A program made the translations under genes and the position numbers. A DNA stretch of 64,000 nucleotides, taken from assembly GCF_018688375.1 (NCBI RefSeq), contig NZ_CP061318.1:1842557-1906556 (forward strand). The letters run 5' to 3'. This document shows, in pieces, positions 1-64,000 of this stretch. This DNA comes from Polynucleobacter sp. AP-Ainpum-60-G11. Lineage in GTDB: Bacteria > Pseudomonadota > Gammaproteobacteria > Burkholderiales > Burkholderiaceae. Each line of letters opens with the position of its first letter. The stretch's first letter is position 1. The notes below the pieces were generated by a model, which had not been told where the DNA came from, made no database searches, and saw only the letters and a list, made by a program, of their open reading frames with translations.

Positions 1-701
1 AATCGACCGGTTGGGTTTACCAAGAAGTTAATCGCACCTTTGATCAAATGCTTTGGCAACACTGGTTTGATAATTTCTTCGATCACTGCTTCGCGCAATT
101 TCTCGAGAGAAATTTCTTCATCATGCTGTGTAGAGAGAACTACGGTGTCGATTGAGTCAGGCTTGCCATCCACGTAACGCAGGGTCACTTGTGACTTTGC
201 ATCTGGACGCAACCAGTTCAAGCGGCCATCACGGCGCAGTTGAGATTGACGTTCTACTAAGCGGTGTGACAAGTGAATTGGCAAAGGCATAAGCTCTGCA
301 GTCTCGTCACAGGCGTAACCAAACATCAAACCTTGGTCACCAGCACCTTGATCTAGACCATCGTCATGTGCCTTGTCAACGCCCTGAGCGATATCAGGAC
401 TTTGCTTGTCATAAGCAACCAGCACGGCACAACCCTTGTAATCAATACCGTAATCAGTGTTGTCGTAACCAATTTCACGCAAAGTATTACGTGCTACTTG
501 AATGTAATCCACATTGGCATTCGTTGTAATCTCACCAGCCAATACTACTAAGCCGGTATTACACAAAGTTTCCGCAGCAACACGTGCAGTTGGGTCCTGA
601 GCCAGGATTGAGTCCAGGATGGCATCAGAGATTTGGTCTGCTACTTTATCGGGGTGACCTTCAGAAACTGATTCTGAGGTAAAGAAGTAATCATTAGCCA
701 T
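1..701 (-). CDS. metK: S-adenosylmethionine synthetase, N-terminal part (runs off left edge)
   Basis: Makes S-adenosylmethionine from methionine and ATP in the cytosol. About 233 N-terminal residues are visible. Translation begins [19 protein letters not shown], the MetK N-terminal signature with the conserved HPDK, and at the window edge it runs into NPTGRF, the start of the family's glycine-rich motif, so roughly the last 40% lies outside. The ATG (699-701) follows an AAAGGA ribosome binding site (709-714). The gene is divergent from the lipid A acyltransferase at 906. Its roughly 115-base leader holds a SAM-II-like aptamer, which would give feedback control by the product. No frameshift is seen in the visible part. 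Confidence 0.97.
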
Positions 702-764
702 TGCATATTCCTTTAAAAAATTAACACGATCAAATGGACAACTCGACGTGCCAGGAATTTCAAC

Positions 765-820
765 GGCGACGCTTTAGCAGAATTTATGAATCGCCCTGCA
801 AGTTGCCTTAACTCAGCGAT
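765..820 (-). promoter_or_regulatory. SAM-II-type riboswitch in the metK leader
   Basis: On the minus strand the leader carries CGCTGAGTTAA, then TTGCAGGGCGA, ATAAAT and GCTAAA in the order of the SAM-II (metA motif) aptamer as I recall it. Helix P1 can form from six pairs (815-820 with 790-795). Pseudoknot pairs are available between GCAG (796-799) and CTGC (777-780) and between GGC (805-807) and GCC (765-767). Position directly in front of metK fits SAM feedback. No strong intrinsic terminator follows before the ribosome binding site, so control may act on translation. Identification is from memory of the consensus, without a covariance-model search. Confidence 0.72.
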
Positions 821-826
821 GGATGA

Positions 827-856
827 ATTCTATCCGAAAAACACCTTATTCATCAA
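827..856 (-). promoter_or_regulatory. Candidate metK promoter
   Basis: TTGATG (851-856) and TAGAAT (827-832) are separated by 18 bases on the minus strand and resemble sigma-70 boxes. A start about seven bases downstream of the -10 box falls at the first base of the SAM-II-like aptamer, which supports both assignments. Sequence-only prediction. Confidence 0.5.
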
Positions 857-905
857 GCCAAACAAGAAATTTGGCCCTATCCCCAGCATTGAATATCATT
901 AGAGG

Positions 906-1766
906 GTGCGTAAATACCTTCTCAAGCTAACCCTCGCTGCAATAGCGGTATTACCCTTATTCCTTGTTCAGGTGATTGGGGCTGCTTTAGGGGCTCTGGC
1001 TTATGTGGGCTCCAAGCAATATCGATCACTTTTTCGCCCTCAATACGAAGCAGCTATTAAAAGTCATCATTTACCCCTGCAAATCTGGCATGCTGCTGCC
1101 GCTTCAGGACAACTCTTCTCGGACAGTTTGTGGATTTGGCGCAATCCATCAAAGGCGCTTAAGCTAGTCGAGGTCCAGGACTGGGATCTGGTTGAGGAAG
1201 CTATTAACGAGGGTCATGGCTTAGTCATGCTGACTCCACACCTCGGTGGTTTTGAAATCATTCCCCGGGTCTTAGCTCAGCACTTTCCTGCGACCATTCT
1301 TTATCGCCCGTCTCGCCAAGAATGGCTTAACGAAGTGGTGGAAGAGGGTCGCGCTTATCCCAATATGCATTTTGTACCAACCAACCTCAATGGCGTTCGC
1401 CAAATGACACGCGCCCTCACTCGCGGAGAAGCCATTGGCATTCTTCCAGATCAAGTACCTAGCGGCGGTGAAGGTGTTTGGGTACCCTTTTTCGGGCGCC
1501 CTGCCTATACGACCCCACTTCCCGCTCGCTTAGCTAATCGCAATAACACGCCGGTTGTGATGTTTACCGCTAAACGCAAAGGTCTTGGTAAGGGCTGGCT
1601 CATGCAAGCCAAGAGACTAGAACCGCTGTCTGAAGACTCCACAGCTGCTGCCACCGAACTCAATGTCGCAATTGAAAATGCGATCCTAGTTGCACCCAAT
1701 CAATTTATTTGGGCCTATAACCGCTACAAACATCCTAGCGGGGCAGAATTACCACCGAGCAATTAG
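906..1766 (+). CDS. Lipid A biosynthesis (LpxL/HtrB-family) acyltransferase
   Basis: Member of the LpxL/LpxM family that adds secondary acyl chains to Kdo-lipid A at the inner membrane. A hydrophobic N-terminal anchor (about 8-35) is followed by the catalytic HxxxxE motif, H112 and E117 in TPHLGGFE, with further family blocks FVPTN and GILPDQVP. At 286 residues it has normal family length. Translation must begin at the GTG at 906 because an in-frame stop lies six bases upstream. The AGAGG before it is unusually close, so a slightly later start is possible. It is the first of two adjacent family members; which acyl position it serves cannot be told. Confidence 0.9.
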   Translation: MRKYLLKLTLAAIAVLPLFLVQVIGAALGALAYVGSKQYRSLFRPQYEAAIKSHHLPLQIWHAAAASGQLFSDSLWIWRNPSKALKLVEVQDWDLVEEAINEGHGLVMLTPHLGGFEIIPRVLAQHFPATILYRPSRQEWLNEVVEEGRAYPNMHFVPTNLNGVRQMTRALTRGEAIGILPDQVPSGGEGVWVPFFGRPAYTTPLPARLANRNNTPVVMFTAKRKGLGKGWLMQAKRLEPLSEDSTAAATELNVAIENAILVAPNQFIWAYNRYKHPSGAELPPSN

Positions 1767-1791
1767 TTAATAAATTTATAATTTATTCGAC

Positions 1792-2691
1792 ATGGTCTGC
1801 TTACAAAACGTTTTTAATTTTCTAGCACTGAACTTGCTACGACTATTTGCATTTCTGCCTTATGCCCTGACCATCTACATTGGCTACGGGCTTGGATGGA
1901 TGGCTGCCCACATTCCCAATGAACGTGCCAAGGTAGTTAAAACTAACTTACGCCTTTGCTTTCCCAATCTGAGCGAAGATGAAATTCATTCGCTTGCATC
2001 AGAACATTGGAAGTTATTCGGACGCAGCGTCATCGAGAGAAGTCGTATTTGGCTTGGAAGCGGAAAACAGATCACCGACATCGTCAGTATCAATTCTGAG
2101 ATTACGCTGGGAGATCGCAAGCCACGACTCTTAATCAACCCTCACTTTGTTGGACTTGAGGGCGGCTTCATGGCACTTTCTGTTTTGGCTAGTCAGCACG
2201 ATTGGCCACGTGGTGCCGGTCTCTACCAAAATATGAAGAACCCATTCTTTAATCAAAAAATGATTGAATGGAGAAATCGTTTTGGTGGTAAATCGATTGA
2301 GCGTCAAAGTCGCTTGCGTGATTTGATTCGCGAAATTCAAACGGGTAACTTTATTTTCATTGCGCCTGATATTGATCTTGGGCCACGCGACTCCGTTTTT
2401 GTCCCCTTCTTTGGAATCCAAACCAATACGATCACTTCAGTCTCGCGCTTAGCCAAGCTGAGTGGTGCAGAGGTCTGCCTCATGACTACGACTTTAGACC
2501 CCGATCGCAAAGCCTATATTTGCAATATCAGCGCCCCACTTCCCAACTTTCCGACGGATGATGTTGAAGCTGATACTGCACGACTAAACAAATACATCGA
2601 AGACCTTGTTCGCGAAAGGCCGGCAGAGTACTATTGGGTACACAAGCGCTTTAAGCATAGGCCGCCTGGCGAGCCTAGCCTTTACAACTAA
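1792..2691 (+). CDS. Second LpxL/LpxM-family lipid A acyltransferase
   Basis: Same family as its upstream neighbour, 25 bases away, so the pair probably share a transcript. The 299-residue protein has an N-terminal membrane segment (about 10-40) and the HxxxxE catalytic motif H118/E123 (NPHFVGLE). Blocks EWRNRFGG and APDIDLG are shared almost letter for letter with the gene at 25005, which is clearly closer to this protein than the gene at 906 is. Together with the neighbour it could supply both late acylations of lipid A. Start is ATG 1792. Confidence 0.9.
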
Positions 2692-2702
2692 TTGGAATTC
2701 TT

Positions 2703-3605
2703 TTGAGCACGAATTTAAATAAGCCTGCACGCACATTACGCTTCACCAAAATGCATGGTGCTGGCAATGATTTCATTGTGCTCAATGGGATTGATCAAGA
2801 TCTCAGCAATATCACTCGTGAAGAGTGGCATAAGCTTGCTCATCGCCAGTTTGGTATTGGTGCCGATCAAATTCTGCTGGTTGAAAAAGCTACGCGCCCT
2901 GATGCCGATTTTCGTTATCGCATCTTTAATGCTGATGGTGGTGAGGTGGAGCAATGCGGCAATGGTTCACGCTGCTTCGTTCGCTTTGTTCTCGACCAAG
3001 GTCTTTCCACGAAAAATCCTTTGCGCGTAGAAGTAGCGCATACTGTTCTCACCCTGAGATCTCATGATGATGGCCAAGTGGAAGTGGATATGGGCGCGCC
3101 GATTTTTGAGCACAGCCAAATTCCATTTAATCCAAGTGGCCTAGCAAGTAAGCAAGAGTTTCATGAGATGCTCTACGCACTGCCTATTGCTAAACCTGCG
3201 ATGCACGATAGTTTGGTCGGTGTCTTATCGATGGGCAATCCCCATGCAGTTCAAGTGGTGGGTGATGTTGACAGCGCACCCGTTCTCGAAGAAGGTCCAT
3301 CAATCGAGAGAGATCCGGCATTTCCAAAAAGAGTTAATGCAGGCTATATGCAAGTCTTGAATCGCAATGCAATTAAGTTGCGCGTCTATGAGCGCGGCGC
3401 TGGCGAGACGCTCGCTTGTGGCACTGGCGCATGCGCTGCAGTAGTCTCCGGCATTCGTCGTGGCTTACTTGACTCCCCCGTCAAAGTGCGCACCCGTGGC
3501 GGTGATTTGCAAATTGCCTGGGGTGGCATGATCAATGAAGTGGCTCAGAGCGTCATCATGACTGGGCCAGCCATCACCGTGTTCGAAGGCGAAACGAAGA
3601 TCTAA
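2703..3605 (+). CDS. dapF: Diaminopimelate epimerase
   Basis: Interconverts LL- and meso-diaminopimelate, the last step before lysine and the source of the peptidoglycan cross-linking residue. The two catalytic cysteines are visible as C85 (EQCGNGSRC) and C239 (LACGTGACA), and the N-terminal MHGAGNDF signature is at 17-24. At 300 residues it is slightly longer than the usual 270-280 because of an insert around 140-165. The best start is TTG at 2703, 11 bases after the acyltransferase stop; the first ATG (2751) would fall inside the conserved MHGAGND block. Likely last gene of the three-gene plus-strand unit. Confidence 0.96.
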
Positions 3606-3650
3606 AGAGCGGAAGCGCTGCAAGTACGGTTGCCGCCACTATTCTTTAGA

Positions 3651-4319
3651 TTAAATCCCGTACTTCTCGCGATAGGCTTTTACTGCTGGTAAATAGTTTG
3701 TTAGATCGGCATTACTGGAGCCAGTTAAGAAAGCCATCAAGTCTGCCAAGTTTGCAATAGCCACTACCGGCAAGCCAAACTCTTGTTCAACAGCTTGTAC
3801 TGCGGACTTGTCGCCAATCTCTGTAGCGGTTCCTGACTTCTCCATACGATCCAAAGCAATTAATACCGCTGCTGGCTCAGCACCTGCATCGCGAATCAAC
3901 TTCACAGACTCGCGTACCGATGTCCCTGCCGAAATCACATCATCGATGATGACCACTTTGCCTTTAACTGGAGCGCCCACCAATGAGCCTCCCTCGCCAT
4001 GATCTTTGGCTTCCTTGCGATTGTAGGCATAAGGCACATTATGACCAGCATCAGCTAAAGCGATTGCAGTGGCAGCGGCCAAGGTGATGCCTTTATAAGC
4101 GGGGCCATAAAGCATGTCGTATTGCAGGCCAGACTCTTGCAAAGCCTTGGCGTAGTAACGACCCAAGGCGCTTAAGCGTGCGCCATCATTAAATCCACCT
4201 GCATTAAAGAAATAAGGAGAATGGCGTCCTGCTTTAGTTTTAAACTCCCCAAACGACAAAACATTTGCCTCTAAGGCAAATTGAATAAAGTTATCTTGAT
4301 TTGAATTTTTTGAGCTCAT
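3651..4319 (-). CDS. pyrE: Orotate phosphoribosyltransferase
   Basis: Joins orotate to PRPP to give orotidine 5'-monophosphate in pyrimidine synthesis. The PRPP-binding loop VVIIDDVISAGTS lies at 122-134 and the flexible catalytic loop with RKEAKDHGEGG at 101-111. At 222 residues it is typical of the enzyme. The ATG at 4319 is separated by only eight bases from the divergent xth start, so promoters of the two genes must overlap or lie within coding sequence. The 3' end converges with dapF across a 45-base gap. Confidence 0.96.
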   Translation of the reverse strand: MSSKNSNQDNFIQFALEANVLSFGEFKTKAGRHSPYFFNAGGFNDGARLSALGRYYAKALQESGLQYDMLYGPAYKGITLAAATAIALADAGHNVPYAYNRKEAKDHGEGGSLVGAPVKGKVVIIDDVISAGTSVRESVKLIRDAGAEPAAVLIALDRMEKSGTATEIGDKSAVQAVEQEFGLPVVAIANLADLMAFLTGSSNADLTNYLPAVKAYREKYGI

Positions 4320-4327
4320 AGGCCTAT

Positions 4328-5110
4328 ATGTTACGCATCATTTCTGCCAACCTCAACGGTATCCGCTCCGCGGTCAAAAAAGGCTTTATGCCATGGGTTG
4401 TGAAGCAAAAGGCGGACTTTGTCTGCATGCAGGAGCTCAAGGCTCAGCAAGACGATTTAGAAGATGCCATTCTCAATCCAGATGGTCTGCATGGCTTCTT
4501 TCACCATGCTGAGAAAAAGGGCTACAGCGGCTGCGGCATCTACACCCCACATAAGCCGGATGAGGTGCTCTACGGCTATGGCAATGAGGAGTTCGATGCC
4601 GAGGGTCGCTATGTCGAGGCTCGATTCAAAAAGCTCTCTGTCATCTCGGTGTATATGCCATCAGGCTCTAGCTCGCCAGAAAGGCAAGAGGCAAAGTATC
4701 GCTATCTCGATTCTTTTTTGCCACACCTAATTGACCTTAAGAAATCAGGGCGAGAAATTGTGCTGTGCGGCGACGTGAATATTGCCCACAATGAGATTGA
4801 CCTCAAAAACTGGAAAGGCAATCTCAAAAACTCAGGATTTTTACCAGAAGAGCGTGCCTGGCTAACAAACCTATTTAGTCAAGTTGGTTACGTAGACGTT
4901 TATAGAAAGCTAGAGCCTGAAGCGACTGATACCTGCTACACCTGGTGGAGTAATCGCGGTCAAGCGTATGCAAAGAACGTGGGCTGGCGCATTGACTATC
5001 ACATCACCACTCCGGGGATTGCAGCAAGCGCAAAGAATACTGCCATATATAAAGATGAACGCTTCTCAGACCACGCGCCACTGACAGTAGATTACGACTG
5101 GTCTATTTAG
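4328..5110 (+). CDS. xth: Exodeoxyribonuclease III-family AP endonuclease
   Basis: DNA-repair nuclease of the ExoIII/EEP family that cleaves at abasic sites and trims 3' blocks. Metal-binding E36 sits in MQELKAQ, the catalytic block GDVNIAHNEIDL near 140-155, and the terminal histidine in SDHAP at 247-251. Length (260) matches the family. The stop codon overlaps the convergent ampG-like gene by eight bases. Divergent from pyrE with an eight-base gap. Confidence 0.95.
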   Translation: MLRIISANLNGIRSAVKKGFMPWVVKQKADFVCMQELKAQQDDLEDAILNPDGLHGFFHHAEKKGYSGCGIYTPHKPDEVLYGYGNEEFDAEGRYVEARFKKLSVISVYMPSGSSSPERQEAKYRYLDSFLPHLIDLKKSGREIVLCGDVNIAHNEIDLKNWKGNLKNSGFLPEERAWLTNLFSQVGYVDVYRKLEPEATDTCYTWWSNRGQAYAKNVGWRIDYHITTPGIAASAKNTAIYKDERFSDHAPLTVDYDWSI

Positions 5111-6437
5111 CAATCTCAGCGTCGTGTTTTTTAAACTCGACAACCTTAAGGTGGATTGTGAGCCAAATCAGAATTAATACTGGCGCACCAATAATTGCGG
5201 TGCTAATAAAAAAGTTTGAGTAGCCAAAGTGATTGACAAAGACGCCTGAAAATCCTGCTAACCACTTTGGCAATAAGAGCATCATCGAACTAAACAAGGC
5301 GTACTGCGTTGCAGAGTACTGAATATTTGTCAAAGCCGATAGGAATGCAATAAACGCGGCCGTAGCAATCCCCGAGCTTAAGTTGTCAGCAGAGATTACC
5401 CAGATCAAGCCATGTAAGTCGTGGCCTTGTGTAGCAAGCCAAGCAAACAATAAATTACTCACGGCCGATAAAATAGCGCCCAAGAATAAAATTCGCATCA
5501 CACCATAGCGCAAGGTGAGAACACCACCAAGGAAGGCGCCCACCAATGTCATCACGACACCAAACACCTTGCTGACTGCTGCAACCTCATCCTTGGTATA
5601 ACCCATATCCACATAAAATGGATTGGCCATAATACCCATCACCACATCACTAATACGATAGATGGCAATTAAGGACAAAATCAAAATAGCATGCCATCCG
5701 TAACGCTTAATAAAATCTGCAAATGGCTCAATCAAAGTTTGGTGCAGCCATGCTTTTGCATTGCGGGCTTTTGCTAACTCAATGCGCACTGGCTCTTTAC
5801 TAAACAGGGTAGTGACCACACCCACACCAATCGAGAGCGCCATACAGAGATAGGCAAATTGCCAGGCAGCTGGATCGTAACCTGTGGCGCCTGATTCAGC
5901 ACGGGCGGCCAACCAAAGAACGCCTGCACCAGACCAAATTAAAGCCAGTCGATAGCCTGTTTGATAGGTAGCAGCTAAAGCTGCTTGATGATCACTATCT
6001 GCAGACTCAATCCGAAAAGCATCTAAAGCAATGTCTTGCGTTGCAGAGCCAAAGGCAACCAGGAGCGCGCACCACACAATTGGCGTGAGTTGAACTTTGG
6101 GGTCAATGCTGGCCATACCCACAAGACCAAGCACAATCAGTAACTGTGCAAAAAGAAGCCAACTACGCCGTCTGCCAAAAAATCTTGATAACAAGGGAAT
6201 AGATAGTCGATCTACCAAAGGCGCCCACATCCACTTAAACGCATAGATCAAGCCAACCCAAGTGAGATAACCAATCGTGCTGCGGTCAATGCCGGCCTCT
6301 CTTAGCCAAAAGCTGAGAGTTCCTAAAATTAGTAGTAGAGGTAGACCTGCAGAGAAGCCCAAGAAGAGCATTCGGAGACAAGGCCATTCGAGATAAACCC
6401 GAAAATCTTTCAGCCAGGACTCAATCGTACTAAGCAC
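5103..6437 (-). CDS. ampG: AmpG-family muropeptide transporter (MFS)
   Basis: Major-facilitator permease that in characterised relatives carries anhydromuropeptides from periplasm to cytosol for cell-wall recycling. The 444-residue protein has about twelve hydrophobic segments. The first region reads FLGFSAGLPLLLILGTLSFWL and KWMWAPLVDR, which is characteristic of AmpG, and RRRSWL lies in the first cytosolic loop. Its start overlaps the metW end by eight bases and its stop overlaps xth, so it is the last gene of the argB-slmA-metX-metW-ampG run. Substrate is inferred from family membership. Confidence 0.88.
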   Translation of the reverse strand: MLSTIESWLKDFRVYLEWPCLRMLFLGFSAGLPLLLILGTLSFWLREAGIDRSTIGYLTWVGLIYAFKWMWAPLVDRLSIPLLSRFFGRRRSWLLFAQLLIVLGLVGMASIDPKVQLTPIVWCALLVAFGSATQDIALDAFRIESADSDHQAALAATYQTGYRLALIWSGAGVLWLAARAESGATGYDPAAWQFAYLCMALSIGVGVVTTLFSKEPVRIELAKARNAKAWLHQTLIEPFADFIKRYGWHAILILSLIAIYRISDVVMGIMANPFYVDMGYTKDEVAAVSKVFGVVMTLVGAFLGGVLTLRYGVMRILFLGAILSAVSNLLFAWLATQGHDLHGLIWVISADNLSSGIATAAFIAFLSALTNIQYSATQYALFSSMMLLLPKWLAGFSGVFVNHFGYSNFFISTAIIGAPVLILIWLTIHLKVVEFKKHDAEIAK

Positions 6438-7011
6438 GTCGAACGCGGAACAGCGCTAGGCTTCCAAAAAGATTGGGCATCAAGGTAACCTGACGGCCCT
6501 CGTGCAAGATACATTGATCCAAAATTTGCAAACCTAAGCTCGAAGCCAACTTTTCAAAATCAGCGACCGTGAGAACACGCACGTTAGGTGTGTTGTACCA
6601 CTGGTATGGCAGGCTCTTAGAGACGGGCATGCGGCCAAAGCCAACCGACAGGCGATGAGACCAATGGCCAAAGTTTGGGAAAGAAACAATTGACTCTTTG
6701 CCAACTCGAACTACTTCACGCAAGATCTTTTCAGTTTCATGAATGGTCTGCAATGTCTGTGAGAGCACTACCGTATCAAAGCTATTGTTCTCAAAGAGCG
6801 CTAAGCCCCCTTCAAGATTTTGCTGAATGACATTCAATCCTTTTTGCACGCATGAAAGCACACGTGCATCATCAATCTCTACGCCGTAGGCATGAACCGG
6901 TTTTTTCTTTTGCAAATACTCTAAGAAGCTGCCATCACCGCAACCGAGATCTAGCACTTCACTATTAGGCGCTATCCAGTTCGCTATTGCGGCAAAGTCT
7001 GCGCGCTTCAT
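6430..7011 (-). CDS. metW: Methionine biosynthesis protein MetW (methyltransferase fold)
   Basis: Small class I methyltransferase-fold protein always paired with metX in many proteobacteria; its biochemical role is not settled. The SAM-binding motif [11 protein letters not shown] is at 19-29 and the later signature [12 protein letters not shown] at about 106-117. At 193 residues it is standard. The ATG overlaps the metX stop by four bases, indicating translational coupling. Confidence 0.93.
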
Positions 7012-8147
7012 GATTTAGCCTCTAGCATTTGTTCAAAATAAGCACGAATCAGATTGTGATAACGAGGGTCATCTAACAAGAAAGCATCATGCCCGTGTGG
7101 CGCATCAATCTCTGCATAACTTACTTCACTCTTGTTGCTGAGTAAAGATTCCACAATCTCGCGACTACGATTGGGTGGAAAACGCCAATCGGTTGAAAAG
7201 CTCACTACCAAAAACTTAGCCTGCACTTCCGCTAAAGCACGATTGAGGCTACCCTCATAACGACGGGAAGGGTCAAAATAATCTAATGCTCTGGTGATCA
7301 GCAAATAGGTGTTGGCATCAAAGTACGTGGAGAACTTATCGCCTTGATGACGCAAATAACTCTCTACCTCAAATTCGACATCAAAACTAAAACGATAGTC
7401 TTGAGATTCACCGTAAGGTCGTTGTAATTCGCGCCCAAACTTTTCTGCCATGTCATCGTCAGATAAGTACGTAATATGTCCAACCATACGAGCCAACTTT
7501 AGACCGCGCTTTGGCACCACGCCATGCTCGTAATAATTACCACCATGAAAATCAGGGTCAGACAAAATAGCGTTTCGCGCCACTTCATTAAATGCAATAT
7601 TTTGTGCGCTTAACTTTGGTGTTGAGGCGATTACCAAGCAATGCGCGAGGCGTCTAGGAAACTGAATTGACCAAGCCAATGCTTGCATACCACCCAAGCT
7701 TCCGCCCATCACCGCAGCAAAACGGCGAATACCCAACTTATCAGCCAAGCGCGCCTGGGTGTTTACCCAATCTTCTACTGTGATGACCGGGAAATCGGCG
7801 CCATAAGGCTTGCCAGTAGCGGGATTAATGCTCATCGGCCCAGTAGACCCAAAGCAAGAGCCCAAGTTATTAACGCCAATGACAAAGAAGTGGTTCGTAT
7901 CTACCGGCTTGCCTGGCCCAATCATGTTGTCCCACCAACCAATATCGCTTGCATCATCGGGGTTGGGACCGGCTACATGGTGCGATGCATTGAGCGCATG
8001 GCAAACCAGCACAGCATTACTTTTATCGGCATTGAGCTTGCCGTAAGTTTCAATAACTAAATCGTAGCCCGATAAGATGGCGCCACTTTGCAAAGGCAAG
8101 GGCTCGGCAAAGTGGATCGTGTTTCTAGAGAGGTGCAGCTCGCTCAT
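7008..8147 (-). CDS. metX: Homoserine O-acyltransferase (MetX type)
   Basis: Alpha/beta-hydrolase-fold enzyme that acylates homoserine for methionine synthesis. The nucleophile S150 lies in [10 protein letters not shown], the oxyanion region in [10 protein letters not shown] (48-57), a catalytic Asp near 320 and His353 in PHGHDAFL. At 379 residues it matches family length. Proteobacterial MetX enzymes may use acetyl- or succinyl-CoA; the sequence as read does not settle which. It overlaps slmA by four bases upstream and metW by four downstream, placing methionine synthesis in one operon with a cell-division regulator. Confidence 0.95.
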
Positions 8148-8800
8148 TCGGACAGAAGAATGCGTAGGCTAATATCAGACGCTTCGGTTGGCAACTTTTT
8201 AAAGCCGCTTCGTGCAAATCGATGCCAGCGCCCAAGAACGCAACTCATCAACATAGCTGCGCGGACACTTACTTCATCTTGACTTACATTTGCCCAAGCC
8301 CCACCTTGTGTTTGAGCGATACGTAAAGACTGCTTGAGGGATGCCTCCACGCGATCGAGTACTTGTGTAATACGTTCCTGCAGGCGATCATCCTCTTGCA
8401 ACAACGCATCGCCTAAAAGAACACGAGTCATGCCAGGGTTCTTTTCTGCAAAGAATAAAAGCATCTGCAAAATACCGCGAGCTTGTGCGAGGCCAGACTC
8501 TTCTTTTTGATTAATTTGATTAATCAGACCAAAAACTGTTTGCTCGATAAAAGAAATCAAACCTTCAAACATCTGCGCTTTACTGGCGAAATGTCGATAG
8601 AGTGCTGCTTCTGAAACTTGAATTTTTGCTGCTAGAGCCGCAGTCGTAACGCGTTCCGCCTTCGGATTTTGCAACATCTCAGCCAACACTTGCAAGATCT
8701 GTAAACGGCGCTCGCCTGGGCGAGGACGCTTACGCGTCTTACCCTCTTCGGCAACTGTTGCCTCGATCTCTGATGCAGTAGGGGCTAAGGAATCACGCAT
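8144..8800 (-). CDS. slmA: Nucleoid occlusion factor SlmA (TetR family)
   Basis: DNA-binding protein that blocks FtsZ assembly over the nucleoid in characterised relatives. It has a TetR-type helix-turn-helix ([20 protein letters not shown], about residues 52-71 from ATG) and the SlmA-specific [17 protein letters not shown] following it. I use ATG 8800 (218 residues); a TTG at 8818 would add six residues and lies four bases from the argB stop. Co-transcription with argB and metX is implied by spacing of a few bases. Confidence 0.88.
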
Positions 8801-8821
8801 ATCTCTATCTCTTATCAACTC

Positions 8822-9724
8822 TTAGCGCGAGCGAATCATCGTTCCAAAAGCTTGTTCAGTCAAAATTTCAAGCAATAGTGAGTGCTCAATTCGACCATCA
8901 ATGATGTGCACAGAATTCACACCACTCTTTGCTGCATCTAAAGCCGAAGAAATCTTTGGCAGCATTCCACCAGAAATTGTTCCGTCAGCAAAGAGGCCGT
9001 CAATCTCACGCGCAGTTAAGTCTGTTAAGAGCGTGCCATTTTTATCCATCACGCCAGGAATGTTGGTCATCATGACTAACTTCTCAGCATGCAGAATTTC
9101 TGCCATCTTGCCAGCCACTAAGTCGGCATTAATGTTGTAAGCTTGACCTTCTTCGCTAAATCCAATTGGGGAGATCACCGGAATAAAGGCATCGTCTTGT
9201 AATGCTTTGACAACCGCAGGATTAATTGCCTCAATCTCGCCTACAAAACCTAAATCAATAGTTCCGCCAACTTTCTTTTCATCGGCAACAAACATCTTCT
9301 TTGCGCGGATCAAGCCACCATCTTTACCAGTCAAGCCAACAGCCTGCCCGCCAAAGTGGTTGATCAACATCACGATATCTTGCTGCACTTCGCCACCGAG
9401 AACCCACTCCACTACTTCCATGGTTTCTTCGTCGGTTACGCGCATGCCCTGAATAAAAGTACCGGTCTTACCAATCTTCTTAAGGGCCTCATCAATTTGT
9501 GGGCCACCACCATGCACTACTACTGGATTCATACCAACCAGCTTTAGCAAAATGACATCGCGCGCAAAACTTTCTTTGAGGCGCTGTTCAACCATCGCAT
9601 TTCCGCCGTACTTAATCACAATAGTCTTACCGTGATACGCACGAATATAAGGCAAGGCTTCGGCCAAAATCTCCGCCTTGAGTAAAGGAGAGATCTCGCT
9701 AATAGATGGGGATTGCTTAGTCAT
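8822..9724 (-). CDS. argB: Acetylglutamate kinase
   Basis: Phosphorylates N-acetylglutamate, the second step of arginine synthesis. The amino acid kinase fold is clear: KYGGNAM with K38, VHGGGPQI near 73-80, and a C-terminal GGMLPKI block. Three hundred residues is normal for the long, arginine-sensitive form. It follows dksA by 25 bases on the same strand and precedes slmA by a few bases. Confidence 0.97.
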
Positions 9725-9749
9725 TGCTACTTTTTATTGGATCTGCAAA

Positions 9750-10238
9750 TTAATCGCCAAACAACTTTTGACGAAGTTCACGGCGCTCTTGCGCCTCGAG
9801 TGAAAGGTTGGCTGTTGGGCGCGCAATTAAACGATTCAAGCCAATCGGCTCGCCAGTCTCTTCACACCAACCATAATCACCAGACTCAATACGAGCCAAG
9901 GCCTGCTCTACTTTTTTCAAGAGCTTGCGTTCACGATCACGTGTGCGCAGCTCCAGTGCATGCTCTTCCTCAATCGTTGCACGGTCAGCAGGATCAGGAA
10001 CCAAAATGTTTTCACGCAAATGCTCTGTAGTTTCAGAAGCATTTTTCAAAATATCGTCTTTTAGGGTCAGAAGCTTTTGACGGAAAAAATCAAGCTGAGC
10101 CGCATTCATATAGTCCTTTTCGGACATCTTAAGCAATTCAACTTCTGTTAAAGGAGCACCTTTAGCAGCTTTAGCACTTGCAGCCTTACTAGGTGCTTTT
10201 GGTGTAGCTGTAGATTTTGTTGGTGTTTTTACCGTCAT
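9750..10238 (-). CDS. dksA: RNA polymerase-binding regulator DksA, zinc-site residues mostly lost
   Basis: Secondary-channel regulator of RNA polymerase that works with ppGpp. The coiled-coil tip carries the DxxDxA motif (D82, D85, A87). The C-terminal globular domain keeps the family fold (CEETGEPIGLNRLIARPTA), but of the four zinc-binding cysteines only C125 remains; the others are T128, S146 and A149. This matches cysteine-poor DksA forms known in other proteobacteria, which act without zinc. An Ala/Lys-rich extension (1-30) precedes the conserved part. The 3' end is 25 bases from argB. Confidence 0.93.
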   Translation of the reverse strand: MTVKTPTKSTATPKAPSKAASAKAAKGAPLTEVELLKMSEKDYMNAAQLDFFRQKLLTLKDDILKNASETTEHLRENILVPDPADRATIEEEHALELRTRDRERKLLKKVEQALARIESGDYGWCEETGEPIGLNRLIARPTANLSLEAQERRELRQKLFGD

Positions 10239-10351
10239 TTCGTTCTTTCCATGGATCTAAACCATTATTACTTCATTCTGCCAAACTTTTATTAACCTTT
10301 TGCCAATATTTACCAATATTGACCGTGGCGCCGGATTGTACTTGATATTTG

Positions 10352-11416
10352 CTAGGCCAAGCACCCCTCAAGCCCAGCCAGCAGGGTGTCTTTAGGTAAA
10401 TCGATGCCAATAAAGACCATCCGAGTTTGCTTTGGTTCGGCGCCCCAAACACCTGCTAAATCGCTCCCCATCATCTGATGGACGCCCTGGAACACGACTT
10501 TTCGGTTACTACCCTTCACATAGAGGACGCCTTTATAGCGCAGCATCTTCTCTCCAAAGACCTCCAAAATGCCTCCCAGAAAGTCTTCTAATTTTTTATG
10601 ATCAAAGGGTTTATCACTACGAAAAACAAAGGATTGGATGCGGTCCGTATGGCCTGCATGCCCATGGTGATCGTGGCTATGGTCGTGACCGCAAGTGCTG
10701 TGATCATGGTGGTCATGACTGTGATCATGGCCACAAGTTGCATGGTCATGATCCTCTTGCCCTAGGAAATGAGGGTCAATATCTAATTTGGCATTCAAAT
10801 TAAAGCCCTTGAGGTCCAAAACGGCATCCAGAGGAACCACCCCTTTAGAGATGCCCTGAATTGGCGCGCGGGGATTCATGTGCATCAAACGATTACGCAA
10901 GGCATCGACTTCCGCAGGGGTCACTAAATCAGTCTTCGTAATGAAGATTTGATCTGCAAAGCCTACCTGGCGCTGCGCCTCTTCGTGCTCTGTCAATTGT
11001 TTTGGACCGTGCTTAGCGTCTACAAGCGTTACCACCGCATCCAATACGTAATGATCTGCAACGTCATCATCCATAAAGAATGTTTGGGCCACTGGGCCTG
11101 GATTGGCAACACCAGTGGTCTCGATGACTACACGATCAAAACTAATTTTTTTATCCTTACGCTGCTCCCAGAGCGAATTGAGCGCCTCAACCAAGTCACC
11201 TCGAATCGTGCAGCAAATACAACCATTGCTCATTTGCACAATATTTTCTTGATTGTCTTGAACCAAGATGTCGTTATCAATATTCTCTTCACCGAACTCG
11301 TTTTCAATCACGGCAATTTTTTTGCCATGATCTTCAGTCAAGATGTGTTTGAGTAAAGTGGTTTTGCCGCTACCCAAGAAGCCTGTGAGAATTGTTACTG
11401 GAATTAACGCCATCAT
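10352..11416 (-). CDS. CobW/COG0523-family GTPase with His-rich metal loop
   Basis: Putative metal-handling GTPase; relatives act as zinc or cobalt chaperones. Walker [10 protein letters not shown] is at 12-20, the metal-binding CxCC motif (GCICC) near 66-69, Walker B/G3 in the ETTG block, and TKTD serves as guanine-recognition motif. Between the G domain and the CobW C-terminal domain lies a loop (about 223-256) with two near-identical copies of [14 protein letters not shown] 11416 is preferred to the TTG at 11428. It follows xerC on the same strand by 63 bases. No recognisable Zur site was found; metal specificity is unknown. Confidence 0.88.
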
Positions 11417-11442
11417 TGATCCATTCAAAATCTATAAATACA

Positions 11443-11458
11443 TTTCCCAAGCGGGAAA
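11443..11458. repeat. Perfect 6-bp inverted repeat between xerC and the GTPase gene
   Basis: TTTCCC (11443-11448) and GGGAAA (11453-11458) are separated by four bases. The site could be a hairpin ending xerC transcription or an operator for the metal GTPase. It lacks a clear T-run on the minus strand, so terminator function would be weak. It does not resemble the Zur boxes I know. Confidence 0.4.
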
Positions 11459-11479
11459 CCTTCTATCTTACCGAGTTCC

Positions 11480-12481
11480 TCAAGCTTTGCCAGCCTTTGC
11501 GCGAGGATGGGCTTTATCGTATGCCTGCGCTAGGTGCTGAAAATCGAGAGACGTATAAATCTGTGTACTAGCAATGCTGGCATGCCCCAGCATCTCCTGT
11601 ACTGCCCTCAAATCCTGAGAGGACTGTAAAACATGACTAGCGAAGCTATGACGCATCATGTGCGGGTGAACATGAGTTGGCAAACCAGCCCTCATTGCCA
11701 AAGTGCGTAAGCGCGCTTGTACTGTTCTTGGAGATAAACGAGCGCCGGTAGCCGAGATAAATAAGGCAATCGAGGCATCCGCATGCTCAGACTGATCTCG
11801 CAGCGCTCGCCAAATTTTGAGCGAGTTCATGGCCGGTCCACCGATGGGAACTGAGCGGCGTTTTCCGCCCTTCCCCAAAACCGTTACTTCTGCAGCATCC
11901 CAATCTAACCAGCCCGCTGACTCCTGTTGGCGATCTTTGCTTTGCAGCACATCGATACCTAAAAGCTCTGATAGTCGTAGACCTGATGAATACAGCAAAT
12001 CAATGATCGCCGCATCACGCACCGCCTCCAGATCTTTTTTTTCTTCAGCCTCTTTTACTGCTTGATTTACCAAAGAGAGTGCCTGCTCAACCGAGAGTGC
12101 CTTAGGCAAGGATTTCAGGCGCTTTGGCGCTTTCACATCATCCACTGGATTAGCAATCAAGTTTGCGGTAATTCGTCCCGCCTGGGAATCACGTCGCGCA
12201 TCTTTTTCAGTAAGCCAGTCATACCAGCCACGCCAAGCAGAAAGTGCTCTAGCAATAGTGCGTGATGACTTTCCTTTAGAGTGCAAACGACCAGCCCAGC
12301 GACGTACATGCGCATTCGTTACTTTTAACAACTCAACAGCATCATCTGTTGCCAACTCCTGAAGCTCGCCAAGATCCATGCGATACGCTTTGAGCGTATG
12401 GGGTGAGAGCTGCCTTAAAACATGCAGCTCGTGCAAATACTCTTGCACTAAGGGATGAAGGTCAACTGGTGCTTGGCTCAT
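11480..12481 (-). CDS. xerC: Tyrosine recombinase XerC
   Basis: Site-specific recombinase that with XerD resolves chromosome dimers at dif. All catalytic residues are present: R169 (SSGLRLSELL), K204, H274 and R277 (HPHMMRH), H300 and nucleophile Y309 (TQIYT). The N-terminal SAM-like DNA-binding domain occupies about 1-95. I start at ATG 12481 (333 residues, near family length); the open frame continues 55 codons upstream but that part overlaps the DUF484 gene and has no family similarity. The 20-base overlap with the DUF484 gene reproduces the common DUF484-xerC gene order. Confidence 0.94.
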   Translation of the reverse strand: MSQAPVDLHPLVQEYLHELHVLRQLSPHTLKAYRMDLGELQELATDDAVELLKVTNAHVRRWAGRLHSKGKSSRTIARALSAWRGWYDWLTEKDARRDSQAGRITANLIANPVDDVKAPKRLKSLPKALSVEQALSLVNQAVKEAEEKKDLEAVRDAAIIDLLYSSGLRLSELLGIDVLQSKDRQQESAGWLDWDAAEVTVLGKGGKRRSVPIGGPAMNSLKIWRALRDQSEHADASIALFISATGARLSPRTVQARLRTLAMRAGLPTHVHPHMMRHSFASHVLQSSQDLRAVQEMLGHASIASTQIYTSLDFQHLAQAYDKAHPRAKAGKA

Positions 12482-13136
12482 AAGCCTGGATACGATCCAA
12501 AGCTGCAGCAGTGAGTTCGGCAATCTGACGTAAATAGAATGCGCCCATGTCTGCCGTAAATCGGGTTTCATCCTTGCTTGCCAAAAGAAGCACTGCCGGC
12601 GACTGTACGGCGCCAATACTTTTACCCAATGGCAGGCCGATGGCAACCATGCTTTGCCATTCAGGGTCGATGCTCACTTGGGTTGCCAACAAATCCACAC
12701 TAGCCGCAGCTAGCTCTTTAGCAGAGCCACAGAGTGGCGTATCAATCCATGGGCCAAATGCGGTATTGGGCGATAGAAGTTGCGCTGACTCAACCTCAAA
12801 CACTTCTGCCAAGCCCGAGGTCACTGCCGACTCTACATCTGCTTTGGTATTGGCACGCATCAGGCGTAATAACCAAGCCACTAGGCTCTGTTGAGTTTTG
12901 TCATTGCGACTACCAAAGTGCAGCATCTCACTGAGACGACGATTAAGTTCTTGGTTCTGCGTACGCAATAAAGTCATCTGACGTTCTTGCAATGAAATAG
13001 CGCGATCTTCATGCGGATGCTTCAAGCGAATTTCATTTAAGAGATTGGCATAGCGCTCAAAGAAACCTGGGGTAGCACGCAACCACTCCGCCACCAATTC
13101 TTCTTGTTCAGCTTGCTTAGGATCAATTGCGCTCAT
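12462..13136 (-). CDS. DUF484 family protein (GAF-like)
   Basis: Conserved protein of unknown function found next to xerC across proteobacteria. The N-terminal part contains WLRATPGFFERY and a coiled segment ERQMTLLRTQNQELNRRL (about 51-68) typical of DUF484; the rest is GAF-like. At 224 residues it has usual length. The gene order (DUF484 then xerC, overlapping by 20 bases) suggests a function linked to chromosome segregation, but this is only association. Confidence 0.85.
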   Translation of the reverse strand: MSAIDPKQAEQEELVAEWLRATPGFFERYANLLNEIRLKHPHEDRAISLQERQMTLLRTQNQELNRRLSEMLHFGSRNDKTQQSLVAWLLRLMRANTKADVESAVTSGLAEVFEVESAQLLSPNTAFGPWIDTPLCGSAKELAAASVDLLATQVSIDPEWQSMVAIGLPLGKSIGAVQSPAVLLLASKDETRFTADMGAFYLRQIAELTAAALDRIQAYEPSTS

Positions 13137-13171
13137 CTATGTCTTTCTCGCTTATTTTCTGATTTCACTTG

Positions 13172-14644
13172 TTAGCCTAACTTGTTACGCAGCAGCTCGT
13201 TGACCTGACCTGGATTCGCTTTGCCCTGTGAGGCTTTCATGATCTGGCCTACCAAGGCATTAAATGCCTTTTCCTTGCCAGAGCGGAACTCCTCAACAGA
13301 CTTTTCATTGGCCGCCAACACTTTATCGATCATGGCTTCTAGCTCACCGCTGTCGCTAATTTGCTTCAAACCTTTTGCCTCAATGACTTGATCTACAGTG
13401 CTAATGGCTTTACCAGCAACAGCCTCTTCCCACAAAATCGCAAAGATATCCTTTGCAATCTTGTTGGAGATGGTGCCGTCTGCCACGCGAGTTAACAGTG
13501 GCGCTAAATGCTCTGCTTTTAAGGGAGCATCTGCGGTCGCAATGCCAGCACGATTCAGCGAAGAAGCAAGCTCACCTGCAATCAGGTTGGCCGCGGCTTT
13601 TGCCAAAGGCTTGCCAACAATTGCAAGCAACTCTTCAAATACTTTGGCAGTGTCACGATCTTGTGTGAGTAATTGCGCATCGTATGGGCTTAAGCCGAAT
13701 TCACTTTGCCACTGCTCACGAAGCTGTGCTGGCAAGGCCGGCATCTTGCTGCGCACATCTGCAATCCATGCATCATCAATCACTACCGGCAATAAATCTG
13801 GGTCCGGGAAGTAGCGATAGTCGTTTGCATCTTCTTTGCTGCGCATGCTACGAGTTTCTTGACGATCAGGATCGTACAGGCGCGTTTCTTGAACGACTGT
13901 CCCGCCGTCTTCAATCAACTCAATTTGACGACGCACTTCATATTGAATCGCTTCTTCTAAAAAACGGAAGGAGTTTAAGTTCTTAATTTCGCAACGAGTA
14001 CCAAACTCTTTTTGGCCAACAGGGCGAACAGACACGTTCGCATCGCAACGGAATGAGCCTTCTTGCATATTGCCATCACACACTCCAAGCCAAACAACTA
14101 GGGTGTGAAGTGCCTTTGCATAGGCCACTGCTTCAGCAGCACTGCGCATCACTGGCTCTGTAACAATTTCTAATAATGGTGTACCGGCACGATTGAGATC
14201 GATACCGCTCGAAGGTTCGCCATGTGGGCCTAAGAAGCCTTCTTCATGTACTGACTTACCAGCGTCCTCTTCCATGTGGGCGCGGGTTAGCTCAACCACT
14301 TTGACTTGATCGCCAACCAGTATTTCCAAATGGCCACCCACAACTACAGGTAGATCCATCTGACTGATCTGATATCCCTTCGGTAAGTCGGGATAAAAAT
14401 AATTCTTTCGGGCAAAAATACTCGCTGGAGAAATCTTCGCGCCCACAGCTAAACCAAAACGAATTGCATGTTCAACAGCTTGACGATTTAATACCGGCAA
14501 AACACCCGGTAAGGCTAAATCAACCGCACAGGCCTGTGTATTTGGGCCTGCACCGAAACGCGTACTTGCCCCACTAAATATTTTGGAATGCGTTTGTAGC
14601 TGTGCATGGGTCTCTAGACCAATCACGATTTCCCATTGCATCAT
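13172..14644 (-). CDS. gatB: Asp-tRNA(Asn)/Glu-tRNA(Gln) amidotransferase subunit B
   Basis: Binds misacylated tRNA and activates it with ATP within the GatCAB amidotransferase. The N-terminus [16 protein letters not shown] and the [13 protein letters not shown] block are typical, as is the GatB/YqeY tail domain ending [13 protein letters not shown] choose ATG 14644, overlapping the gatA stop as ATGA (490 residues); the frame stays open ten codons upstream within gatA but that lacks similarity. Last gene of gatC-gatA-gatB. Confidence 0.96.
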
Positions 14645-16154
14645 GCCACCTCGCTTGCTTGACGCAAATGCCAATCACTGGCTTGCTGATAATGATGAGC
14701 CACTTGAAGTAATCGCGCTTCAGAAAAATAATTGCCAATGAGTTGCATGCCAATCGGTAAATTGCTTGAGTTAAACCCACAAGGAACACTCATTGCCGGG
14801 AGTCCTGCCAAGTTAGTTGAGAGCGTGTAAATGTCCTCTAAATACATCTGCACTGGATCTTTTGATTTTTCCCCTAAGCGCCAAGCAACATCCGGTGCAA
14901 CTGGCCCTAAGATCACATCGCATTTTTCAAATGCTGCTTGAAAATCGGCTGCAATAATGCGGCGAATTTTTTGAGCCTGTAGGTAATATGCATCGTAATA
15001 ACCATGGCACAGCACATAGGTGCCAACTAAGATGCGACGCTTCACTTCTGCACCAAAACCCTCAGTACGTGATTTCTTATACATATCAGATAAGTCACGA
15101 TATTCATTCGCTCTGTGTCCGTAGCGCACGCCATCAAAACGACTCAAATTACTTGATGCTTCTGCGGGAGCTAAAACGTAATACACCGGTATCGATAGCT
15201 TGGTTTTTGGCAAGCTAACATCTACAAGTTGTGCACCTAAATCTTGCAAGGCTTTTGCTGCAGCATTGACCGCATTGGCCACCTCTGGGGCAAGCCCTTC
15301 GGCAAAAAATTCTTTTGGTAAACCTACGCGCAGACCTTCCAAAGGTTTTGCTGGATTTGAGCTGCCCTCTTTCCAAGACTGAGTGAGGTAACGACCATAA
15401 TCTTCACCAGAGTCTGCCAAGGATGTAGAGTCACGCGGATCATGGGATGACATTGCTGACAGCAATAAAGCGCAGTCTTCAGCAGATTTACCCATAGGCC
15501 CAGCTTGATCCAAGGAAGATGCGTAAGCAATCATTCCGTAACGGGATACGCGGCCATAACTAGGCTTGATTCCAGTTAGTCCACAAAAAGCAGCCGGCTG
15601 ACGAATAGAGCCGCCTGTATCTGTACCTGTTGCAATCGGGGCCAATCCTGCAGCTACTGCAGCCGCTGAACCCCCAGACGAGCCGCCCGCTACATATTCT
15701 GAATTCCAAGGGTTTAAGACTGGTCCATATGCTGAATTTTCATTGGAGGAGCCCATTGCAAACTCGTCCATATTGGTCTTGCCAAGGCAAACCATGCCGG
15801 CAGCAGTTGGGTTCAGCTCATCCGGAATTCCGAGATTCGAAACTACCGTTGCATCAAATGGGCTGAGGTAACCCTCAAGCATTTTGGATGCCGCAGTGGA
15901 CTTCCAGCCGCGCGTCACAAAGACATCTTTGTGTGCGACTGGGATGCCTGTCAATTTTCCAGCGTTACCTGAGGCAATGATTTTATCTGCTTTAGATGCT
16001 TGATCTAAACTTAAGTGAGCACTTACATCAAGATATGCATTCCAGTGCTTACCGGCCTCAATACGCCCTAGAAAATACTTTGTTAGCTCGGTACTGGAAA
16101 CCTCTTTAGAGGCCAAAGCTTTAGCCATGAAGGCAATGGAAGTTTGATGCCAAC

Positions 16155-16158
<4 letters not shown>
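14641..16158 (-). CDS. gatA: Asp-tRNA(Asn)/Glu-tRNA(Gln) amidotransferase subunit A
   Basis: Amidase-signature subunit that releases ammonia from glutamine for the GatCAB complex. The Lys-cisSer-Ser triad is visible as K77 (AHKDVF), S160 (GGSSGGSA) and S184 (TGGSIRQPA). Length (505) is slightly above the usual 480-490. It overlaps gatC by four bases and gatB by four bases, so the three genes are translated together. Confidence 0.97.
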
Positions 16159-17554
<1,396 letters not shown>

Positions 17555-17579
17555 TTGACTTTAAGTATTCATTCGGGAA

Positions 17580-18509
17580 TTGCAACATAGCGCTCCTCCT
17601 CTTTTCAGACAAGGCGTTCCGGCTCTAGTCAAACTGATTGTCTGTTTATCGATCAGCATCGCATTGATGTTGATCGATTTTCGCTTTAAGGCACTCGACC
17701 CCATTCGCAGTAACGTTAACTGGTTACTGCGTCCACTAGAGTATGTGATGATGATGCCGCGCAATGTGTATGAGTCCGCATCAGAATATTTTACTAGCCG
17801 TGGAACGCTCGATAAAGAGAATCAAGAAATGAAAGTGCGCCAAGCTGAGCTCTCTCTACTGGCGAATCAATCTGAATTTCTGTTAATTGAAAATCAGAAT
17901 TTGCGTCAGCTCATTGATTTGCAAAATCAAGTTCCTTTCAAAACATTATCAGTAGAAATTTTATTTAACCCCCCCAATCCAATTTCTCAACGCATCGTAA
18001 TTAATCGAGGAAGCGCTGACGGACTAAAGCAAGGCAGTCCCATTGCCAATGACTCTGGCATCTTGGGTCAGGTAGTGCGCCTCTACAATCACTCTGCAGA
18101 AGTTTCATTATTAGAAGATCGTGACTTTGCAGTGCCTGTTCAGGTGGCTCGCAATGGCTTAAGAGCGGCGGTATTTGGGGCTGGGCGCGGCAATCCCTTA
18201 GAACTTCGCTACTTACCTGTAGCCAGCGATTTAGAAGTAGGCGACGTACTCATTACCTCTGGTATCGACGGTGTTTATCCACCAGGTTTTGCCGTTGCGG
18301 TCATCAGTCGCATAGAACGTAACGCCGATAAAAACTCATCGAATGTTTTTTGCGTGCCAATTGCCCCCGTCAATCGCTATCGCCAGGCTTTAGCCCTTCT
18401 CTATGATCCACAGTGGGATGCCAATGCTTCTACTGCAACCAATAAGCCAGGTTCGCCAATCATTAATGCTCCGGGTCGCCGTCAAACTCGTGCGCGAGGC
18501 ATGCAATGA
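17580..18509 (+). CDS. mreC: Rod-shape-determining protein MreC
   Basis: Periplasmic scaffold of the elongasome anchored by one N-terminal membrane segment (about 14-34). A coiled-coil (about 73-118, rich in Gln/Glu/Leu) leads to the beta-barrel domain with NRGSADGLKQGSPI and VGDVLITSGIDGVYPPG, both typical. The start is a TTG at 17580, 25 bases after mreB; no ATG gives the membrane anchor in full. The stop overlaps mreD by four bases. Confidence 0.94.
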   Translation: MQHSAPPLFRQGVPALVKLIVCLSISIALMLIDFRFKALDPIRSNVNWLLRPLEYVMMMPRNVYESASEYFTSRGTLDKENQEMKVRQAELSLLANQSEFLLIENQNLRQLIDLQNQVPFKTLSVEILFNPPNPISQRIVINRGSADGLKQGSPIANDSGILGQVVRLYNHSAEVSLLEDRDFAVPVQVARNGLRAAVFGAGRGNPLELRYLPVASDLEVGDVLITSGIDGVYPPGFAVAVISRIERNADKNSSNVFCVPIAPVNRYRQALALLYDPQWDANASTATNKPGSPIINAPGRRQTRARGMQ

Positions 18510-19030
18510 TCGATTTTCAAAGCGGCTATATTCTTCGGCCGGTCAATCCGGTCTTCATTTATTTCAGCTTGCTTTGTGCGCTGCTGCTTAACCTGCTGCC
18601 AATTGGTAATTACAGTTGGGTTCCTGACTGGCTCATTATTTGTATCGTATTTTGGAATATTCACCAACATCGCTTTATTGGAGTGGGCGCCGCATTCTTT
18701 CTTGGACTCTTGATGGATGTGCATAACTCCGACCTGCTGGGTTTGCATGCTTTTAGTTATTCACTAGTCGCCTACCTTGCGATCTCTTGGCATAGACGAA
18801 TCATTGTTTTGAATGTCCTCACTCAAGCGATGCACTTGCTGCCGATCTTTTTGCTAGTTTCATTGTTCCCCGTAATCACACATTGGCTATTGAGCGGGGA
18901 AATCTATTGGTGGGCATTAACCGGCGCCATCCAGGCAATAATTGAGGCAGTGCTATGGCCTGTGGCAACGCAAATTTTGCTTTCACCTCAACGTCGCCCA
19001 ATTGATGTTGACCACAATCGTCCGCTTTAA
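18506..19030 (+). CDS. mreD: Rod-shape-determining membrane protein MreD
   Basis: Integral membrane partner of MreC with about five hydrophobic segments over 174 residues. It contains the family block GLLMDVHNSDLLGLHAFSYSL near 72-92. The ATG overlaps the mreC stop (ATGA), and the mrdA start is eight bases after its stop, which supports one operon. Confidence 0.9.
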   Translation: MIDFQSGYILRPVNPVFIYFSLLCALLLNLLPIGNYSWVPDWLIICIVFWNIHQHRFIGVGAAFFLGLLMDVHNSDLLGLHAFSYSLVAYLAISWHRRIIVLNVLTQAMHLLPIFLLVSLFPVITHWLLSGEIYWWALTGAIQAIIEAVLWPVATQILLSPQRRPIDVDHNRPL

Positions 19031-19038
19031 AGCGCTGC

Positions 19039-20946
19039 ATGGTTTCATTTAAAAAACCAAATCTCGACTCGTTTCAAGAGCGCATTCATATTGCGACCTT
19101 GTTTGTTACCTTTTGCTTCCTCCTGCTCATTACTCGATTGGTATGGCTACAACTGGTAAGTCACGGCAAATACGCCCTGTTGGCAGAGAGCAATCGTATT
19201 GCCCTAGTTCCCGCACCCGCTAATCGCGGCCTCTTGATTGATCGAAATGGCATTGTTATTGGCAGAAACTATTCAGCACTGACCTTAGATGTCAATGCTG
19301 AAGAGCTAAAAGGTAATGTTGATGAGCTCATTGATGAACTCTCTCAAATCGTATTGATTTCCCCAAGAGATCGTCGGAATTTCAAGCGCTCACTTGAAGA
19401 TTCCCGAAAAATGGGCACTTTCCCCCTTAGATCCATGCTTACCGAGTCCGAAACAGCGCGATTTATGGCTAATCGCTATCGCTTTCCGGGTGTTGAGATA
19501 CGTGCCCGAAGCTTTCGTGAGTACCCTTATAACGAGCTCGCGTCGCATCTGATTGGGTATATTGGGCGCGCCTCCAAACGCGATATTGAGCGCATGCAAG
19601 TTGAGATCGATAACTCCAAAGCGGGTGATCCCGATGCACTACAAACTTCATTTTTGCCAGGCATTCAGTACGTGGGGAAAATTGGTATCGAGCAAAGCTA
19701 CGAAACAGTATTGCGTGGTACTCCAGGATACGATGAGGTAGAAATTACAGCCGGCGGCAAACCAGTGCGCACACTCGCAAGCTCACCATCGGTGCCTGGG
19801 AAAAATGTGGTGCTATCAGTTGATATCAAACTGCAGTATTTAGTAGAGCAGCTCTATGGAAATTTCCGTGGAGCGTTTGTGGCAATTGAGCCCGAAACTG
19901 GCGACATCTTGGCATTTGTATCTAAGCCCAACTTTAATCCGAATGATTTTGTGGAGGGCATTGATTCAGTAACTTGGAAAGAATTAAACGACTCTCCACA
20001 AAAGCCACTCTATAACCGGCCACTTAAAGGAATTTATCCACCAGGATCTACATACAAACCTTTTATGGCGCTCGCAGCTTTAGAAACTAAAAAGCGCACG
20101 CCCTCACAAACAATCTCAGATCCCGGTTATTTTGATTTTGGAAACCATACATTCCGTGATGATAAAAAAGGCGGGCATGGCACTGTAGACATGCAAAAGT
20201 CTATTGTTGAATCCTGTGACACCTACTACTACATGCTGGCAAGAGATATGGGCGTCAACATGATGCATGACTTCATGAAACCACTCGGCTTTGGACAAAT
20301 TACTGGTATTGACTTACAAGGCGAATCTAAAGGCGTGCTTCCATCAACTGAATGGAAGAAAAATACTTTCAAAAAACCAGAGCAACAAAAATGGTACGAG
20401 GGCGAGACAATTTCTCTTGGTATTGGTCAAGGCTATAACGCATTTACGATTTTGCAGTTAGCACATGCTATGGCCAATCTTGCCAATAACGGTATCGTAA
20501 TGAAGCCACACCTAGTGAAGGCAATAGAAGATCCATTTACAAGACATCGCACTCTCACAACCCCAAAAGAAAGTTACCGAATTGACCTTGTTCCTGAAAA
20601 TATTGAAATCATCAAAAAGGCAATGGTCGAAGTAAATAATTCCGGAACCTCTGCTACCGTCTTTAAAGGCACGGGTTATCAGGTCGGCGGAAAAACTGGA
20701 ACGGCTCAAGTATTTAGCTTGAACTCCAAAGAATATAAACATAGTTCTACAGCGGAATTTTTACGTGATCATGCTTTGTATATAGCTTTCGCCCCTGCAG
20801 ACAAACCAACGATTGTGATTGCAATGGTGGTTGAGAATGCTGGCTTTGGAGCGCAGCATGCCGCACCAATTGCACGCAAAGCGCTTGATTTTTATCTTGA
20901 AGGTAAATGGCCAAAGGAGATTCCTGAATGGAAAAGAGCGCCATAG
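19039..20946 (+). CDS. mrdA: Penicillin-binding protein 2 (elongasome transpeptidase)
   Basis: Class B penicillin-binding protein that cross-links peptidoglycan during cell elongation. It has an N-terminal membrane anchor (about 18-38), a dimerisation domain, and a transpeptidase domain with nucleophile S337 (GSTYK), an SxD motif (SCD) near 392 and KTG at 552-554. Length 635 fits the family. Its last 19 bases overlap the rodA start, coupling the transpeptidase to its partner glycosyltransferase. Confidence 0.97.
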   Translation: MVSFKKPNLDSFQERIHIATLFVTFCFLLLITRLVWLQLVSHGKYALLAESNRIALVPAPANRGLLIDRNGIVIGRNYSALTLDVNAEELKGNVDELIDELSQIVLISPRDRRNFKRSLEDSRKMGTFPLRSMLTESETARFMANRYRFPGVEIRARSFREYPYNELASHLIGYIGRASKRDIERMQVEIDNSKAGDPDALQTSFLPGIQYVGKIGIEQSYETVLRGTPGYDEVEITAGGKPVRTLASSPSVPGKNVVLSVDIKLQYLVEQLYGNFRGAFVAIEPETGDILAFVSKPNFNPNDFVEGIDSVTWKELNDSPQKPLYNRPLKGIYPPGSTYKPFMALAALETKKRTPSQTISDPGYFDFGNHTFRDDKKGGHGTVDMQKSIVESCDTYYYMLARDMGVNMMHDFMKPLGFGQITGIDLQGESKGVLPSTEWKKNTFKKPEQQKWYEGETISLGIGQGYNAFTILQLAHAMANLANNGIVMKPHLVKAIEDPFTRHRTLTTPKESYRIDLVPENIEIIKKAMVEVNNSGTSATVFKGTGYQVGGKTGTAQVFSLNSKEYKHSSTAEFLRDHALYIAFAPADKPTIVIAMVVENAGFGAQHAAPIARKALDFYLEGKWPKEIPEWKRAP

Positions 20947-22079
20947 ATAAAGCAAAAAAAATATTTCTCAGTATTTTTAGTGGCCTAGATCGCCAGCTAG
21001 CCCTTATTTTACTTGGCTTGGCCGGACTTGGATTTATTATATTTTTGTCTGCAAGTCAAAATACGCCCGTGCGTTTTGAAGACGAGCTGCGTAACCTAGC
21101 CCTTTCATTCGCTGTCATGTGGATCGTTTCCCGCATCCCGCCAAAATGGCTAGAGATGGCTGCAGTGTGGATTTATGGGATTGGAGTTGCGCTTCTAATC
21201 GCAGTCGCCGTATTTGGATTAATAAAAAAAGGGGCAAGGCGATGGCTCAATATTGGCTTTGTGATCCAGCCCTCTGAGTTGATGAAGATTGCAATGCCAC
21301 TCATGCTAGCTTGGTATTTTCAAAAACGAGAAGGCATTCAAAAATCGTGGGACTATGGGGTGGCTGCAATTATTCTTGGCATTCCAGTACTGCTGATTGC
21401 ACGTCAACCTGACCTGGGTACTGCGCTCTTGGTTTTTGCTGCAGGTATGTATGTGATCATTCTTGCGGGATTGCCATGGAAGTGGATCCTGCCCTTCGTA
21501 GGCATTGGCGCCTTCGGGATTATTCTCATCATTATTTTTGGCAACACCATTTGCGCACATGATGTTGCTTGGCCGTTTGTGCATAACTATCAAAAGCATC
21601 GAGTATGTACCTTGCTTGATCCAAGCAGCGATCCCCTTGGAAAAGGTTTTCATACTATTCAATCCATGATTGCAATTGGTTCTGGTGGATTTTTTGGCAA
21701 GGGCTGGTTTCAGGGGACACAAGCGCATCTTGAATTCATTCCAGAAAAACATACCGACTTTGTCTTTGCTGTTTTCTCTGAAGAATTTGGCTTGCTGGGT
21801 AACCTAGTCTTATTGGCGCTGTTCTTTGCTTTGATTAAACGGGGTTTGGCTATCTCTGCTAGCGCACCCAATCCCTTTACACGATTGCTCGGTGCATCAG
21901 TCACACTGATTTTCTTCACCTACGCCTTTGTCAACATCGGGATGGTAAGTGGCCTATTGCCCGTTGTAGGCGTTCCACTGCCCTTTATTAGCTATGGCGG
22001 TACCGCTCTAGTGACGCTTGGCTTTGGCGCTGGCATTCTGATGAGTATTCATCGCCATCGACGCTTGGTGCAAAGCTAA
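20928..22079 (+). CDS. rodA: RodA, SEDS-family peptidoglycan glycosyltransferase
   Basis: Polymerises lipid II during elongation together with PBP2. The 383-residue protein has about ten membrane segments, the motif WLNIGFVIQPSELMK near 104-118 and the SEDS signature FAVFSEEFGLLGN at about 281-293, plus PFISYGGTALVT near the C-terminus. Start ATG 20928 lies inside mrdA. Terminator follows at 22134. Confidence 0.97.
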   Translation: MEKSAIDKAKKIFLSIFSGLDRQLALILLGLAGLGFIIFLSASQNTPVRFEDELRNLALSFAVMWIVSRIPPKWLEMAAVWIYGIGVALLIAVAVFGLIKKGARRWLNIGFVIQPSELMKIAMPLMLAWYFQKREGIQKSWDYGVAAIILGIPVLLIARQPDLGTALLVFAAGMYVIILAGLPWKWILPFVGIGAFGIILIIIFGNTICAHDVAWPFVHNYQKHRVCTLLDPSSDPLGKGFHTIQSMIAIGSGGFFGKGWFQGTQAHLEFIPEKHTDFVFAVFSEEFGLLGNLVLLALFFALIKRGLAISASAPNPFTRLLGASVTLIFFTYAFVNIGMVSGLLPVVGVPLPFISYGGTALVTLGFGAGILMSIHRHRRLVQS

Positions 22080-22133
22080 AAAGCGGATTAAATCCGTGCG
22101 CTAGATAATTGCGCTACTTCAGGAAACAAAAAA

Positions 22134-22154
22134 GCCCGGCATGCCGGGCTTTTT
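22134..22154. terminator. Bidirectional terminator between rodA and hupB
   Basis: GCCCGGC (22134-22140) and GCCGGGC (22143-22149) form a GC-rich stem flanked by five or more A residues on the left and T22150-22154 on the right. It can end both the rodA operon (plus) and hupB (minus). Confidence 0.9.
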
Positions 22155-22171
22155 CATCAACAAAGCAAGAA

Positions 22172-22456
22172 TTACTTCTTACGCTTGTTAACTGAATCTT
22201 TAAATGCTTTACCAGCAGAAAACTTAACAGTTTTAGCAGCAGCAATTTTGAGTGGCTCGCCAGTTTTTGGGTTACGGCCCATGCGTGCAGCGCGCTTACC
22301 AGAAGCAAAAGTACCAAAACCGATCAGCTGTACTGAGTCGCCTTTAGTAACAGCTTTAATGATTTGCTCAATAGCAGAATTCAATGCAAATTCAGCTTTG
22401 GCTTTTGAGATCTCAGCGTCGTCAGCAATCGCTGCGATTAGTTCTGCTTTGTTCAA
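22172..22456 (-). CDS. hupB: DNA-binding protein HU
   Basis: Small nucleoid protein of the HU/IHF family that bends and compacts DNA. The 94-residue sequence begins [18 protein letters not shown], contains the family signature GFGTF and the DNA-binding arm [17 protein letters not shown] (about 56-72). The start codon is TTG at 22454-22456, preceded by a strong AAGGAG (22463-22468). A perfect 6-bp inverted repeat lies in the leader at 22484-22498. Confidence 0.97.
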
Positions 22457-22483
22457 GTGAAGCTCCTTATAGATATTGATATC

Positions 22484-22498
22484 AGCGCACAGTGCGCT
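22484..22498 (-). repeat. Inverted repeat in the HU leader
   Basis: AGCGCA (22484-22489) and TGCGCT (22493-22498) with a three-base spacer lie 28-42 bases upstream of the HU start. It could be an operator or an RNA hairpin in the 5' leader. No function can be assigned. Confidence 0.4.
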
Positions 22499-22569
22499 TA
22501 CATGATTTTAACCACAAAAAATTACAAAAATAAAGTTGCGTCACAGCAAATTTATTCATTACCGCTTTT

Positions 22570-22935
22570 TTAGTCCTCTATAACTGTCACATCGGATACA
22601 AAATACTCGGTATCGCCAAAACAGCTTGTAGGCAATCCGATGTGCTGATCGTATTTAAGGGCGACTTTTTTTCCCAAATTGGCATTAATTTTTTGCGCTA
22701 CAGCATCTTCGCGCACCGTAAAGAGAAATTTTTCCGACATGGTGCCTGGCATAGAAACCATCGCCAATTCTCCCTCCCAGGTTTTACATAGATAACCCCG
22801 ATTAGAAAACTTCTGCACATAGCCGGCACGCTCACCACTGCCATAGCTCCAATTGAGCATGATCCAGGTATAGGCCGCCAAGCCTGCCAAACCAATCAAT
22901 ACCAGGCTTACAAGCCATTTTACGAATCCATTCAT
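22570..22935 (-). CDS. Membrane-anchored protein of unknown function
   Basis: The 121-residue protein has one N-terminal membrane helix (about 5-27) and a small soluble domain with FSNRGYLCKTWEGEL and VALKYDQH. The soluble part is probably periplasmic by the positive-inside rule (Lys6 before the helix). Two cysteines (C50 and C105) could pair. I do not recognise a characterised family. It stands alone between HU and a divergent hydroxylase gene. Confidence 0.7.
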   Translation of the reverse strand: MNGFVKWLVSLVLIGLAGLAAYTWIMLNWSYGSGERAGYVQKFSNRGYLCKTWEGELAMVSMPGTMSEKFLFTVREDAVAQKINANLGKKVALKYDQHIGLPTSCFGDTEYFVSDVTVIED

Positions 22936-23097
22936 GCAAATTTCCTTAATAAATCATCTGTGCAGCCCTAATTGGGAGCATTCACCGCAGTCAGTTTTGA
23001 CTCCAATCAACATTTGAGCATATTCATAATAAAAATAGGGGTGAAATCTGCCCCATACAAATTAAAATGTCAGTATTAACGCTAATCGGTAAATCCC

Positions 23098-24000
23098 ATG
23101 GAACTACGTCACGCCGTCTTTTTAGTCTTTGTTGTCTCTGCAGTTTATGTCTATTACAGGGGCAAAGTCCGATTTGGCGTAGTGCGATCCTTGACAGACT
23201 ATCAAGTGCTTTTGGCACCAATTAATAGCCTGCTTTACTTATTCTCAAAAACTAAGGCTGGGGCATTCATTCCAGTTGCAGATTTTCCGGAGATGAAACC
23301 ACTTCAAGATCATTGGCAGATCATCCGAGATGAAGCCCTGGCTTTGAATGCTGATGGCGCTATCGCAGCTGCCACGGGATATAACGACATTGGCTTCAAC
23401 TCTTTTTTTCGAACAGGCTGGAAACGCTTTCACCTCTACTGGTATGGCAAAGAAATGCCTTCGGCACAACTCAATTGCCCTAAAACTGTTGCACTCCTGA
23501 AATCAATCCCGTCAGTGAAGGCTGCGATGTTTGCCTCACTCCCCCCAGGAGCCACACTGGTGCGCCACAGAGACCCCTATGCAGGCTCGCTGCGATATCA
23601 CATTGGCCTTGTTACTCCCAACGATCCCAAGTGTTTTATTGACGTGGATGGGGAGCGCTATTTCTGGAAAGATGGCGAACCGGTGATGTTTGATGAAACC
23701 TATATTCACTATGCAGCCAATGAAACAGATCAACAGCGCATTGTTTTATTTTGCGATGTTGAGCGGCCAGTTCACACCAAATTGGTGCAATTACTCAATC
23801 GCTGGTTTGGGCGTTACGTCATGAGTGCCGCCTCCTCCCAAAATGTTGAGGGTGAGCAGGTTGGGTTTGTAAATATCCTCTTTAAATATTTCTACCACTT
23901 AAGAGCGCAGGCCAAAAAACTTAAAGCAACACATCGCACTGTTTACTACATCGGCAAATGGGTTCTCATTTTAGGGATTCTGTGGGCAATATTTTGGTAG
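23098..24000 (+). CDS. LpxO-like lipid A / aspartyl-asparaginyl beta-hydroxylase
   Basis: Fe(II)/2-oxoglutarate dioxygenase. The iron ligands H157 and D159 (VRHRDPYAG) and H204 (YIHYAAN), with 2-oxoglutarate-binding R214 (QQRIVLF), are all present. Hydrophobic segments at the N-terminus (about 6-21) and C-terminus (about 282-300) anchor it to the membrane as in LpxO, which hydroxylates the secondary acyl chain of lipid A. Length 300 fits. A lipid A role agrees with the acyltransferases and PagP in this window but substrate is inferred; peptide hydroxylation is the alternative. Confidence 0.83.
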   Translation: MELRHAVFLVFVVSAVYVYYRGKVRFGVVRSLTDYQVLLAPINSLLYLFSKTKAGAFIPVADFPEMKPLQDHWQIIRDEALALNADGAIAAATGYNDIGFNSFFRTGWKRFHLYWYGKEMPSAQLNCPKTVALLKSIPSVKAAMFASLPPGATLVRHRDPYAGSLRYHIGLVTPNDPKCFIDVDGERYFWKDGEPVMFDETYIHYAANETDQQRIVLFCDVERPVHTKLVQLLNRWFGRYVMSAASSQNVEGEQVGFVNILFKYFYHLRAQAKKLKATHRTVYYIGKWVLILGILWAIFW

Positions 24001-24011
24001 GCTCTAAGAAC

Positions 24012-24308
24012 TTAAGGGCTTAGGATCTCAATAACTTGCTCTGGGGTGATTGAGCCCCAGATTTCTACCCGCTTAATGCGGCTACTTTGCCCTGACAAAA
24101 GCTGAATTTGTTTTTGTGGCACCCTTAGCTGCTTAGAAAGCCAGGATAGCAGCATCTCATTTGCTCTATTTTCAAGGGCAGGAGCCTGCAGAGATATCTT
24201 GAGACAGCCGTCATGCAAGCCAACCACCTTGGTTAGTTTTGCGCCTGGCTGGCAATGTAAATTAAGAACAATGCCAGTGGGGGTTTGCTTTAACCAAATA
24301 GGCATCAT
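24012..24308 (-). CDS. DUF167 (YggU) family protein
   Basis: Small conserved protein of unknown function. The 98 residues include LNLHCQPGAKLTKVVGLHDG and LKISLQAPALENRANE, the DUF167 hallmarks. It converges with the hydroxylase gene and is divergent from the carbonic anhydrase gene, with 22 bases between the starts. Confidence 0.85.
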   Translation of the reverse strand: MMPIWLKQTPTGIVLNLHCQPGAKLTKVVGLHDGCLKISLQAPALENRANEMLLSWLSKQLRVPQKQIQLLSGQSSRIKRVEIWGSITPEQVIEILSP

Positions 24309-24330
24309 TAAAGTACTTTAAACTCAAATC

Positions 24331-24996
24331 ATGATTATGAAGAACTCCAACGCCTTAGACCAGCTTTTTGCCAATAATCGCGAATGGGCAGAAGCCATGA
24401 TCGCTAAAGATGCTAATTTCTTTAAGCGCTTAGTTTCCCAACAGGCACCAGAATATCTTTGGATTGGCTGTTCAGATAGCCGTGTCCCTGCAAATGAAAT
24501 CGTTAACCTGCTTCCAGGTGAATTATTTGTTCATCGCAATGTTGCCAATGTAGTAGTTCACACAGATTTGAACTGCTTATCCGTGATTCAGTTTGCTATT
24601 GACCTCTTAAAGGTCAAGCATATTTTGGTTGTTGGTCACTATGGCTGTTCCGGCGTACACACAGCAATGACAGATAGGCGCGTAGGCTTGGCTGACAACT
24701 GGTTACGCCACGTCAAAGATGTGCACCAAAAACATGAGCGCTACCTTGGCGATACTATTCCAACCCCCAAGCGCCAAGACCGTTTATGCGAGCTGAATGT
24801 GATTGAACAAGTTGTCAATGTTTGTGAAACCACCATCGTTCAAGATGCATGGTCCAGAGGACAAGACCTTACAGTGCATGGGTGGGCTTATCGCCTTGAG
24901 ACAGGTTTGGTAAATGATTTGGGCATGTCCATCAGCTCCGATGAAGAGATGCATGTACGCTACGCCACCTCCTTGTCTCGATATAACGTCGAATAA
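24331..24996 (+). CDS. can: Beta-class carbonic anhydrase
   Basis: Zinc enzyme interconverting CO2 and bicarbonate. Zinc ligands C47, H103 and C106 are visible in GCSDSRVPAN and GHYGCSGV, together with the D49-R51 dyad. At 221 residues it matches the E. coli Can type. ATG 24331 is used; ATG 24337 is equally possible. The downstream acyltransferase begins eight bases after its stop, so the two are probably co-transcribed. Confidence 0.95.
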   Translation: MIMKNSNALDQLFANNREWAEAMIAKDANFFKRLVSQQAPEYLWIGCSDSRVPANEIVNLLPGELFVHRNVANVVVHTDLNCLSVIQFAIDLLKVKHILVVGHYGCSGVHTAMTDRRVGLADNWLRHVKDVHQKHERYLGDTIPTPKRQDRLCELNVIEQVVNVCETTIVQDAWSRGQDLTVHGWAYRLETGLVNDLGMSISSDEEMHVRYATSLSRYNVE

Positions 24997-25004
24997 ATTG
25001 AATT

Positions 25005-25892
25005 TTGTTTAAAAACTTTTCAAGCTATTCTGGGGTAGCGCTCCTTCAATTCCTAGTATTGCTTCCCTACAAGACCTTAGTCTCATTTGGCTACGGCTTG
25101 GGCTATTTGGCAGCGCATATTCCCAGCGCTCGTAATCGCGTGGTTCAAAAAAATTTAGAGCTGTGTTTTCCTGAGCTGAACTCAAAAGAAATTGATGCGC
25201 TTAGAAAAGAACATTGGAGGCTGCTAGGTCGAAGCTTAGTAGAAAAAAGCATTATTTGGCTCGGAAGCAAAAAACAGCTTAACGACATGATCGAGGTTAA
25301 ATCAGAGGTTGATCTCAGTGACAGACAGCCGCGCATCCTAGTGAATATGCATTTTATTGGCATTGAAGGAAGCATTATTTTGAGTGCCCTCGCTCACGAT
25401 AAAGGCTGGCCACGCACTTCTGGTTTTTTCCAGCGCATGAAAAGCCCCTTTTTCAATAAAAAAATTATTGAATGGCGCAATCGCTTTGGTGGAAACTCAA
25501 TTGATCGCCAAGGTAACTCCCTTGAACTTATTCGAGAAATCCGTAAGGGGAGTTTCATCATCATTGCACCTGATATTGATTTGGGCCTCAAGGACTCTGC
25601 CTTCGTCCCCTTCTTTAATATTCAAACCAATACGATTACGGCTGTATCACGACTTGCCAAAATCACAGGGGCGCAGGTTTGCATGATGATCACGACCCTT
25701 AAAAAGAATGAGGCTGGCTATGTTTGCACTATCAGCAAGCCACTTGAGAATTTTCCAACTGAGAATCCTGAAGCAGATACTGCACGTCTAAACCAAATTT
25801 TTGAACAAGAAATCAGACTCAGACCAGCTGAGTACTATTGGGTACATAAACGCTTTAAAAATAGGCCATTTAACGAAGCAAGTCCCTATTAG
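25005..25892 (+). CDS. Third LpxL/LpxM-family lipid A acyltransferase
   Basis: The 295-residue protein has the membrane anchor (about 10-38) and catalytic HxxxxE motif H116/E121 (NMHFIGIE). Large stretches such as [19 protein letters not shown] and IQTNTIT are identical to the protein at 1792, so the two look like paralogues within the genome. It begins with TTG 25005; no ATG precedes the conserved region. Gene order directly after carbonic anhydrase suggests co-transcription but no functional link is known. Confidence 0.88.
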   Translation: MFKNFSSYSGVALLQFLVLLPYKTLVSFGYGLGYLAAHIPSARNRVVQKNLELCFPELNSKEIDALRKEHWRLLGRSLVEKSIIWLGSKKQLNDMIEVKSEVDLSDRQPRILVNMHFIGIEGSIILSALAHDKGWPRTSGFFQRMKSPFFNKKIIEWRNRFGGNSIDRQGNSLELIREIRKGSFIIIAPDIDLGLKDSAFVPFFNIQTNTITAVSRLAKITGAQVCMMITTLKKNEAGYVCTISKPLENFPTENPEADTARLNQIFEQEIRLRPAEYYWVHKRFKNRPFNEASPY

Positions 25893-25930
25893 CCCTTCTT
25901 CTGGTGGCGCTTTTGTCCTATCATTAAAGG

Positions 25931-26683
25931 ATGACTGAACGTATTGGGCTATTTGCCGATCTACATAGCAACTTAGAAGCTTTTGATGCCTGCATGGAAA
26001 AGGCTAAAGAGTTAGGCGTGACCCGCATGGTTTTTTTAGGGGACTTGGTTGGTTACAACGCAGATCCTGGAGCACTCATTGATCGCATTGCAGAAATGGT
26101 TGCCGATAAAAAAGCAATCGCAATCTTAGGCAATCATGATCAAGCGGTATTTGAAGATCATCGCCATCAAATGAATGCAAGCGCTAATGCTGCAATTGAA
26201 TGGACTAAGAGCCAGCTCAACTCCTCTCAAATTCAGTTCCTCAAAGACTTACCATTAATGGTTCAAGAGGATGCCTTGTGCTTTGTACACGCATCAGCCC
26301 ATAATCCCGCAGACTGGAATTACATCACTGACAGTATGAGTGCGTGGCGTTGCGTACAAAGCTCAGGCAAGACATATACCTTTGTTGGCCATGCTCATGA
26401 GCAAGCACTTTTCTATCAAAGCGCTGTTGGCAAGCTTATTCGGTTTACGCCGCATCCCGGTGATGAGGTTCCAGTAATGCATCATCGCCAATGGGTAGCG
26501 GTTGTGGGTTCACTTGGCCAGCCACGAGATGGCAACCCAGAAGCTTGCTTTGCAGTTTTTGAACCAGAGTTAGAAGTGCTCACTTTTCATCGCACTCCTT
26601 ACGATCAATTTACAGCGGCAGACAAAGTGCGTCGCGCTGGATTGCCAGAAGATCTCGCCAACCGCCTCATCACAGGCAAATAA
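25931..26683 (+). CDS. Calcineurin-like metallophosphoesterase
   Basis: Two-metal phosphoesterase. Motifs appear in order: DLHSN (D10, H12), LGDLVGYNADP, LGNHDQAV and GHAHEQ. The 250-residue size matches the cytosolic YfcE/PP-like group. It has no signal peptide. It lies seven bases upstream of the kinase/universal-stress gene, an arrangement that suggests opposing phosphatase and kinase activities, though the substrate is unknown and nucleotides are also possible. Confidence 0.87.
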   Translation: MTERIGLFADLHSNLEAFDACMEKAKELGVTRMVFLGDLVGYNADPGALIDRIAEMVADKKAIAILGNHDQAVFEDHRHQMNASANAAIEWTKSQLNSSQIQFLKDLPLMVQEDALCFVHASAHNPADWNYITDSMSAWRCVQSSGKTYTFVGHAHEQALFYQSAVGKLIRFTPHPGDEVPVMHHRQWVAVVGSLGQPRDGNPEACFAVFEPELEVLTFHRTPYDQFTAADKVRRAGLPEDLANRLITGK

Positions 26684-26690
26684 TTTTCTT

Positions 26691-28109
26691 ATGTTGATTA
26701 ATACTGATATTGAAGCAGTCGATGAAATTTTCCAAGAAGGCAAAGTAGTTGATGGATTTGTTTTGGGAACAGAAGTTCATCGCGGCGGCATGGCCAGCCT
26801 ATACTCCGCAACCAAAGAAGGTATCGATGTTCCTATTCTTCTGAAGATTCCGCGGGTGGGCCGCGACCAACCCGTTGAAAGTCTCATTGGCTTTGAGACC
26901 GAGCTGACAATTCTGCGCTCCCTTAAGAGTCCTTATGTTCCTAAGTATCTTGGCTCAGGCAATATGGCGACGCGCCCTTATATTGCAATGGAACGTGTTG
27001 AGGGACGGCCACTTGAGGACTTTATCAAAGAAGGTAAAGTTTTTACGATTGATGAGGTAGTGAAGATTGGCGCTGACTTGGCGCAAGCGGTACAGTCGCT
27101 TCATGCGCAAGATGCAATTCATTTAGACATCAAGCCAGAAAATATTCTAATTGACGATAAAGGCAAGCTCACCTTAATTGATTTTGGCTTATCGCATCAC
27201 GCACGCTTCCCTGACTTACTCGCAGAAGAAATGCGCAAAGGAATTGGCTCGGCGCCATACATCTCTCCAGAACAAGTAACTGGAATTCGCTCTGACTATC
27301 GCAGTGATATTTTTTCTATCGGCGTCATTATGTATGAGCTGCTAACGGGGGAACTTCCCTTTGGCAATCCGCAGTCAATGAGTGGTCTACGAAAAAGAAT
27401 GTGGGCACAGGCGTTTCCTCCGCGTGCTATTCGTAAAGAAATTCCGCGCTGGCTACAAGAAATTGTTTTACGCTGCCTAGAACCACGCGCAGCAGATCGC
27501 TATCAAAGCGCGACCCGTCTGCGTCAAGTCCTGCGTGATCATGAAAGCGTCACCCTCACTGAGCGCGCTGACCGAGTGGATCCGCTTAGTTTCTGGGAGA
27601 ACCTCAAGCGCATGTTCCGTGCAGCAGGTTACGAACCATCCCCAAGCCCACGCCCTAGCGTTGGAAATTATGATGCGCCATTAATGATTGCAGCGATCGA
27701 TACGCGCCAATCAGATGAAGACTTACGTGAGCGTATGCAAACCACCGCAAAGAATTTATTACAAGCCTATCCCGAAAGTCGACTTGTATGTCTCAGCACT
27801 ATTGCAAGCACCCCTACTTTTGAAGGTAATCAAGAAAGCGAAACCGCCAGCGGTATTGTGCGCGGTCATCTCGTGCAGCTCATGGAATGGGCTAAACCAT
27901 TGAAGCTGCCGCCAGAGCGGATTTCGTATCATGTGCTAGAAGCGCTTGATCCAGCCAGCCGCATTGTGGACTTTGCCAAAGACAATGATGCCTCGCTGAT
28001 CTTAATTGGCGCATCTCACAAGCTTCCCAATAAAGTGACGCCATGGCGAACCTCGATGACCAAAATTGTTGAAGAGGCCTCTTGCAGCGTGCATATTGTC
28101 AGAACCTAG
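26691..28109 (+). CDS. Ser/Thr protein kinase fused to a universal stress protein domain
   Basis: Residues about 20-285 form an Hanks-type kinase: glycine loop HRGGMASLY, catalytic lysine K52 (LLKIP), HLDIKPEN with D146, K148 and N151, DFG at 164-166 and an APYISPEQ activation end. The catalytic loop reads HLD instead of HRD. Residues about 330-472 form a UspA-like domain (PLMIAAIDTRQSDED at the start, LILIGASHK late). No membrane segment lies between, so it is cytosolic. It may phosphorylate proteins in response to a ligand of the Usp domain. It follows a phosphoesterase gene by seven bases. Confidence 0.88.
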   Translation: MLINTDIEAVDEIFQEGKVVDGFVLGTEVHRGGMASLYSATKEGIDVPILLKIPRVGRDQPVESLIGFETELTILRSLKSPYVPKYLGSGNMATRPYIAMERVEGRPLEDFIKEGKVFTIDEVVKIGADLAQAVQSLHAQDAIHLDIKPENILIDDKGKLTLIDFGLSHHARFPDLLAEEMRKGIGSAPYISPEQVTGIRSDYRSDIFSIGVIMYELLTGELPFGNPQSMSGLRKRMWAQAFPPRAIRKEIPRWLQEIVLRCLEPRAADRYQSATRLRQVLRDHESVTLTERADRVDPLSFWENLKRMFRAAGYEPSPSPRPSVGNYDAPLMIAAIDTRQSDEDLRERMQTTAKNLLQAYPESRLVCLSTIASTPTFEGNQESETASGIVRGHLVQLMEWAKPLKLPPERISYHVLEALDPASRIVDFAKDNDASLILIGASHKLPNKVTPWRTSMTKIVEEASCSVHIVRT

Positions 28110-28142
28110 TATTTACTGGGGCAATTGCCCGATAATGCATTC

Positions 28143-28880
28143 ATGGAAGAAAAAATACGCGTATCCAAGCTGCTCTCTGAGCTAGGTCTATGCTCTCGTC
28201 GCGAGGCTGACTCTTATATTGAACAAGGCTTGGTAACCGTTGATGGTGAAGTGGTCAATGAGCTAGGCTCCCGTGCCTTTCGACACCAGAAGATTGAATT
28301 ACAGTCTGGCGCCAAAGCACAGCAAGCATCTCGGATTACAGTCATTCTCAATAAGCCAGTAGGCTTTATCTCCCACTATGATGACGAGCAAGAGTATCAA
28401 CCTGCCGCCTCACTCATTACTCCAGACAATTACTTTGCCAGCCCACTTGATAAGGGCCGTAACCCGCGCTTTAATACCCGCGGCTTAGCGCCTGCCGGTC
28501 GCCTTGATATTGATTCTACTGGGATGCTGGTGCTAACCCAAGACGGGCGGATTGCAAAACTCCTCATCGGCGAAAACAGCCCCATTGAAAAAGAGTATTT
28601 AGTTCGAGTTGAAGGCGCCCTTTCTTTTGAAGACCTAGACAGACTAAAGCATGGCCTGGAACTCGATGGCGTCGTTTTGAAGCCAGCCCAGGTGAGCTGG
28701 CAGAACGAAGACCAACTTCGCTTTGTGTTGCGAGAGGGTCGCAAACGTCAAATTCGTCGCATGTGCGAAATGGTTGGCTTGAGAGTTTTAGGTCTCAAGC
28801 GCGTTCGCATGGGTAGAATTTCTCTTGGCGCGCTGCCCCCCGGGAAATGGCGCTTTGTGAGGCCTGAAGAGCAATTCTAA
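28143..28880 (+). CDS. Pseudouridine synthase, RsuA/RluB/RluF family
   Basis: Modifies uridine in ribosomal RNA. An S4 RNA-binding domain (VSKLLSELGLCSRREAD, about 7-23) precedes the catalytic domain with D122 in AGRLDIDSTG and the family end motif GRKRQIRRMCE. ATG 28143 (245 residues) is preferred over a TTG six codons upstream. An insert with ITPDNYFASPLDKGRNPRFNT between the two domains resembles RluF-like members; the target position cannot be told from sequence alone. Confidence 0.88.
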   Translation: MEEKIRVSKLLSELGLCSRREADSYIEQGLVTVDGEVVNELGSRAFRHQKIELQSGAKAQQASRITVILNKPVGFISHYDDEQEYQPAASLITPDNYFASPLDKGRNPRFNTRGLAPAGRLDIDSTGMLVLTQDGRIAKLLIGENSPIEKEYLVRVEGALSFEDLDRLKHGLELDGVVLKPAQVSWQNEDQLRFVLREGRKRQIRRMCEMVGLRVLGLKRVRMGRISLGALPPGKWRFVRPEEQF

Positions 28881-28925
28881 GTAGCTCCACCCGCTTATAA
28901 TTCTGTCAATTAGATTAAGCGCAGA

Positions 28926-30560
28926 ATTACCATCGATACCATCACCTCCAGTACTCCCGGTGCAGAAGTTTTAAGACGCCGCAGCTTTGCCATCATCTCT
29001 CACCCAGATGCGGGTAAGACCACACTTACTGAAAAACTCTTGCTATATGCAGGGGCCATTCAGATTGCAGGCAGCGTCAAAGCTCGTAAAGCAAGTCGGC
29101 ATGCGACCTCTGACTGGATGGAGATTGAGAAACAGCGCGGAATTTCGGTTGCGAGCTCGGTAATGCAGATGGAATATCGTAATTGCATTATTAATCTTCT
29201 CGATACCCCGGGCCACCAAGACTTCTCCGAAGATACCTATCGCGTATTGACTGCTGTTGACTCTGCACTCATGGTGATTGATGCTGCAAATGGTGTTGAG
29301 TCACAGACGCTCCGATTGCTGGAAGTCTGTCGTGCACGCAACACGCCAATCGTCACCTTCATCAACAAAATGGATCGCGAAGTGAAACCGCCCATGGAGT
29401 TGATGGACGAAATTGAAACTGCGCTCGGTATTGAAGTGGTTCCTTTTACCTGGCCAGTAGGAATGGGCAAATCATTTGCCGGTGTGATTGATATTGCGAA
29501 TTCTCAGATGCGCATGTTCAAAGCAGGCGAAGATCGTGTAACTGAAGATTCTCATGCAATTGTTGATATCAATGATCCCGCGCTAAAAGAACGCCTAGGC
29601 ACTGATCTTGAAAATGCGCTTGCTGAAGTCGATCTGATTAAAAATGCGATGCCTGCTTTTGACAGAGAAGCCTTTTTAGCTGGTCGTCAGTCGCCAGTAT
29701 TCTTTGGCTCCGCCATTAATAACTTTGGCGTACGTGAAATTCTCAATACTTTAGTTGAGCTCGCACCATCACCAGGCTCACGCAAAGCTTTACAACGTGA
29801 AGTCAGCCCTGCCGAGAATAAATTTTCCGCTGTGGTATTTAAGATTCAAGCCAACATGGATCCGGCACATCGAGATCGTGTTGCATTCTTGCGCATTTGC
29901 TCTGGGCATTTCCAGCGCGGTATGAAGCTGAAGATTTGCCGCAATGGCAAAGAGGTGCGTACCAACAATGCGCTGTCCTTCTTGTCACAGCGCCGTGATA
30001 TTTTGGATGAAGCATTCCCTGGCGACATTATTGGCTTACCAAACCACGGCCTGCTTCGCTTGGGCGATACGCTCACTGAAGGCGAGCAACTGCAATTCAC
30101 GGGCTTGCCGTTTTTTGCCCCAGAAATTTTCCGCATGGTCGAGTCTGCTGATCCATTACGCTCTAAACAATTGCGTACAGGTTTAATGCAGCTTGGCGAA
30201 GAGGGCGCAATTCAAGTTTTCCGCCCCATGACTGGTGGCACGATGTTACTCGGCGCATTTGGACAGCTGCAGTTTGAAGTAGTGAGTCATCGACTGCAAA
30301 CTGAATATGGTGCCGAAGTACGCTTATTACCAGCGCGCTATAACTTGGCTCGCTGGGTCAGCTCAGATGATCCCGTGGCACTCAAGAAATTTATACAAGA
30401 AAATATTCACCGCATGGCGGAGGATGTTGTGGGTGCTTCCGTATTTTTAGCTAGCCACAAATCTGAATTAGATGTTGCTCAACAGCGTTGGGAATCTATT
30501 CAATTCCATGCACTAAGAGAACATGCGGGGCTGATCTATCAATCAGATCTCGCCGGCTAA
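28926..30560 (+). CDS. prfC: Peptide chain release factor 3, probable ATT start
   Basis: GTPase that recycles RF1/RF2 after termination. The G1 loop HPDAGKTT (25-32), DTPGHQDFSEDTYR (G3) and FINKMDRE (G4) are intact, and the full length of 544 matches RF3. The frame contains no ATG, GTG or TTG between the upstream stop (28911) and the G1 loop. The first ordinary start (TTG 29040) would remove the essential P-loop. The codon aligned with the expected N-terminus is ATT 28926, giving residues TIDTITSS after the initiator; another ATT lies at 28914. I therefore annotate a non-canonical start. No clear ribosome binding site is seen. Confidence 0.9.
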   Translation: MTIDTITSSTPGAEVLRRRSFAIISHPDAGKTTLTEKLLLYAGAIQIAGSVKARKASRHATSDWMEIEKQRGISVASSVMQMEYRNCIINLLDTPGHQDFSEDTYRVLTAVDSALMVIDAANGVESQTLRLLEVCRARNTPIVTFINKMDREVKPPMELMDEIETALGIEVVPFTWPVGMGKSFAGVIDIANSQMRMFKAGEDRVTEDSHAIVDINDPALKERLGTDLENALAEVDLIKNAMPAFDREAFLAGRQSPVFFGSAINNFGVREILNTLVELAPSPGSRKALQREVSPAENKFSAVVFKIQANMDPAHRDRVAFLRICSGHFQRGMKLKICRNGKEVRTNNALSFLSQRRDILDEAFPGDIIGLPNHGLLRLGDTLTEGEQLQFTGLPFFAPEIFRMVESADPLRSKQLRTGLMQLGEEGAIQVFRPMTGGTMLLGAFGQLQFEVVSHRLQTEYGAEVRLLPARYNLARWVSSDDPVALKKFIQENIHRMAEDVVGASVFLASHKSELDVAQQRWESIQFHALREHAGLIYQSDLAG

Positions 30561-30562
30561 AT

Positions 30563-30811
30563 TTAGCGCGACCCTGATTGTGGCCAGCTGCAATCAAATA
30601 CTGCTACTAACTGAGTATCACTCTTCCTAAAAGAGGCAGTCTTACCGTATTGCGCGCAATACGCATTTGCCTTTGATGTTAAGGATGTAATAGATTCCCC
30701 ATCGCTATTTAAAAAGGTGACGTGATTTGAATCTGATGCATCGGTGTAAACCGCTGCGCAAGCACTCAAACCAAAGGCCCACAACAACACAATAAATCTA
30801 AAGCGCGCCAT
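30563..30811 (-). CDS. Small lipoprotein of unknown function
   Basis: Starting at ATG 30811 the 82-residue product has a signal peptide ending in the lipobox LSAC (C18 or nearby), so the mature chain should be lipid-anchored. The rest, VTFLNSDGESITSLTSKA and further on two cysteines, is not a family I recognise. The open frame continues nine codons upstream but loses signal-peptide shape. It converges with prfC at a two-base gap. Confidence 0.68.
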   Translation of the reverse strand: MARFRFIVLLWAFGLSACAAVYTDASDSNHVTFLNSDGESITSLTSKANAYCAQYGKTASFRKSDTQLVAVFDCSWPQSGSR

Positions 30812-30846
30812 ATAAATCCTTTTAGTCAGTGAATACATGAGCCTAC

Positions 30847-31071
30847 TTATAGCTTTAACTGGCCCACTATTTTTGCAGTGAGTTTGCTAGCAAATGGTCG
30901 GTAAATCAAAATACAAATAATCGCCACTGGATAGGCAACCGACCACACCTCCAACCAAACCCAAAAGAAATCCGGCGCAAGACCTAGGCGCACCAATGTC
31001 GTTGCTAAAGTAATGCTCAATGACATGAGTCCACCCATGATTGCGGAAAAAATAAGATTGGGAATATTCAT
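30847..31071 (-). CDS. DUF2798 family membrane protein
   Basis: The 74-residue protein has two hydrophobic segments (about 7-27 and 36-58) with the family pattern FSAIMGGLMSLSITL and RPFASKL near the end. DUF2798 proteins are small inner-membrane proteins without known function. It lies 35 bases upstream of the small lipoprotein gene on the same strand. Confidence 0.72.
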   Translation of the reverse strand: MNIPNLIFSAIMGGLMSLSITLATTLVRLGLAPDFFWVWLEVWSVAYPVAIICILIYRPFASKLTAKIVGQLKL

Positions 31072-31172
31072 CTCGATTCAAAATAGAGTTGATGAGGATC
31101 TATCAATCATAGCGCCAGAACCACTTAACTGTTATTCTGATTTGTGATCACTATTCCGCGCCCTATATAGGG

Positions 31173-31214
31173 GAGTCTGCTGAGCAAGCTCAGAGGTTCA
31201 TCATTCCAAGACTC
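31173..31214 (+). promoter_or_regulatory. Structured leader upstream of small basic protein gene
   Basis: An outer stem GAGTCT (31173-31178) with AGACTC (31209-31214) encloses a hairpin CTGAGC (31180-31185) with GCTCAG (31188-31193). The outer stem ends two bases before the AGGA ribosome binding site (31216-31219) of the gene at 31226. It could be a translational control element. I do not recognise an Rfam-type family. Confidence 0.45.
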
Positions 31215-31225
31215 TAGGAAAAAAT

Positions 31226-31432
31226 ATGGCTGTTGGCCAAAATCAAAGAAATAGAAAAAACGATCCCATGGTTAGTAAAACTGGCAAAGCTAAATTGGGC
31301 CCACTTACCGTTACTCAACTCAGTAAATTACTAGAAGCCAGCACTAAGCCTAAGGAGAAGGCTAAGATTCAGAGGGCTCTTAATAAGCGCCCTCCGCTCC
31401 CAGCGCCTGCCGCTAAGACCGTCGCAGCCTAA
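31226..31432 (+). CDS. Small basic protein of unknown function
   Basis: The 68-residue product is rich in Lys, Ala and Pro; a central part LTVTQLSKLLEASTKPKEK could form helices. It has no signal peptide or cysteine. A ribosome binding site AGGA is six bases before ATG 31226, and a strong terminator follows directly, so it is an independent transcription unit. I do not recognise the family; the charge suggests nucleic-acid contact, which is speculation. Confidence 0.65.
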   Translation: MAVGQNQRNRKNDPMVSKTGKAKLGPLTVTQLSKLLEASTKPKEKAKIQRALNKRPPLPAPAAKTVAA

Positions 31433-31438
31433 GCACTA

Positions 31439-31465
31439 AGCCCCGAAATTACCGGGGCTTTTTCT
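31439..31465 (+). terminator. Rho-independent terminator
   Basis: AGCCCCG (31439-31445) pairs with CGGGGCT (31453-31459) across a seven-base loop and is followed by a T-run. It closes the single-gene unit at 31226. Confidence 0.88.
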
Positions 31466-31484
31466 TTTGTAATATGCTCTCATC

Positions 31485-31991
31485 ATGAAGGCATCCCCCA
31501 AAATTCATTCGATTTATATTGCAACTCGTGCAGGTGAATCAATGGCGCCACTGATGCAAGCCAATATCATTGCTGGCGAAGGAATTATGGGAGACCGCTA
31601 CGCGCTTGGTATAGGTGCATTCTCCAAAACTAAACCCAAGATACGACATATTTCCCTCATTGCACTAGCGGGCTTGGAATATGCCAATCAGCAACTAAAG
31701 ACAAAACAGCAAGCGTCTTTTGACGAAAGCGAAACTCGCAGAAATCTAGTGATCAGCGGCATTTCAGCGGAGGAACTCAATTCCTTGGTTGGAAAGACTT
31801 TCTATTTAGGAAATCTTGCATTTAAGGGCACTGAATTATGTGAGCCCTGCCAGCGACCTGCTAATTTGCTAAAGCGGCCTGATTTTATGAATGCATTTGA
31901 AGGTCGAGGTGGGCTTAGGGCTGAGGCACTCACATCTGGAACTCTGAGCGGTGGCGACTTGCTGACCTATTCGATCGGTCATGAACAATGA
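31485..31991 (+). CDS. MOSC domain protein
   Basis: MOSC domains bind or transfer sulfur or act in molybdenum-cofactor chemistry. The 168-residue protein contains GIMGDRYALG, the RNLVISGI block and CEPCQRP with the conserved cysteine near 119-122. No partner domain is attached. The ATG of the next gene overlaps its stop, so the two are coupled. Specific substrate unknown. Confidence 0.85.
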   Translation: MKASPKIHSIYIATRAGESMAPLMQANIIAGEGIMGDRYALGIGAFSKTKPKIRHISLIALAGLEYANQQLKTKQQASFDESETRRNLVISGISAEELNSLVGKTFYLGNLAFKGTELCEPCQRPANLLKRPDFMNAFEGRGGLRAEALTSGTLSGGDLLTYSIGHEQ

Positions 31992-32392
31992 TCACCTACT
32001 CCGAGCACGCCAGTATTAGCCCAGAACAGGCGATCGATCTTTATACCCGCTCTACTCTTGGGGAGAGACGCCCAATCAATAGCATCACCACGTTTGCAGC
32101 GATGCTTGCTAATGCAAACCTTACTATTTCTGCATGGGATGGTGAAAAGCTAGTTGGAATCAGTCGTAGCCTGACAGACTTTGCTTATGTGGCTTATTTG
32201 GCTGACCTTGCTGTAGATGAACAATATCAACGGCAAGGAATAGGCAAGCGTCTCATTGAAGAAACCAAAAGTCGCCTAGAGTCTAACTGCATGGTGGTAC
32301 TGCTTGCAGCCCCAAAAGCAAACACTTATTACGAGCATCTTGGCTTTGAGCACAATCCTCGCGCCTGGACTATAAAAAATAATTCAATTTAA
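31988..32392 (+). CDS. GNAT-family N-acetyltransferase
   Basis: The 134-residue protein carries acetyl-CoA-binding motif A as DLAVDEQYQRQGIGKRLIE (about 76-94) with the RxxGxG pattern, and YYEHLGFE near the C-terminus. It is coupled to the MOSC gene by a four-base overlap. Substrate cannot be inferred. Confidence 0.85.
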   Translation: MITYSEHASISPEQAIDLYTRSTLGERRPINSITTFAAMLANANLTISAWDGEKLVGISRSLTDFAYVAYLADLAVDEQYQRQGIGKRLIEETKSRLESNCMVVLLAAPKANTYYEHLGFEHNPRAWTIKNNSI

Positions 32393-32401
32393 TATTGCAA
32401 C

Positions 32402-33049
32402 ATGACTACAACGAAACTCTGCCTCATTCGCCATGGGGAAACCGCTTGGAATGCTGAAAGGCGCTTGCAAGGACACACCGATATTCCTCTTAACGCTAAG
32501 GGTATGTTGCAAGCGCGCCAAATGGCACAGGCACTTAAAAATATTAATCTTGCCTTTGACTTCTTGTATACCAGCGATCTAAAAAGGGCAGCTGACACTG
32601 CACAGGCTGTTGTTGAATTATTTGGAGTTGAAGCACAAGTAGACAGCGCTTTACGAGAGCGGCATTTTGGTGCGCTCCAAGGGTTTTCAATTAGCGAGGC
32701 GCCACTACAGCGTCCTGATATTTGGCAGGCTCACATTGCTCGCGATTTAGATCATGATCTTGAGGGTGGCGAAAGTATTCAGCAATTTTCATCACGCGTA
32801 CAAAAGGCGCTAGACAATATTCAGATGCGGCATGCCGGTAAAACTATTTTGGTAGTGAGTCATGGTGGCACGCTCGATATGATGTATCGCATAGCGAGTA
32901 AGCAATCGCTTGGCGCTGAAAGAGTCGCATCCGTACCCAATGCATCATTAAATTGGATCTCCCATAGCCAAGGTGATGGATGGTCAGTGGGGCAATGGGC
33001 TGATATCCGCCATCTTGAAGATCCCGCACTAGAGAACGTTGACCTCTAA
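32402..33049 (+). CDS. Histidine phosphatase (phosphoglycerate mutase-like)
   Basis: Catalytic RHGET (R10, H11) is followed by LRERHFG and VVSHGGTLDM, the second histidine motif. Length (215) matches broad-specificity phosphatases of the branch rather than the longer glycolytic mutases. It follows the GNAT gene by nine bases. A shared terminator lies right after the stop. Substrate not determinable. Confidence 0.88.
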   Translation: MTTTKLCLIRHGETAWNAERRLQGHTDIPLNAKGMLQARQMAQALKNINLAFDFLYTSDLKRAADTAQAVVELFGVEAQVDSALRERHFGALQGFSISEAPLQRPDIWQAHIARDLDHDLEGGESIQQFSSRVQKALDNIQMRHAGKTILVVSHGGTLDMMYRIASKQSLGAERVASVPNASLNWISHSQGDGWSVGQWADIRHLEDPALENVDL

Positions 33050-33051
33050 GT

Positions 33052-33077
33052 AAAAAAGTCACCCGCAGGTGACTTTT
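33052..33077. terminator. Bidirectional terminator
   Basis: GTCACC (33058-33063) and GGTGAC (33068-33073) form a hairpin flanked by A-run and T-run, serving the phosphatase gene (plus) and the small protein gene at 33095 (minus). Confidence 0.85.
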
Positions 33078-33094
33078 GCCTTATCAGAAAGAGA

Positions 33095-33334
33095 TTACTT
33101 TCTGATATGCGCGTGACGAGCAGCATCTTGTGACATGCCTTCACCTTTTGGCTTGCCTTCAAGCGCTTCTTTTTCAGCGGTAATTTCTTTACGACGCTCT
33201 TTGCAAGAACCAGCAATCTCTTGCAATGCCTTACGAGCTCTGGCAGCGGAGGCTTTAATTCCTTTTCCGTGGAACTTTTCATTCTCTGATTGGTATGTTT
33301 CAAAAGCAGCAATTAACTTGTCATGATGGGACAT
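33095..33334 (-). CDS. Small lysine/alanine-rich protein, weakly histone H1/Hc1-like
   Basis: The 79-residue product has a segment SASAARARKALQEI-like (here KASAARARKALQEI, about 26-39) that resembles bacterial Hc1-type histone-like proteins of Burkholderiaceae. It has no signal peptide and is strongly basic with some acid. ATG 33334 follows a plausible AAGGAA site. Function unknown; the resemblance is weak. Confidence 0.65.
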   Translation of the reverse strand: MSHHDKLIAAFETYQSENEKFHGKGIKASAARARKALQEIAGSCKERRKEITAEKEALEGKPKGEGMSQDAARHAHIRK

Positions 33335-33407
33335 ATTTTTCCTTATGAATTATTGAAATAATCGGCTCAAGGAGCACTTTAACCCAATATACGTAAATGA
33401 CTTCAAT

Positions 33408-34160
33408 TTATTGTGTCCAGCGATTAATAATCGCTTTTAAATTTTCTGGGCCCAGCTCCGAAAGGTACAAATTAAAGTCATCGCGCAATTTCGAGCCTTT
33501 TTTGAAGGCAAAGCCTAGGCTATCAAAGCCAACTACCTGGTAGCTGCTACTTACTGGAAGATTCAAGGATTTTTGGTAATTGACGAGCATGGCACTATCC
33601 ACAAATACTAAGTCCACATTACCATTTTGCAAAGCAATGAGAGCTTCTGTAGGCGATGGATAAAGCTTAACTTGATCTACGGAGTAATGGCCATTTGGCT
33701 GCAATACTGTTTTTACATAATCATCAAATACGCTTCCGGTTGGATAGGCAATTGTGTATTTTTTTAGTTGGGCTAAGTCGGTGATTTTGATATGGCGGTT
33801 TTTTAAACCAATCAATTCCCAAGTACTAGTGAAATAGGGCTTAGAAAAATCCATTACCTCTTTGCGTTTATCAGTAATAGAGATTCCGGAAAATGCGACA
33901 TCAGCCTGTCCACTAGTCACAGCGCCCAGCATGCCGAGCCAATCATAGGCAGTCATTTTGAATGTACAGCCTCGGGACTGACAGTAGCCCTCAAATATCT
34001 CCAAGTCTATGCCCGTATATTTGCCATCCTTTTCAAACAGCATAGGCGGTACCGCCGGAGATACGGCAACTTTAATTGCATTGGATTGCTCCTCTTTTGA
34101 GCAAGCACCAAGAACAAATAGGCTTGTTAATAATATGGCGATAGAGCGAGCAAGTCTCAT
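33408..34160 (-). CDS. Solute-binding lipoprotein, amino-acid ABC type (SBP_bac_3)
   Basis: Periplasmic binding protein family 3. Starting at ATG 34160 (250 residues) it has a lipoprotein signal peptide with lipobox LGAC. Family blocks are GIDLEIFEGYC, DVAFSGISITDKRKEVMDFSKPYF and TIAYPTGSVFDDYV. No permease or ATPase gene is adjacent, so it may serve a transporter elsewhere. It lies downstream of the riboswitch unit but behind its terminator, so it is probably transcribed separately. Ligand unknown. Confidence 0.86.
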   Translation of the reverse strand: MRLARSIAILLTSLFVLGACSKEEQSNAIKVAVSPAVPPMLFEKDGKYTGIDLEIFEGYCQSRGCTFKMTAYDWLGMLGAVTSGQADVAFSGISITDKRKEVMDFSKPYFTSTWELIGLKNRHIKITDLAQLKKYTIAYPTGSVFDDYVKTVLQPNGHYSVDQVKLYPSPTEALIALQNGNVDLVFVDSAMLVNYQKSLNLPVSSSYQVVGFDSLGFAFKKGSKLRDDFNLYLSELGPENLKAIINRWTQ

Positions 34161-34210
34161 GGCGTATTCAGAATTAATTGAGATAAATGATCTTATCAAG
34201 AATTAAATAT

Positions 34211-34234
34211 AAAAAACCACCCGAAGGTGGCTTT
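34211..34234 (-). terminator. Terminator of the riboswitch-controlled unit
   Basis: On the minus strand GCCACC TTCG GGTGG followed by six T residues (34211-34216). The 20-base core is identical to the terminators behind tRNA-Phe (44412) and in the partial copy at 43408. Confidence 0.85.
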
Positions 34235-34264
34235 TAATTTTTAATACGCTCAACATAGCCCTCT

Positions 34265-34462
34265 TCAGGCCTTAGTGACTTTCTTGGTTGAGACATGACT
34301 TGACTTGCAGTAATCCACAATCGCCTCTGCAAATTTGAGATAACGTGAATTCACACGTCTGAGTTCGCTTAACTCCGAAACGCCTTTTGATACTTCATTT
34401 TTAAACGATGCGTCTTCATAGCCTGGATGGTACGGGGCTTCTTTAGTGTAGATATTGCTCAT
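34265..34462 (-). CDS. Small protein of unknown function behind a tandem glycine riboswitch
   Basis: The 65-residue product begins MSNIYTKEAPYHPGY and has a likely helical middle (SKGVSELSELRRVNSRYLKF) and a basic C-terminus. It has no signal peptide or membrane segment. It is the only gene between the glycine riboswitch (34606-34790) and the terminator (34211-34234) and therefore the probable target. A weak CAGG (34471-34474) precedes ATG 34462. I do not recognise the family; glycine cleavage or transport proteins, the usual targets, look nothing like this. Confidence 0.7.
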   Translation of the reverse strand: MSNIYTKEAPYHPGYEDASFKNEVSKGVSELSELRRVNSRYLKFAEAIVDYCKSSHVSTKKVTKA

Positions 34463-34475
34463 ATTGTTTGCCTGA

Positions 34476-34531
34476 TTCAGTAAGTTTTTAAAGGTCCCAG
34501 TGCGGGAAATTAGTTACGCTTTCTTACTGAA
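34476..34531 (-). repeat. 9-bp inverted repeat between riboswitch and ORF
   Basis: TTCAGTAAG (34476-34484) and CTTACTGAA (34523-34531) are perfect complements 38 bases apart. The inner arm ends next to the weak ribosome binding site of the 65-residue ORF and the outer arm abuts the stop codon of the six-codon upstream ORF, so the stem could act as an expression switch. Confidence 0.5.
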
Positions 34532-34552
34532 CTAGCTTGGGGTGATATTCAT
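34532..34552 (-). CDS. Six-codon upstream ORF in the riboswitch leader
   Basis: ATG AAT ATC ACC CCA AGC TAG, encoding MNITPS, follows AGGAG (34559-34563) at an ideal six-base spacing. Its stop abuts one arm of the inverted repeat. This is a strong translation signal with a trivial product, consistent with a regulatory upstream ORF; expression is untested. Confidence 0.45.
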   Translation of the reverse strand: MNITPS

Positions 34553-34605
34553 ACAGGGCTCCTAACTTGCGCGTGCGCAATTCAATGCGTCACTCGCTTG
34601 CCGCT

Positions 34606-34790
34606 CCCCCTGTCCTTGATACCTGAGAGATTCACACTAAGACCTAACTTAGTGCTTGCTCCTTCGGTGCACCATTAATATGGTGGCTCTCCAGACGGCA
34701 GTTTAGGATAAGCAGTACCTTCCTATTGGGTACCTGAGCGTTCATGGGAGTTTGCGCCTTCGGTGGAGGCCTATGGCCTCACTCTCCTGC
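34606..34790 (-). promoter_or_regulatory. Tandem glycine riboswitch
   Basis: Two aptamers lie in series on the minus strand. Aptamer I (about 34712-34790) reads GCAGGAGAG, CCACCGAAGGCGCAA, then GAACGCTCAGGTACC. Aptamer II (about 34606-34697) reads TCTGGAGAG, GCACCGAAGGAGCAA, then GAATCTCTCAGGTATC and GGACAG. The CCGAAGG/GCAA core and the CTCAGG strand are the glycine aptamer hallmarks. A short linker joins them. Normal targets are glycine cleavage or transport genes; here only a 65-residue ORF follows. Confidence 0.92.
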
Positions 34791-34798
34791 TTAGCGCT

Positions 34799-34826
34799 AG
34801 TATATCTTGAGATGTTACTTTTGTAA
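34799..34826 (-). promoter_or_regulatory. Candidate promoter of the glycine riboswitch transcript
   Basis: TTACAA (34821-34826) and TATACT (34799-34804) with 16 bases between them, on the minus strand, place transcription start immediately upstream of aptamer I. It lies in the gap after the panD stop, so the riboswitch is not simply a panD tail. Confidence 0.55.
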
Positions 34827-34862
34827 TCCTGGCTAATACCTAACCCCAGGAATGCCTAGAAT

Positions 34863-35228
34863 TTAATTGACCTTTTTAATTTCTTTAATGGTATTGCCTT
34901 CACCCAACAATACGATCTTAGGCACATGCTTTGCAACTGCATCGTTGCTAACCTGTCCATATGTACAAATAATTAGATGGTCGCCAACATGTGCTTTACG
35001 TGCAGCAGCGCCATTTAGAGAAATGATTCCGGAGCCACGCTTTGCCTTAATGATGTAAGTTGAGAAACGCTCGCCGTTATTAATGTTGTAGAGCTCGATC
35101 TTTTCAAACTCGCGCATATCAGCAGCATCGAGTAAGTCTTCATCGATTCCACAAGAGCCTTCGTAATGCAAATCCGCCTCCGTAACGGTTGCTCTGTGAA
35201 TTTTTCCCAACAACATAATGCGATTCAT
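34863..35228 (-). CDS. panD: Aspartate 1-decarboxylase proenzyme
   Basis: Forms beta-alanine for pantothenate and coenzyme A. The self-cleavage site Gly24-Ser25 (YEGSCG) that generates the pyruvoyl group is exactly at the expected position, with K9 and Y-containing segments as in the family. The 121-residue length is typical. It lies alone: the phasin gene upstream ends in a terminator. Confidence 0.96.
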
Positions 35229-35317
35229 ACGATTTCCTCGAAAATTAAAAGCGCCTCTTCAAGCATTTCTAACAGCTATCTTGCTATTTTCTCAAACTTT
35301 TTTGAAGTATCACCATC

Positions 35318-35343
35318 AAAAAACCCCGCTTACACGGGGCTTT
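35318..35343 (-). terminator. Terminator downstream of the phasin gene
   Basis: On the minus strand CCCCG (35335-35339) pairs with CGGGG (35324-35328) across six bases and is followed by six T residues (35318-35323). Confidence 0.85.
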
Positions 35344-35365
35344 CTGTTTAGCTATTATCTACCAA

Positions 35366-35923
35366 TTACTTGGCGCGGCTTTTTGCTGCTTTAGGAGCCT
35401 GGCCAAATTGACCCTCTGCAGTCTTCATTGCAGTTTCAACACTTTTCTCAAAGTTTGCAAAGGCATCTTGAGTTGTTGAGCGTACTTGGTCAAAGTTTTG
35501 CATTGCTGTATTGAACGCAGATGTAAATGCACTTACATATGCCTCTGTACCTGCAGGCGCCTTTGAAGTAGCGGTAGCTACAAAGCTCTTGAGGTCATCC
35601 TGTGATTGATCAATAGCAGCCTCAACAGCCTCAACTAATTCTTGGTTGCCGCGACGCAGCACTGCAGCTACTTTTTTCTGATAAGCGGCAACTTCAGCAA
35701 CTGCCTCTTGCACTTCTGGGCTTTGCAGCAGATCTAATGCCGCTTTGGCATCTTTGCCCTTCAATAGCTCGGCGGCTTTAGCTTGCGCATTTGCTACCGC
35801 TTGTTGTGCGGCCTGGTAGTTGATCTCTGCCAATTCTTGAGCATTCTCAAGGGCGGTTTGACCCAATGCGCGGGCGCTTTCTACGGATTTAGCTTGATTT
35901 TCTGCAAATTGATTTTTGAACAT
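35366..35923 (-). CDS. Phasin family protein
   Basis: Coats polyhydroxyalkanoate granules in relatives. The 185-residue protein is almost wholly helical with Ala/Gln/Glu-rich heptads and matches the phasin pattern (FAENQAKSVESARALGQTAL at the N-terminus, TEAYVSAFTSAFNTAM near 125-140) and a basic Ala/Lys tail. An AAAGGA site precedes ATG 35923. No PHA synthase gene is in the window, so granule association is inferred from family. Confidence 0.9.
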   Translation of the reverse strand: MFKNQFAENQAKSVESARALGQTALENAQELAEINYQAAQQAVANAQAKAAELLKGKDAKAALDLLQSPEVQEAVAEVAAYQKKVAAVLRRGNQELVEAVEAAIDQSQDDLKSFVATATSKAPAGTEAYVSAFTSAFNTAMQNFDQVRSTTQDAFANFEKSVETAMKTAEGQFGQAPKAAKSRAK

Positions 35924-36077
35924 GATATTTCCTTTAAAGGGTTATTTGTTGCACTGCACCATATTAATAGCTTATTTTGGGCTTAGCAAGCAAATATTGC
36001 TGCAAAGCAACATATAATCTCGTCAGCCCGAGTAGCTTGTTACAAAAAATAGTATTCAGCATCGCGAAAGAGGTACT

Positions 36078-36659
36078 TTGCTTCGCCCAGTTCAGAAATT
36101 ATTAGTTATGTACCGTAGATTTATTGCCCTTTTACTGCTTTGTATGCCATTTGCTGCATTGCGCGCTGAAAACCTCTCCGATTGGCTTCAGACCACAACT
36201 ACATACCTTGAGTCTATTTGGGATAAAGGCGGCAATGAGCTCTATATTCCCCTCTACACCTATCACATGCCTTATGCGTACTCTCAAGACAAGATCAACC
36301 AATACACCGAATATCCAATGGGCATTGGATTCGGCAGGGGTCTGATGAATGAGAGTGGCAATTGGGAGGGCATTTATGGAATGACCTTCAAAGACTCACA
36401 TGGAATTTATCAATACATGGTGGGCTACGGATGGATACCTATGTGGAACATTGGCGATAGTCCTGACTGGAAGTATGGTGTTGGAGCGACCGCTTTCATC
36501 ATGTCTCGCCAAGACATCATGAACTACACCCCCTTTCCAGGCCTACTCCCTATTGCCTCGATCAGCTACAAAGATCTAAGTATTCAAACTGCTTATGTAC
36601 CTGGTGGACAAAACGTCGGGAACGTCTTGTTTACCTGGGCTAAATACAATTTGCCTTAA
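36078..36659 (+). CDS. pagP: Lipid A palmitoyltransferase PagP
   Basis: Outer-membrane beta-barrel enzyme that transfers palmitate from phospholipids to lipid A. Catalytic residues H63 (TYHMPY), D106 and S107 (FKDSHG) are spaced exactly as H33, D76 and S77 of the mature E. coli enzyme. A signal peptide ends near ALRA-EN (30/31). TTG 36078 has an AAAGAGG site five bases upstream; ATG 36108 would shorten the signal peptide by ten residues and lacks such a site. It stands alone and convergent with the peroxiredoxin gene. Confidence 0.92.
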   Translation: MLRPVQKLLVMYRRFIALLLLCMPFAALRAENLSDWLQTTTTYLESIWDKGGNELYIPLYTYHMPYAYSQDKINQYTEYPMGIGFGRGLMNESGNWEGIYGMTFKDSHGIYQYMVGYGWIPMWNIGDSPDWKYGVGATAFIMSRQDIMNYTPFPGLLPIASISYKDLSIQTAYVPGGQNVGNVLFTWAKYNLP

Positions 36660-36660
36660 C

Positions 36661-37221
36661 TTAGGCAGGATTATTTTTTAGATAGTTCATCACCCAAGCT
36701 GGATCACTATCGCTTGGAAAAATCGGGTAATGCACAGCCTCGATCACACCATTATTCACAATGAGAGTGACGCGTTTTAATAGAGTCATTCCAGCAGCAA
36801 CAAAAGTTGGCAAGCGCAAAGCTTGCTGAAGCTGATAATCCACGTCGCTCAACACCGGAAATGGCAGGTGCAAGCGATCTGCCATCTCTTGTTGGTATTC
36901 CGTAGATTGCACACTCAAGCCCACTACCTCCGCACCCAACGCGCGCAGCTCTTGATAGTGGTCTCTAAAGGAACAGCTTTGTGGAGTGCACCCTCTTGCG
37001 CCCGGTATCTGATCCCAACCTTCTGGTAGTGCAACATTAGGCTGGCCCGTCATGGGATAGCAGTAAATCACTAAGCGGCCTTTACTCTCGCCAAGATTGA
37101 AGCGGCTAGCGGTAGTCGTGGCTAAGGAAATGGCGGGCAAGTGCATACCCACTAAATGGTCAGCGGCCCCATCATCCTGAGGAATCGGGAGATCGGTTGG
37201 TAATTGATTGAGATTGGTCAT
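36661..37221 (-). CDS. Peroxiredoxin (AhpC/TSA-Bcp type)
   Basis: Thiol peroxidase. Peroxidatic C78 lies in RGCTPQSC and the second cysteine C83 sits five residues on, as in Bcp-type enzymes, followed by FRD. The usual TxxxC start of the loop is partly replaced by TGQP and GARG. The 186-residue length fits. No signal peptide, so cytosolic. Confidence 0.86.
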   Translation of the reverse strand: MTNLNQLPTDLPIPQDDGAADHLVGMHLPAISLATTTASRFNLGESKGRLVIYCYPMTGQPNVALPEGWDQIPGARGCTPQSCSFRDHYQELRALGAEVVGLSVQSTEYQQEMADRLHLPFPVLSDVDYQLQQALRLPTFVAAGMTLLKRVTLIVNNGVIEAVHYPIFPSDSDPAWVMNYLKNNPA

Positions 37222-37252
37222 AGTTTTAATCTTAGCCTAAAAATTCAATAAG

Positions 37253-37819
37253 CTATCTACACGCCTTTGTCGAAGTTGACCTCTTAAGTGCCGCCAGCTC
37301 TGCCATTGATTCAAACTGTCGGCGCACAATATTTTTGATAAAAAACTCAATTACTGCTGATGGCACTAGAGAGTTTGGCTCAACTTGTGCATCGTATTTA
37401 AATATTGTGAAATCTTTTTCGGGTACGAGTCGCCAGCTCCCTTTGTAATGCTTAGTTTCCCCACTTATCTGCTCAAAGAGCAAAGTTTTATTGGGGATTT
37501 CCGTGTACTCCAACTCAGAGCGCATCTCAAAAGGAATAAAGAGAATTTTCTCTTCGAGCAAGCGCGCAACCTTCACTTTATTTCCCGATCTAGAAATCAC
37601 TTTTGAATCCACTATACCGGGCAAACTTTTAGCACCCTCATAGTCAGTAATAAATGTAAAAGCTTCGCATACAGTAATCGGCACCTCATAGCTTGCATTT
37701 ACTTGGAAGCGGTCACCGGCACGCGTGACGGCAACCCTTAAGTCATAAGTATTCGATGCCTCTTGCGCAAAGGCAATACCAAATAAGCTAATGAGAAGAA
37801 AGTAGGGGAGCCGCTTCAT
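37253..37819 (-). CDS. SRPBCC (START-like) family secreted protein
   Basis: An N-terminal signal peptide (MKRLPYFLLISLFGIAFAQ) precedes a START-like ligand-binding fold: YEVPITVCEAFTFITDYEGAK at the start and an FIKNIVRRQFESMAEL helix at the end are typical of polyketide cyclase/coenzyme Q-binding SRPBCC proteins. At 188 residues it is complete. Ligand and pathway unknown; the signal peptide implies a periplasmic role. Confidence 0.77.
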   Translation of the reverse strand: MKRLPYFLLISLFGIAFAQEASNTYDLRVAVTRAGDRFQVNASYEVPITVCEAFTFITDYEGAKSLPGIVDSKVISRSGNKVKVARLLEEKILFIPFEMRSELEYTEIPNKTLLFEQISGETKHYKGSWRLVPEKDFTIFKYDAQVEPNSLVPSAVIEFFIKNIVRRQFESMAELAALKRSTSTKACR

Positions 37820-37885
37820 GCCCGTAGTGTAGATGCATTAATGCAGCCTACTGATGTGTGGCAACTCGGCTGATGGATATGACGT

Positions 37886-38290
37886 TTACTCTGCCGCTGA
37901 ACGCATTAGCCTTAGGAGCTCAACATCATGCTCCGGTAGGCCATCCAAGACGCCAGTGAGGTTTGGCATCTTTGCAATAATTTCTTTTGCTAAGAAGAAG
38001 CGCATTGACCAGGCGGGAAAACTTCTTTCTGCAATTTCTTCCATCTTCAACAGGCGCACTTGGTGGTGGCGTGGGTCCCGCTGAATTTTTTCCCAGATTT
38101 TTATAGCCTCTGCGCGAGGGCCCTCTAATATTTGGCCAAAATGTTGATTCTCATAAAAAAGCACACCCGATAGGCCTAGCTTTTGATTCAATTGTGCGGC
38201 TTGGTCTGTAAGACGCATCAATGCCAAGACGCCCATATCCTGTGTTGCTTTGCTGATATAGCTTATAGAAATTAATTGGGACTGACTCAT
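37886..38290 (-). CDS. BLUF-domain blue-light photoreceptor
   Basis: Flavin-binding light sensor. The key residues Y11 (ISYIS), N35 (LNQKLG), Q53 (FGQILEG), W94 and M96 (AWSM) all align with AppA Y21, N45, Q63, W104 and M106 at a constant offset of ten. The 134 residues comprise the BLUF domain and a short C-terminal helix only, with no output domain, so it must act through a partner. It lies alone between the SRPBCC gene and the DUF1398 gene. Confidence 0.92.
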   Translation of the reverse strand: MSQSQLISISYISKATQDMGVLALMRLTDQAAQLNQKLGLSGVLFYENQHFGQILEGPRAEAIKIWEKIQRDPRHHQVRLLKMEEIAERSFPAWSMRFFLAKEIIAKMPNLTGVLDGLPEHDVELLRLMRSAAE

Positions 38291-38414
38291 CTAGTTATCT
38301 CGGGGCTAACGCTGGAATTGCTCTGAATGAAACTGGGGAATGCTTTTCAATACTAGCCTTAGATGCGGCCTAAATCCATTCTGATTAACCCGAAAGCCCA
38401 AGCATTCGCACCCT

Positions 38415-38813
38415 CTACCCTGGCGGAAAATGCTCAATATGCACTTCGCCACGCCTCCCGAAATAACTGACATGCCTGCCAGCTATCCAAACCATATACC
38501 CCATGCAACCAGCAGCCATTGTTAGCCTCAAAAACTCGAGATATCTCAGCTGATCACTCTGCGCACCACGGATTGCCAAAATCACACCCTCTTCATTAAA
38601 CGATTCTGCAATATCTACCTGGGGCATCTCCATAGAAATACGCAGCGCTTCATTATTAGAAAGATAGTAGGTGCTTGACTGGTCTCGATAGTCGGCAAGG
38701 TAGGATTCAACTCCTACTCCAAGCAAGCGCTCCAAGACTTCTGGAAAGGTAAGTTCGCCGACATGCGATTGATGGGCACATTTTTCGATTGCTTCTTTAA
38801 TGCTGGGATTCAT
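38415..38813 (-). CDS. DUF1398 family protein
   Basis: The 132-residue product from ATG 38813, with a GGAGG site close upstream, matches DUF1398 (YbcV-like) in the LTFPEVLERLLGVGVESYLADY region. Upstream in-frame starts (38825, 38837) have no better site. Function unknown; the family is scattered in environmental bacteria and prophages. Confidence 0.75.
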   Translation of the reverse strand: MNPSIKEAIEKCAHQSHVGELTFPEVLERLLGVGVESYLADYRDQSSTYYLSNNEALRISMEMPQVDIAESFNEEGVILAIRGAQSDQLRYLEFLRLTMAAGCMGYMVWIAGRHVSYFGRRGEVHIEHFPPG

Positions 38814-38896
38814 AGACCTCCACATGTTGATGCCCAAAACAGCTGTTTTTACCCCTAACTTTTAATGAAAAATATCAACAAATTAATTATGGCGAA

Positions 38897-39049
38897 TTAC
38901 TTACCCTGACAAGCAAGCGGCATTTCCCATAAAGGCTTTTCTTGGCTGTAATCACAATTAACCCCGACCGGCGATGAAGTGCTTGCAAGGCAAGCACTCA
39001 GTAATAACGCAAACAAAGTTATAAAAGAAAGATAAAAAAGTTTTTTCAT
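38897..39049 (-). CDS. Small lipoprotein (50 residues)
   Basis: MKKLFYLSFITLFALLLSAC is a clear lipoprotein signal peptide with lipobox LSAC at 17-20. The mature part of about 30 residues contains two more cysteines (C32 and C47), a likely disulphide. A GGGAA-like site precedes ATG 39049. It falls between the dehalogenase and DUF1398 genes and was probably missed by automated calling because it is short. Function unknown. Confidence 0.65.
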   Translation of the reverse strand: MKKLFYLSFITLFALLLSACLASTSSPVGVNCDYSQEKPLWEMPLACQGK

Positions 39050-39118
39050 ATTGATTCCCAATCAACAACACGGTCACATATAAACACTAAACCCAAAATA
39101 GAAATATGGGCAATCCAA

Positions 39119-39802
39119 CTAAATGACCTCCAACACCGCACTCAAGGAATTACCTTCATAGTTTGGCTTCTCACCAATCTCTTCGTATGGATGTCCAAGA
39201 CGATTTACCCAAAATACATCGAAGCCAAACCACTTTGCCGCTAACGCATCCCAAGCATTGCTTGAAACAAATAAAACTTCTCCCTTCGCGACCGGAAATG
39301 TTTTTAATAGAAGCTCATAGGCCTGGGGAACTGTCTTAAATAGACGAATATCCTCCACCGTCACTACGCGGTCTAAGTAAGCCGTTAATCCATTGCTCTC
39401 CACTACAGTTGCCAGCATTTCTCTACTACCATTGGACAAAATTGCGGTAGATATTCCTTTATTTTTTATTGTCTCGAGAACACTCAAGCTATCTTTAAAA
39501 CCAGTAAGCTTGGCATACTGGTCCATCAATCTCTTCTCGTAGTCAGGAGTCAAATTTAAGTTCATGCGCTTACATACATAACGTAATGAGCGCAGAGTGA
39601 GCTCCCAAAAAGGAAGGTAGTACTTGCTGCCACCAGGACTTGGATCACTCATGGTAACCAGGCGGGTGTACTCAATTTGGCGGTCACGCCACATTAAGGC
39701 GAAGGCTTGACCATGCCCTGGAAACAATTCTTCTGCCAACTCTCCCATTGAATAGACATCAAATAATGTTCCGTAAGCATCAAAGGCAATAAGCTTATAC
39801 AT
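39119..39802 (-). CDS. Type II haloacid dehalogenase (HAD family)
   Basis: Catalytic D8 lies in FDAYGTLFDVYS, the signature of L-2-haloacid dehalogenases, with LSNGS and SSNAWDALAAKWFGF giving the later motifs. Length 227 is normal. These enzymes hydrolyse short halogenated acids such as chloroacetate. Whether it acts on haloacids in this organism is not shown. Divergent spacing of 15 bases from the DinB gene on the same strand suggests co-transcription. Confidence 0.88.
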   Translation of the reverse strand: MYKLIAFDAYGTLFDVYSMGELAEELFPGHGQAFALMWRDRQIEYTRLVTMSDPSPGGSKYYLPFWELTLRSLRYVCKRMNLNLTPDYEKRLMDQYAKLTGFKDSLSVLETIKNKGISTAILSNGSREMLATVVESNGLTAYLDRVVTVEDIRLFKTVPQAYELLLKTFPVAKGEVLFVSSNAWDALAAKWFGFDVFWVNRLGHPYEEIGEKPNYEGNSLSAVLEVI

Positions 39803-39817
39803 GGGGTCTCCTTGGTA

Positions 39818-40372
39818 TTAATTTGTTTTTATATTGTCGTTTAAAACAATGTTTTGAGTCAGGCCTACCTCCTTGAAGCCATCACGCAAATACACTGGCA
39901 GATCGATTGATGGCGGCCTATAGCCGGACTGATAAAACATATCTCCAATGTGGCCACGATGAAATGCTTTGTGATTGCAGATATGCATCAAGATATCGCC
40001 CCTTGTCATTTCTCCAGCGCCACCATCCACAAAAGAAAATTGAACCATTTCATTTAGCAATAACTCGGTCATAGAGTCAGCATATTGGATATACCAATCG
40101 CCTGTTTCTTTTAATTTTTCACTGAGTAAACTCAGTGAATCAGGCAACTCGGTGGTACGAGACTTAAATCCATGATCTTGTCCAAGTAAATGCGCTTGCC
40201 ATATTTGATCAACAATCACTATGTGAGCCAAGGCAAAGGACATTCCCCCGAATGCCGCGGCACGCTGTTTAGTTACCTCATTAGATGGCAATTGAGCAAT
40301 CGCATCCAAAAGCATATTATTTGCCCACTTGTTATAGCGAACGAGCATTCGAATATTTCGAACGGCAGACAT
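39818..40372 (-). CDS. DinB family protein
   Basis: Four-helix-bundle family with possible metal-dependent hydrolase or transferase activity. The candidate metal ligands H50 (LAHIVIVDQ), H134 and H138 (HICNHKAFHRGH) are present. Length 184 is typical. It precedes the dehalogenase gene by 15 bases on the same strand. Function unknown. Confidence 0.82.
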   Translation of the reverse strand: MSAVRNIRMLVRYNKWANNMLLDAIAQLPSNEVTKQRAAAFGGMSFALAHIVIVDQIWQAHLLGQDHGFKSRTTELPDSLSLLSEKLKETGDWYIQYADSMTELLLNEMVQFSFVDGGAGEMTRGDILMHICNHKAFHRGHIGDMFYQSGYRPPSIDLPVYLRDGFKEVGLTQNIVLNDNIKTN

Positions 40373-40420
40373 ATTGCCCCCTCAAATAAGTAAGCACAGT
40401 CTATCAAATACATAACTAAC

Positions 40421-40471
40421 CGTAGGCAGCTTTTGGCTTCTTGGCGTCATCTATGCGGAATCAACTAGAGC
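40421..40471 (-). repeat. Degenerate tRNA-Phe 3'-end/terminator-like copy (copy 5)
   Basis: The segment shares CTTGGCGTC with copy 2 and GCGGAATCAACTAGAGC-like sequence with copy 3 (GCGGAATCGACTAGAGC), but the terminator hairpin has decayed. Placed at the outer end of the array. Confidence 0.5.
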
Positions 40472-40510
40472 AAAAGTATCGCCCTACATCAATTCAGCGA
40501 CAATAGAACA

Positions 40511-40705
40511 ATGAAGAAATTTGATGTGCTATCAATTGAACCTACAGACTTAGGCAATCACTGGGTAATCACCTATCGAATTGCCAATGGAGAAATTGAT
40601 AAACAATCCGTTATAGCAATAGACTCAAATGATGCCTTTATTGTGTTTCGCAACCTCATGATTAAAGAAGCCAAAGCCAAGGCCAAATCCAAGACGCCAA
40701 AATAA
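40511..40705 (+). CDS. Small protein of unknown function
   Basis: The 64-residue product has a short beta-rich part (VLSIEPTDLGNHWVITYRI) and a Lys/Ala-rich tail. It has no signal peptide. It is the only plus-strand gene in the tRNA-fragment array and its stop lies at the edge of copy 4. I do not recognise a family. Confidence 0.6.
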   Translation: MKKFDVLSIEPTDLGNHWVITYRIANGEIDKQSVIAIDSNDAFIVFRNLMIKEAKAKAKSKTPK

Positions 40706-40757
40706 AAACTGTCCGAAGATGATTTAGTACCCCTTGAGGGCGGCGGGAGGATTGACT
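40705..40757 (-). repeat. Degenerate tRNA-Phe 3'-end/terminator copy (copy 4)
   Basis: Alignment to the tRNA-Phe 3' end with its terminator shows roughly two thirds of positions shared: the terminator loop CCGAAG, the spacer, CTTG, GGCGGGAGGATTGAC. Hairpin pairing is poor. Confidence 0.5.
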
Positions 40758-40864
40758 CATGTCATCTCCGTTAGTGGATTAACAATTGATAGCAAATCCC
40801 ATAACTCCAAGCCTTATTCGAGACTACTTTGGCTGGCTTCAGAAAACTGGGGTGCCTAACGCTA

Positions 40865-41260
40865 TCAGACTAACTTGTACAGCAACCAACCCAGGTTTAA
40901 CAAAGCCAATGAAATTAGCGTTACAAATGTAAATTTCATTCCCAGTACGCGTTTACTAAAATCCGGGGGTGGCACATTAATACCAACAGCATGAATCAGG
41001 CGCCCAATAATTAGCGTAATTCCGGGAATAGCAACCAACCACCAAGGCGCTCCATTTAACTCAAGACAGGCAATTAAGATAATTCCGAAAGGAACGTATT
41101 CAGCAAAGTTGCCTTGAGCGCGGATAGCTCTCTCCAAGTCTTCATGGCCACCACTTCCTAGGCCAACCTGATTCTTTCTTCTGAGACCAATAACAGCAAA
41201 GGAGAGCTTTACAAAGATGATGGTTAAAACAGCGGTAATGATTGAGGCAACTATTAGCAT
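40865..41260 (-). CDS. MAPEG family membrane protein
   Basis: Membrane-Associated Protein in Eicosanoid and Glutathione metabolism family. The 131-residue protein has three to four membrane segments and the motif RAIRAQGNFAEYVPFGIILI. Bacterial members are often glutathione-dependent detoxifiers, but this is only family inference. It is one segment of the tRNA-fragment array. Confidence 0.84.
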   Translation of the reverse strand: MLIVASIITAVLTIIFVKLSFAVIGLRRKNQVGLGSGGHEDLERAIRAQGNFAEYVPFGIILIACLELNGAPWWLVAIPGITLIIGRLIHAVGINVPPPDFSKRVLGMKFTFVTLISLALLNLGWLLYKLV

Positions 41261-41296
41261 TTAGGGCTCCCAGGACAATTCGTAGATATTAATCAG

Positions 41297-41351
41297 AAAA
41301 AAATCACCCGAAGGTGATTCTGGTATTTCTTGGTGGCCGGGGCGGAATCGA
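41297..41351 (-). repeat. Partial tRNA-Phe 3' end plus terminator (copy 3)
   Basis: The last 22 bases of tRNA-Phe recur at 41331-41351 with one base deleted, followed (minus direction) by the spacer and a hairpin 41297-41321. The hairpin carries a compensating change (TCACC/GGTGA in place of CCACC/GGTGG), so pairing is preserved. Confidence 0.82.
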
Positions 41352-41373
41352 CTAGAGCTGAGAATGCTCAATA

Positions 41374-42480
41374 TCATGCCCAAAATTCTTTAATTTTTAA
41401 TGCCTCTGCTTTTGCTCGATCATATCCAGTTCGCAATGCGCCTTCGATCTGCTTTGGATCTAACAAATTTACGCCCGGAGGAGTGCCAGCAACAATCCAC
41501 TTTACTTTTGTGCCAGTTGCTTCTACATCCTTAATATTTTGACTAATAGGGTGCGGAATTGTTGTGAGAATCGCTCCAGCAACACCATTAGTTAATGTAA
41601 TGATCAAAGCTCTTTTTGAGCCGGCCACCAAATCCACATGTGCTGGATTAGAGCAAATGCCCCCATCCATGACATAACGCTGACCCAATAATGTTGGCCC
41701 GGCAACCCCGGGCAAAGAGCTACTTGCTGCCGCACCATGCGCCAAGGGAATATTATTTTTTCTAGCAGTTTTCTGACTAACGACAATACGCTCACCCGTG
41801 TAGCAGTCTACCCCTGTTGTATGCATTCGGCTAGCTGGCCAATCTTTTTTGCTATCGCCCGTTAATAGTGCCGCCAATTTTTCGATGTTAGTGCTGTTCA
41901 ATTTATTATCAGCGGCTAAAGCGGCTGCGCCAATAATTCTGCGCGTTTCAATACTGCCATCGGTAGCGCTCATATTCACTTTATCAGCCCTCATTTGACT
42001 AATATTGGGGGTCGCCACGGGTGCCATCTTAGAAAAAATTTCTGGGAACTTGCCAAAAAAATCAAACTCTGCCCGCAAACGGGCAAACTCGCCGGAGAGC
42101 AATGACGAGCCCATATAGGAACCAGCGGAAGTGCCAACCACCATTTCAGGAAGCCGTGTCATGTCTAGGCCCGCCTCCATGAGTCCATGAAAAAATCCGC
42201 AATACCATGCGATGTAGTATTCACCGCCACCACCAAGCACCATAGTTCGATCCAATCCTTTTGCCAAATTGGAAACGGTTGGTTTTGTTGCGATAGGAAT
42301 TGCTAAACCATCATCGGCAAATAGTCTTTTAGAAATCTCATCTGCCTTTAATTCGATATTAGATTTTCGAGGCATTGTCTGCGCGAAGGCAGATTCAAGC
42401 CCAGGTCCAGCGGTTGTGGTGAGAGCAACGGCACCAACGGTAGAGGTTTTTAAGAAATTACGGCGCGATTGTTCTGTCAT
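41374..42480 (-). CDS. Patatin-like phospholipase with Tat signal
   Basis: Serine lipase of the patatin type. The nucleophile S118 lies in GTSAG, the oxyanion loop in LGGGGE (82-87) and the catalytic Asp in DGG near the C-terminal third. The N-terminus SRRNFLK is a Tat motif, so the enzyme is exported folded. ATG 42480 is used; the frame is open 19 codons upstream without similarity. It is one segment of the tRNA-fragment array. Confidence 0.86.
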   Translation of the reverse strand: MTEQSRRNFLKTSTVGAVALTTTAGPGLESAFAQTMPRKSNIELKADEISKRLFADDGLAIPIATKPTVSNLAKGLDRTMVLGGGGEYYIAWYCGFFHGLMEAGLDMTRLPEMVVGTSAGSYMGSSLLSGEFARLRAEFDFFGKFPEIFSKMAPVATPNISQMRADKVNMSATDGSIETRRIIGAAALAADNKLNSTNIEKLAALLTGDSKKDWPASRMHTTGVDCYTGERIVVSQKTARKNNIPLAHGAAASSSLPGVAGPTLLGQRYVMDGGICSNPAHVDLVAGSKRALIITLTNGVAGAILTTIPHPISQNIKDVEATGTKVKWIVAGTPPGVNLLDPKQIEGALRTGYDRAKAEALKIKEFWA

Positions 42481-42529
42481 ATTAGATCCATGTGATTTCC
42501 ACTGATTTATAACAGATCCTGGCAATGAA

Positions 42530-42582
42530 AAAACCACCCGAAGATGGTTTTGGTATTTCTTGGCGTCCCGGGGCAGGATTGG
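42530..42582 (-). repeat. Partial tRNA-Phe 3' end plus terminator (copy 2)
   Basis: Terminator and spacer differ from those of tRNA-Phe at one base in 33; the tRNA-like end (42561-42582) differs at six of 22 bases. The hairpin change leaves a G:U pair in minus-strand RNA. It begins seven bases after the stop of the DUF1275 gene. Confidence 0.85.
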
Positions 42583-42589
42583 CCAGAGC

Positions 42590-43351
42590 CTAAGGCATCC
42601 GAATCTTCAAGGCAATTCTGATATCTCTAAAAATCTGTAAGCCGGCTATCAAAAGAAGTGAGAGCGATAAAGGCAGCACTGCTATGTAACCAACCTTCTT
42701 GAAGCTAACTGCCCCAATGATCCCCCCAATTAAAAACATTCCAAAAATGAATAAATGGGTTTTTAACTTCCCCCTATTAGCTTTTACATACCCAGTCACA
42801 TTGGCCTCTTGTGACTTGTTCCAATAAATTAATTTGCCTAGCTCAATTCCAATATCAGTAATTACACCCGTCATATGGGTCGTTCTAATCTCTGCCCTAG
42901 ATGCCTTCGTAACAATTGCATTTTGAAGGCCCATTACAAAACATAAGAGGAGAGCAATAGCTGGAACTGTTAAGGGCAAATACAGATTCAGGTTAGCGCC
43001 AACCAAACCAAATACCAACAGTAAGATGGCCTCAACCAGTAAAGGCAAAGCAAACTCGCTATGAATTTTTCTTCTATGCCCCCAGTTAACAATAATGGCA
43101 GTCGTCGCTGCGCCAAATAGAAATGAGAGCAAGAGAGAGATCCCACCTAAAACGGAAATAAAGTCATTCAGGGCCAGATCATCGCCAATTGCTGAAATAA
43201 TTCCACTCATATGGGATGTATATCTGGCAATAGCCAGAAATCCACCGGCATTTACCGCTCCTGCTACAAATGCCATATAAGCACCCAACTGAATATTGGT
43301 TTTGTGGGAACGCTGGGTGCTGGTTAAAAGCTGAATAAACTTAATTGGCAT
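42590..43351 (-). CDS. DUF1275 (YoaK-like) membrane protein
   Basis: Integral membrane protein of 253 residues with about six hydrophobic segments and the family motif AGAVNAGGFLAIARYTSHMSG (about 31-51). Function unknown. It fills one segment of the tRNA-fragment array. Confidence 0.83.
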   Translation of the reverse strand: MPIKFIQLLTSTQRSHKTNIQLGAYMAFVAGAVNAGGFLAIARYTSHMSGIISAIGDDLALNDFISVLGGISLLLSFLFGAATTAIIVNWGHRRKIHSEFALPLLVEAILLLVFGLVGANLNLYLPLTVPAIALLLCFVMGLQNAIVTKASRAEIRTTHMTGVITDIGIELGKLIYWNKSQEANVTGYVKANRGKLKTHLFIFGMFLIGGIIGAVSFKKVGYIAVLPLSLSLLLIAGLQIFRDIRIALKIRMP

Positions 43352-43407
43352 TGAGAATACATTCTACGACCAAGCGTTATTCGCCCATTTTTTGGCCGTA
43401 GTAAATG

Positions 43408-43461
43408 AAAAAACCACCCGAAGGTGGTTTATAGAATCTTGGTGGCCCGGGGCGGAATCGA
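43408..43461 (-). repeat. Partial tRNA-Phe 3' end plus terminator (copy 1)
   Basis: The last 22 bases of tRNA-Phe (43440-43461) and the 20-base terminator core (43408-43427) are identical to the real gene's, separated by a changed spacer. It is the least diverged copy and the nearest to the intact tRNA. Confidence 0.9.
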
Positions 43462-43487
43462 CCAAGACTCAGGATACCCGGCTATAC

Positions 43488-43829
43488 CTATGACTTCCTT
43501 AGGCTTGTCTCAATACAGTCCGACAAGAATTGAACATATTTGTAGGCTAATTTTGTTGGTACTACAAACTTTTTACGCCCATCCGCCTTATCGGCAACTA
43601 GCTTTAGATAGCCAAGAACAGCAAGATTTTTAATTCTGCCGTGTAAGGTTGCTTGAGATCCAAACTGGCTTAAGTGAATCAAATCGCCCACTAAAAGGGT
43701 TTGACCTTTATCTGCTGCCAACAATACATATTCAAGCAACTGGATTTCAGTTAAATCAAGCGCTCGGCCAGGATTGGCTCTGCCCAAGGCATCAATCGTA
43801 TTTAAAAAACGGATATATAAATTATTCAT
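43488..43829 (-). CDS. Winged-helix (MarR-like) transcription factor
   Basis: The 113-residue protein has a helix-turn-helix (LVGDLIHLSQFGSQATLHGRI) and wing (ADKADGRKKFVVPT) typical of MarR-type regulators. Its start overlaps the stop of the membrane-protein gene by four bases, so it may regulate or be coupled to that protein. Ligand unknown. Confidence 0.78.
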   Translation of the reverse strand: MNNLYIRFLNTIDALGRANPGRALDLTEIQLLEYVLLAADKGQTLLVGDLIHLSQFGSQATLHGRIKNLAVLGYLKLVADKADGRKKFVVPTKLAYKYVQFLSDCIETSLRKS

Positions 43830-44374
43830 AGGCGGAGTTTACTCTTGCGCAAATTAGCAATCCACTTCGCCAAAGAGATGATGAGCAAAATTCCAGTTAC
43901 ATCGCCTAGGAACATCACCCCAACACCGCTCCACAAATCTTGGGACTGACCAGCCAAGTAAATGATTGATTGCGTAACCAGGCTATTGAGAACCGCATAA
44001 CCTAGAGAGATGGCAAATAATGAAGATAGAGTTAAGTTCGATAACTCGCCATCTAAGTGAAACTTATCAGAACAAATTTTGGAAACAAGCCAAGGCACCC
44101 CAGCGCTGCCAATGGATAACAGAAAGACTAGACTAAATTGTCCAGGGAATGGGTACATTACCCCCCAAATATTAGAGACAATAAAGATAGCCAATGCCCC
44201 GATGGGCCCGGTAATTAGCGTCATCAATATTTTGACCCCACTTGGCAAGTGAACTAAATGTGCCCCGGGAGTCAAATACAGAAAATCTGTACATAAGTTA
44301 TTTGTGAAATAGAACAGGCCATACCCAAGAGTAAGGATTGCCAATAATTTAAAGTTTTGAAGAAGTGGGCTCAT
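43826..44374 (-). CDS. Multipass membrane protein, MASE1-like
   Basis: From ATG 44374 the 182-residue protein has about five to six hydrophobic segments with [18 protein letters not shown], which resembles MASE1 sensory membrane domains. It lacks any signalling output domain. The frame is open 35 codons upstream but that part runs through the tRNA terminator and tRNA-Phe. First gene of the array, just after the tRNA terminator. Confidence 0.7.
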
Positions 44375-44411
44375 AACGGTTGTAATACTAATTGAATACT
44401 TCTTGGGCAAT

Positions 44412-44435
44412 AAAAAACCACCCGAAGGTGGTTTT
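44412..44435 (-). terminator. Terminator of tRNA-Phe
   Basis: On the minus strand CCACC, loop TTCG, GGTGG, then TTTTTT, directly after the tRNA. Its core recurs in the partial copies. Confidence 0.88.
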
Positions 44436-44444
44436 GGTATTTCT

Positions 44445-44520
44445 TGGTGGCCCGGGGCGGAATCGAACCACCGACACAAGGATTTTCAATCCTCTGCTCT
44501 ACCGACTGAGCTACCAGGCC
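44445..44520 (-). tRNA. tRNA-Phe (GAA)
   Basis: Seventy-six bases fold as a complete tRNA: acceptor pairing of GGCCTGG with CCGGGCC, D-arm with GCTC/GAGC, anticodon loop TTGAAAA with anticodon GAA, T-arm with TTCGATT, and encoded CCA end. It is the parent of the downstream partial copies. Confidence 0.98.
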
Positions 44521-44612
44521 AAGAGTTGGAATTATAAATGAAACTCCATCCCAGCCCGAAAATTGGACTAACTGTCGCCAAGCCTTAGCAAAATTCCTGC
44601 CCTGCCCTCTCT

Positions 44613-46817
44613 CTAGCTGGGCTTAACTGCAAATTTAGCTCTAAAAGCATGTAATTTTTTATAGCTATCAAGCAGACGATGGTGTCGGTCTAGGCCCTCT
44701 AATTTCATACTTGTGGGAGTCAAGCCATAGAAGCGAACTGTACCGTCTATCGAACCCATGACGGCATCCATTCTGTCCTTGCCAAACATCCGGCGGAGAT
44801 TGACCATGAAGTCATTCAACTCCAAGCCGTCATCCAGCACAATCTCTAACACTGCGTTTAATGCCTGATAAAACAATTTACGCTCGACAGTATTGTCGTT
44901 GTATTGAAGAAAAGCACCGACAAGCTCATGGGCATCTTCAAATTGCTTTAAAGCGAGATGAATAAGTAGCTTCAACTCTAATACTGTTAGCCGACCCCAT
45001 GGCGTGTTCTCATCAAACTCAATGCCAATCAATGTAGCAATATCACCGTACTCATCTAACTCGTTATTTTCTAAACGCTCAAGTAATGCAGCCAAGCTTG
45101 CATCGTCCAAGTTTGGTAGATTCAAAATATCGGCACGGAACAATAGTGCTTTATTAGTGTTATCCCAAACTAAATCTTCGATTGGATAAACCTCAGAATA
45201 TCCTGGCACCAAGATTCGACATGCGATTGCACCTAGTTGGTCGTACACCGCAACGTAAGCTTCTTTACCCAGGGATTCCAGAATATTAAATAAAGTAGCG
45301 GATTCTTGAGCATTCGAGTTTTCGCCTTCACCAGAGAAATCCCACTCAACAAATTCGTAATCTGATTTAGCGCTAAAGAATCGCCATGAAACAATGCCGC
45401 TGGAATCAATAAAATGCTCAACAAAATTATTTGGCTCGGTCACTGCCTCACTTGCAAATGTGGGTGGGGGCAAATCATTCAGCCCCTCTAAACTGCGGCC
45501 CTGAAGCAACTCCGTCAAGCTCCGCTCCAGCGCTACCTCTAAGCTAGGGTGAGCACCAAATGATGCAAATACTCCACCTGTTCGTGGATTCATCAGAGTA
45601 ACGCACATCACTGGATAAACACCACCAAGTGATGCATCCTTCACCAACACCGGGAATCCCCGCTCCTCAAGACTCTGAATACCTGCCAAAATGCTGGGGT
45701 ATTTGGCGAGCACTGTCTGTGGCACATCCGGTAAAGCAATTTCACCCTCAATAATTTCACGTTTAACTGCACGCTCGAAAATTTCAGAGAGGCATTGCAC
45801 TTGAGCTTCAGCAAGCGTGTTGCCAGCACTCATGCCATTGCTGACATACAAATTCTCTATCAAGTTGGATGGGAAATAAACAATCTCGCCATCTGACTGG
45901 CGAACATAGGGCAAGGAACAAATACCGCGCTCCATATTTCCTGAATTGGTATCGAATAAATGTGAGCCACGCAGCTCCCCATCCGGGTTAAAAATCTCTA
46001 GGCAATACTCATCTAGAATTTCTTTAGGAATTGAATCTTTAGGGCCCGGCTTGAACCAGCGCTCATTTGGATAATGCACAAAGCTGGCATTGGCAATATC
46101 TTCACCCCAGAATGCGCCAGCATAAAAATGATTATTGCTCAGTCGCTCGATATACTCACCCAAAGCTGAGGCTAGGGCACTTTCTTTGCTTGAGCCCTTG
46201 CCATTGGTAAAACACATTGGCGAGTGTGCATCACGAATATGCAAAGACCATACGTGAGGAATCAGGTTGCGCCATGAGGCGATTTCGATCTTTATCCCCA
46301 GGTTAGCCAGCATACTAGTCATATTTTCAATAGTTTGCTCTAAGGGCAAGTCTTTACCAGGAATATACGTACTCGCATCCGAAGCGGGCTTTAAAGTCAG
46401 CAAAGTCTGTGCATCAGCATCTAAGTTCTTCACTTCTTCAATAACAAACTCGGGGCCAGCTTGTACGACTTTTTTTACCGTACAGCGTTCAATAGAGCGC
46501 AATATACCCTGACGATCATTGGCTGAAATATCTTCTGGTAATTCAACCTGAATTTTGAAAATCTGTTGATAGCGGTTTTCTGGATCAACAATATTGTTTT
46601 GTGAAAGACGAATATTCTCAGTAGAGATATTGCGTGTATCGCAATACAGCTTTACAAAATAAGCTGCGCACAAGGCCGATGAAGCTAAAAAATAATCAAA
46701 AGGTCCTGGGGCTGAACCATCGCCTTTATAGCGAATGGGCTGATCAGCAATCACCGTGAAGTCATCGAACTTGGCTTCAAGACGAAACTTATCGAGAAAG
46801 TGAACCTTTATTTCCAT
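44613..46817 (-). CDS. OsmC-like domain fused to YcaO-domain protein
   Basis: Residues about 1-150 form an OsmC-like fold (LDKFRLEAKFDDF, ALCAAYFVKLYCD). Residues about 160-580 form a YcaO domain with the ATP-binding pattern SAGNTLAEAQVQCLSEIFERA. The rest is helical, probably repeat-like. YcaO domains activate amide backbones with ATP; in the E. coli-type group the partner is thought to modify ribosomal protein S12. No substrate peptide or partner gene is visible nearby. At 734 residues it is longer than plain YcaO. Confidence 0.87.
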   Translation of the reverse strand: MEIKVHFLDKFRLEAKFDDFTVIADQPIRYKGDGSAPGPFDYFLASSALCAAYFVKLYCDTRNISTENIRLSQNNIVDPENRYQQIFKIQVELPEDISANDRQGILRSIERCTVKKVVQAGPEFVIEEVKNLDADAQTLLTLKPASDASTYIPGKDLPLEQTIENMTSMLANLGIKIEIASWRNLIPHVWSLHIRDAHSPMCFTNGKGSSKESALASALGEYIERLSNNHFYAGAFWGEDIANASFVHYPNERWFKPGPKDSIPKEILDEYCLEIFNPDGELRGSHLFDTNSGNMERGICSLPYVRQSDGEIVYFPSNLIENLYVSNGMSAGNTLAEAQVQCLSEIFERAVKREIIEGEIALPDVPQTVLAKYPSILAGIQSLEERGFPVLVKDASLGGVYPVMCVTLMNPRTGGVFASFGAHPSLEVALERSLTELLQGRSLEGLNDLPPPTFASEAVTEPNNFVEHFIDSSGIVSWRFFSAKSDYEFVEWDFSGEGENSNAQESATLFNILESLGKEAYVAVYDQLGAIACRILVPGYSEVYPIEDLVWDNTNKALLFRADILNLPNLDDASLAALLERLENNELDEYGDIATLIGIEFDENTPWGRLTVLELKLLIHLALKQFEDAHELVGAFLQYNDNTVERKLFYQALNAVLEIVLDDGLELNDFMVNLRRMFGKDRMDAVMGSIDGTVRFYGLTPTSMKLEGLDRHHRLLDSYKKLHAFRAKFAVKPS

Positions 46818-46907
46818 GGGAATAATTCCGAAATGATGTGAGCGCTATTATCCGTCGCAACCGGAACGCTGTGTGCTGCAACATCGACAAAACTGTTGGC
46901 AGAATTT

Positions 46908-47588
46908 TTACTGCTCAGCTTTGTTGCGCGAAGTATCGATTCCCAAGGCTTTTAGCTTGCGGTAGAGATGGGTACGTTCTAGGCCTGTGTATTCAGAAAT
47001 CTTAGTCATGCTGCCGCCCATGATGATCATTTGATGCTCAAAGTAGGCCTTTTCAAATAGGTCCCTAGCTTCGCGGAGCGGCAAATCAAAATAGGTTTTT
47101 GCAATTCCACTGATGTATTCGCCATCCTGGGCTTGTGTAGCTTGTTCGCTAACGATCGCTTTAGGGCTTGGGCTTGATGAGGTTACCGAGGTAGCCCTCT
47201 CTTCAGCAGGTTCAATATATTTGGGGGCGCTTTCCAGTGCCTTATTTACTGTCTTGAGCAACTTTTGTAGCGCAATGGGCTTTTCTAAAAAGTTGAGCGC
47301 ACCAATACGAGTAGCCTCAACTGCCGTATCGATCGTGGCATGTCCAGACATCATGACTACTGGCATCGTGAGCTGCCCAGTCTTGGACCACTCCTTTAGC
47401 AAGGTGATGCCATCTACGTCTGGCATCCAGATGTCAAGCAAGACCAGGTCTGGGCGCATTTGCTCACGAATTGTGCGCGCTTGCATAGCACTCTCGGCCG
47501 CATAAACAGTGTGGCCCTCATCCGTCAGAATCTCATTGAGAAGCTCTCGGATTCCCATCTCATCATCGACCACCAAAATACTTGCCAT
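46908..47588 (-). CDS. Response regulator, REC plus Fis-type helix-turn-helix (NtrX-like, no AAA+ domain)
   Basis: Receiver domain with D8, D9, phosphoacceptor D52 and K103; the C-terminus (about 190-226) is a Fis-like helix-turn-helix (TKISEYTGLERTHLYRKLKALG). The central AAA+ ATPase domain of full NtrX is missing, as in RegA/ActR-type regulators. It starts two bases after the ntrY-like kinase, so the two form a pair at the end of the def operon. Confidence 0.88.
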   Translation of the reverse strand: MASILVVDDEMGIRELLNEILTDEGHTVYAAESAMQARTIREQMRPDLVLLDIWMPDVDGITLLKEWSKTGQLTMPVVMMSGHATIDTAVEATRIGALNFLEKPIALQKLLKTVNKALESAPKYIEPAEERATSVTSSSPSPKAIVSEQATQAQDGEYISGIAKTYFDLPLREARDLFEKAYFEHQMIIMGGSMTKISEYTGLERTHLYRKLKALGIDTSRNKAEQ

Positions 47589-47590
47589 TC

Positions 47591-49900
47591 TTATGCTGCC
47601 TCTTTTGCCAGATTCATAAACAAAATTGATACTTTTGCGCCAATCACTTCATCGCCCTGCATCCGGTTCCGGACTTCGATTTTGGCACCGTGATCATCCA
47701 CGATTTTCTTCACTACCGCCAGACCCAATCCAGTGCCTTTACTCTTTGTTGTTACGTAAGGCTCAAAAGCCCTTGCCAATATCTTAGCTGGAAACCCCGA
47801 ACCACCATCACTTATTGTTAAACGCACCGCATTTTGTGGAATGCCATTTACCTCACCATAAGGTACTAATTCTGTTTTTACTTGAACTGGCTCAGTCTGA
47901 TGTTGGCCTTCAAGGGTAGCATCTTGTGCATTTTGCAAAAGATTATGAATAATCTGTCTGAGTTGCGTTGGGTCACCCATGATATTTGGGCAGCGTGAGT
48001 CCAGCTGCGTTTTTATAGGACTTCCTTCATACAGACCCAAAATCTCTTGCGTCAAAGTATTGATTGAGACAGATTTGAGTTGCGGGCTTGGTGTCTTTGC
48101 AAAATCTCTAAAGTCATTCACCATTTCTTTCATGGCTTGAACTTGGCCGATGATGGTTGCTGTACTGCGATTCATCATCTCTTCTTGTTCAGGACTTAGT
48201 TTACCGGCCAGCTTATGCTGTAGTCGCTCTGCTGAAAGCTGTATGGGGGTTAGTGGGTTTTTAATCTCATGCGCTAGACGTCTTGCGACTTCGCTCCAGG
48301 CAATGGAGCGCTGTGCACTCACAACATCGGTAATGTCATCAAAGACCACCATGCGCAAGTCAGCCGTTAACTCTGTTCCACGAATGAATAAAGTAACCCC
48401 CAGCTCATTCTCAAACTCATTTGTACTATGGAGCTGGATCTGCTTTTGCCATACTGGTGCTGATTTATTCTCGCCCACCTCCGGCTGACCAGTCTCTACG
48501 CCTACTGCCAATTTCATTGTGGCAAAGCCTTCTTTGATCGCTTGTTCAAACTCGACAAGCATAGGACTGTCGCTCAAGGGGCACCCATCCAGCTGCGTTA
48601 AATCTTGTCCAAAAATGCGATCAGCTCCTGCATTACTAGAAACCACATTAAAGTTTTTATCAAAAATACAAACGCCAGCAGTTAAATTGCCTAATACCGT
48701 TTCCAAAAATGATTTGGATTCTTGGAGAGATGTTCTAGTATCTGCCAACTGGCGTGTCATTACATTAAATTGCCGCGTCAACATTCCCAACTCATCGCCA
48801 GTATCCAGCTCTGGCTTGGGTGATAAGTCCCCCTGAGCCACGGCTTGCGTTCCTTTTAATAGCATGAGTAAAGGTCTAGCCAGTTGACGGCCCAACACTA
48901 ATGCGAGGGTAACCGCGACAAATAATGCAAAAAATAGCGTTAATGTAAGCGTACCCACAAACATTTTTCGTAAACCGGTCCTGCCCAAAGACTTCTCTTG
49001 GTAGTCGCTGTAGGCAGACTCAACTGCAACGATATTTTTGGCTAATGGGCCAGGAATGAAGCGCACTAACTGCAAAAAATATTTATCTTCTACATCTTTG
49101 CCAGAATCAAGTTTGCTGGAGATATGTTTTTTACGCACGATCGGCACAATCGCCCGGACTCGATAACCGGGTTGCCCCCCATTCACTTCGATTTGCTCAA
49201 CCGAGGTGATGCCCTTCTTTTTAAATGCCTCGGCAACAACATCGGGGGCCGGGGCAGGCAGATATTTTTTAGGGCGCGACTCGCTACTAAGGATCAAATT
49301 GCGCTGGATACTAAACAGGCTGACTTCTTGGATGCCAAATTGATTACGAATCTTCATCACCATGGGGCCAACTTGTTCAGAAGTTGCGCCAGATGGGACC
49401 TGAACAATTTGCTCAGCAATGTAATTGCCCTCAGCTAAAATTTCTTCTTGTGCAACACGCAAGGTAACGCGCCCTAATTCAAGGCCTGCATCCAGGGCAG
49501 ACTCCACCTGAACATCAAACCAAGTTTCAATACTGCGTGATACAAACTGTAAAGAAACGCCATACAAAATTAATCCTGGAACAACACCAACCAACGCAAA
49601 AATCATGGCTAACTTGGCAACCAAGCGCGTACCAAATCGGCCTTTATGCCAACGAACCGCGATCACAATCACCAAAGTCAGAATGACAAGGGTTAAGCAA
49701 ATGCCAATGATGAAGTTGGCAGCATAGAGCCAAATAAAATAGTTATCAAAAAATTCGGTGTTAGATGTTGCAATAGATAGCAACACTAAAAGTAAGAGTG
49801 CAAAGCTAGCAATCACCGCCATCGCTATTGGCAGTGCGCGTCTTTTCCAAGCATCCTTTTCAAATGCGTTTGATCCAATGAAGTCTAAAGATATCTTCAT
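47591..49900 (-). CDS. NtrY-like membrane sensor histidine kinase
   Basis: About four membrane segments (within 1-120 and near 300-330), HAMP linker, PAS domain, HisKA domain with phosphorylated H544 (LAHEIKNPLTP) and ATPase domain with NLLQNAQDAT, DGGSGFP and GTGLGLAVVKK. At 769 residues it matches NtrY-type kinases. It overlaps the DUF4390 gene by four bases and the regulator by two-base spacing. Signal unknown. Confidence 0.92.
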   Translation of the reverse strand: MKISLDFIGSNAFEKDAWKRRALPIAMAVIASFALLLLVLLSIATSNTEFFDNYFIWLYAANFIIGICLTLVILTLVIVIAVRWHKGRFGTRLVAKLAMIFALVGVVPGLILYGVSLQFVSRSIETWFDVQVESALDAGLELGRVTLRVAQEEILAEGNYIAEQIVQVPSGATSEQVGPMVMKIRNQFGIQEVSLFSIQRNLILSSESRPKKYLPAPAPDVVAEAFKKKGITSVEQIEVNGGQPGYRVRAIVPIVRKKHISSKLDSGKDVEDKYFLQLVRFIPGPLAKNIVAVESAYSDYQEKSLGRTGLRKMFVGTLTLTLFFALFVAVTLALVLGRQLARPLLMLLKGTQAVAQGDLSPKPELDTGDELGMLTRQFNVMTRQLADTRTSLQESKSFLETVLGNLTAGVCIFDKNFNVVSSNAGADRIFGQDLTQLDGCPLSDSPMLVEFEQAIKEGFATMKLAVGVETGQPEVGENKSAPVWQKQIQLHSTNEFENELGVTLFIRGTELTADLRMVVFDDITDVVSAQRSIAWSEVARRLAHEIKNPLTPIQLSAERLQHKLAGKLSPEQEEMMNRSTATIIGQVQAMKEMVNDFRDFAKTPSPQLKSVSINTLTQEILGLYEGSPIKTQLDSRCPNIMGDPTQLRQIIHNLLQNAQDATLEGQHQTEPVQVKTELVPYGEVNGIPQNAVRLTISDGGSGFPAKILARAFEPYVTTKSKGTGLGLAVVKKIVDDHGAKIEVRNRMQGDEVIGAKVSILFMNLAKEAA

Positions 49901-50478
49901 CGTTTGATGACGTTAGGGCCATTTGATGAAAATGGAAAGCGGAGCCAATCACTGGTGACATTCCAGTCGCGGTTATTTAACGCATTCACTTGAAACGGCT
50001 TCGGCAACTTGCTTAAGTCTAGGGTCATTCTGAGTGCGGCAGTGTAAGACTTGCTTGAATCGATTTGGTTGCTATCAATTACTCGCCAGCCGCCAATACT
50101 TCCTGCAGCTTGTAAAGCTTCAAACATCGTCCTAGCAGAAAAAGTAAAGCCTTCGGAGGCAATACGATATTGTTGCGTCATTGGCTGATAAGACAGGCGT
50201 GTTAGTCGCTGAGCAACCACAGGTCTTTCATCAAACCAGTACCAACGTGATCTCGTGAGGTCAAACTCAGTTTGAAAATATAAGACAACACCTTTTTGAA
50301 CCGCATCCTCTAAGCCCGGGGTTAATTCAATCTGAAACGCGGCATTTAATAGCCAATCACTATCCACCCGCTCTAGATCAGCAGATTTAAGCTTGATACC
50401 CTCTGCGCTAGCCGCGGCCGAAAATAAACTCAGCGCCATCAAAACACACAGGATGAATTGTTTAATGCCTTGGGTCAT
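49897..50478 (-). CDS. DUF4390 family exported protein
   Basis: Has an N-terminal signal peptide (about 1-25, ending ASAEG) and a 193-residue periplasmic domain of unknown function, characteristic of betaproteobacteria between rsmB and ntrY. It overlaps both neighbours by four bases. Its position suggests a periplasmic input to the sensor kinase, which is only a guess. Confidence 0.84.
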   Translation of the reverse strand: MTQGIKQFILCVLMALSLFSAAASAEGIKLKSADLERVDSDWLLNAAFQIELTPGLEDAVQKGVVLYFQTEFDLTRSRWYWFDERPVVAQRLTRLSYQPMTQQYRIASEGFTFSARTMFEALQAAGSIGGWRVIDSNQIDSSKSYTAALRMTLDLSKLPKPFQVNALNNRDWNVTSDWLRFPFSSNGPNVIKR

Positions 50479-51788
50479 GGACCATTTTTCTTAAACAAAG
50501 CGTAATAAAAACCATCATTTAACTCAGTGGGCAAGATTTGACCGGGGGCACTTAATCGTAATGCATCGCCATGCTCCGCTACAAACCAAACAGCCTGCTC
50601 CTCACCCTCCTCAGGAAATACGGAACAAGTCACATACAAAAGCGTTCCGCCTATCTTAAGCATCTTCCAAGCCTGCTCCAAAATAGCACGTTGTCTTAGT
50701 TGCAATGCTTTAATGTCCGCCTCACGACGCAAAAAGGGAATATCGGGATGTCTTGCAACAATGCCCGATGCCGAGCAAGGTGCGTCCAATAGAATTTTGT
50801 CGAATGGCTTAGCATCCCACCAAACCGCCTTTGAAGCATCGCCACGGACTACTCGAACACGATCAGACTGAAGTCGCAAACGGTCTAAATTGCCGCCAAT
50901 TTTTCCAAGACGCTGTCCATCCAACTCCAAAGCAATCATCTCGCATTGTGCCAGCTCTAATAAATGCGCTGTTTTTCCGCCAGGTGCAGCACACGCATCT
51001 AATATGCGATCACCCGGTTTTGGATCAAGCAGTACGGCTGCAATTTGGGCCCCAGCATCTTGAACAGAAACTGCGCCGCTATAAAAATCTGGCAAATCTG
51101 AAACGGGTACCGGCTCTCGCAAGAGCAGGGCAGAATCTAATGCAATCCCAGCAACACTTTTTACGGGTTCAGCAGCTATACCAGCTTGATGCAATAACTC
51201 TTGGTATTCCTTACGTGAATGTTGTTTGGCATTTACCCGCAAAATCAACGGTGCGCGCTGAGCTTGCTGAATCAGCATAGCCTGCCAGGACTTCGAATAG
51301 TTACGTTTCAAGCTGGCGCGCCACCATGCCGGAAAGAACATTGGAATTGGGTCTGGTGGATAAGGCTTCTCATTCTCAGCCTGAACTGCGAGACTGACCT
51401 TTCGCAATACCGCATTCACTAATCCCTTGGCATACATCGTCGGCTCATATTCGCTGCAGGCTTTGACAGCCTGATCAACGATCGTATGTGCTGCGTAGCC
51501 TTTGCCCTCAGTGGCGCCCTGCAAAAATAAAGCAATCGCTACGCTTAATAAGTATTCCACTTCAGTTGGTGGCGACTTTGGGATGAATTGCTTAATGAAC
51601 TCATGTGACCTCACCCACTTACGTAAAGCATCAAACGTGAGACTTTGCACAATTGGGCGCTCATGAGCATCCAGTTGATCCAACACCTCTGTGAGCGATC
51701 GACCCACCATCACCTCGCCAATTGCTTGTGCAGAAATAGTAATCGCCTCTGATAGCGGAAGACTGCGTGGTGTTTTTTGATCGGTCAA
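50475..51788 (-). CDS. rsmB: 16S rRNA m5C967 methyltransferase
   Basis: Methylates C967 of 16S rRNA. An NusB-like N-terminal domain (to about 140) precedes a SAM-binding domain with DACAAPGGKTAHLLEL, the catalytic LDAPCSASGIVARHPD and VTCSVFPEEGE with the second conserved cysteine. Length 437 is standard. It follows fmt by one base. Confidence 0.94.
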   Translation of the reverse strand: MTDQKTPRSLPLSEAITISAQAIGEVMVGRSLTEVLDQLDAHERPIVQSLTFDALRKWVRSHEFIKQFIPKSPPTEVEYLLSVAIALFLQGATEGKGYAAHTIVDQAVKACSEYEPTMYAKGLVNAVLRKVSLAVQAENEKPYPPDPIPMFFPAWWRASLKRNYSKSWQAMLIQQAQRAPLILRVNAKQHSRKEYQELLHQAGIAAEPVKSVAGIALDSALLLREPVPVSDLPDFYSGAVSVQDAGAQIAAVLLDPKPGDRILDACAAPGGKTAHLLELAQCEMIALELDGQRLGKIGGNLDRLRLQSDRVRVVRGDASKAVWWDAKPFDKILLDAPCSASGIVARHPDIPFLRREADIKALQLRQRAILEQAWKMLKIGGTLLYVTCSVFPEEGEEQAVWFVAEHGDALRLSAPGQILPTELNDGFYYALFKKNGP

Positions 51789-51789
51789 A

Positions 51790-52785
51790 TTAATCTTTCT
51801 TGAACTGCATTATTTTTTCTTGGATGCGATAGCTTTGAAGGCAAGCACTGGCGCTCGTTTTTTTTCCGCCGGGCTTTTGCATTTCTAAAACCTCAATCAC
51901 CCCATCTCCACACTGAACAAATACGCCATCCCCTTCAAATCCCAAAACTTGTCCTGGAGTTGCGTTTTGGTGTGTTTGCATTTTGCTTGGCAAACGAGCA
52001 TTCCAAAACTTAAATTGCTCACCGTGAAGATAACTAGTAGACCCAGGAAATGGATTGAATGCACGAATGCGTTGATCAATTTCGATGGCGCTTAGATGCC
52101 AATCGATCTCCGCTTCTTTCTTTAATATTTTTTCTGCGTAAGTGATGCCCTCACTAGGCTGCGGCGTTCTTGTAATAGCGGCGCCTTGATCTAGGTCCTC
52201 GAGCACTCTGACTATAAGCTCAGACCCCAAGACTGCCAATCGATCATGTAGTGATGCGCTAGTTTCCTGGGATGTGATTTTGAGATCTTCCACCAAGATG
52301 GTATCGCCTGTATCTAAGCCTGCATCCATCTGCATAATGCTCACGCCTGTGTTAGCGTCCCCGCTCTCAATAGCACGCTGTATTGGCGCTGCACCACGCC
52401 ATCTCGGCAGTAAAGACGCATGGATATTAAAGCAACCATGTCTGTTGTTGCGAGAGGCAACATCAAGAATATCTTGGGGAAGAATCAGTCCATAGGCAAC
52501 CACCACCATTGCATCAAAATCTATCTCAGACAAATACTGATAAGCCTCTTGCGCAGCAGCTCTTTTTTGTGGATCTGCATGTTCCCGCTTTAATGTTTCT
52601 GGTTGCAATACAGGGATTTTTTTTTCTTGCGCAAATACTTTTACAGGGCTTGCCTGAAGATGCATGCCGCGACCTGCACGACGATCTGGCTGAGTCAGCG
52701 CCAAAACAATTTGATGACCAGCACCCTCTATTGCACGCATTGCCTGTGCAGCAAACTCTGGGGTGCCAGCAAAAACAATTTTCAT
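51790..52785 (-). CDS. fmt: Methionyl-tRNA formyltransferase
   Basis: Formylates initiator Met-tRNA. Motifs VFAGTPEFAAQAM at the start, HASLLPRWRGAAPIQRAI near 144-160 and the C-terminal domain with AFNPFPGSTSY are present. Length 331 is slightly above average. It begins seven bases after def, in the usual def-fmt pairing. Confidence 0.96.
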   Translation of the reverse strand: MKIVFAGTPEFAAQAMRAIEGAGHQIVLALTQPDRRAGRGMHLQASPVKVFAQEKKIPVLQPETLKREHADPQKRAAAQEAYQYLSEIDFDAMVVVAYGLILPQDILDVASRNNRHGCFNIHASLLPRWRGAAPIQRAIESGDANTGVSIMQMDAGLDTGDTILVEDLKITSQETSASLHDRLAVLGSELIVRVLEDLDQGAAITRTPQPSEGITYAEKILKKEAEIDWHLSAIEIDQRIRAFNPFPGSTSYLHGEQFKFWNARLPSKMQTHQNATPGQVLGFEGDGVFVQCGDGVIEVLEMQKPGGKKTSASACLQSYRIQEKIMQFKKD

Positions 52786-52792
52786 TGTGCGC

Positions 52793-53308
52793 TTAGCGCT
52801 CGCCTACTAATTCTTTTGCGCGCTTTTTCATTTTGAGAGAAATGCGGTTACGCTTCAACATCGAGAGATACTCAACAAACACTTTGCCCTGCAAGTGATC
52901 CATCTCGTGTTGCAAGCAGACCGATAGCAAACCATCCGCCTCGACTTCAAATTCTTTGCCGTTGATATCCAGGGCTTTTACTCTCACGACTGCTGGACGA
53001 TCAACTTCATCGTAATACTCAGGTACGGAGAGGCAGCCCTCCCGCCATGATTTTTTTTCTGGGCTTGACCAAACCAATTCAGGATTGATAAACACCATTA
53101 ACTCGTCTTGATTGTCCGAAACATCAATCACCACAATCCGCTCATGAATGTCTACCTGGGTTGCGGCTAAACCAACACCGGGCGCTTCATACATCGTCTC
53201 CGCCATATCGGCCACAATTTTTTTGATGCGCGCGTCTACCTGCGCTACAGGTTTGGCAACCTTATGTAGGCGCGGGTCTGGGTAACAAAGGACGGTTAAT
53301 AAAGCCAT
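52793..53308 (-). CDS. def: Peptide deformylase
   Basis: Removes the N-formyl group from nascent proteins. All three motifs are visible: [15 protein letters not shown] (with metal-binding Cys) and [10 protein letters not shown] use ATG 53308 (171 residues); a TTG at 53323 would add five. First gene of def-fmt-rsmB-DUF4390-ntrY-regulator, divergent from dprA. Confidence 0.96.
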
Positions 53309-53379
53309 ATAGGAATTATCCAACAGAGTAAACAGACTGTCCTGATAGTTATCTACAGCCCTATGCTGAAAATTACTTT

Positions 53380-54072
53380 ATGTACACACCCAATAGATCA
53401 AACATCGTCCAAATACAGCGGAATACGCCTGAGTACCCAGTGCGCCTGCTGGATCTCTGCGATCCGCCAGATTCGCTCTATATATATGGCGATATTCGTT
53501 TACTAGATTTGCCAATGATCGCAATTGTGGGGGCCCGGGCAGCCAGCCCCGAAGGAATGGCAACTGCCCACTACTTCGCGCAAGCCCTGGCTACGGAAGG
53601 CTACCTCATTGTTTCCGGAATGGCCAAGGGGATTGATGGTGCAGCCCATCGCGGCGCCCTTGGGCTAGGTCAATCGACCATCGCGGTATGCGGCACCGGC
53701 CTAGACCTTGTATATCCACGAGAACATCTGGATTTAGCCCAGGCCATTGGCAGTAGGGGCCTGTTGGTGTCTGAATTTGTGCCGGGCTTGGGGCCAAAGG
53801 CCTGGCATTTCCCCCGAAGAAACCGCATCATTGCAGCCCTATCACTAGGAATCTTGGTAATTGAGGCTGCCGAGCGGTCTGGCTCGCTGATTACAGCTAG
53901 ACTGGGTTGTGAGCTTGGTCGTGAGATTTTTGCCATCCCAGGATCCATACAAAAGCCACTCTCGCGAGGCTGCCACCAATTACTTCAACAGGGGGCCAAG
54001 CTGGTCCAATGCCCGCAAGATATTCTTGAGGAGCTCACAAATTATTCAAAACCTGCATTTAAACTCATTTAA
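53380..54072 (+). CDS. dprA: DNA-processing protein DprA, short form
   Basis: Binds incoming single strands and loads RecA during transformation. The Rossmann-like core is complete, from AIVGARAASPEGMATA (near 48-63) to the AIPGSIQKPLSRGCHQLLQQGAKL block. At 230 residues it lacks the N-terminal SAM-like domain (about 60-70 residues) and the C-terminal winged helix (about 70). The def gene ends only about 70 bases upstream and no continuing frame is seen downstream, so the short form is not a frameshift. Whether it is functional is open. Confidence 0.83.
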   Translation: MYTPNRSNIVQIQRNTPEYPVRLLDLCDPPDSLYIYGDIRLLDLPMIAIVGARAASPEGMATAHYFAQALATEGYLIVSGMAKGIDGAAHRGALGLGQSTIAVCGTGLDLVYPREHLDLAQAIGSRGLLVSEFVPGLGPKAWHFPRRNRIIAALSLGILVIEAAERSGSLITARLGCELGREIFAIPGSIQKPLSRGCHQLLQQGAKLVQCPQDILEELTNYSKPAFKLI

Positions 54073-54268
54073 AGCGGTATTTTGAGAATATTAGCCCCTC
54101 AAATCGACTCCAAATCTGCTCAAAAAATACGAGTTTTGGACTTTTATTAATTTATCGGTTAATAATAAAAAAGAGGGATATAGCCGGCTTGACCAAAATC
54201 TGGTTTAAATTGGTCACCCGTTTTCACCCATAAAAACATCATTTCAAGCTCAAATTTAGGCAAAACGC

Positions 54269-56947
54269 GTGGCAACTAAAGCAACTACCAAAAAAAGCAG
54301 CTCAAAGACTTCAGCCGTTGATCACCCTAAGGCGTTGATCATTGCCGAGAAACCTTCCGTTGCAAATGATATTGCCAAGGCTTTAGGCGGCTTCACCAAA
54401 TACGAGGACTATTTTGAGAGCGACGACTTTGTTATCTCCTCTGCAGTGGGCCACTTATTAGAAATTGCTGCTCCCGAAGAGTTTGATGTCAAGCGCGGTA
54501 AATGGTCGTTTGCGAACCTTCCTGTGGTACCACCCTATTTTGATTTACGTCCGATTGCCAAAACAGAATCCCGTCTTAAGGTATTGCAAAAACTCATTAA
54601 GCGTAAGGACATTAATGAGCTAATTAATGCATGTGACGCGGGTCGCGAAGGTGAGCTAATCTTCCGACTAATTGCACAGCATGCAAAAGCGCCGCAGGCA
54701 ATCAAACGGCTTTGGTTGCAATCAATGACACCGGCAGCTATTCGTGATGGCTTTGCTTCTCTACGTAGCGATAGCGATATGCAGCCGCTAGCAGACGCGG
54801 CACGCTGCCGATCTGAAGCCGACTGGCTAGTTGGCATCAACGGCACTCGCGCCATGACCGCATTTAATAGTAAAAGCGGTGGATTCTTTTTAACGACAGT
54901 GGGGCGAGTACAAACGCCAACGCTATCCATCGTGGTTGAGCGTGAAGAGCTGATTCGTAAATTTGTCTCTAAAGACTATTGGGAAGTAAAAGCAGAATTT
55001 ATTGCAGCAGCTGGTGTATATGAAGGTCGCTGGTTCGATCCGAAGTTTAAGAAGGATGCTGCAGCGCCTGATGCGCGTGAAAATCGCCTGTGGAGTGAGG
55101 CAGCGGCACAAAGCATTGTTGCGGCCTGTCGCGACAAAAAGGCCAACGTTAAGGAAGAGGCAAAGCCGGCTACTCAACTAGCTCCGCAGCTCTTCGATTT
55201 AACTAGCCTACAACGCGAAGCGAATGCACGCTTTGGTTTTTCTGCTAAAAACACTTTGGGCTTAGCTCAGGCGCTTTATGAGCGCCACAAAGTACTGACC
55301 TATCCACGTACCGATGCAAAAGCGTTGCCTGAAGATTACCTAGATACTGTGAAGCAGACCATGGAAAACCTGGCTGAACACTCACAAGAATATCGCTCTT
55401 TTGCCAAGCAAATTTTGCAAGGCGATCCCAAGGATCCAAAAGCAAAAGCTGGATATGGCTGGATTAAGCCTAATAAACGTATTTTTGATAACTCAAAAAT
55501 ATCTGATCACTTTGCAATCATCCCCACCTTAGAGTCTCCAAAGACCCTCAGTGAGCCAGAACAAAAGTTGTATGACTTGGTAGTTCGTCGATTCTTGGCC
55601 GTGTTTTATCCGGCAGCCGAATTTCGGGTTACTACTCGAATTACTGAGGCATCAGGGCATCACTTTAAAACCGAGGGTCGAGTTCTAGTCTCGCCTGGTT
55701 GGCTAACCGTGTACGGCAGATCGAATCAAGCGGATGATGAGTTGGTAGCAGTACAAGAAGGGGAAACCGTACAAACGGATTCAATCGCCGCCATCCCATT
55801 AAAAACTAAGCCCCCAGCTCGCTATACCGAAGCAACTTTGTTATCCGCCATGGAAAGCGCTGGTAAGTGGGTAGATGATGATGAGATGCGCGAAGCAATG
55901 GCTGAAAAAGGCTTGGGCACACCTGCAACGCGCGCGGCAATCATTGAAGGTTTGCTGGCAGAAAAGTATATAGTTCGCGAGGCTCGTGAGCTCATCCCCA
56001 CTGCCAAAGCATTTCAGCTAATGACGCTCTTGCGCGGCCTGGATGTTGAAGAATTAACACGCCCAGATCTCACGGGTAGCTGGGAAAATAAGCTTTCCTT
56101 GATTGAGCGTGGCGAGATGAATCGCGATACCTTCATGCAAGAAATTGCACAGATGACGCAACGCATCGTCAAGCGCGCAAAGGAATATGACAGCGATACG
56201 ATTCCTGGTGACTATGCCACCATGACCACGCCTTGCCCGCACTGCAAGGGGGCAGTTAAAGAAAACTATCGTCGCTTTGCGTGTGAGAAGTGTGGCTTTA
56301 CGATTAGCAAAACTCCAGGTGGCCGTGCATTTGAATATCCTGAGGTAGAAGAATTGCTGCGTGAGAAAACTATTGGTCCATTGCAAGGATTCCGTAGCAA
56401 GATGGGTCGTCCGTTTGCAGCAATTATTAAGTTAAGCGAAATCCCTGAAGATGATGCTGACTATCCAAACGCAGGCTTCAAGCTTGAATTTGATTTTGGC
56501 AACACGCAAGAGGATGAATCGGAGGCAATCGACTTCACTGGCCGCGAAGCTTTAGGTGTTTGTCCAAAATGTTCTGGCGCAGTATATGAAGATGGCATGC
56601 GTTACTTGTGCGAACGAAATACCGGGCCAGCTAAATCTTGTGATTTCAAAACGGGTAAGGTTGTTTTACAACAAGAAATTTCTGCCGAGCAAGTTCAGAA
56701 ATTGCTCACTGAGGGTAAAACGGATTTGCTGACCAATTTCAAATCCAACCGCACCGGTCGTGGCTTTAAGGCTTATCTTGCTTTGGGTACAGATGGCAAA
56801 ATTGGTTTTGAGTTTGAAGCAAAAGCACCTAAAGCAGGTGCCGCTGCTAAAGCGCCAGCGAAGAAACGTGCGGGCGCCAGTGCAGCCACCAAGTCCGCAG
56901 CAAAACCTAAGCGTGCTAGTAAAGCAAAGTCATCTTCCAGCACTTGA
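54269..56947 (+). CDS. topB: DNA topoisomerase III (type IA)
   Basis: Relaxes or decatenates DNA. TOPRIM domain with AEKPSVA near the start and CDAGREGE; active-site tyrosine Y345 in TYPRTD; a topoisomerase III-like segment EATLLSAMESAGKWV. Two zinc clusters follow (CPHCKGAV with CEKCGF; CPKCSGAV with CDF), then an Ala/Lys tail. The start is GTG 54269 with AGG nine bases upstream. The overall order fits TopB better than TopA. The last 175 bases overlap the MnmC-type gene on the other strand. Confidence 0.9.
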   Translation: MATKATTKKSSSKTSAVDHPKALIIAEKPSVANDIAKALGGFTKYEDYFESDDFVISSAVGHLLEIAAPEEFDVKRGKWSFANLPVVPPYFDLRPIAKTESRLKVLQKLIKRKDINELINACDAGREGELIFRLIAQHAKAPQAIKRLWLQSMTPAAIRDGFASLRSDSDMQPLADAARCRSEADWLVGINGTRAMTAFNSKSGGFFLTTVGRVQTPTLSIVVEREELIRKFVSKDYWEVKAEFIAAAGVYEGRWFDPKFKKDAAAPDARENRLWSEAAAQSIVAACRDKKANVKEEAKPATQLAPQLFDLTSLQREANARFGFSAKNTLGLAQALYERHKVLTYPRTDAKALPEDYLDTVKQTMENLAEHSQEYRSFAKQILQGDPKDPKAKAGYGWIKPNKRIFDNSKISDHFAIIPTLESPKTLSEPEQKLYDLVVRRFLAVFYPAAEFRVTTRITEASGHHFKTEGRVLVSPGWLTVYGRSNQADDELVAVQEGETVQTDSIAAIPLKTKPPARYTEATLLSAMESAGKWVDDDEMREAMAEKGLGTPATRAAIIEGLLAEKYIVREARELIPTAKAFQLMTLLRGLDVEELTRPDLTGSWENKLSLIERGEMNRDTFMQEIAQMTQRIVKRAKEYDSDTIPGDYATMTTPCPHCKGAVKENYRRFACEKCGFTISKTPGGRAFEYPEVEELLREKTIGPLQGFRSKMGRPFAAIIKLSEIPEDDADYPNAGFKLEFDFGNTQEDESEAIDFTGREALGVCPKCSGAVYEDGMRYLCERNTGPAKSCDFKTGKVVLQQEISAEQVQKLLTEGKTDLLTNFKSNRTGRGFKAYLALGTDGKIGFEFEAKAPKAGAAAKAPAKKRAGASAATKSAAKPKRASKAKSSSST

Positions 56948-58008
56948 GCGGTAATCAGTTTGGCCGCTAAGGCCGACCACAGTGCGCCTCTTGAGCCCAG
57001 GGCTGTTGCCAAAAATATCCCTGGGCGTTGAGTTAGTGCGCCAATAATTGGCAAGCGATCGCCCGCAACGCAACGAACACCCACAAAGCTTCCCGACTTT
57101 TGAAGTTGGTTAAGCTCACCATGTTCGTAATTCAACAAGCCTCTTGCCTGCTCACGATTAAAGTCATCGCTTGCATCCCAATCCTGAAGATCGGACTCCC
57201 CCTCATCAAAACTAGAGCCTACTATCCATTGATAATTTCCATCGGATAATTTCATGGCCGGCAAACAATAACCATCGCCTGATATAGCAGTTCGAGGAAG
57301 TTTTGGTGCCCACAAGCTATTTTCATCAATAGAAAAAATACTCAACTGACCACGCACTGGCCTCAGGGGAAGTCGCACATCGATGCTTGCGGCTAACTTT
57401 TTAGTTTCGAGTGCTGCCGCAACGATGACTTTGCCAGCCGTCATAATGGCTTTATCTTGGGGGTCGATTAATTGCCAGCCGGCATCCACTTTTTCTAGTC
57501 GAGCCACAGAAGTATTCCAGCAGCAAGTCAGCCTTGGGTGGGGGGCCAACGCATCTTGCGTTGCCTCAAACAAATTTAATGATGCACCCCTCGGAAGCCA
57601 AATGCCATCCTGATGAATGCCGCAAACTTGCCTTGCATCATCTGCATTTAGTGCTTGTGCCGCGCCCTTATCAAGGTCGAGTGACTGCAGATAGCTTGCA
57701 ACCTCGTCCCGATTAAAAACTTTATCTTTCTTGCTTGGCTGAAATATGCCATGCTGATTCCAAGCTTTGCCCCAGCGAGCTTCTGCCATGAGAAATGCAA
57801 TACGCGTTAAACGTAATAAGCGCGGGGCACCACGACCAACATGTGGGTGGACTATAGCGTAGGCATGACTTGAACATGCTGATGCTGGATAAGGGGCTGA
57901 GTCAACAATGCAGACTGCTTGACCGCGTTCAAGCAGCTCACGTGCAATGCTTGACCCTGCAATGCCTGCCCCAATCACCACGATTTCATGGTGCTGGGGT
58001 GAGGTCAT
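56773..58008 (-). CDS. FAD-dependent MnmC(o)-type tRNA-modifying oxidoreductase
   Basis: FAD/glycine oxidase fold: VVIGAGIAGSSIARELLERG at 9-28 binds FAD, and SFDEGE plus GVRCVAGDRLPIIGAL and ATALGSRGALWSALAA resemble the oxidase half of bifunctional MnmC, which cleaves the carboxymethylaminomethyl side chain on wobble uridine. The methyltransferase half is absent, so the enzyme is a stand-alone oxidase. Its conserved C-terminus (ADLVAALAPARFF) lies antisense within topB. 411 residues. Confidence 0.8.
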   Translation of the reverse strand: MTSPQHHEIVVIGAGIAGSSIARELLERGQAVCIVDSAPYPASACSSHAYAIVHPHVGRGAPRLLRLTRIAFLMAEARWGKAWNQHGIFQPSKKDKVFNRDEVASYLQSLDLDKGAAQALNADDARQVCGIHQDGIWLPRGASLNLFEATQDALAPHPRLTCCWNTSVARLEKVDAGWQLIDPQDKAIMTAGKVIVAAALETKKLAASIDVRLPLRPVRGQLSIFSIDENSLWAPKLPRTAISGDGYCLPAMKLSDGNYQWIVGSSFDEGESDLQDWDASDDFNREQARGLLNYEHGELNQLQKSGSFVGVRCVAGDRLPIIGALTQRPGIFLATALGSRGALWSALAAKLITAQVLEDDFALLARLGFAADLVAALAPARFFAGALAAAPALGAFASNSKPILPSVPKAR

Positions 58009-58055
58009 TAAATAAAGATGTTTTTGAAAAGACGTCTTAAATTTCTAGGGGGCGC

Positions 58056-59903
58056 CTAGGCGTTTAAGCGCTTCTCAATTTTGCTACGAGCTTCGATTAA
58101 CTCTTTAGGCAAGCGCTCACCTAAATGCTCAAACAATTCTGAGTGAAGTTTGAGCTCGTTCTTCCAATCGTCAACAGCAACAGTGATCGCTTTTTCAAAC
58201 TTGTCTGCTGAGTAATCGAGACCATTCCAATGCATATCAGCATGCTCTGGGCAGATACCAAATACGGTTTCTTTGCCTTTCGCTGTGCCTTCAGCGCGGC
58301 CCAAGATCCAAGACAGCACGCGCATGTTTTCACCAAAGCCAGGCCATACAAACTTGCCATTTTCATCTTTGCGGAACCAGTTAACACAATAGATCTTGGG
58401 CAGCACAGCGCCTTCAGCAGCCAGCTTGCTGCCAATGTTCAACCAATGTTGGAAGTAGTCACTCATGTTGTAACCAGCAAACGCAATCATCGCAAATGGA
58501 TCACGACGCACAACACCAACCTGACCAGTAATAGCGGCAGTGGTTTCAGAGCCCATTGTTGCGGCCATGTAAACGCCTTCTACCCAGTCACGTGCTTCGC
58601 TTACCAATGGAACTGTGTTTGAGCGACGACCGCCAAACAAGAATGCATCAATTGCTACACCTTCTGGATCATCCCAGTTAGGGTCAACGGCAGGGTTATT
58701 TGTTGCGGCAACAGTGAAGCGTGAATTTGGGTGTGCAGCTTTGCGACCAGCAGCGCCATCGGCGGGAGTCCAGTCCTTGCCCTGCCAATCAATTAAGTGC
58801 GCTGGAGGTGTATCAGTTAAACCTTCCCACCAAACATCACCATCATCAGTTAAGCCAACGTTAGTAAAGATCACGTCTTGGTTTAATGAATCGAGACAGT
58901 TTGGATTGGTTTGGCGATTTGTTCCTGGAGCAACTCCAAAGTAACCAGATTCTGGGTTAATCGCAAACAAACGTGTCTTGCCTGTAACAGGGTCTTTGCG
59001 TGGTTTGATCCATGCAATGTCATCACCAACTGTAGTGACCTTCCAACCTTCGAAGCCCTTTGGAGGAATCATCATAGAAAAGTTGGTTTTTCCGCAGGCA
59101 GATGGGAACGCAGCAGCGATATGGTATTTCTTACCTTCAGGTGAAGTCACACCCAAGATCAACATATGCTCAGCGAGCCAGCCTTGGTCACGACCCATGT
59201 TGGAAGCAATGCGCAACGCAAAACATTTTTTACCCAACAAGGCGTTACCACCGTAGCCAGATCCGAAAGACCAAATTTCGCGTGTCTCTGGATAGTGCAC
59301 GATGTACTTGTTTTTGTTGTTAGGCCATGCAACATCTTTTTCGCCAGCAGCCAAAGGCTTTCCAACAGTGTGAATACAAGGAACGAATTCGCCTGTAGTG
59401 CCAAGTTGGTCAATTACAGCTCTACCCATGCGCGTCATCAAGCGCATGTTGATAGCTACATATGGACTATCAGAAAGCTCAACACCAATGTGGGCAATTG
59501 GGGAGCCAATTGGGCCCATTGAGAATGGCACTACATACATCGTTCTACCGCGCATGCAACCATCGAACAATGGCTGAAGTGTGGCACGCATTTCACTTGG
59601 CTCAACCCAGTTATTAGTCGGGCCGGCATCTTCTTTTTTAGCAGAGCAGATAAAAGTACGGTCTTCAACGCGAGCTACATCATCTGGGTCTGACAATGCT
59701 AGAAAAGCATTTTTACGCTTAGCTGGGTTGAGGCGCTTGAATACGCCGGCGTTAACCAATAGCTCGCAAAACTCATCATATTCAGGCTGAGAACCATCAC
59801 ACCAACGAATGTTGTCTGGCTTGGTTAGCGCGGCTATAGCTGCAACCCACTGAATGAGTTTTTGATTTTTTACGTACTCAGGTGCATTGGTATTAATGGT
59901 CAT
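58056..59903 (-). CDS. pckG: Phosphoenolpyruvate carboxykinase (GTP)
   Basis: Converts oxaloacetate and GTP to phosphoenolpyruvate for gluconeogenesis. The P-loop [22 protein letters not shown] and the GTP-type FLFGGRRS are intact. Length 615 matches the GTP-dependent class. It stands alone, with about 90 bases to the next gene. Confidence 0.97.
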
Positions 59904-59992
59904 GGGAGTCCTATGAAATGTAATTTTTTTGATCGCACAATTTTAACATTTTGGGCGTATTTTTAGGGCTGGGCCCACCAAGAGCAAACCCT

Positions 59993-61375
59993 TTACTTGC
60001 CAATACAAAATTGACTAAATATTTTTCCCAAAAGGTCGTCTGGAAGCAGTTTTCCGGTAATTTGGCCAAGCTGGTCTTGCGCTAAACGGAGCTCTTCTGC
60101 AAATAACTCCAGTGATATGTTGCCATCTGCGGCGAATTGTTGAGATTTTTCTAAATGGGCAGCAGCTCTATCTAGACAATCTAGATGCCTCCTGCGAGCC
60201 ACAATAGCACCCTCTTGAGAGCCGCCCCAGCCCACAGACTCTAAAATTTTGTGTTTTAAAGCCTCAATCCCGTCGCCCGTTTTTGCCGAAATAAACAAGG
60301 GCTGGACTTCACCTTGGAGTGATGGGGCTTTGCTTAATAAATCTGATTTGTTATTGACCTCTAACACGGGGCACTTGGGTGGAAGCGCCTTCAAGATTTG
60401 ATCTTTTAACTCTAAAGCGGCAAGGGTATCGGCACCCCCCTTGGCGTTTGGGTCTTGCAGAAATATCAGCAAGTCGGCGGCCCGAATGGACTCCCAAGAC
60501 CTTTCAATGCCTTTTGCCTCAACTAAATCGGTGGTTTCACGCAGGCCGGCCGTATCAATCAGGTGCATGGGAACGCCATTAATGGTGATGCTTTCCTTAA
60601 CGCGATCTCTGGTTGTTCCAGCGATTGGAGTGACAATGGCCACCTCCTCGCCGGCAAGGCGGTTAAGCAGGGAGCTCTTTCCAACATTTGGGGCACCAGC
60701 CAAAACTAGCTGAATGCCATCACGCAAAATCTTCCCTTGTTTTGCCCCCTCTCTCAGTAAATGCAACTTTTGCATCGCCGTGTTGAGCCTCTCGCGAGCT
60801 TGTGCGTTTTCTAAAAACTCAATTTCTTCTTCGGGAAAATCTAATGTGGACTCTACCAAAATACGTAGTTGGGTGATTTCCTCAATTAGGCCGTTGATGT
60901 CATTAGAAAAGGTGCCTTGAAGTGAGCGTGCTGCGCCGCGAACTGCATTTTCGCTTTGGGCATCAATTAAATCTGCAATTGCTTCTGCTTGGGCTAAATC
61001 AATTTTGTTGTTGAGATAGGCGCGCAAAGAAAATTCACCTGGCTCAGCAATCACTAAACCCTGATCTTTTCCCAGCTCGAGGCAGCGCTTCATGACCAAC
61101 TCTAAAAGTTGTGGTCCACCATGACATTGCAGCTCTAAGACATCTTCGCCAGTGAAAGAGGCAGGCGCAGAAAAATAAATCGCTATTAGTTGATCAATTG
61201 GTGCGCCGTCACCACTTCTCAAGGTAAGAAGGCTGGCTTCACGCGGCTTTAAAGATTTCTGAAACAAAGCCTGTGCCATCGGCAGCAAGTTCGCACCGCT
61301 GATGCGAATAACACCAACGCCAGCTTTTCCCGGTGCGGTGGCGAGCGCAATGATGGGCAGCTTTCTAGTCATCAT
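59993..61375 (-). CDS. mnmE: tRNA modification GTPase MnmE
   Basis: Works with MnmG to modify wobble uridine. An N-terminal formyl-THF-binding domain (ALATAPGKAGVGVIRISG) and helical domain enclose a G domain with GAPNVGKSS, DTAGLRE and NKSD, and the C-terminus ends FCIGK with the catalytic cysteine. ATG 61375 is preceded by AGGGGG at eight bases. Last gene of rpmH-rnpA-yidD-yidC-mnmE. Confidence 0.95.
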   Translation of the reverse strand: MMTRKLPIIALATAPGKAGVGVIRISGANLLPMAQALFQKSLKPREASLLTLRSGDGAPIDQLIAIYFSAPASFTGEDVLELQCHGGPQLLELVMKRCLELGKDQGLVIAEPGEFSLRAYLNNKIDLAQAEAIADLIDAQSENAVRGAARSLQGTFSNDINGLIEEITQLRILVESTLDFPEEEIEFLENAQARERLNTAMQKLHLLREGAKQGKILRDGIQLVLAGAPNVGKSSLLNRLAGEEVAIVTPIAGTTRDRVKESITINGVPMHLIDTAGLRETTDLVEAKGIERSWESIRAADLLIFLQDPNAKGGADTLAALELKDQILKALPPKCPVLEVNNKSDLLSKAPSLQGEVQPLFISAKTGDGIEALKHKILESVGWGGSQEGAIVARRRHLDCLDRAAAHLEKSQQFAADGNISLELFAEELRLAQDQLGQITGKLLPDDLLGKIFSQFCIGK

Positions 61376-61413
61376 TGCGGGCACCCCCTGTTCATTCTTG
61401 GACAGCCAAAAAT

Positions 61414-63096
61414 TTATTTAGCTGGCTTCTTTCCGAACATTTGATTGATCTGCCATTGTTGAGCAATGGACAGCAAGTTATTTACTACCCAGTAGAGAAC
61501 CAAGCCCGCAGGGAAGAAGAAGAACATCACCGAGAACACTAGCGGCATATACATCATCACCTTCGCCTGAATTGGATCCGGTGGTGTTGGGTTTAGTTTA
61601 GTTTGCACAAACATAGAGGCTGCCATGATGATTGGCAAAATGTAATATGGGTCAGGAACTGATAGGTCATGAATCCAACCAATCCATGGTGCATTACGCA
61701 TTTCTACTGAAGACAGTAGAACCCAGTACAAAGAAATAAATACAGGAATCTGAATAACCACTGGTAAGCAGCCACCCAAAGGATTAATTTTTTCCTTGCG
61801 ATACATCTCCATCATCGCTTGGTTTAATTTTTGTGGCTCACCTTTATATTGCTCTTTCATAGCAATTAGGCGTGGCTGAACTTCTTTCATGCGCGCCATT
61901 GATTTATAGCTAGCAGCAGACAGCGGGAAGAACACCAACTTAATTAAGATCGTCAGCAAGATGATTGACCAACCCCAGTTACCCACGTATGTGTGGATAT
62001 TTTCTAGCAACCAGAAAATCGGTTTAGCAAGAATAGTGAGATAGCCGTAGTCTTTTAATAAAGCAAACCCAGGGGCAATTGTTTCTAAAACACTTTCTTC
62101 TTGTGGCCCCACAAACAACTTTGCTTTCTCAACAACAGTGGTTCCGGGTGCAACTACACCCAAAGGTGTTTGCATCCCAATTCGATAAAGGTTGTTGTCA
62201 ATTTTGCCGGCATAAATATCACGCGCTGCTTTGTCACTAGGAATCCATGCGCTCGCAAAATAGTGTTGAACCATCGCGATCCACGCCGGATCACCAGCAG
62301 GCACTTGCGCTGGAATGGTAATTTTATTTTTATCAATGGCTGTGAATTCCAGCTTATTGAATTTTTCTTTTTCGGTATATGCAGCTGGACCCGTGAAGGT
62401 GCTTGCAGAGAATGCGCCGTCAAAAGGTCCGATTTTTTGTTCCTGTGAGGCGTCGCGAACGATCTCCGTGTACAGCACTAGCGGCGCCGCATTTGCATTG
62501 GTTTGTGTTACACGATGGCCAATATCGACAACATAACTTCCGGGACTTAAGATAAAAGTCTTCTCAAGTTTTACGCCATTACGCTCGCTGGCTAAAACAA
62601 TAAAAGGTTTTCCAGATCCATCTTTGCCAGATTGCACTAATTTAAATGTGCTGGTGTGATTTGGTAAGTCTGCGTTGCCCAAGGCAATTAAACCAGAGCG
62701 AGCAAAATATTTATGATTTGGTGTGTATTGAAATAATTCAACCGGCTTCTTTTCTGCTGTCAATTGCTTTGGCAGCTTAGCATCAACAATATTTGCGCCG
62801 TTGGCGGTTATTTCTAAAACCAATACATCGTTTTGCAAAACAAATTTTTCGGATGTTTCTATTGCGCCAGCAATAGCAGCAGGCGCCTGATTCGGCGTCG
62901 CAATGCTTGGATTTTGTATTGGCGAAGGAATATCTACTTTGGCAGTTTGGGCTTTATCGGCTACAACAGCAGTATTTACAGGGGGGCCGCCGAACATTGA
63001 CGGCCTTCCTTCATGAACCTGCCAGTTGTTGTAAAGCATAAGTCCCGACATGGAAAAAACTGCCCAAAGAATTGTTTTTTTAAAGTCCATTTGCAT
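61414..63096 (-). CDS. yidC: Membrane protein insertase YidC
   Basis: Inserts proteins into the inner membrane. It has an N-terminal membrane segment, a periplasmic domain (about 60-340) and five C-terminal segments with LSAASYKSMARMKEVQPRL and NPLGGCLPVVIQIPVFISLYW. Length 560 is typical. Start ATG 63096 is used; ATG 63090 is equally possible. Confidence 0.96.
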   Translation of the reverse strand: MQMDFKKTILWAVFSMSGLMLYNNWQVHEGRPSMFGGPPVNTAVVADKAQTAKVDIPSPIQNPSIATPNQAPAAIAGAIETSEKFVLQNDVLVLEITANGANIVDAKLPKQLTAEKKPVELFQYTPNHKYFARSGLIALGNADLPNHTSTFKLVQSGKDGSGKPFIVLASERNGVKLEKTFILSPGSYVVDIGHRVTQTNANAAPLVLYTEIVRDASQEQKIGPFDGAFSASTFTGPAAYTEKEKFNKLEFTAIDKNKITIPAQVPAGDPAWIAMVQHYFASAWIPSDKAARDIYAGKIDNNLYRIGMQTPLGVVAPGTTVVEKAKLFVGPQEESVLETIAPGFALLKDYGYLTILAKPIFWLLENIHTYVGNWGWSIILLTILIKLVFFPLSAASYKSMARMKEVQPRLIAMKEQYKGEPQKLNQAMMEMYRKEKINPLGGCLPVVIQIPVFISLYWVLLSSVEMRNAPWIGWIHDLSVPDPYYILPIIMAASMFVQTKLNPTPPDPIQAKVMMYMPLVFSVMFFFFPAGLVLYWVVNNLLSIAQQWQINQMFGKKPAK

Positions 63097-63100
63097 TCAC

Positions 63101-63337
63101 TTAATGATGAGATGTTGGTTTTACAGCAGGGTCGTGTCCGCCTTGTGACCATGGATTGCAACGCAAAATGCGCCACAGCGTTAGCCTAAAGCTTTTTAGA
63201 AATCCGTAATTTGCAAAGCAATCACAGGCGTACTGAGAGCAGGTGGGCATAAATTTACAATGCATCCCGACAAAAGGACTTAAGGTTATTTGGTACAACC
63301 TAAGGACCTTAATGGCTGCCTTGTTTATTAAGCGCAC
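63101..63337 (-). CDS. yidD: Membrane protein insertion efficiency factor YidD
   Basis: Seventy-eight residues with LYQITLSPFVGMHCKFMPTCSQYA and CNPWSQGGHDPA, the YidD hallmarks including its conserved cysteines. It starts one base after rnpA and ends four bases before yidC, in the canonical order. Confidence 0.93.
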   Translation of the reverse strand: MRLINKAAIKVLRLYQITLSPFVGMHCKFMPTCSQYACDCFANYGFLKSFRLTLWRILRCNPWSQGGHDPAVKPTSHH

Positions 63338-63338
63338 G

Positions 63339-63656
63339 TTAAATTAGTCCTGCAATTTGCGATCGCAGAACTTCTTTTTCTTTACTTCTGAGTCTGCCGC
63401 GGGTCTCACGTCCAATTGGCTTTTTTAGCTTCACCACAACATCACTATTAAGGTTGTTGGTTTGGGCGCCCCTGATCAATTCTCGGATCATGCGTTTTAA
63501 TTGGTTGCGATCTACCGCACGCTTAGCTAATTTTTTAGCTACCGCAATACCCAAATCGGGTCTTTCGCCTTGATCTGGATGCGCCAAATACAAACCCCAA
63601 TACAAACTTGTCTTGGGGCGTGTTTTTAGTAATTCAGAAATCCTGGCGCTATTCAA
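63339..63656 (-). CDS. rnpA: Ribonuclease P protein component
   Basis: Protein cofactor of RNase P. The RNA-binding motif AVDRNQLKRMIREL (around 47-60) is present, with Q in place of the usual R in RNR. The frame opens only at TTG 63656, after an in-frame stop, so the usual N-terminal FPRxxRL stretch is absent and the product is 105 residues. It follows rpmH by eight bases. Confidence 0.88.
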   Translation of the reverse strand: MNSARISELLKTRPKTSLYWGLYLAHPDQGERPDLGIAVAKKLAKRAVDRNQLKRMIRELIRGAQTNNLNSDVVVKLKKPIGRETRGRLRSKEKEVLRSQIAGLI

Positions 63657-63664
63657 CTGCTAAA

Positions 63665-63799
63665 TTAAACAGCTAGACGTTTGCGGCCTTTAGCGCGACG
63701 TGCATTTAATACTGCGCGCCCACTCTTGGTTTTCATACGAATACGGAATCCGTGTGTGCGTTTACGACGTGTTACTGAGGGTTGGTATGTTCTTTTCAT
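63665..63799 (-). CDS. rpmH: 50S ribosomal protein L34
   Basis: Forty-four residues, [18 protein letters not shown] at the start and [12 protein letters not shown] at the end, exactly the L34 pattern. It heads the minus-strand operon next to the origin. It is too short for usual open-frame lists but fully conserved. Confidence 0.98.
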
Positions 63800-63935
63800 G
63801 ATTCATCCTGCAAAACCCAGTATTTTCCTTGTTGCACGGCAAAAGGTCAACCGCTGTAGTGGAATATATAGGTATTTTTCTCTATTTAATTGGGTGCAAT
63901 TTATTAAACTTTTGATTTATATGGGTTTTTTGAGT

Positions 63936-63986
63936 TTATACACAAGTTATCCACAGGTTTTCCACGATTTTCAAGCTTGTGGATAA
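63936..63986. promoter_or_regulatory. DnaA boxes at the replication origin
   Basis: TTATACACA (63936-63944), TTATCCACA (63947-63955) and, on the other strand, TTATCCACA (63978-63986) match the TTATNCACA DnaA box. They lie between rpmH and the right window edge, where dnaA normally starts, so this is part of oriC. The flanking region 63800-63935 is AT-rich as expected for the unwinding element. Confidence 0.85.
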
Positions 63987-64000
63987 CTTTATGAGATCGC

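What the first reader, a model, noticed from the sequence alone, without database searches (positions are those of the whole stretch)
40421..44520. Array of small gene segments separated by copies of the tRNA-Phe 3' end plus its terminator
Downstream of an intact tRNA-Phe, the last 22 bases of the tRNA and its terminator recur three times clearly (43408-43461, 42530-42582, 41297-41351) and twice in decayed form (40705-40757, 40421-40471). Each interval holds one gene or one coupled pair: membrane protein plus regulator, DUF1275, patatin, MAPEG, and a 64-residue ORF. Copies tend to decay with distance from the tRNA (0, 6 and 1 changes in 22 bases, then roughly a third). This is the pattern expected if small elements inserted repeatedly at the tRNA 3' end and each restored it. 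No integrase is present and the segments (0.3-1.1 kb) are too short for one, so they would have to be moved in trans, rather like gene cassettes.
Basis: partly seen in the sequence, partly recalled or inferred. Interest (0 to 1): 0.8.

Follow-up and report, generated by a model that had tools for sequence, protein, structure and literature searches.

The report
tRNA-anchored array of mobile gene cassettes
In a common freshwater bacterium, small one- or two-gene packages have been added one after another behind a transfer-RNA gene and are swapped as whole units between species, much like integron gene cassettes but with a different attachment site and no recombination enzyme found inside them.

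Summary
Three tRNA-Phe 3'-end copies score 61, 37 and 25 bits with a site model trained without the window (next best place -17); the two decayed copies align with recognisable sites in relatives. The genus is Polynucleobacter. In 66 of 81 genomes compared at least one further site follows tRNA-Phe. The repeat is a 46-bp site: a conserved ~20-bp left arm absent from the tRNA plus the last 22-26 tRNA bases, followed by a terminator that travels with the next cassette. The 319 segments form 200 families; 52 occur in two or more genomes and rarely keep their neighbours (upstream 4 pairs same, 200 different). Identity switches within about 29 bp around the tRNA-shared core. One cassette is 100% identical in two genomes whose upstream flank is 73% identical. 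None of 280 short-class segments gave a tyrosine-recombinase hit; attC boxes and an above-cut-off integron integrase were not found. Best reading: site-specific gene cassettes with tRNA-Phe as entry site, moved in trans by an enzyme I could not identify. tRNA-anchored 'additive' islands are known; this one-gene, shared-site form looks like a new variant.

The parts
44445..44520 (-). tRNA-Phe gene, anchor and presumed entry site of the array
   Evidence: ARAGORN, Rfam RF00005; present with 0-1 mismatches to this copy in the 81 loci compared
43440..44444 (-). cassette 1 (1005 bp): terminator near 44411-44434, ORF 43826-44374 (182 aa, no Pfam family), ORF 43488-43829 (113 aa, weak MarR match below cut-off), attachment site at its end
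   Evidence: family C52 has this one member at the DNA level; relatives of both proteins occur together in segments of G012, G072, G033, G014 and G026, the 182-aa one at only 27-30% identity there
43440..43485 (-). attachment site 1 (left arm 43462-43485, tRNA-identical core 43440-43461); terminator follows near 43408-43432
   Evidence: 61.3 bits with a model trained without the window
42561..43439 (-). cassette 2 (879 bp): DUF1275 protein 42590-43351
   Evidence: PF06912 5e-39; family C16, 872-881 bp in G035, G116 and here
42561..42606 (-). attachment site 2, core with 6 substitutions
   Evidence: 36.5 bits
41330..42560 (-). cassette 3 (1231 bp): patatin-like phospholipase 41374-42480, stop codon directly at the left arm
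   Evidence: PF01734 4e-20; family C3, 1228-1231 bp in six genomes including this one, with different neighbours
41330..41375 (-). attachment site 3, core with one deletion
   Evidence: 25.0 bits
40735..41329 (-). cassette 4: MAPEG-family protein 40865-41260
   Evidence: PF01124 1e-20; a 519-bp site-bounded cassette in G008
40705..40757 (-). decayed attachment site 4 plus terminator
   Evidence: aligns with the site ending the MAPEG cassette of G008 (40.5 bits) and with the 80.5-bit site preceding the 64-residue unit of G010; not recognised by the model itself
40443..40734 (+). cassette 5: ORF 40511-40705 (64 aa, opposite to the tRNA), no Pfam family
   Evidence: 294-bp site-bounded unit in G010 and part of the first segment in G031
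40421..40471 (-). decayed attachment site 5 plus terminator
   Evidence: aligns with the 27.1-bit site of G010 behind the same ORF; not recognised by the model itself
39818..40372 (-). DinB-family protein, probably an older cassette whose site is no longer recognisable
   Evidence: PF05163; site-bounded cassette in G078 at 4076-4707, 85% identical; five other matches lie outside site-bounded segments
39119..39802 (-). HAD hydrolase, probably the conserved chromosomal gene at the far side of the array
   Evidence: relatives in 41 genomes; the nine best listed all lie outside site-bounded segments
38415..38837 (-). DUF1398 protein, relative of cassette family C8

Best explanation
This is an array of site-specific gene cassettes anchored on the tRNA-Phe gene. 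A cassette consists of a terminator, usually one gene (sometimes a coupled pair) mostly reading in the same direction as the tRNA, and close behind the stop codon a 46-bp site whose last 22-26 bases equal the 3' end of tRNA-Phe. A cassette, probably as a circle, recombines within that shared core with tRNA-Phe (or with another core copy). The tRNA is rebuilt because the core restores its 3' end and the cassette's terminator replaces the displaced one. Repetition gives a row with the newest unit at the tRNA. Shown: the sites, the unit structure, exchange of whole units between species, the switch within about 29 bp, decay of the most distal sites, no detected tyrosine recombinase in the short cassettes. 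Inferred: circular intermediate and a recombinase acting in trans. Candidates are the small (about 190-230 aa) second tyrosine recombinase or the integrase of the longer islands that use the same tRNA, or an enzyme on a helper that does not stay.
For: 66 of 81 genomes have at least one further site behind tRNA-Phe within the stretch read; 280 short-class sites in all. 319 segments, median 1124 bp, 198 under 1.5 kb; 52 of 200 families in two or more genomes. Neighbours of shared cassettes, pairs: upstream same 4 / different 200, downstream 4 / 164. In pairs at least 80% identical inside, identity falls to the unrelated level at both sites: the left arm (-49 to -25) travels with the upstream gene, the terminator (+5 to +36) with the downstream gene, the switch lies between -24 and +4 (70 pairs from 23 families, 118 pairs from 36 families). 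Recent transfer: C5 100% over 551 bp in G013/G010 against 73% for the upstream flank; in 27 of 37 comparable pairs the cassette exceeds the flank by more than 3 points, in 1 the reverse. First against last site 64.1 / 40.0 bits, p = 2.5e-6. 156 of 255 segments up to 2.5 kb hold exactly one ORF of 70 aa or more; the longest ORF runs along the tRNA in 196 of 245. Terminator-like signal after 254 of 319 sites, at 9 of 319 random places. Tyrosine-recombinase hits: 0 of 280 short-class, 10 of 39 long-class segments.
Against: No enzyme, no circle and no excision was seen. The number of PF00589 matches does not track array size (rho 0.23, p 0.16, 39 genomes), and G036, with two sites, has only two PF00589 matches, both of the Xer-like groups. 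15 of 81 genomes show no site behind the tRNA; one of them was read for only 4 kb, and one (G061) has sites elsewhere in the genome. Polarity is modest (Spearman -0.21; ranks 1-3 alike). 49 of 245 longest ORFs run against the tRNA. 33 of 280 sites fit neither core type cleanly. One copy of cassette C1 (G059) has a different terminator from the six others. Homologous exchange of repeat-flanked DNA could give many of the same patterns.
Confidence: 0.8

Rival explanations
1. Cassettes are shuffled by ordinary homologous recombination after uptake of foreign DNA. The 22-70 bp of sequence shared by neighbouring sites serve as short homology arms; no special recombinase exists.
For: No recombinase tied to the short cassettes was found. 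The core is identical in many cassettes, and many also share the terminator.
Against: The switch between cassettes lies between -24 and +4; the terminator, though alike in many cassettes, stays with its downstream gene (excess identity 0.77-0.86 at +5 to +36 on the left border, 0.02-0.03 on the right). Unrelated genes carry the same ~20-bp left arm close behind their stop codon, which homologous exchange does not need. The most distal sites are the most decayed.
Confidence: 0.12
2. The segments are leftovers of ordinary integrase-bearing islands that inserted one after another and lost most of their DNA, keeping one gene each.
For: Longer islands with tyrosine recombinases do sit in the same arrays (10 of 39 long-class segments).
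Against: The same small unit has nearly the same length in unrelated arrays (C3 1228-1231 bp in six genomes, C8 516-517 bp in five, C9 1329-1330 bp in five). Independent erosion would not give the same ends. The short class has its own left arm, while the long class keeps 45 tRNA bases. Some families do vary in length (C4 1833-2631 bp, C6 1520-2238 bp).
Confidence: 0.04
3. The host's own XerC and XerD move the cassettes, as they do some vibrio phages and islands (recalled).
For: A XerD-like match is listed in all 40 genomes searched and a XerC-like match in 39 of 40 in a capped list (G053, without array, not seen there), also in array-bearing genomes with few other candidates. The window's protein at 11480-12646 scores 315.8 bits for XerC, below the curated cut-off of 335; the XerD label is mine.
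Against: The site does not look like a dif site by eye (recalled consensus, no model run). Genomes without sites, such as G105 and G124, have both as well.
Confidence: 0.08
4. The site works as a folded single strand or RNA: a tRNA-like double hairpin ending in CCA, used as in integron attC sites or by a reverse transcriptase.
For: The consensus folds into two hairpins (-18.3 kcal/mol), the first repeating the tRNA-Phe anticodon stem AGGAT/ATCCT. In the main site type the first hairpin pairs slightly more than shuffles (Watson-Crick 0.645 against 0.599, 1 of 2000 shuffles as high; slid partners 0.21-0.33).
Against: No excess in the second site type (284 of 2000 shuffles as high) and none in the second hairpin (1041 of 2000). 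No site has both attC boxes (0 of 280).
Confidence: 0.05

Closest known systems
Additive flexible genomic islands at tRNA genes (Alteromonas fGI1, PMC4119200; Actinomarinales fGI1, PMC7771536; Methylopumilus fGI-2, PMC10872708; passages seen of each)
   Same: Variable rows of cassettes beside a tRNA gene, marked by recurring tRNA fragments, differing between strains; Methylopumilus islands range from 330 bp to 42 kb.
   Different: Here there is a dedicated site with a conserved arm outside the tRNA, about one gene per unit, a terminator carried by each unit, unit exchange between species, and no recombinase found in the short units. The passages seen do not describe these points.
Integrons and integrase-less attC arrays (CALIN; recalled)
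   Same: One-gene cassettes with a short site behind the stop codon, presumed entry site at one end, toxin-antitoxin genes among the cargo.
   Different: No attC boxes, no integron integrase above cut-off; the entry site is a tRNA gene; the units bring terminators.
Tycheposons (Hackl et al. 2023, recalled; described in passages of PMC10872708)
   Same: Insertion at tRNA genes in streamlined aquatic bacteria, variable cargo; the longer islands in these arrays come close.
   Different: Size (short-class median 1.0 kb against 4-200 kb) and no tyrosine recombinase found in the short units.
Minimal mobile elements of Neisseria (recalled; search listing only)
   Same: Single-gene units exchanged at a fixed chromosomal place.
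   Different: As recalled, those are exchanged by homologous recombination between conserved flanking genes, with no attachment site or array.

Membership tests
Additive flexible genomic island at a tRNA | tRNA gene beside recurring fragments of it that delimit segments | tested here: met
   66 of 81 genomes have at least one further site; sites listed
Additive flexible genomic island at a tRNA | segments present or absent between related genomes | tested here: met
   200 families in 81 loci, neighbours rarely shared; one genome per species, no strains of one species compared
Integron / CALIN | attC sites with R'' (RYYYAAC) and R' (GTTRRRY) boxes | tested here: not met
   0 of 280 sites have both boxes in 75 nt, random stretches also 0; single boxes 2 and 19 against 13 and 25 at random (box sequences recalled, no attC covariance model)
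Integron / CALIN | integron integrase IntI | tested here: not met
   TIGR02249 above its cut-off in 0 of 26 genomes with sites; all 26 have weaker matches, as expected for related recombinases
Integron / CALIN | rows of mostly single-ORF cassettes each ending in the recombination site | tested here: met
   156 of 255 segments up to 2.5 kb with exactly one ORF; stop codon 35-60 nt before the CCA in 86 of 121 last ORFs on the tRNA strand, one segment per family
Integron / CALIN | common promoter at the entry site drives the cassettes | not testable with these tools
   a terminator follows the tRNA; 14 of 139 ATG-starting main ORFs begin within 60 nt of the CCA, which leaves little room for a promoter
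Tycheposon | carries a tyrosine recombinase | tested here: not met
   0 of 280 short-class segments, 10 of 39 long-class segments (tblastn with proteins of the same genus)
Tycheposon | 4-200 kb in length (value from a passage of PMC10872708) | tested here: not met
   short class: median 1021.5 bp, maximum 9462 bp
XerCD-exploiting element (IMEX) | dif-like site | not tested
   no dif model was run

The most novel reading that the evidence does not exclude
Polynucleobacter has a second kind of gene-cassette system, unrelated to integrons: tRNA-Phe is the entry site, a 46-bp tRNA-Phe mimic (anticodon-stem copy plus T-loop/acceptor half) is the cassette site, and a dedicated recombinase encoded elsewhere captures and moves single genes through a pool shared by the genus and perhaps neighbouring families. 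Mirror-image units, with what looks like the promoter plus the tRNA 5' half, exist at tRNA-Lys in Methylopumilus-like genomes, so 'repair kits' for a tRNA gene may be a general way to build cassettes.
Probability: 0.4. Interest if true: 0.9.

Novelty: new variant of a known kind. Interest (0 to 1): 0.78.

Why it matters
Integrons are, to my knowledge, the one well-established system that collects single genes as exchangeable units. If a second, independent one is at work in abundant, small-genomed freshwater bacteria, it would explain how such genomes keep a large shared gene pool, give a ready list of exchanged genes, and make a question testable: which enzyme can build cassettes from a tRNA half. 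It also shows how a mobile unit can avoid harm by bringing a terminator for the essential tRNA gene it lands in.

Tried and rejected
Search for an enzyme inside the short units: tblastn with 37 Polynucleobacter proteins taken at PF00589 matches (many of them XerC- or XerD-like) gave 0 of 280. Serine recombinases (PF00239): matches in 11 of 30 genomes, none at an array by position. Resident PF00589 number against array size: no significant relation. Phage or plasmid carriage: two exact site patterns in IMG/VR, 0 matches; one 131-bp site stretch against PLSDB plasmids, no match; these are exact or single-query tests. Folded-strand mechanism: weak, see rivals. Erosion of islands: rejected for shared families by equal unit lengths. 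Larger Alcaligenaceae segments as a source of the enzyme: of 10 proteins scanned from two loci none matched a recombinase family. Literature: eight answered searches (listings, and passages of three papers) showed no description of this array in Polynucleobacter; 'tRNA-Phe' with 'Polynucleobacter' gave 0 papers. The library holds open-licence papers only, so this does not prove that it is unpublished; I recall work on Polynucleobacter genomic islands by Hoetzinger and Hahn that I did not see here.

Limits of the counts: of 151 genus genomes searched I fetched the tRNA-Phe region of 80 plus the window, picked by hand for contig length. Some contigs end early (L092, L141, L150, L157, L158). The site model was trained on sites with up to 4 mismatches in the first 60 loci (window excluded) and then counted at 14 bits in all 81, so counts in those relatives are not independent of training. 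Class ii means at most 6 mismatches over the last 45 tRNA bases. ORFs are mechanical. The upstream flank could be compared in only 37 of 309 cassette pairs. The PF00589 list is capped.
Full report
What was checked. The window is the last 64 kb of a one-contig 1.9-Mb genome; its relatives carry Polynucleobacter names. tRNA-Phe is at 44445-44520, minus strand. With a model built from 152 sites of relatives and none of the window they score 61.3, 36.5 and 25.0 bits against -16.7 for the next best place on that strand. The two weak copies are far below any threshold on their own, but relatives of the two flanking units (MAPEG in G008, the 64-residue ORF in G010) have recognisable sites at those places, of 40.5, 80.5 and 27.1 bits.

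The site. Comparing 81 genomes (80 fetched, extensions for ten, plus the window) shows two classes of tRNA-Phe copies. The short class (280) shares 22 or 26 bases with the tRNA, from the T-loop to CCA, and in addition a conserved left arm that is not in the tRNA. The consensus is about AGgaTnAggCATCCTcGGCCCTGG before the core. Its first part repeats the anticodon stem of tRNA-Phe (AGGAT/ATCCT) with another loop. The long class (39) keeps about 45 tRNA bases, from the anticodon loop on, and ends longer segments (median 4.5 kb). Most of both are followed by AGAA and a terminator; 254 of 319 sites have a terminator-like signal within 60 nt, against 9 of 319 random places.

The cassettes. Sites cut the arrays into 319 segments, median 1124 bp. 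Of the 255 up to 2.5 kb, 156 hold exactly one ORF of at least 70 aa; the longest ORF runs with the tRNA in 196 of 245. In 86 of 121 last ORFs on the tRNA strand (one segment per family) the stop codon lies 35-60 nt before the CCA, that is at the left arm. Cargo is mixed. Among 45 proteins of cassettes and of the window's surroundings scanned with Pfam are patatin, DUF1275, MAPEG, DinB, BrnT toxin, Phd antitoxin, a lipid A acyltransferase family, major facilitator, GNAT acetyltransferases, carbonic anhydrase, a major intrinsic protein, bicarbonate transporter and BLUF light sensor; several had no family (50 proteins in all, of which the YcaO and HAD proteins and a few flanking ones are not cassettes).

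Unit exchange. Segments form 200 families, 52 of them in two or more genomes. For pairs of the same cassette in two genomes, the upstream neighbour was the same in 4 and different in 200, the downstream neighbour 4 and 164 (pairs next to the tRNA or the array end left out); 45 of 52 families occur at more than one rank. The window's patatin cassette occurs in six genomes at 1228-1231 bp, its DUF1275 cassette in three at 872-881 bp. C9 is 98-100% identical in five genomes, next to tRNA-Phe in two and to three other units in the rest. C5 is 100% identical over 551 bp in two genomes whose upstream flank is 73% identical; 27 of the 37 pairs that could be compared show cassette identity more than 3 points above the flank, one the reverse; 272 pairs had no flank alignment. 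The window's own cassettes are older: its patatin unit is 75-82% identical to the others, and the one pair with a flank value shows no excess (75.3 against 75.4).

Where the exchange happens. In pairs at least 80% identical inside, the excess identity over unrelated pairs on the left border is 0.84-0.91 inside the cassette, 0.77-0.86 in its terminator and nil at the arm before the core; on the right border it is 0.90 inside, 0.63-0.78 in the left arm, and 0.03 or less from +5 on. The switch lies between -24 and +4, essentially the stretch shared with tRNA-Phe. In C9, three of five copies share a T-loop variant and all five carry the same terminator type at the other end, which puts the switch to the right of the T-loop in those cases. 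A crossover at the anticodon loop would leave the left-arm variant in the tRNA; the tRNA had 0-1 mismatches in the loci read.

Direction of growth. In 44 loci with at least three short-class sites the first scores 64.1 and the last 40.0 bits (median; p = 2.5e-6). Over all sites the trend is weak (rho -0.21), and ranks 1-3 are alike. This fits addition at the tRNA with decay of old units.

The enzyme. Not found. In 280 short-class segments there was no tyrosine-recombinase hit, in 39 long-class segments 10 hits; 8 of those 10 hold both an L044-like integrase and a small L041-like recombinase. The small one, tested with the copy in the own genome's tRNA-Lys island, is a short protein with weak matches to XerA, XerD and tyrosine-type DNA invertase models, all below the curated cut-offs, and to the phage integrase family phrog_216. 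Long-class elements without recombinase hits share the arm TCTATCGGAGGATATT with a recombinase-bearing island (L109), so movement in trans is likely for them. For the short class the enzyme may be resident, on an island, or on a helper that leaves. G024, with five sites, has PF00589 matches only at the XerD-like and XerC-like places and one 421-aa protein; G036, with two sites, has only the first two.

Distribution. With up to 3 mismatches the 30-base site occurs in 26 of 299 family genomes, all among the 40 of the own genus and none of 259 others; with up to 2 mismatches in 6 of 399 order genomes, five of them of the own genus. An exact scan of the GTDB set gave 45 stretches: 27 with Polynucleobacter titles, 10 uncultured betaproteobacteria, 5 Burkholderiaceae bins, and one each from the strain Zwartia panacis KCTC42751, an Alcaligenaceae bin and a bin called Ferrovum. 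The Zwartia and Alcaligenaceae loci have a recognisable left arm (54.8-56.8 bits for their best sites) with other terminators.

Compared with what is known. Rows of cassettes at tRNA genes with recurring tRNA fragments are known as additive flexible islands, and islands down to 330 bp are reported for Methylopumilus (PMC10872708, passages). The dedicated two-part site, the one-gene unit with its own terminator, and the sharp exchange of units across species are not in the passages I saw. Integron membership fails on attC boxes and integrase, tycheposon membership on size and recombinase. It works like an integron cassette array; it is not one by these tests.

Noticed in passing
L175, L176, L177, L179 (upstream of tRNA-Phe in G018, G090, G070, G035; 4 of 6 loci examined): Islands on the other side of tRNA-Phe leave displaced 5' halves of the tRNA (bases 1-38 or 1-42, 98-100% identical) about 6.9-17.8 kb upstream, with integrase-like and small recombinase-like genes between; the tRNA thus seems to be rebuilt from both ends.
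   Followed up: partly
L045 (own genome, 1146-1155 kb), L161-L164: Sites far from tRNA-Phe, in rows starting at 5'-truncated or diverged copies of the tRNA; L045 and L161 look alike before the copy, by eye.
   Followed up: partly
L258-L262 (1.3-Mb genomes of the same order, probably Methylopumilus by size and by the 20-mer of PMC10872708): Mirror image at tRNA-Lys: a promoter-like stretch plus the tRNA 5' half recur upstream at 0.77-1.9 kb (once 6.2 kb); a 766-768 bp unit lies in several contexts, also away from tRNA-Lys.
   Followed up: partly
L048 3282-11201 (own genome): Island at tRNA-Lys with both recombinase types, arsenic genes (ACR3, ArsI/CadI) and a displaced tRNA-Lys 3' end with terminator.
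   Followed up: partly
L143, cassette C1 in G059: The same cassette as in six other genomes but with an entirely different terminator, as if the terminator had been replaced.
   Followed up: no
window 11480-12646: A XerC-like recombinase (315.8 bits, just below the curated cut-off) lies about 32 kb beyond tRNA-Phe; PF00589 matches of the same group were listed in 39 of 40 genomes.
   Followed up: no
window 44613-46817: YcaO/OsmC fusion protein directly upstream of tRNA-Phe.
   Followed up: no
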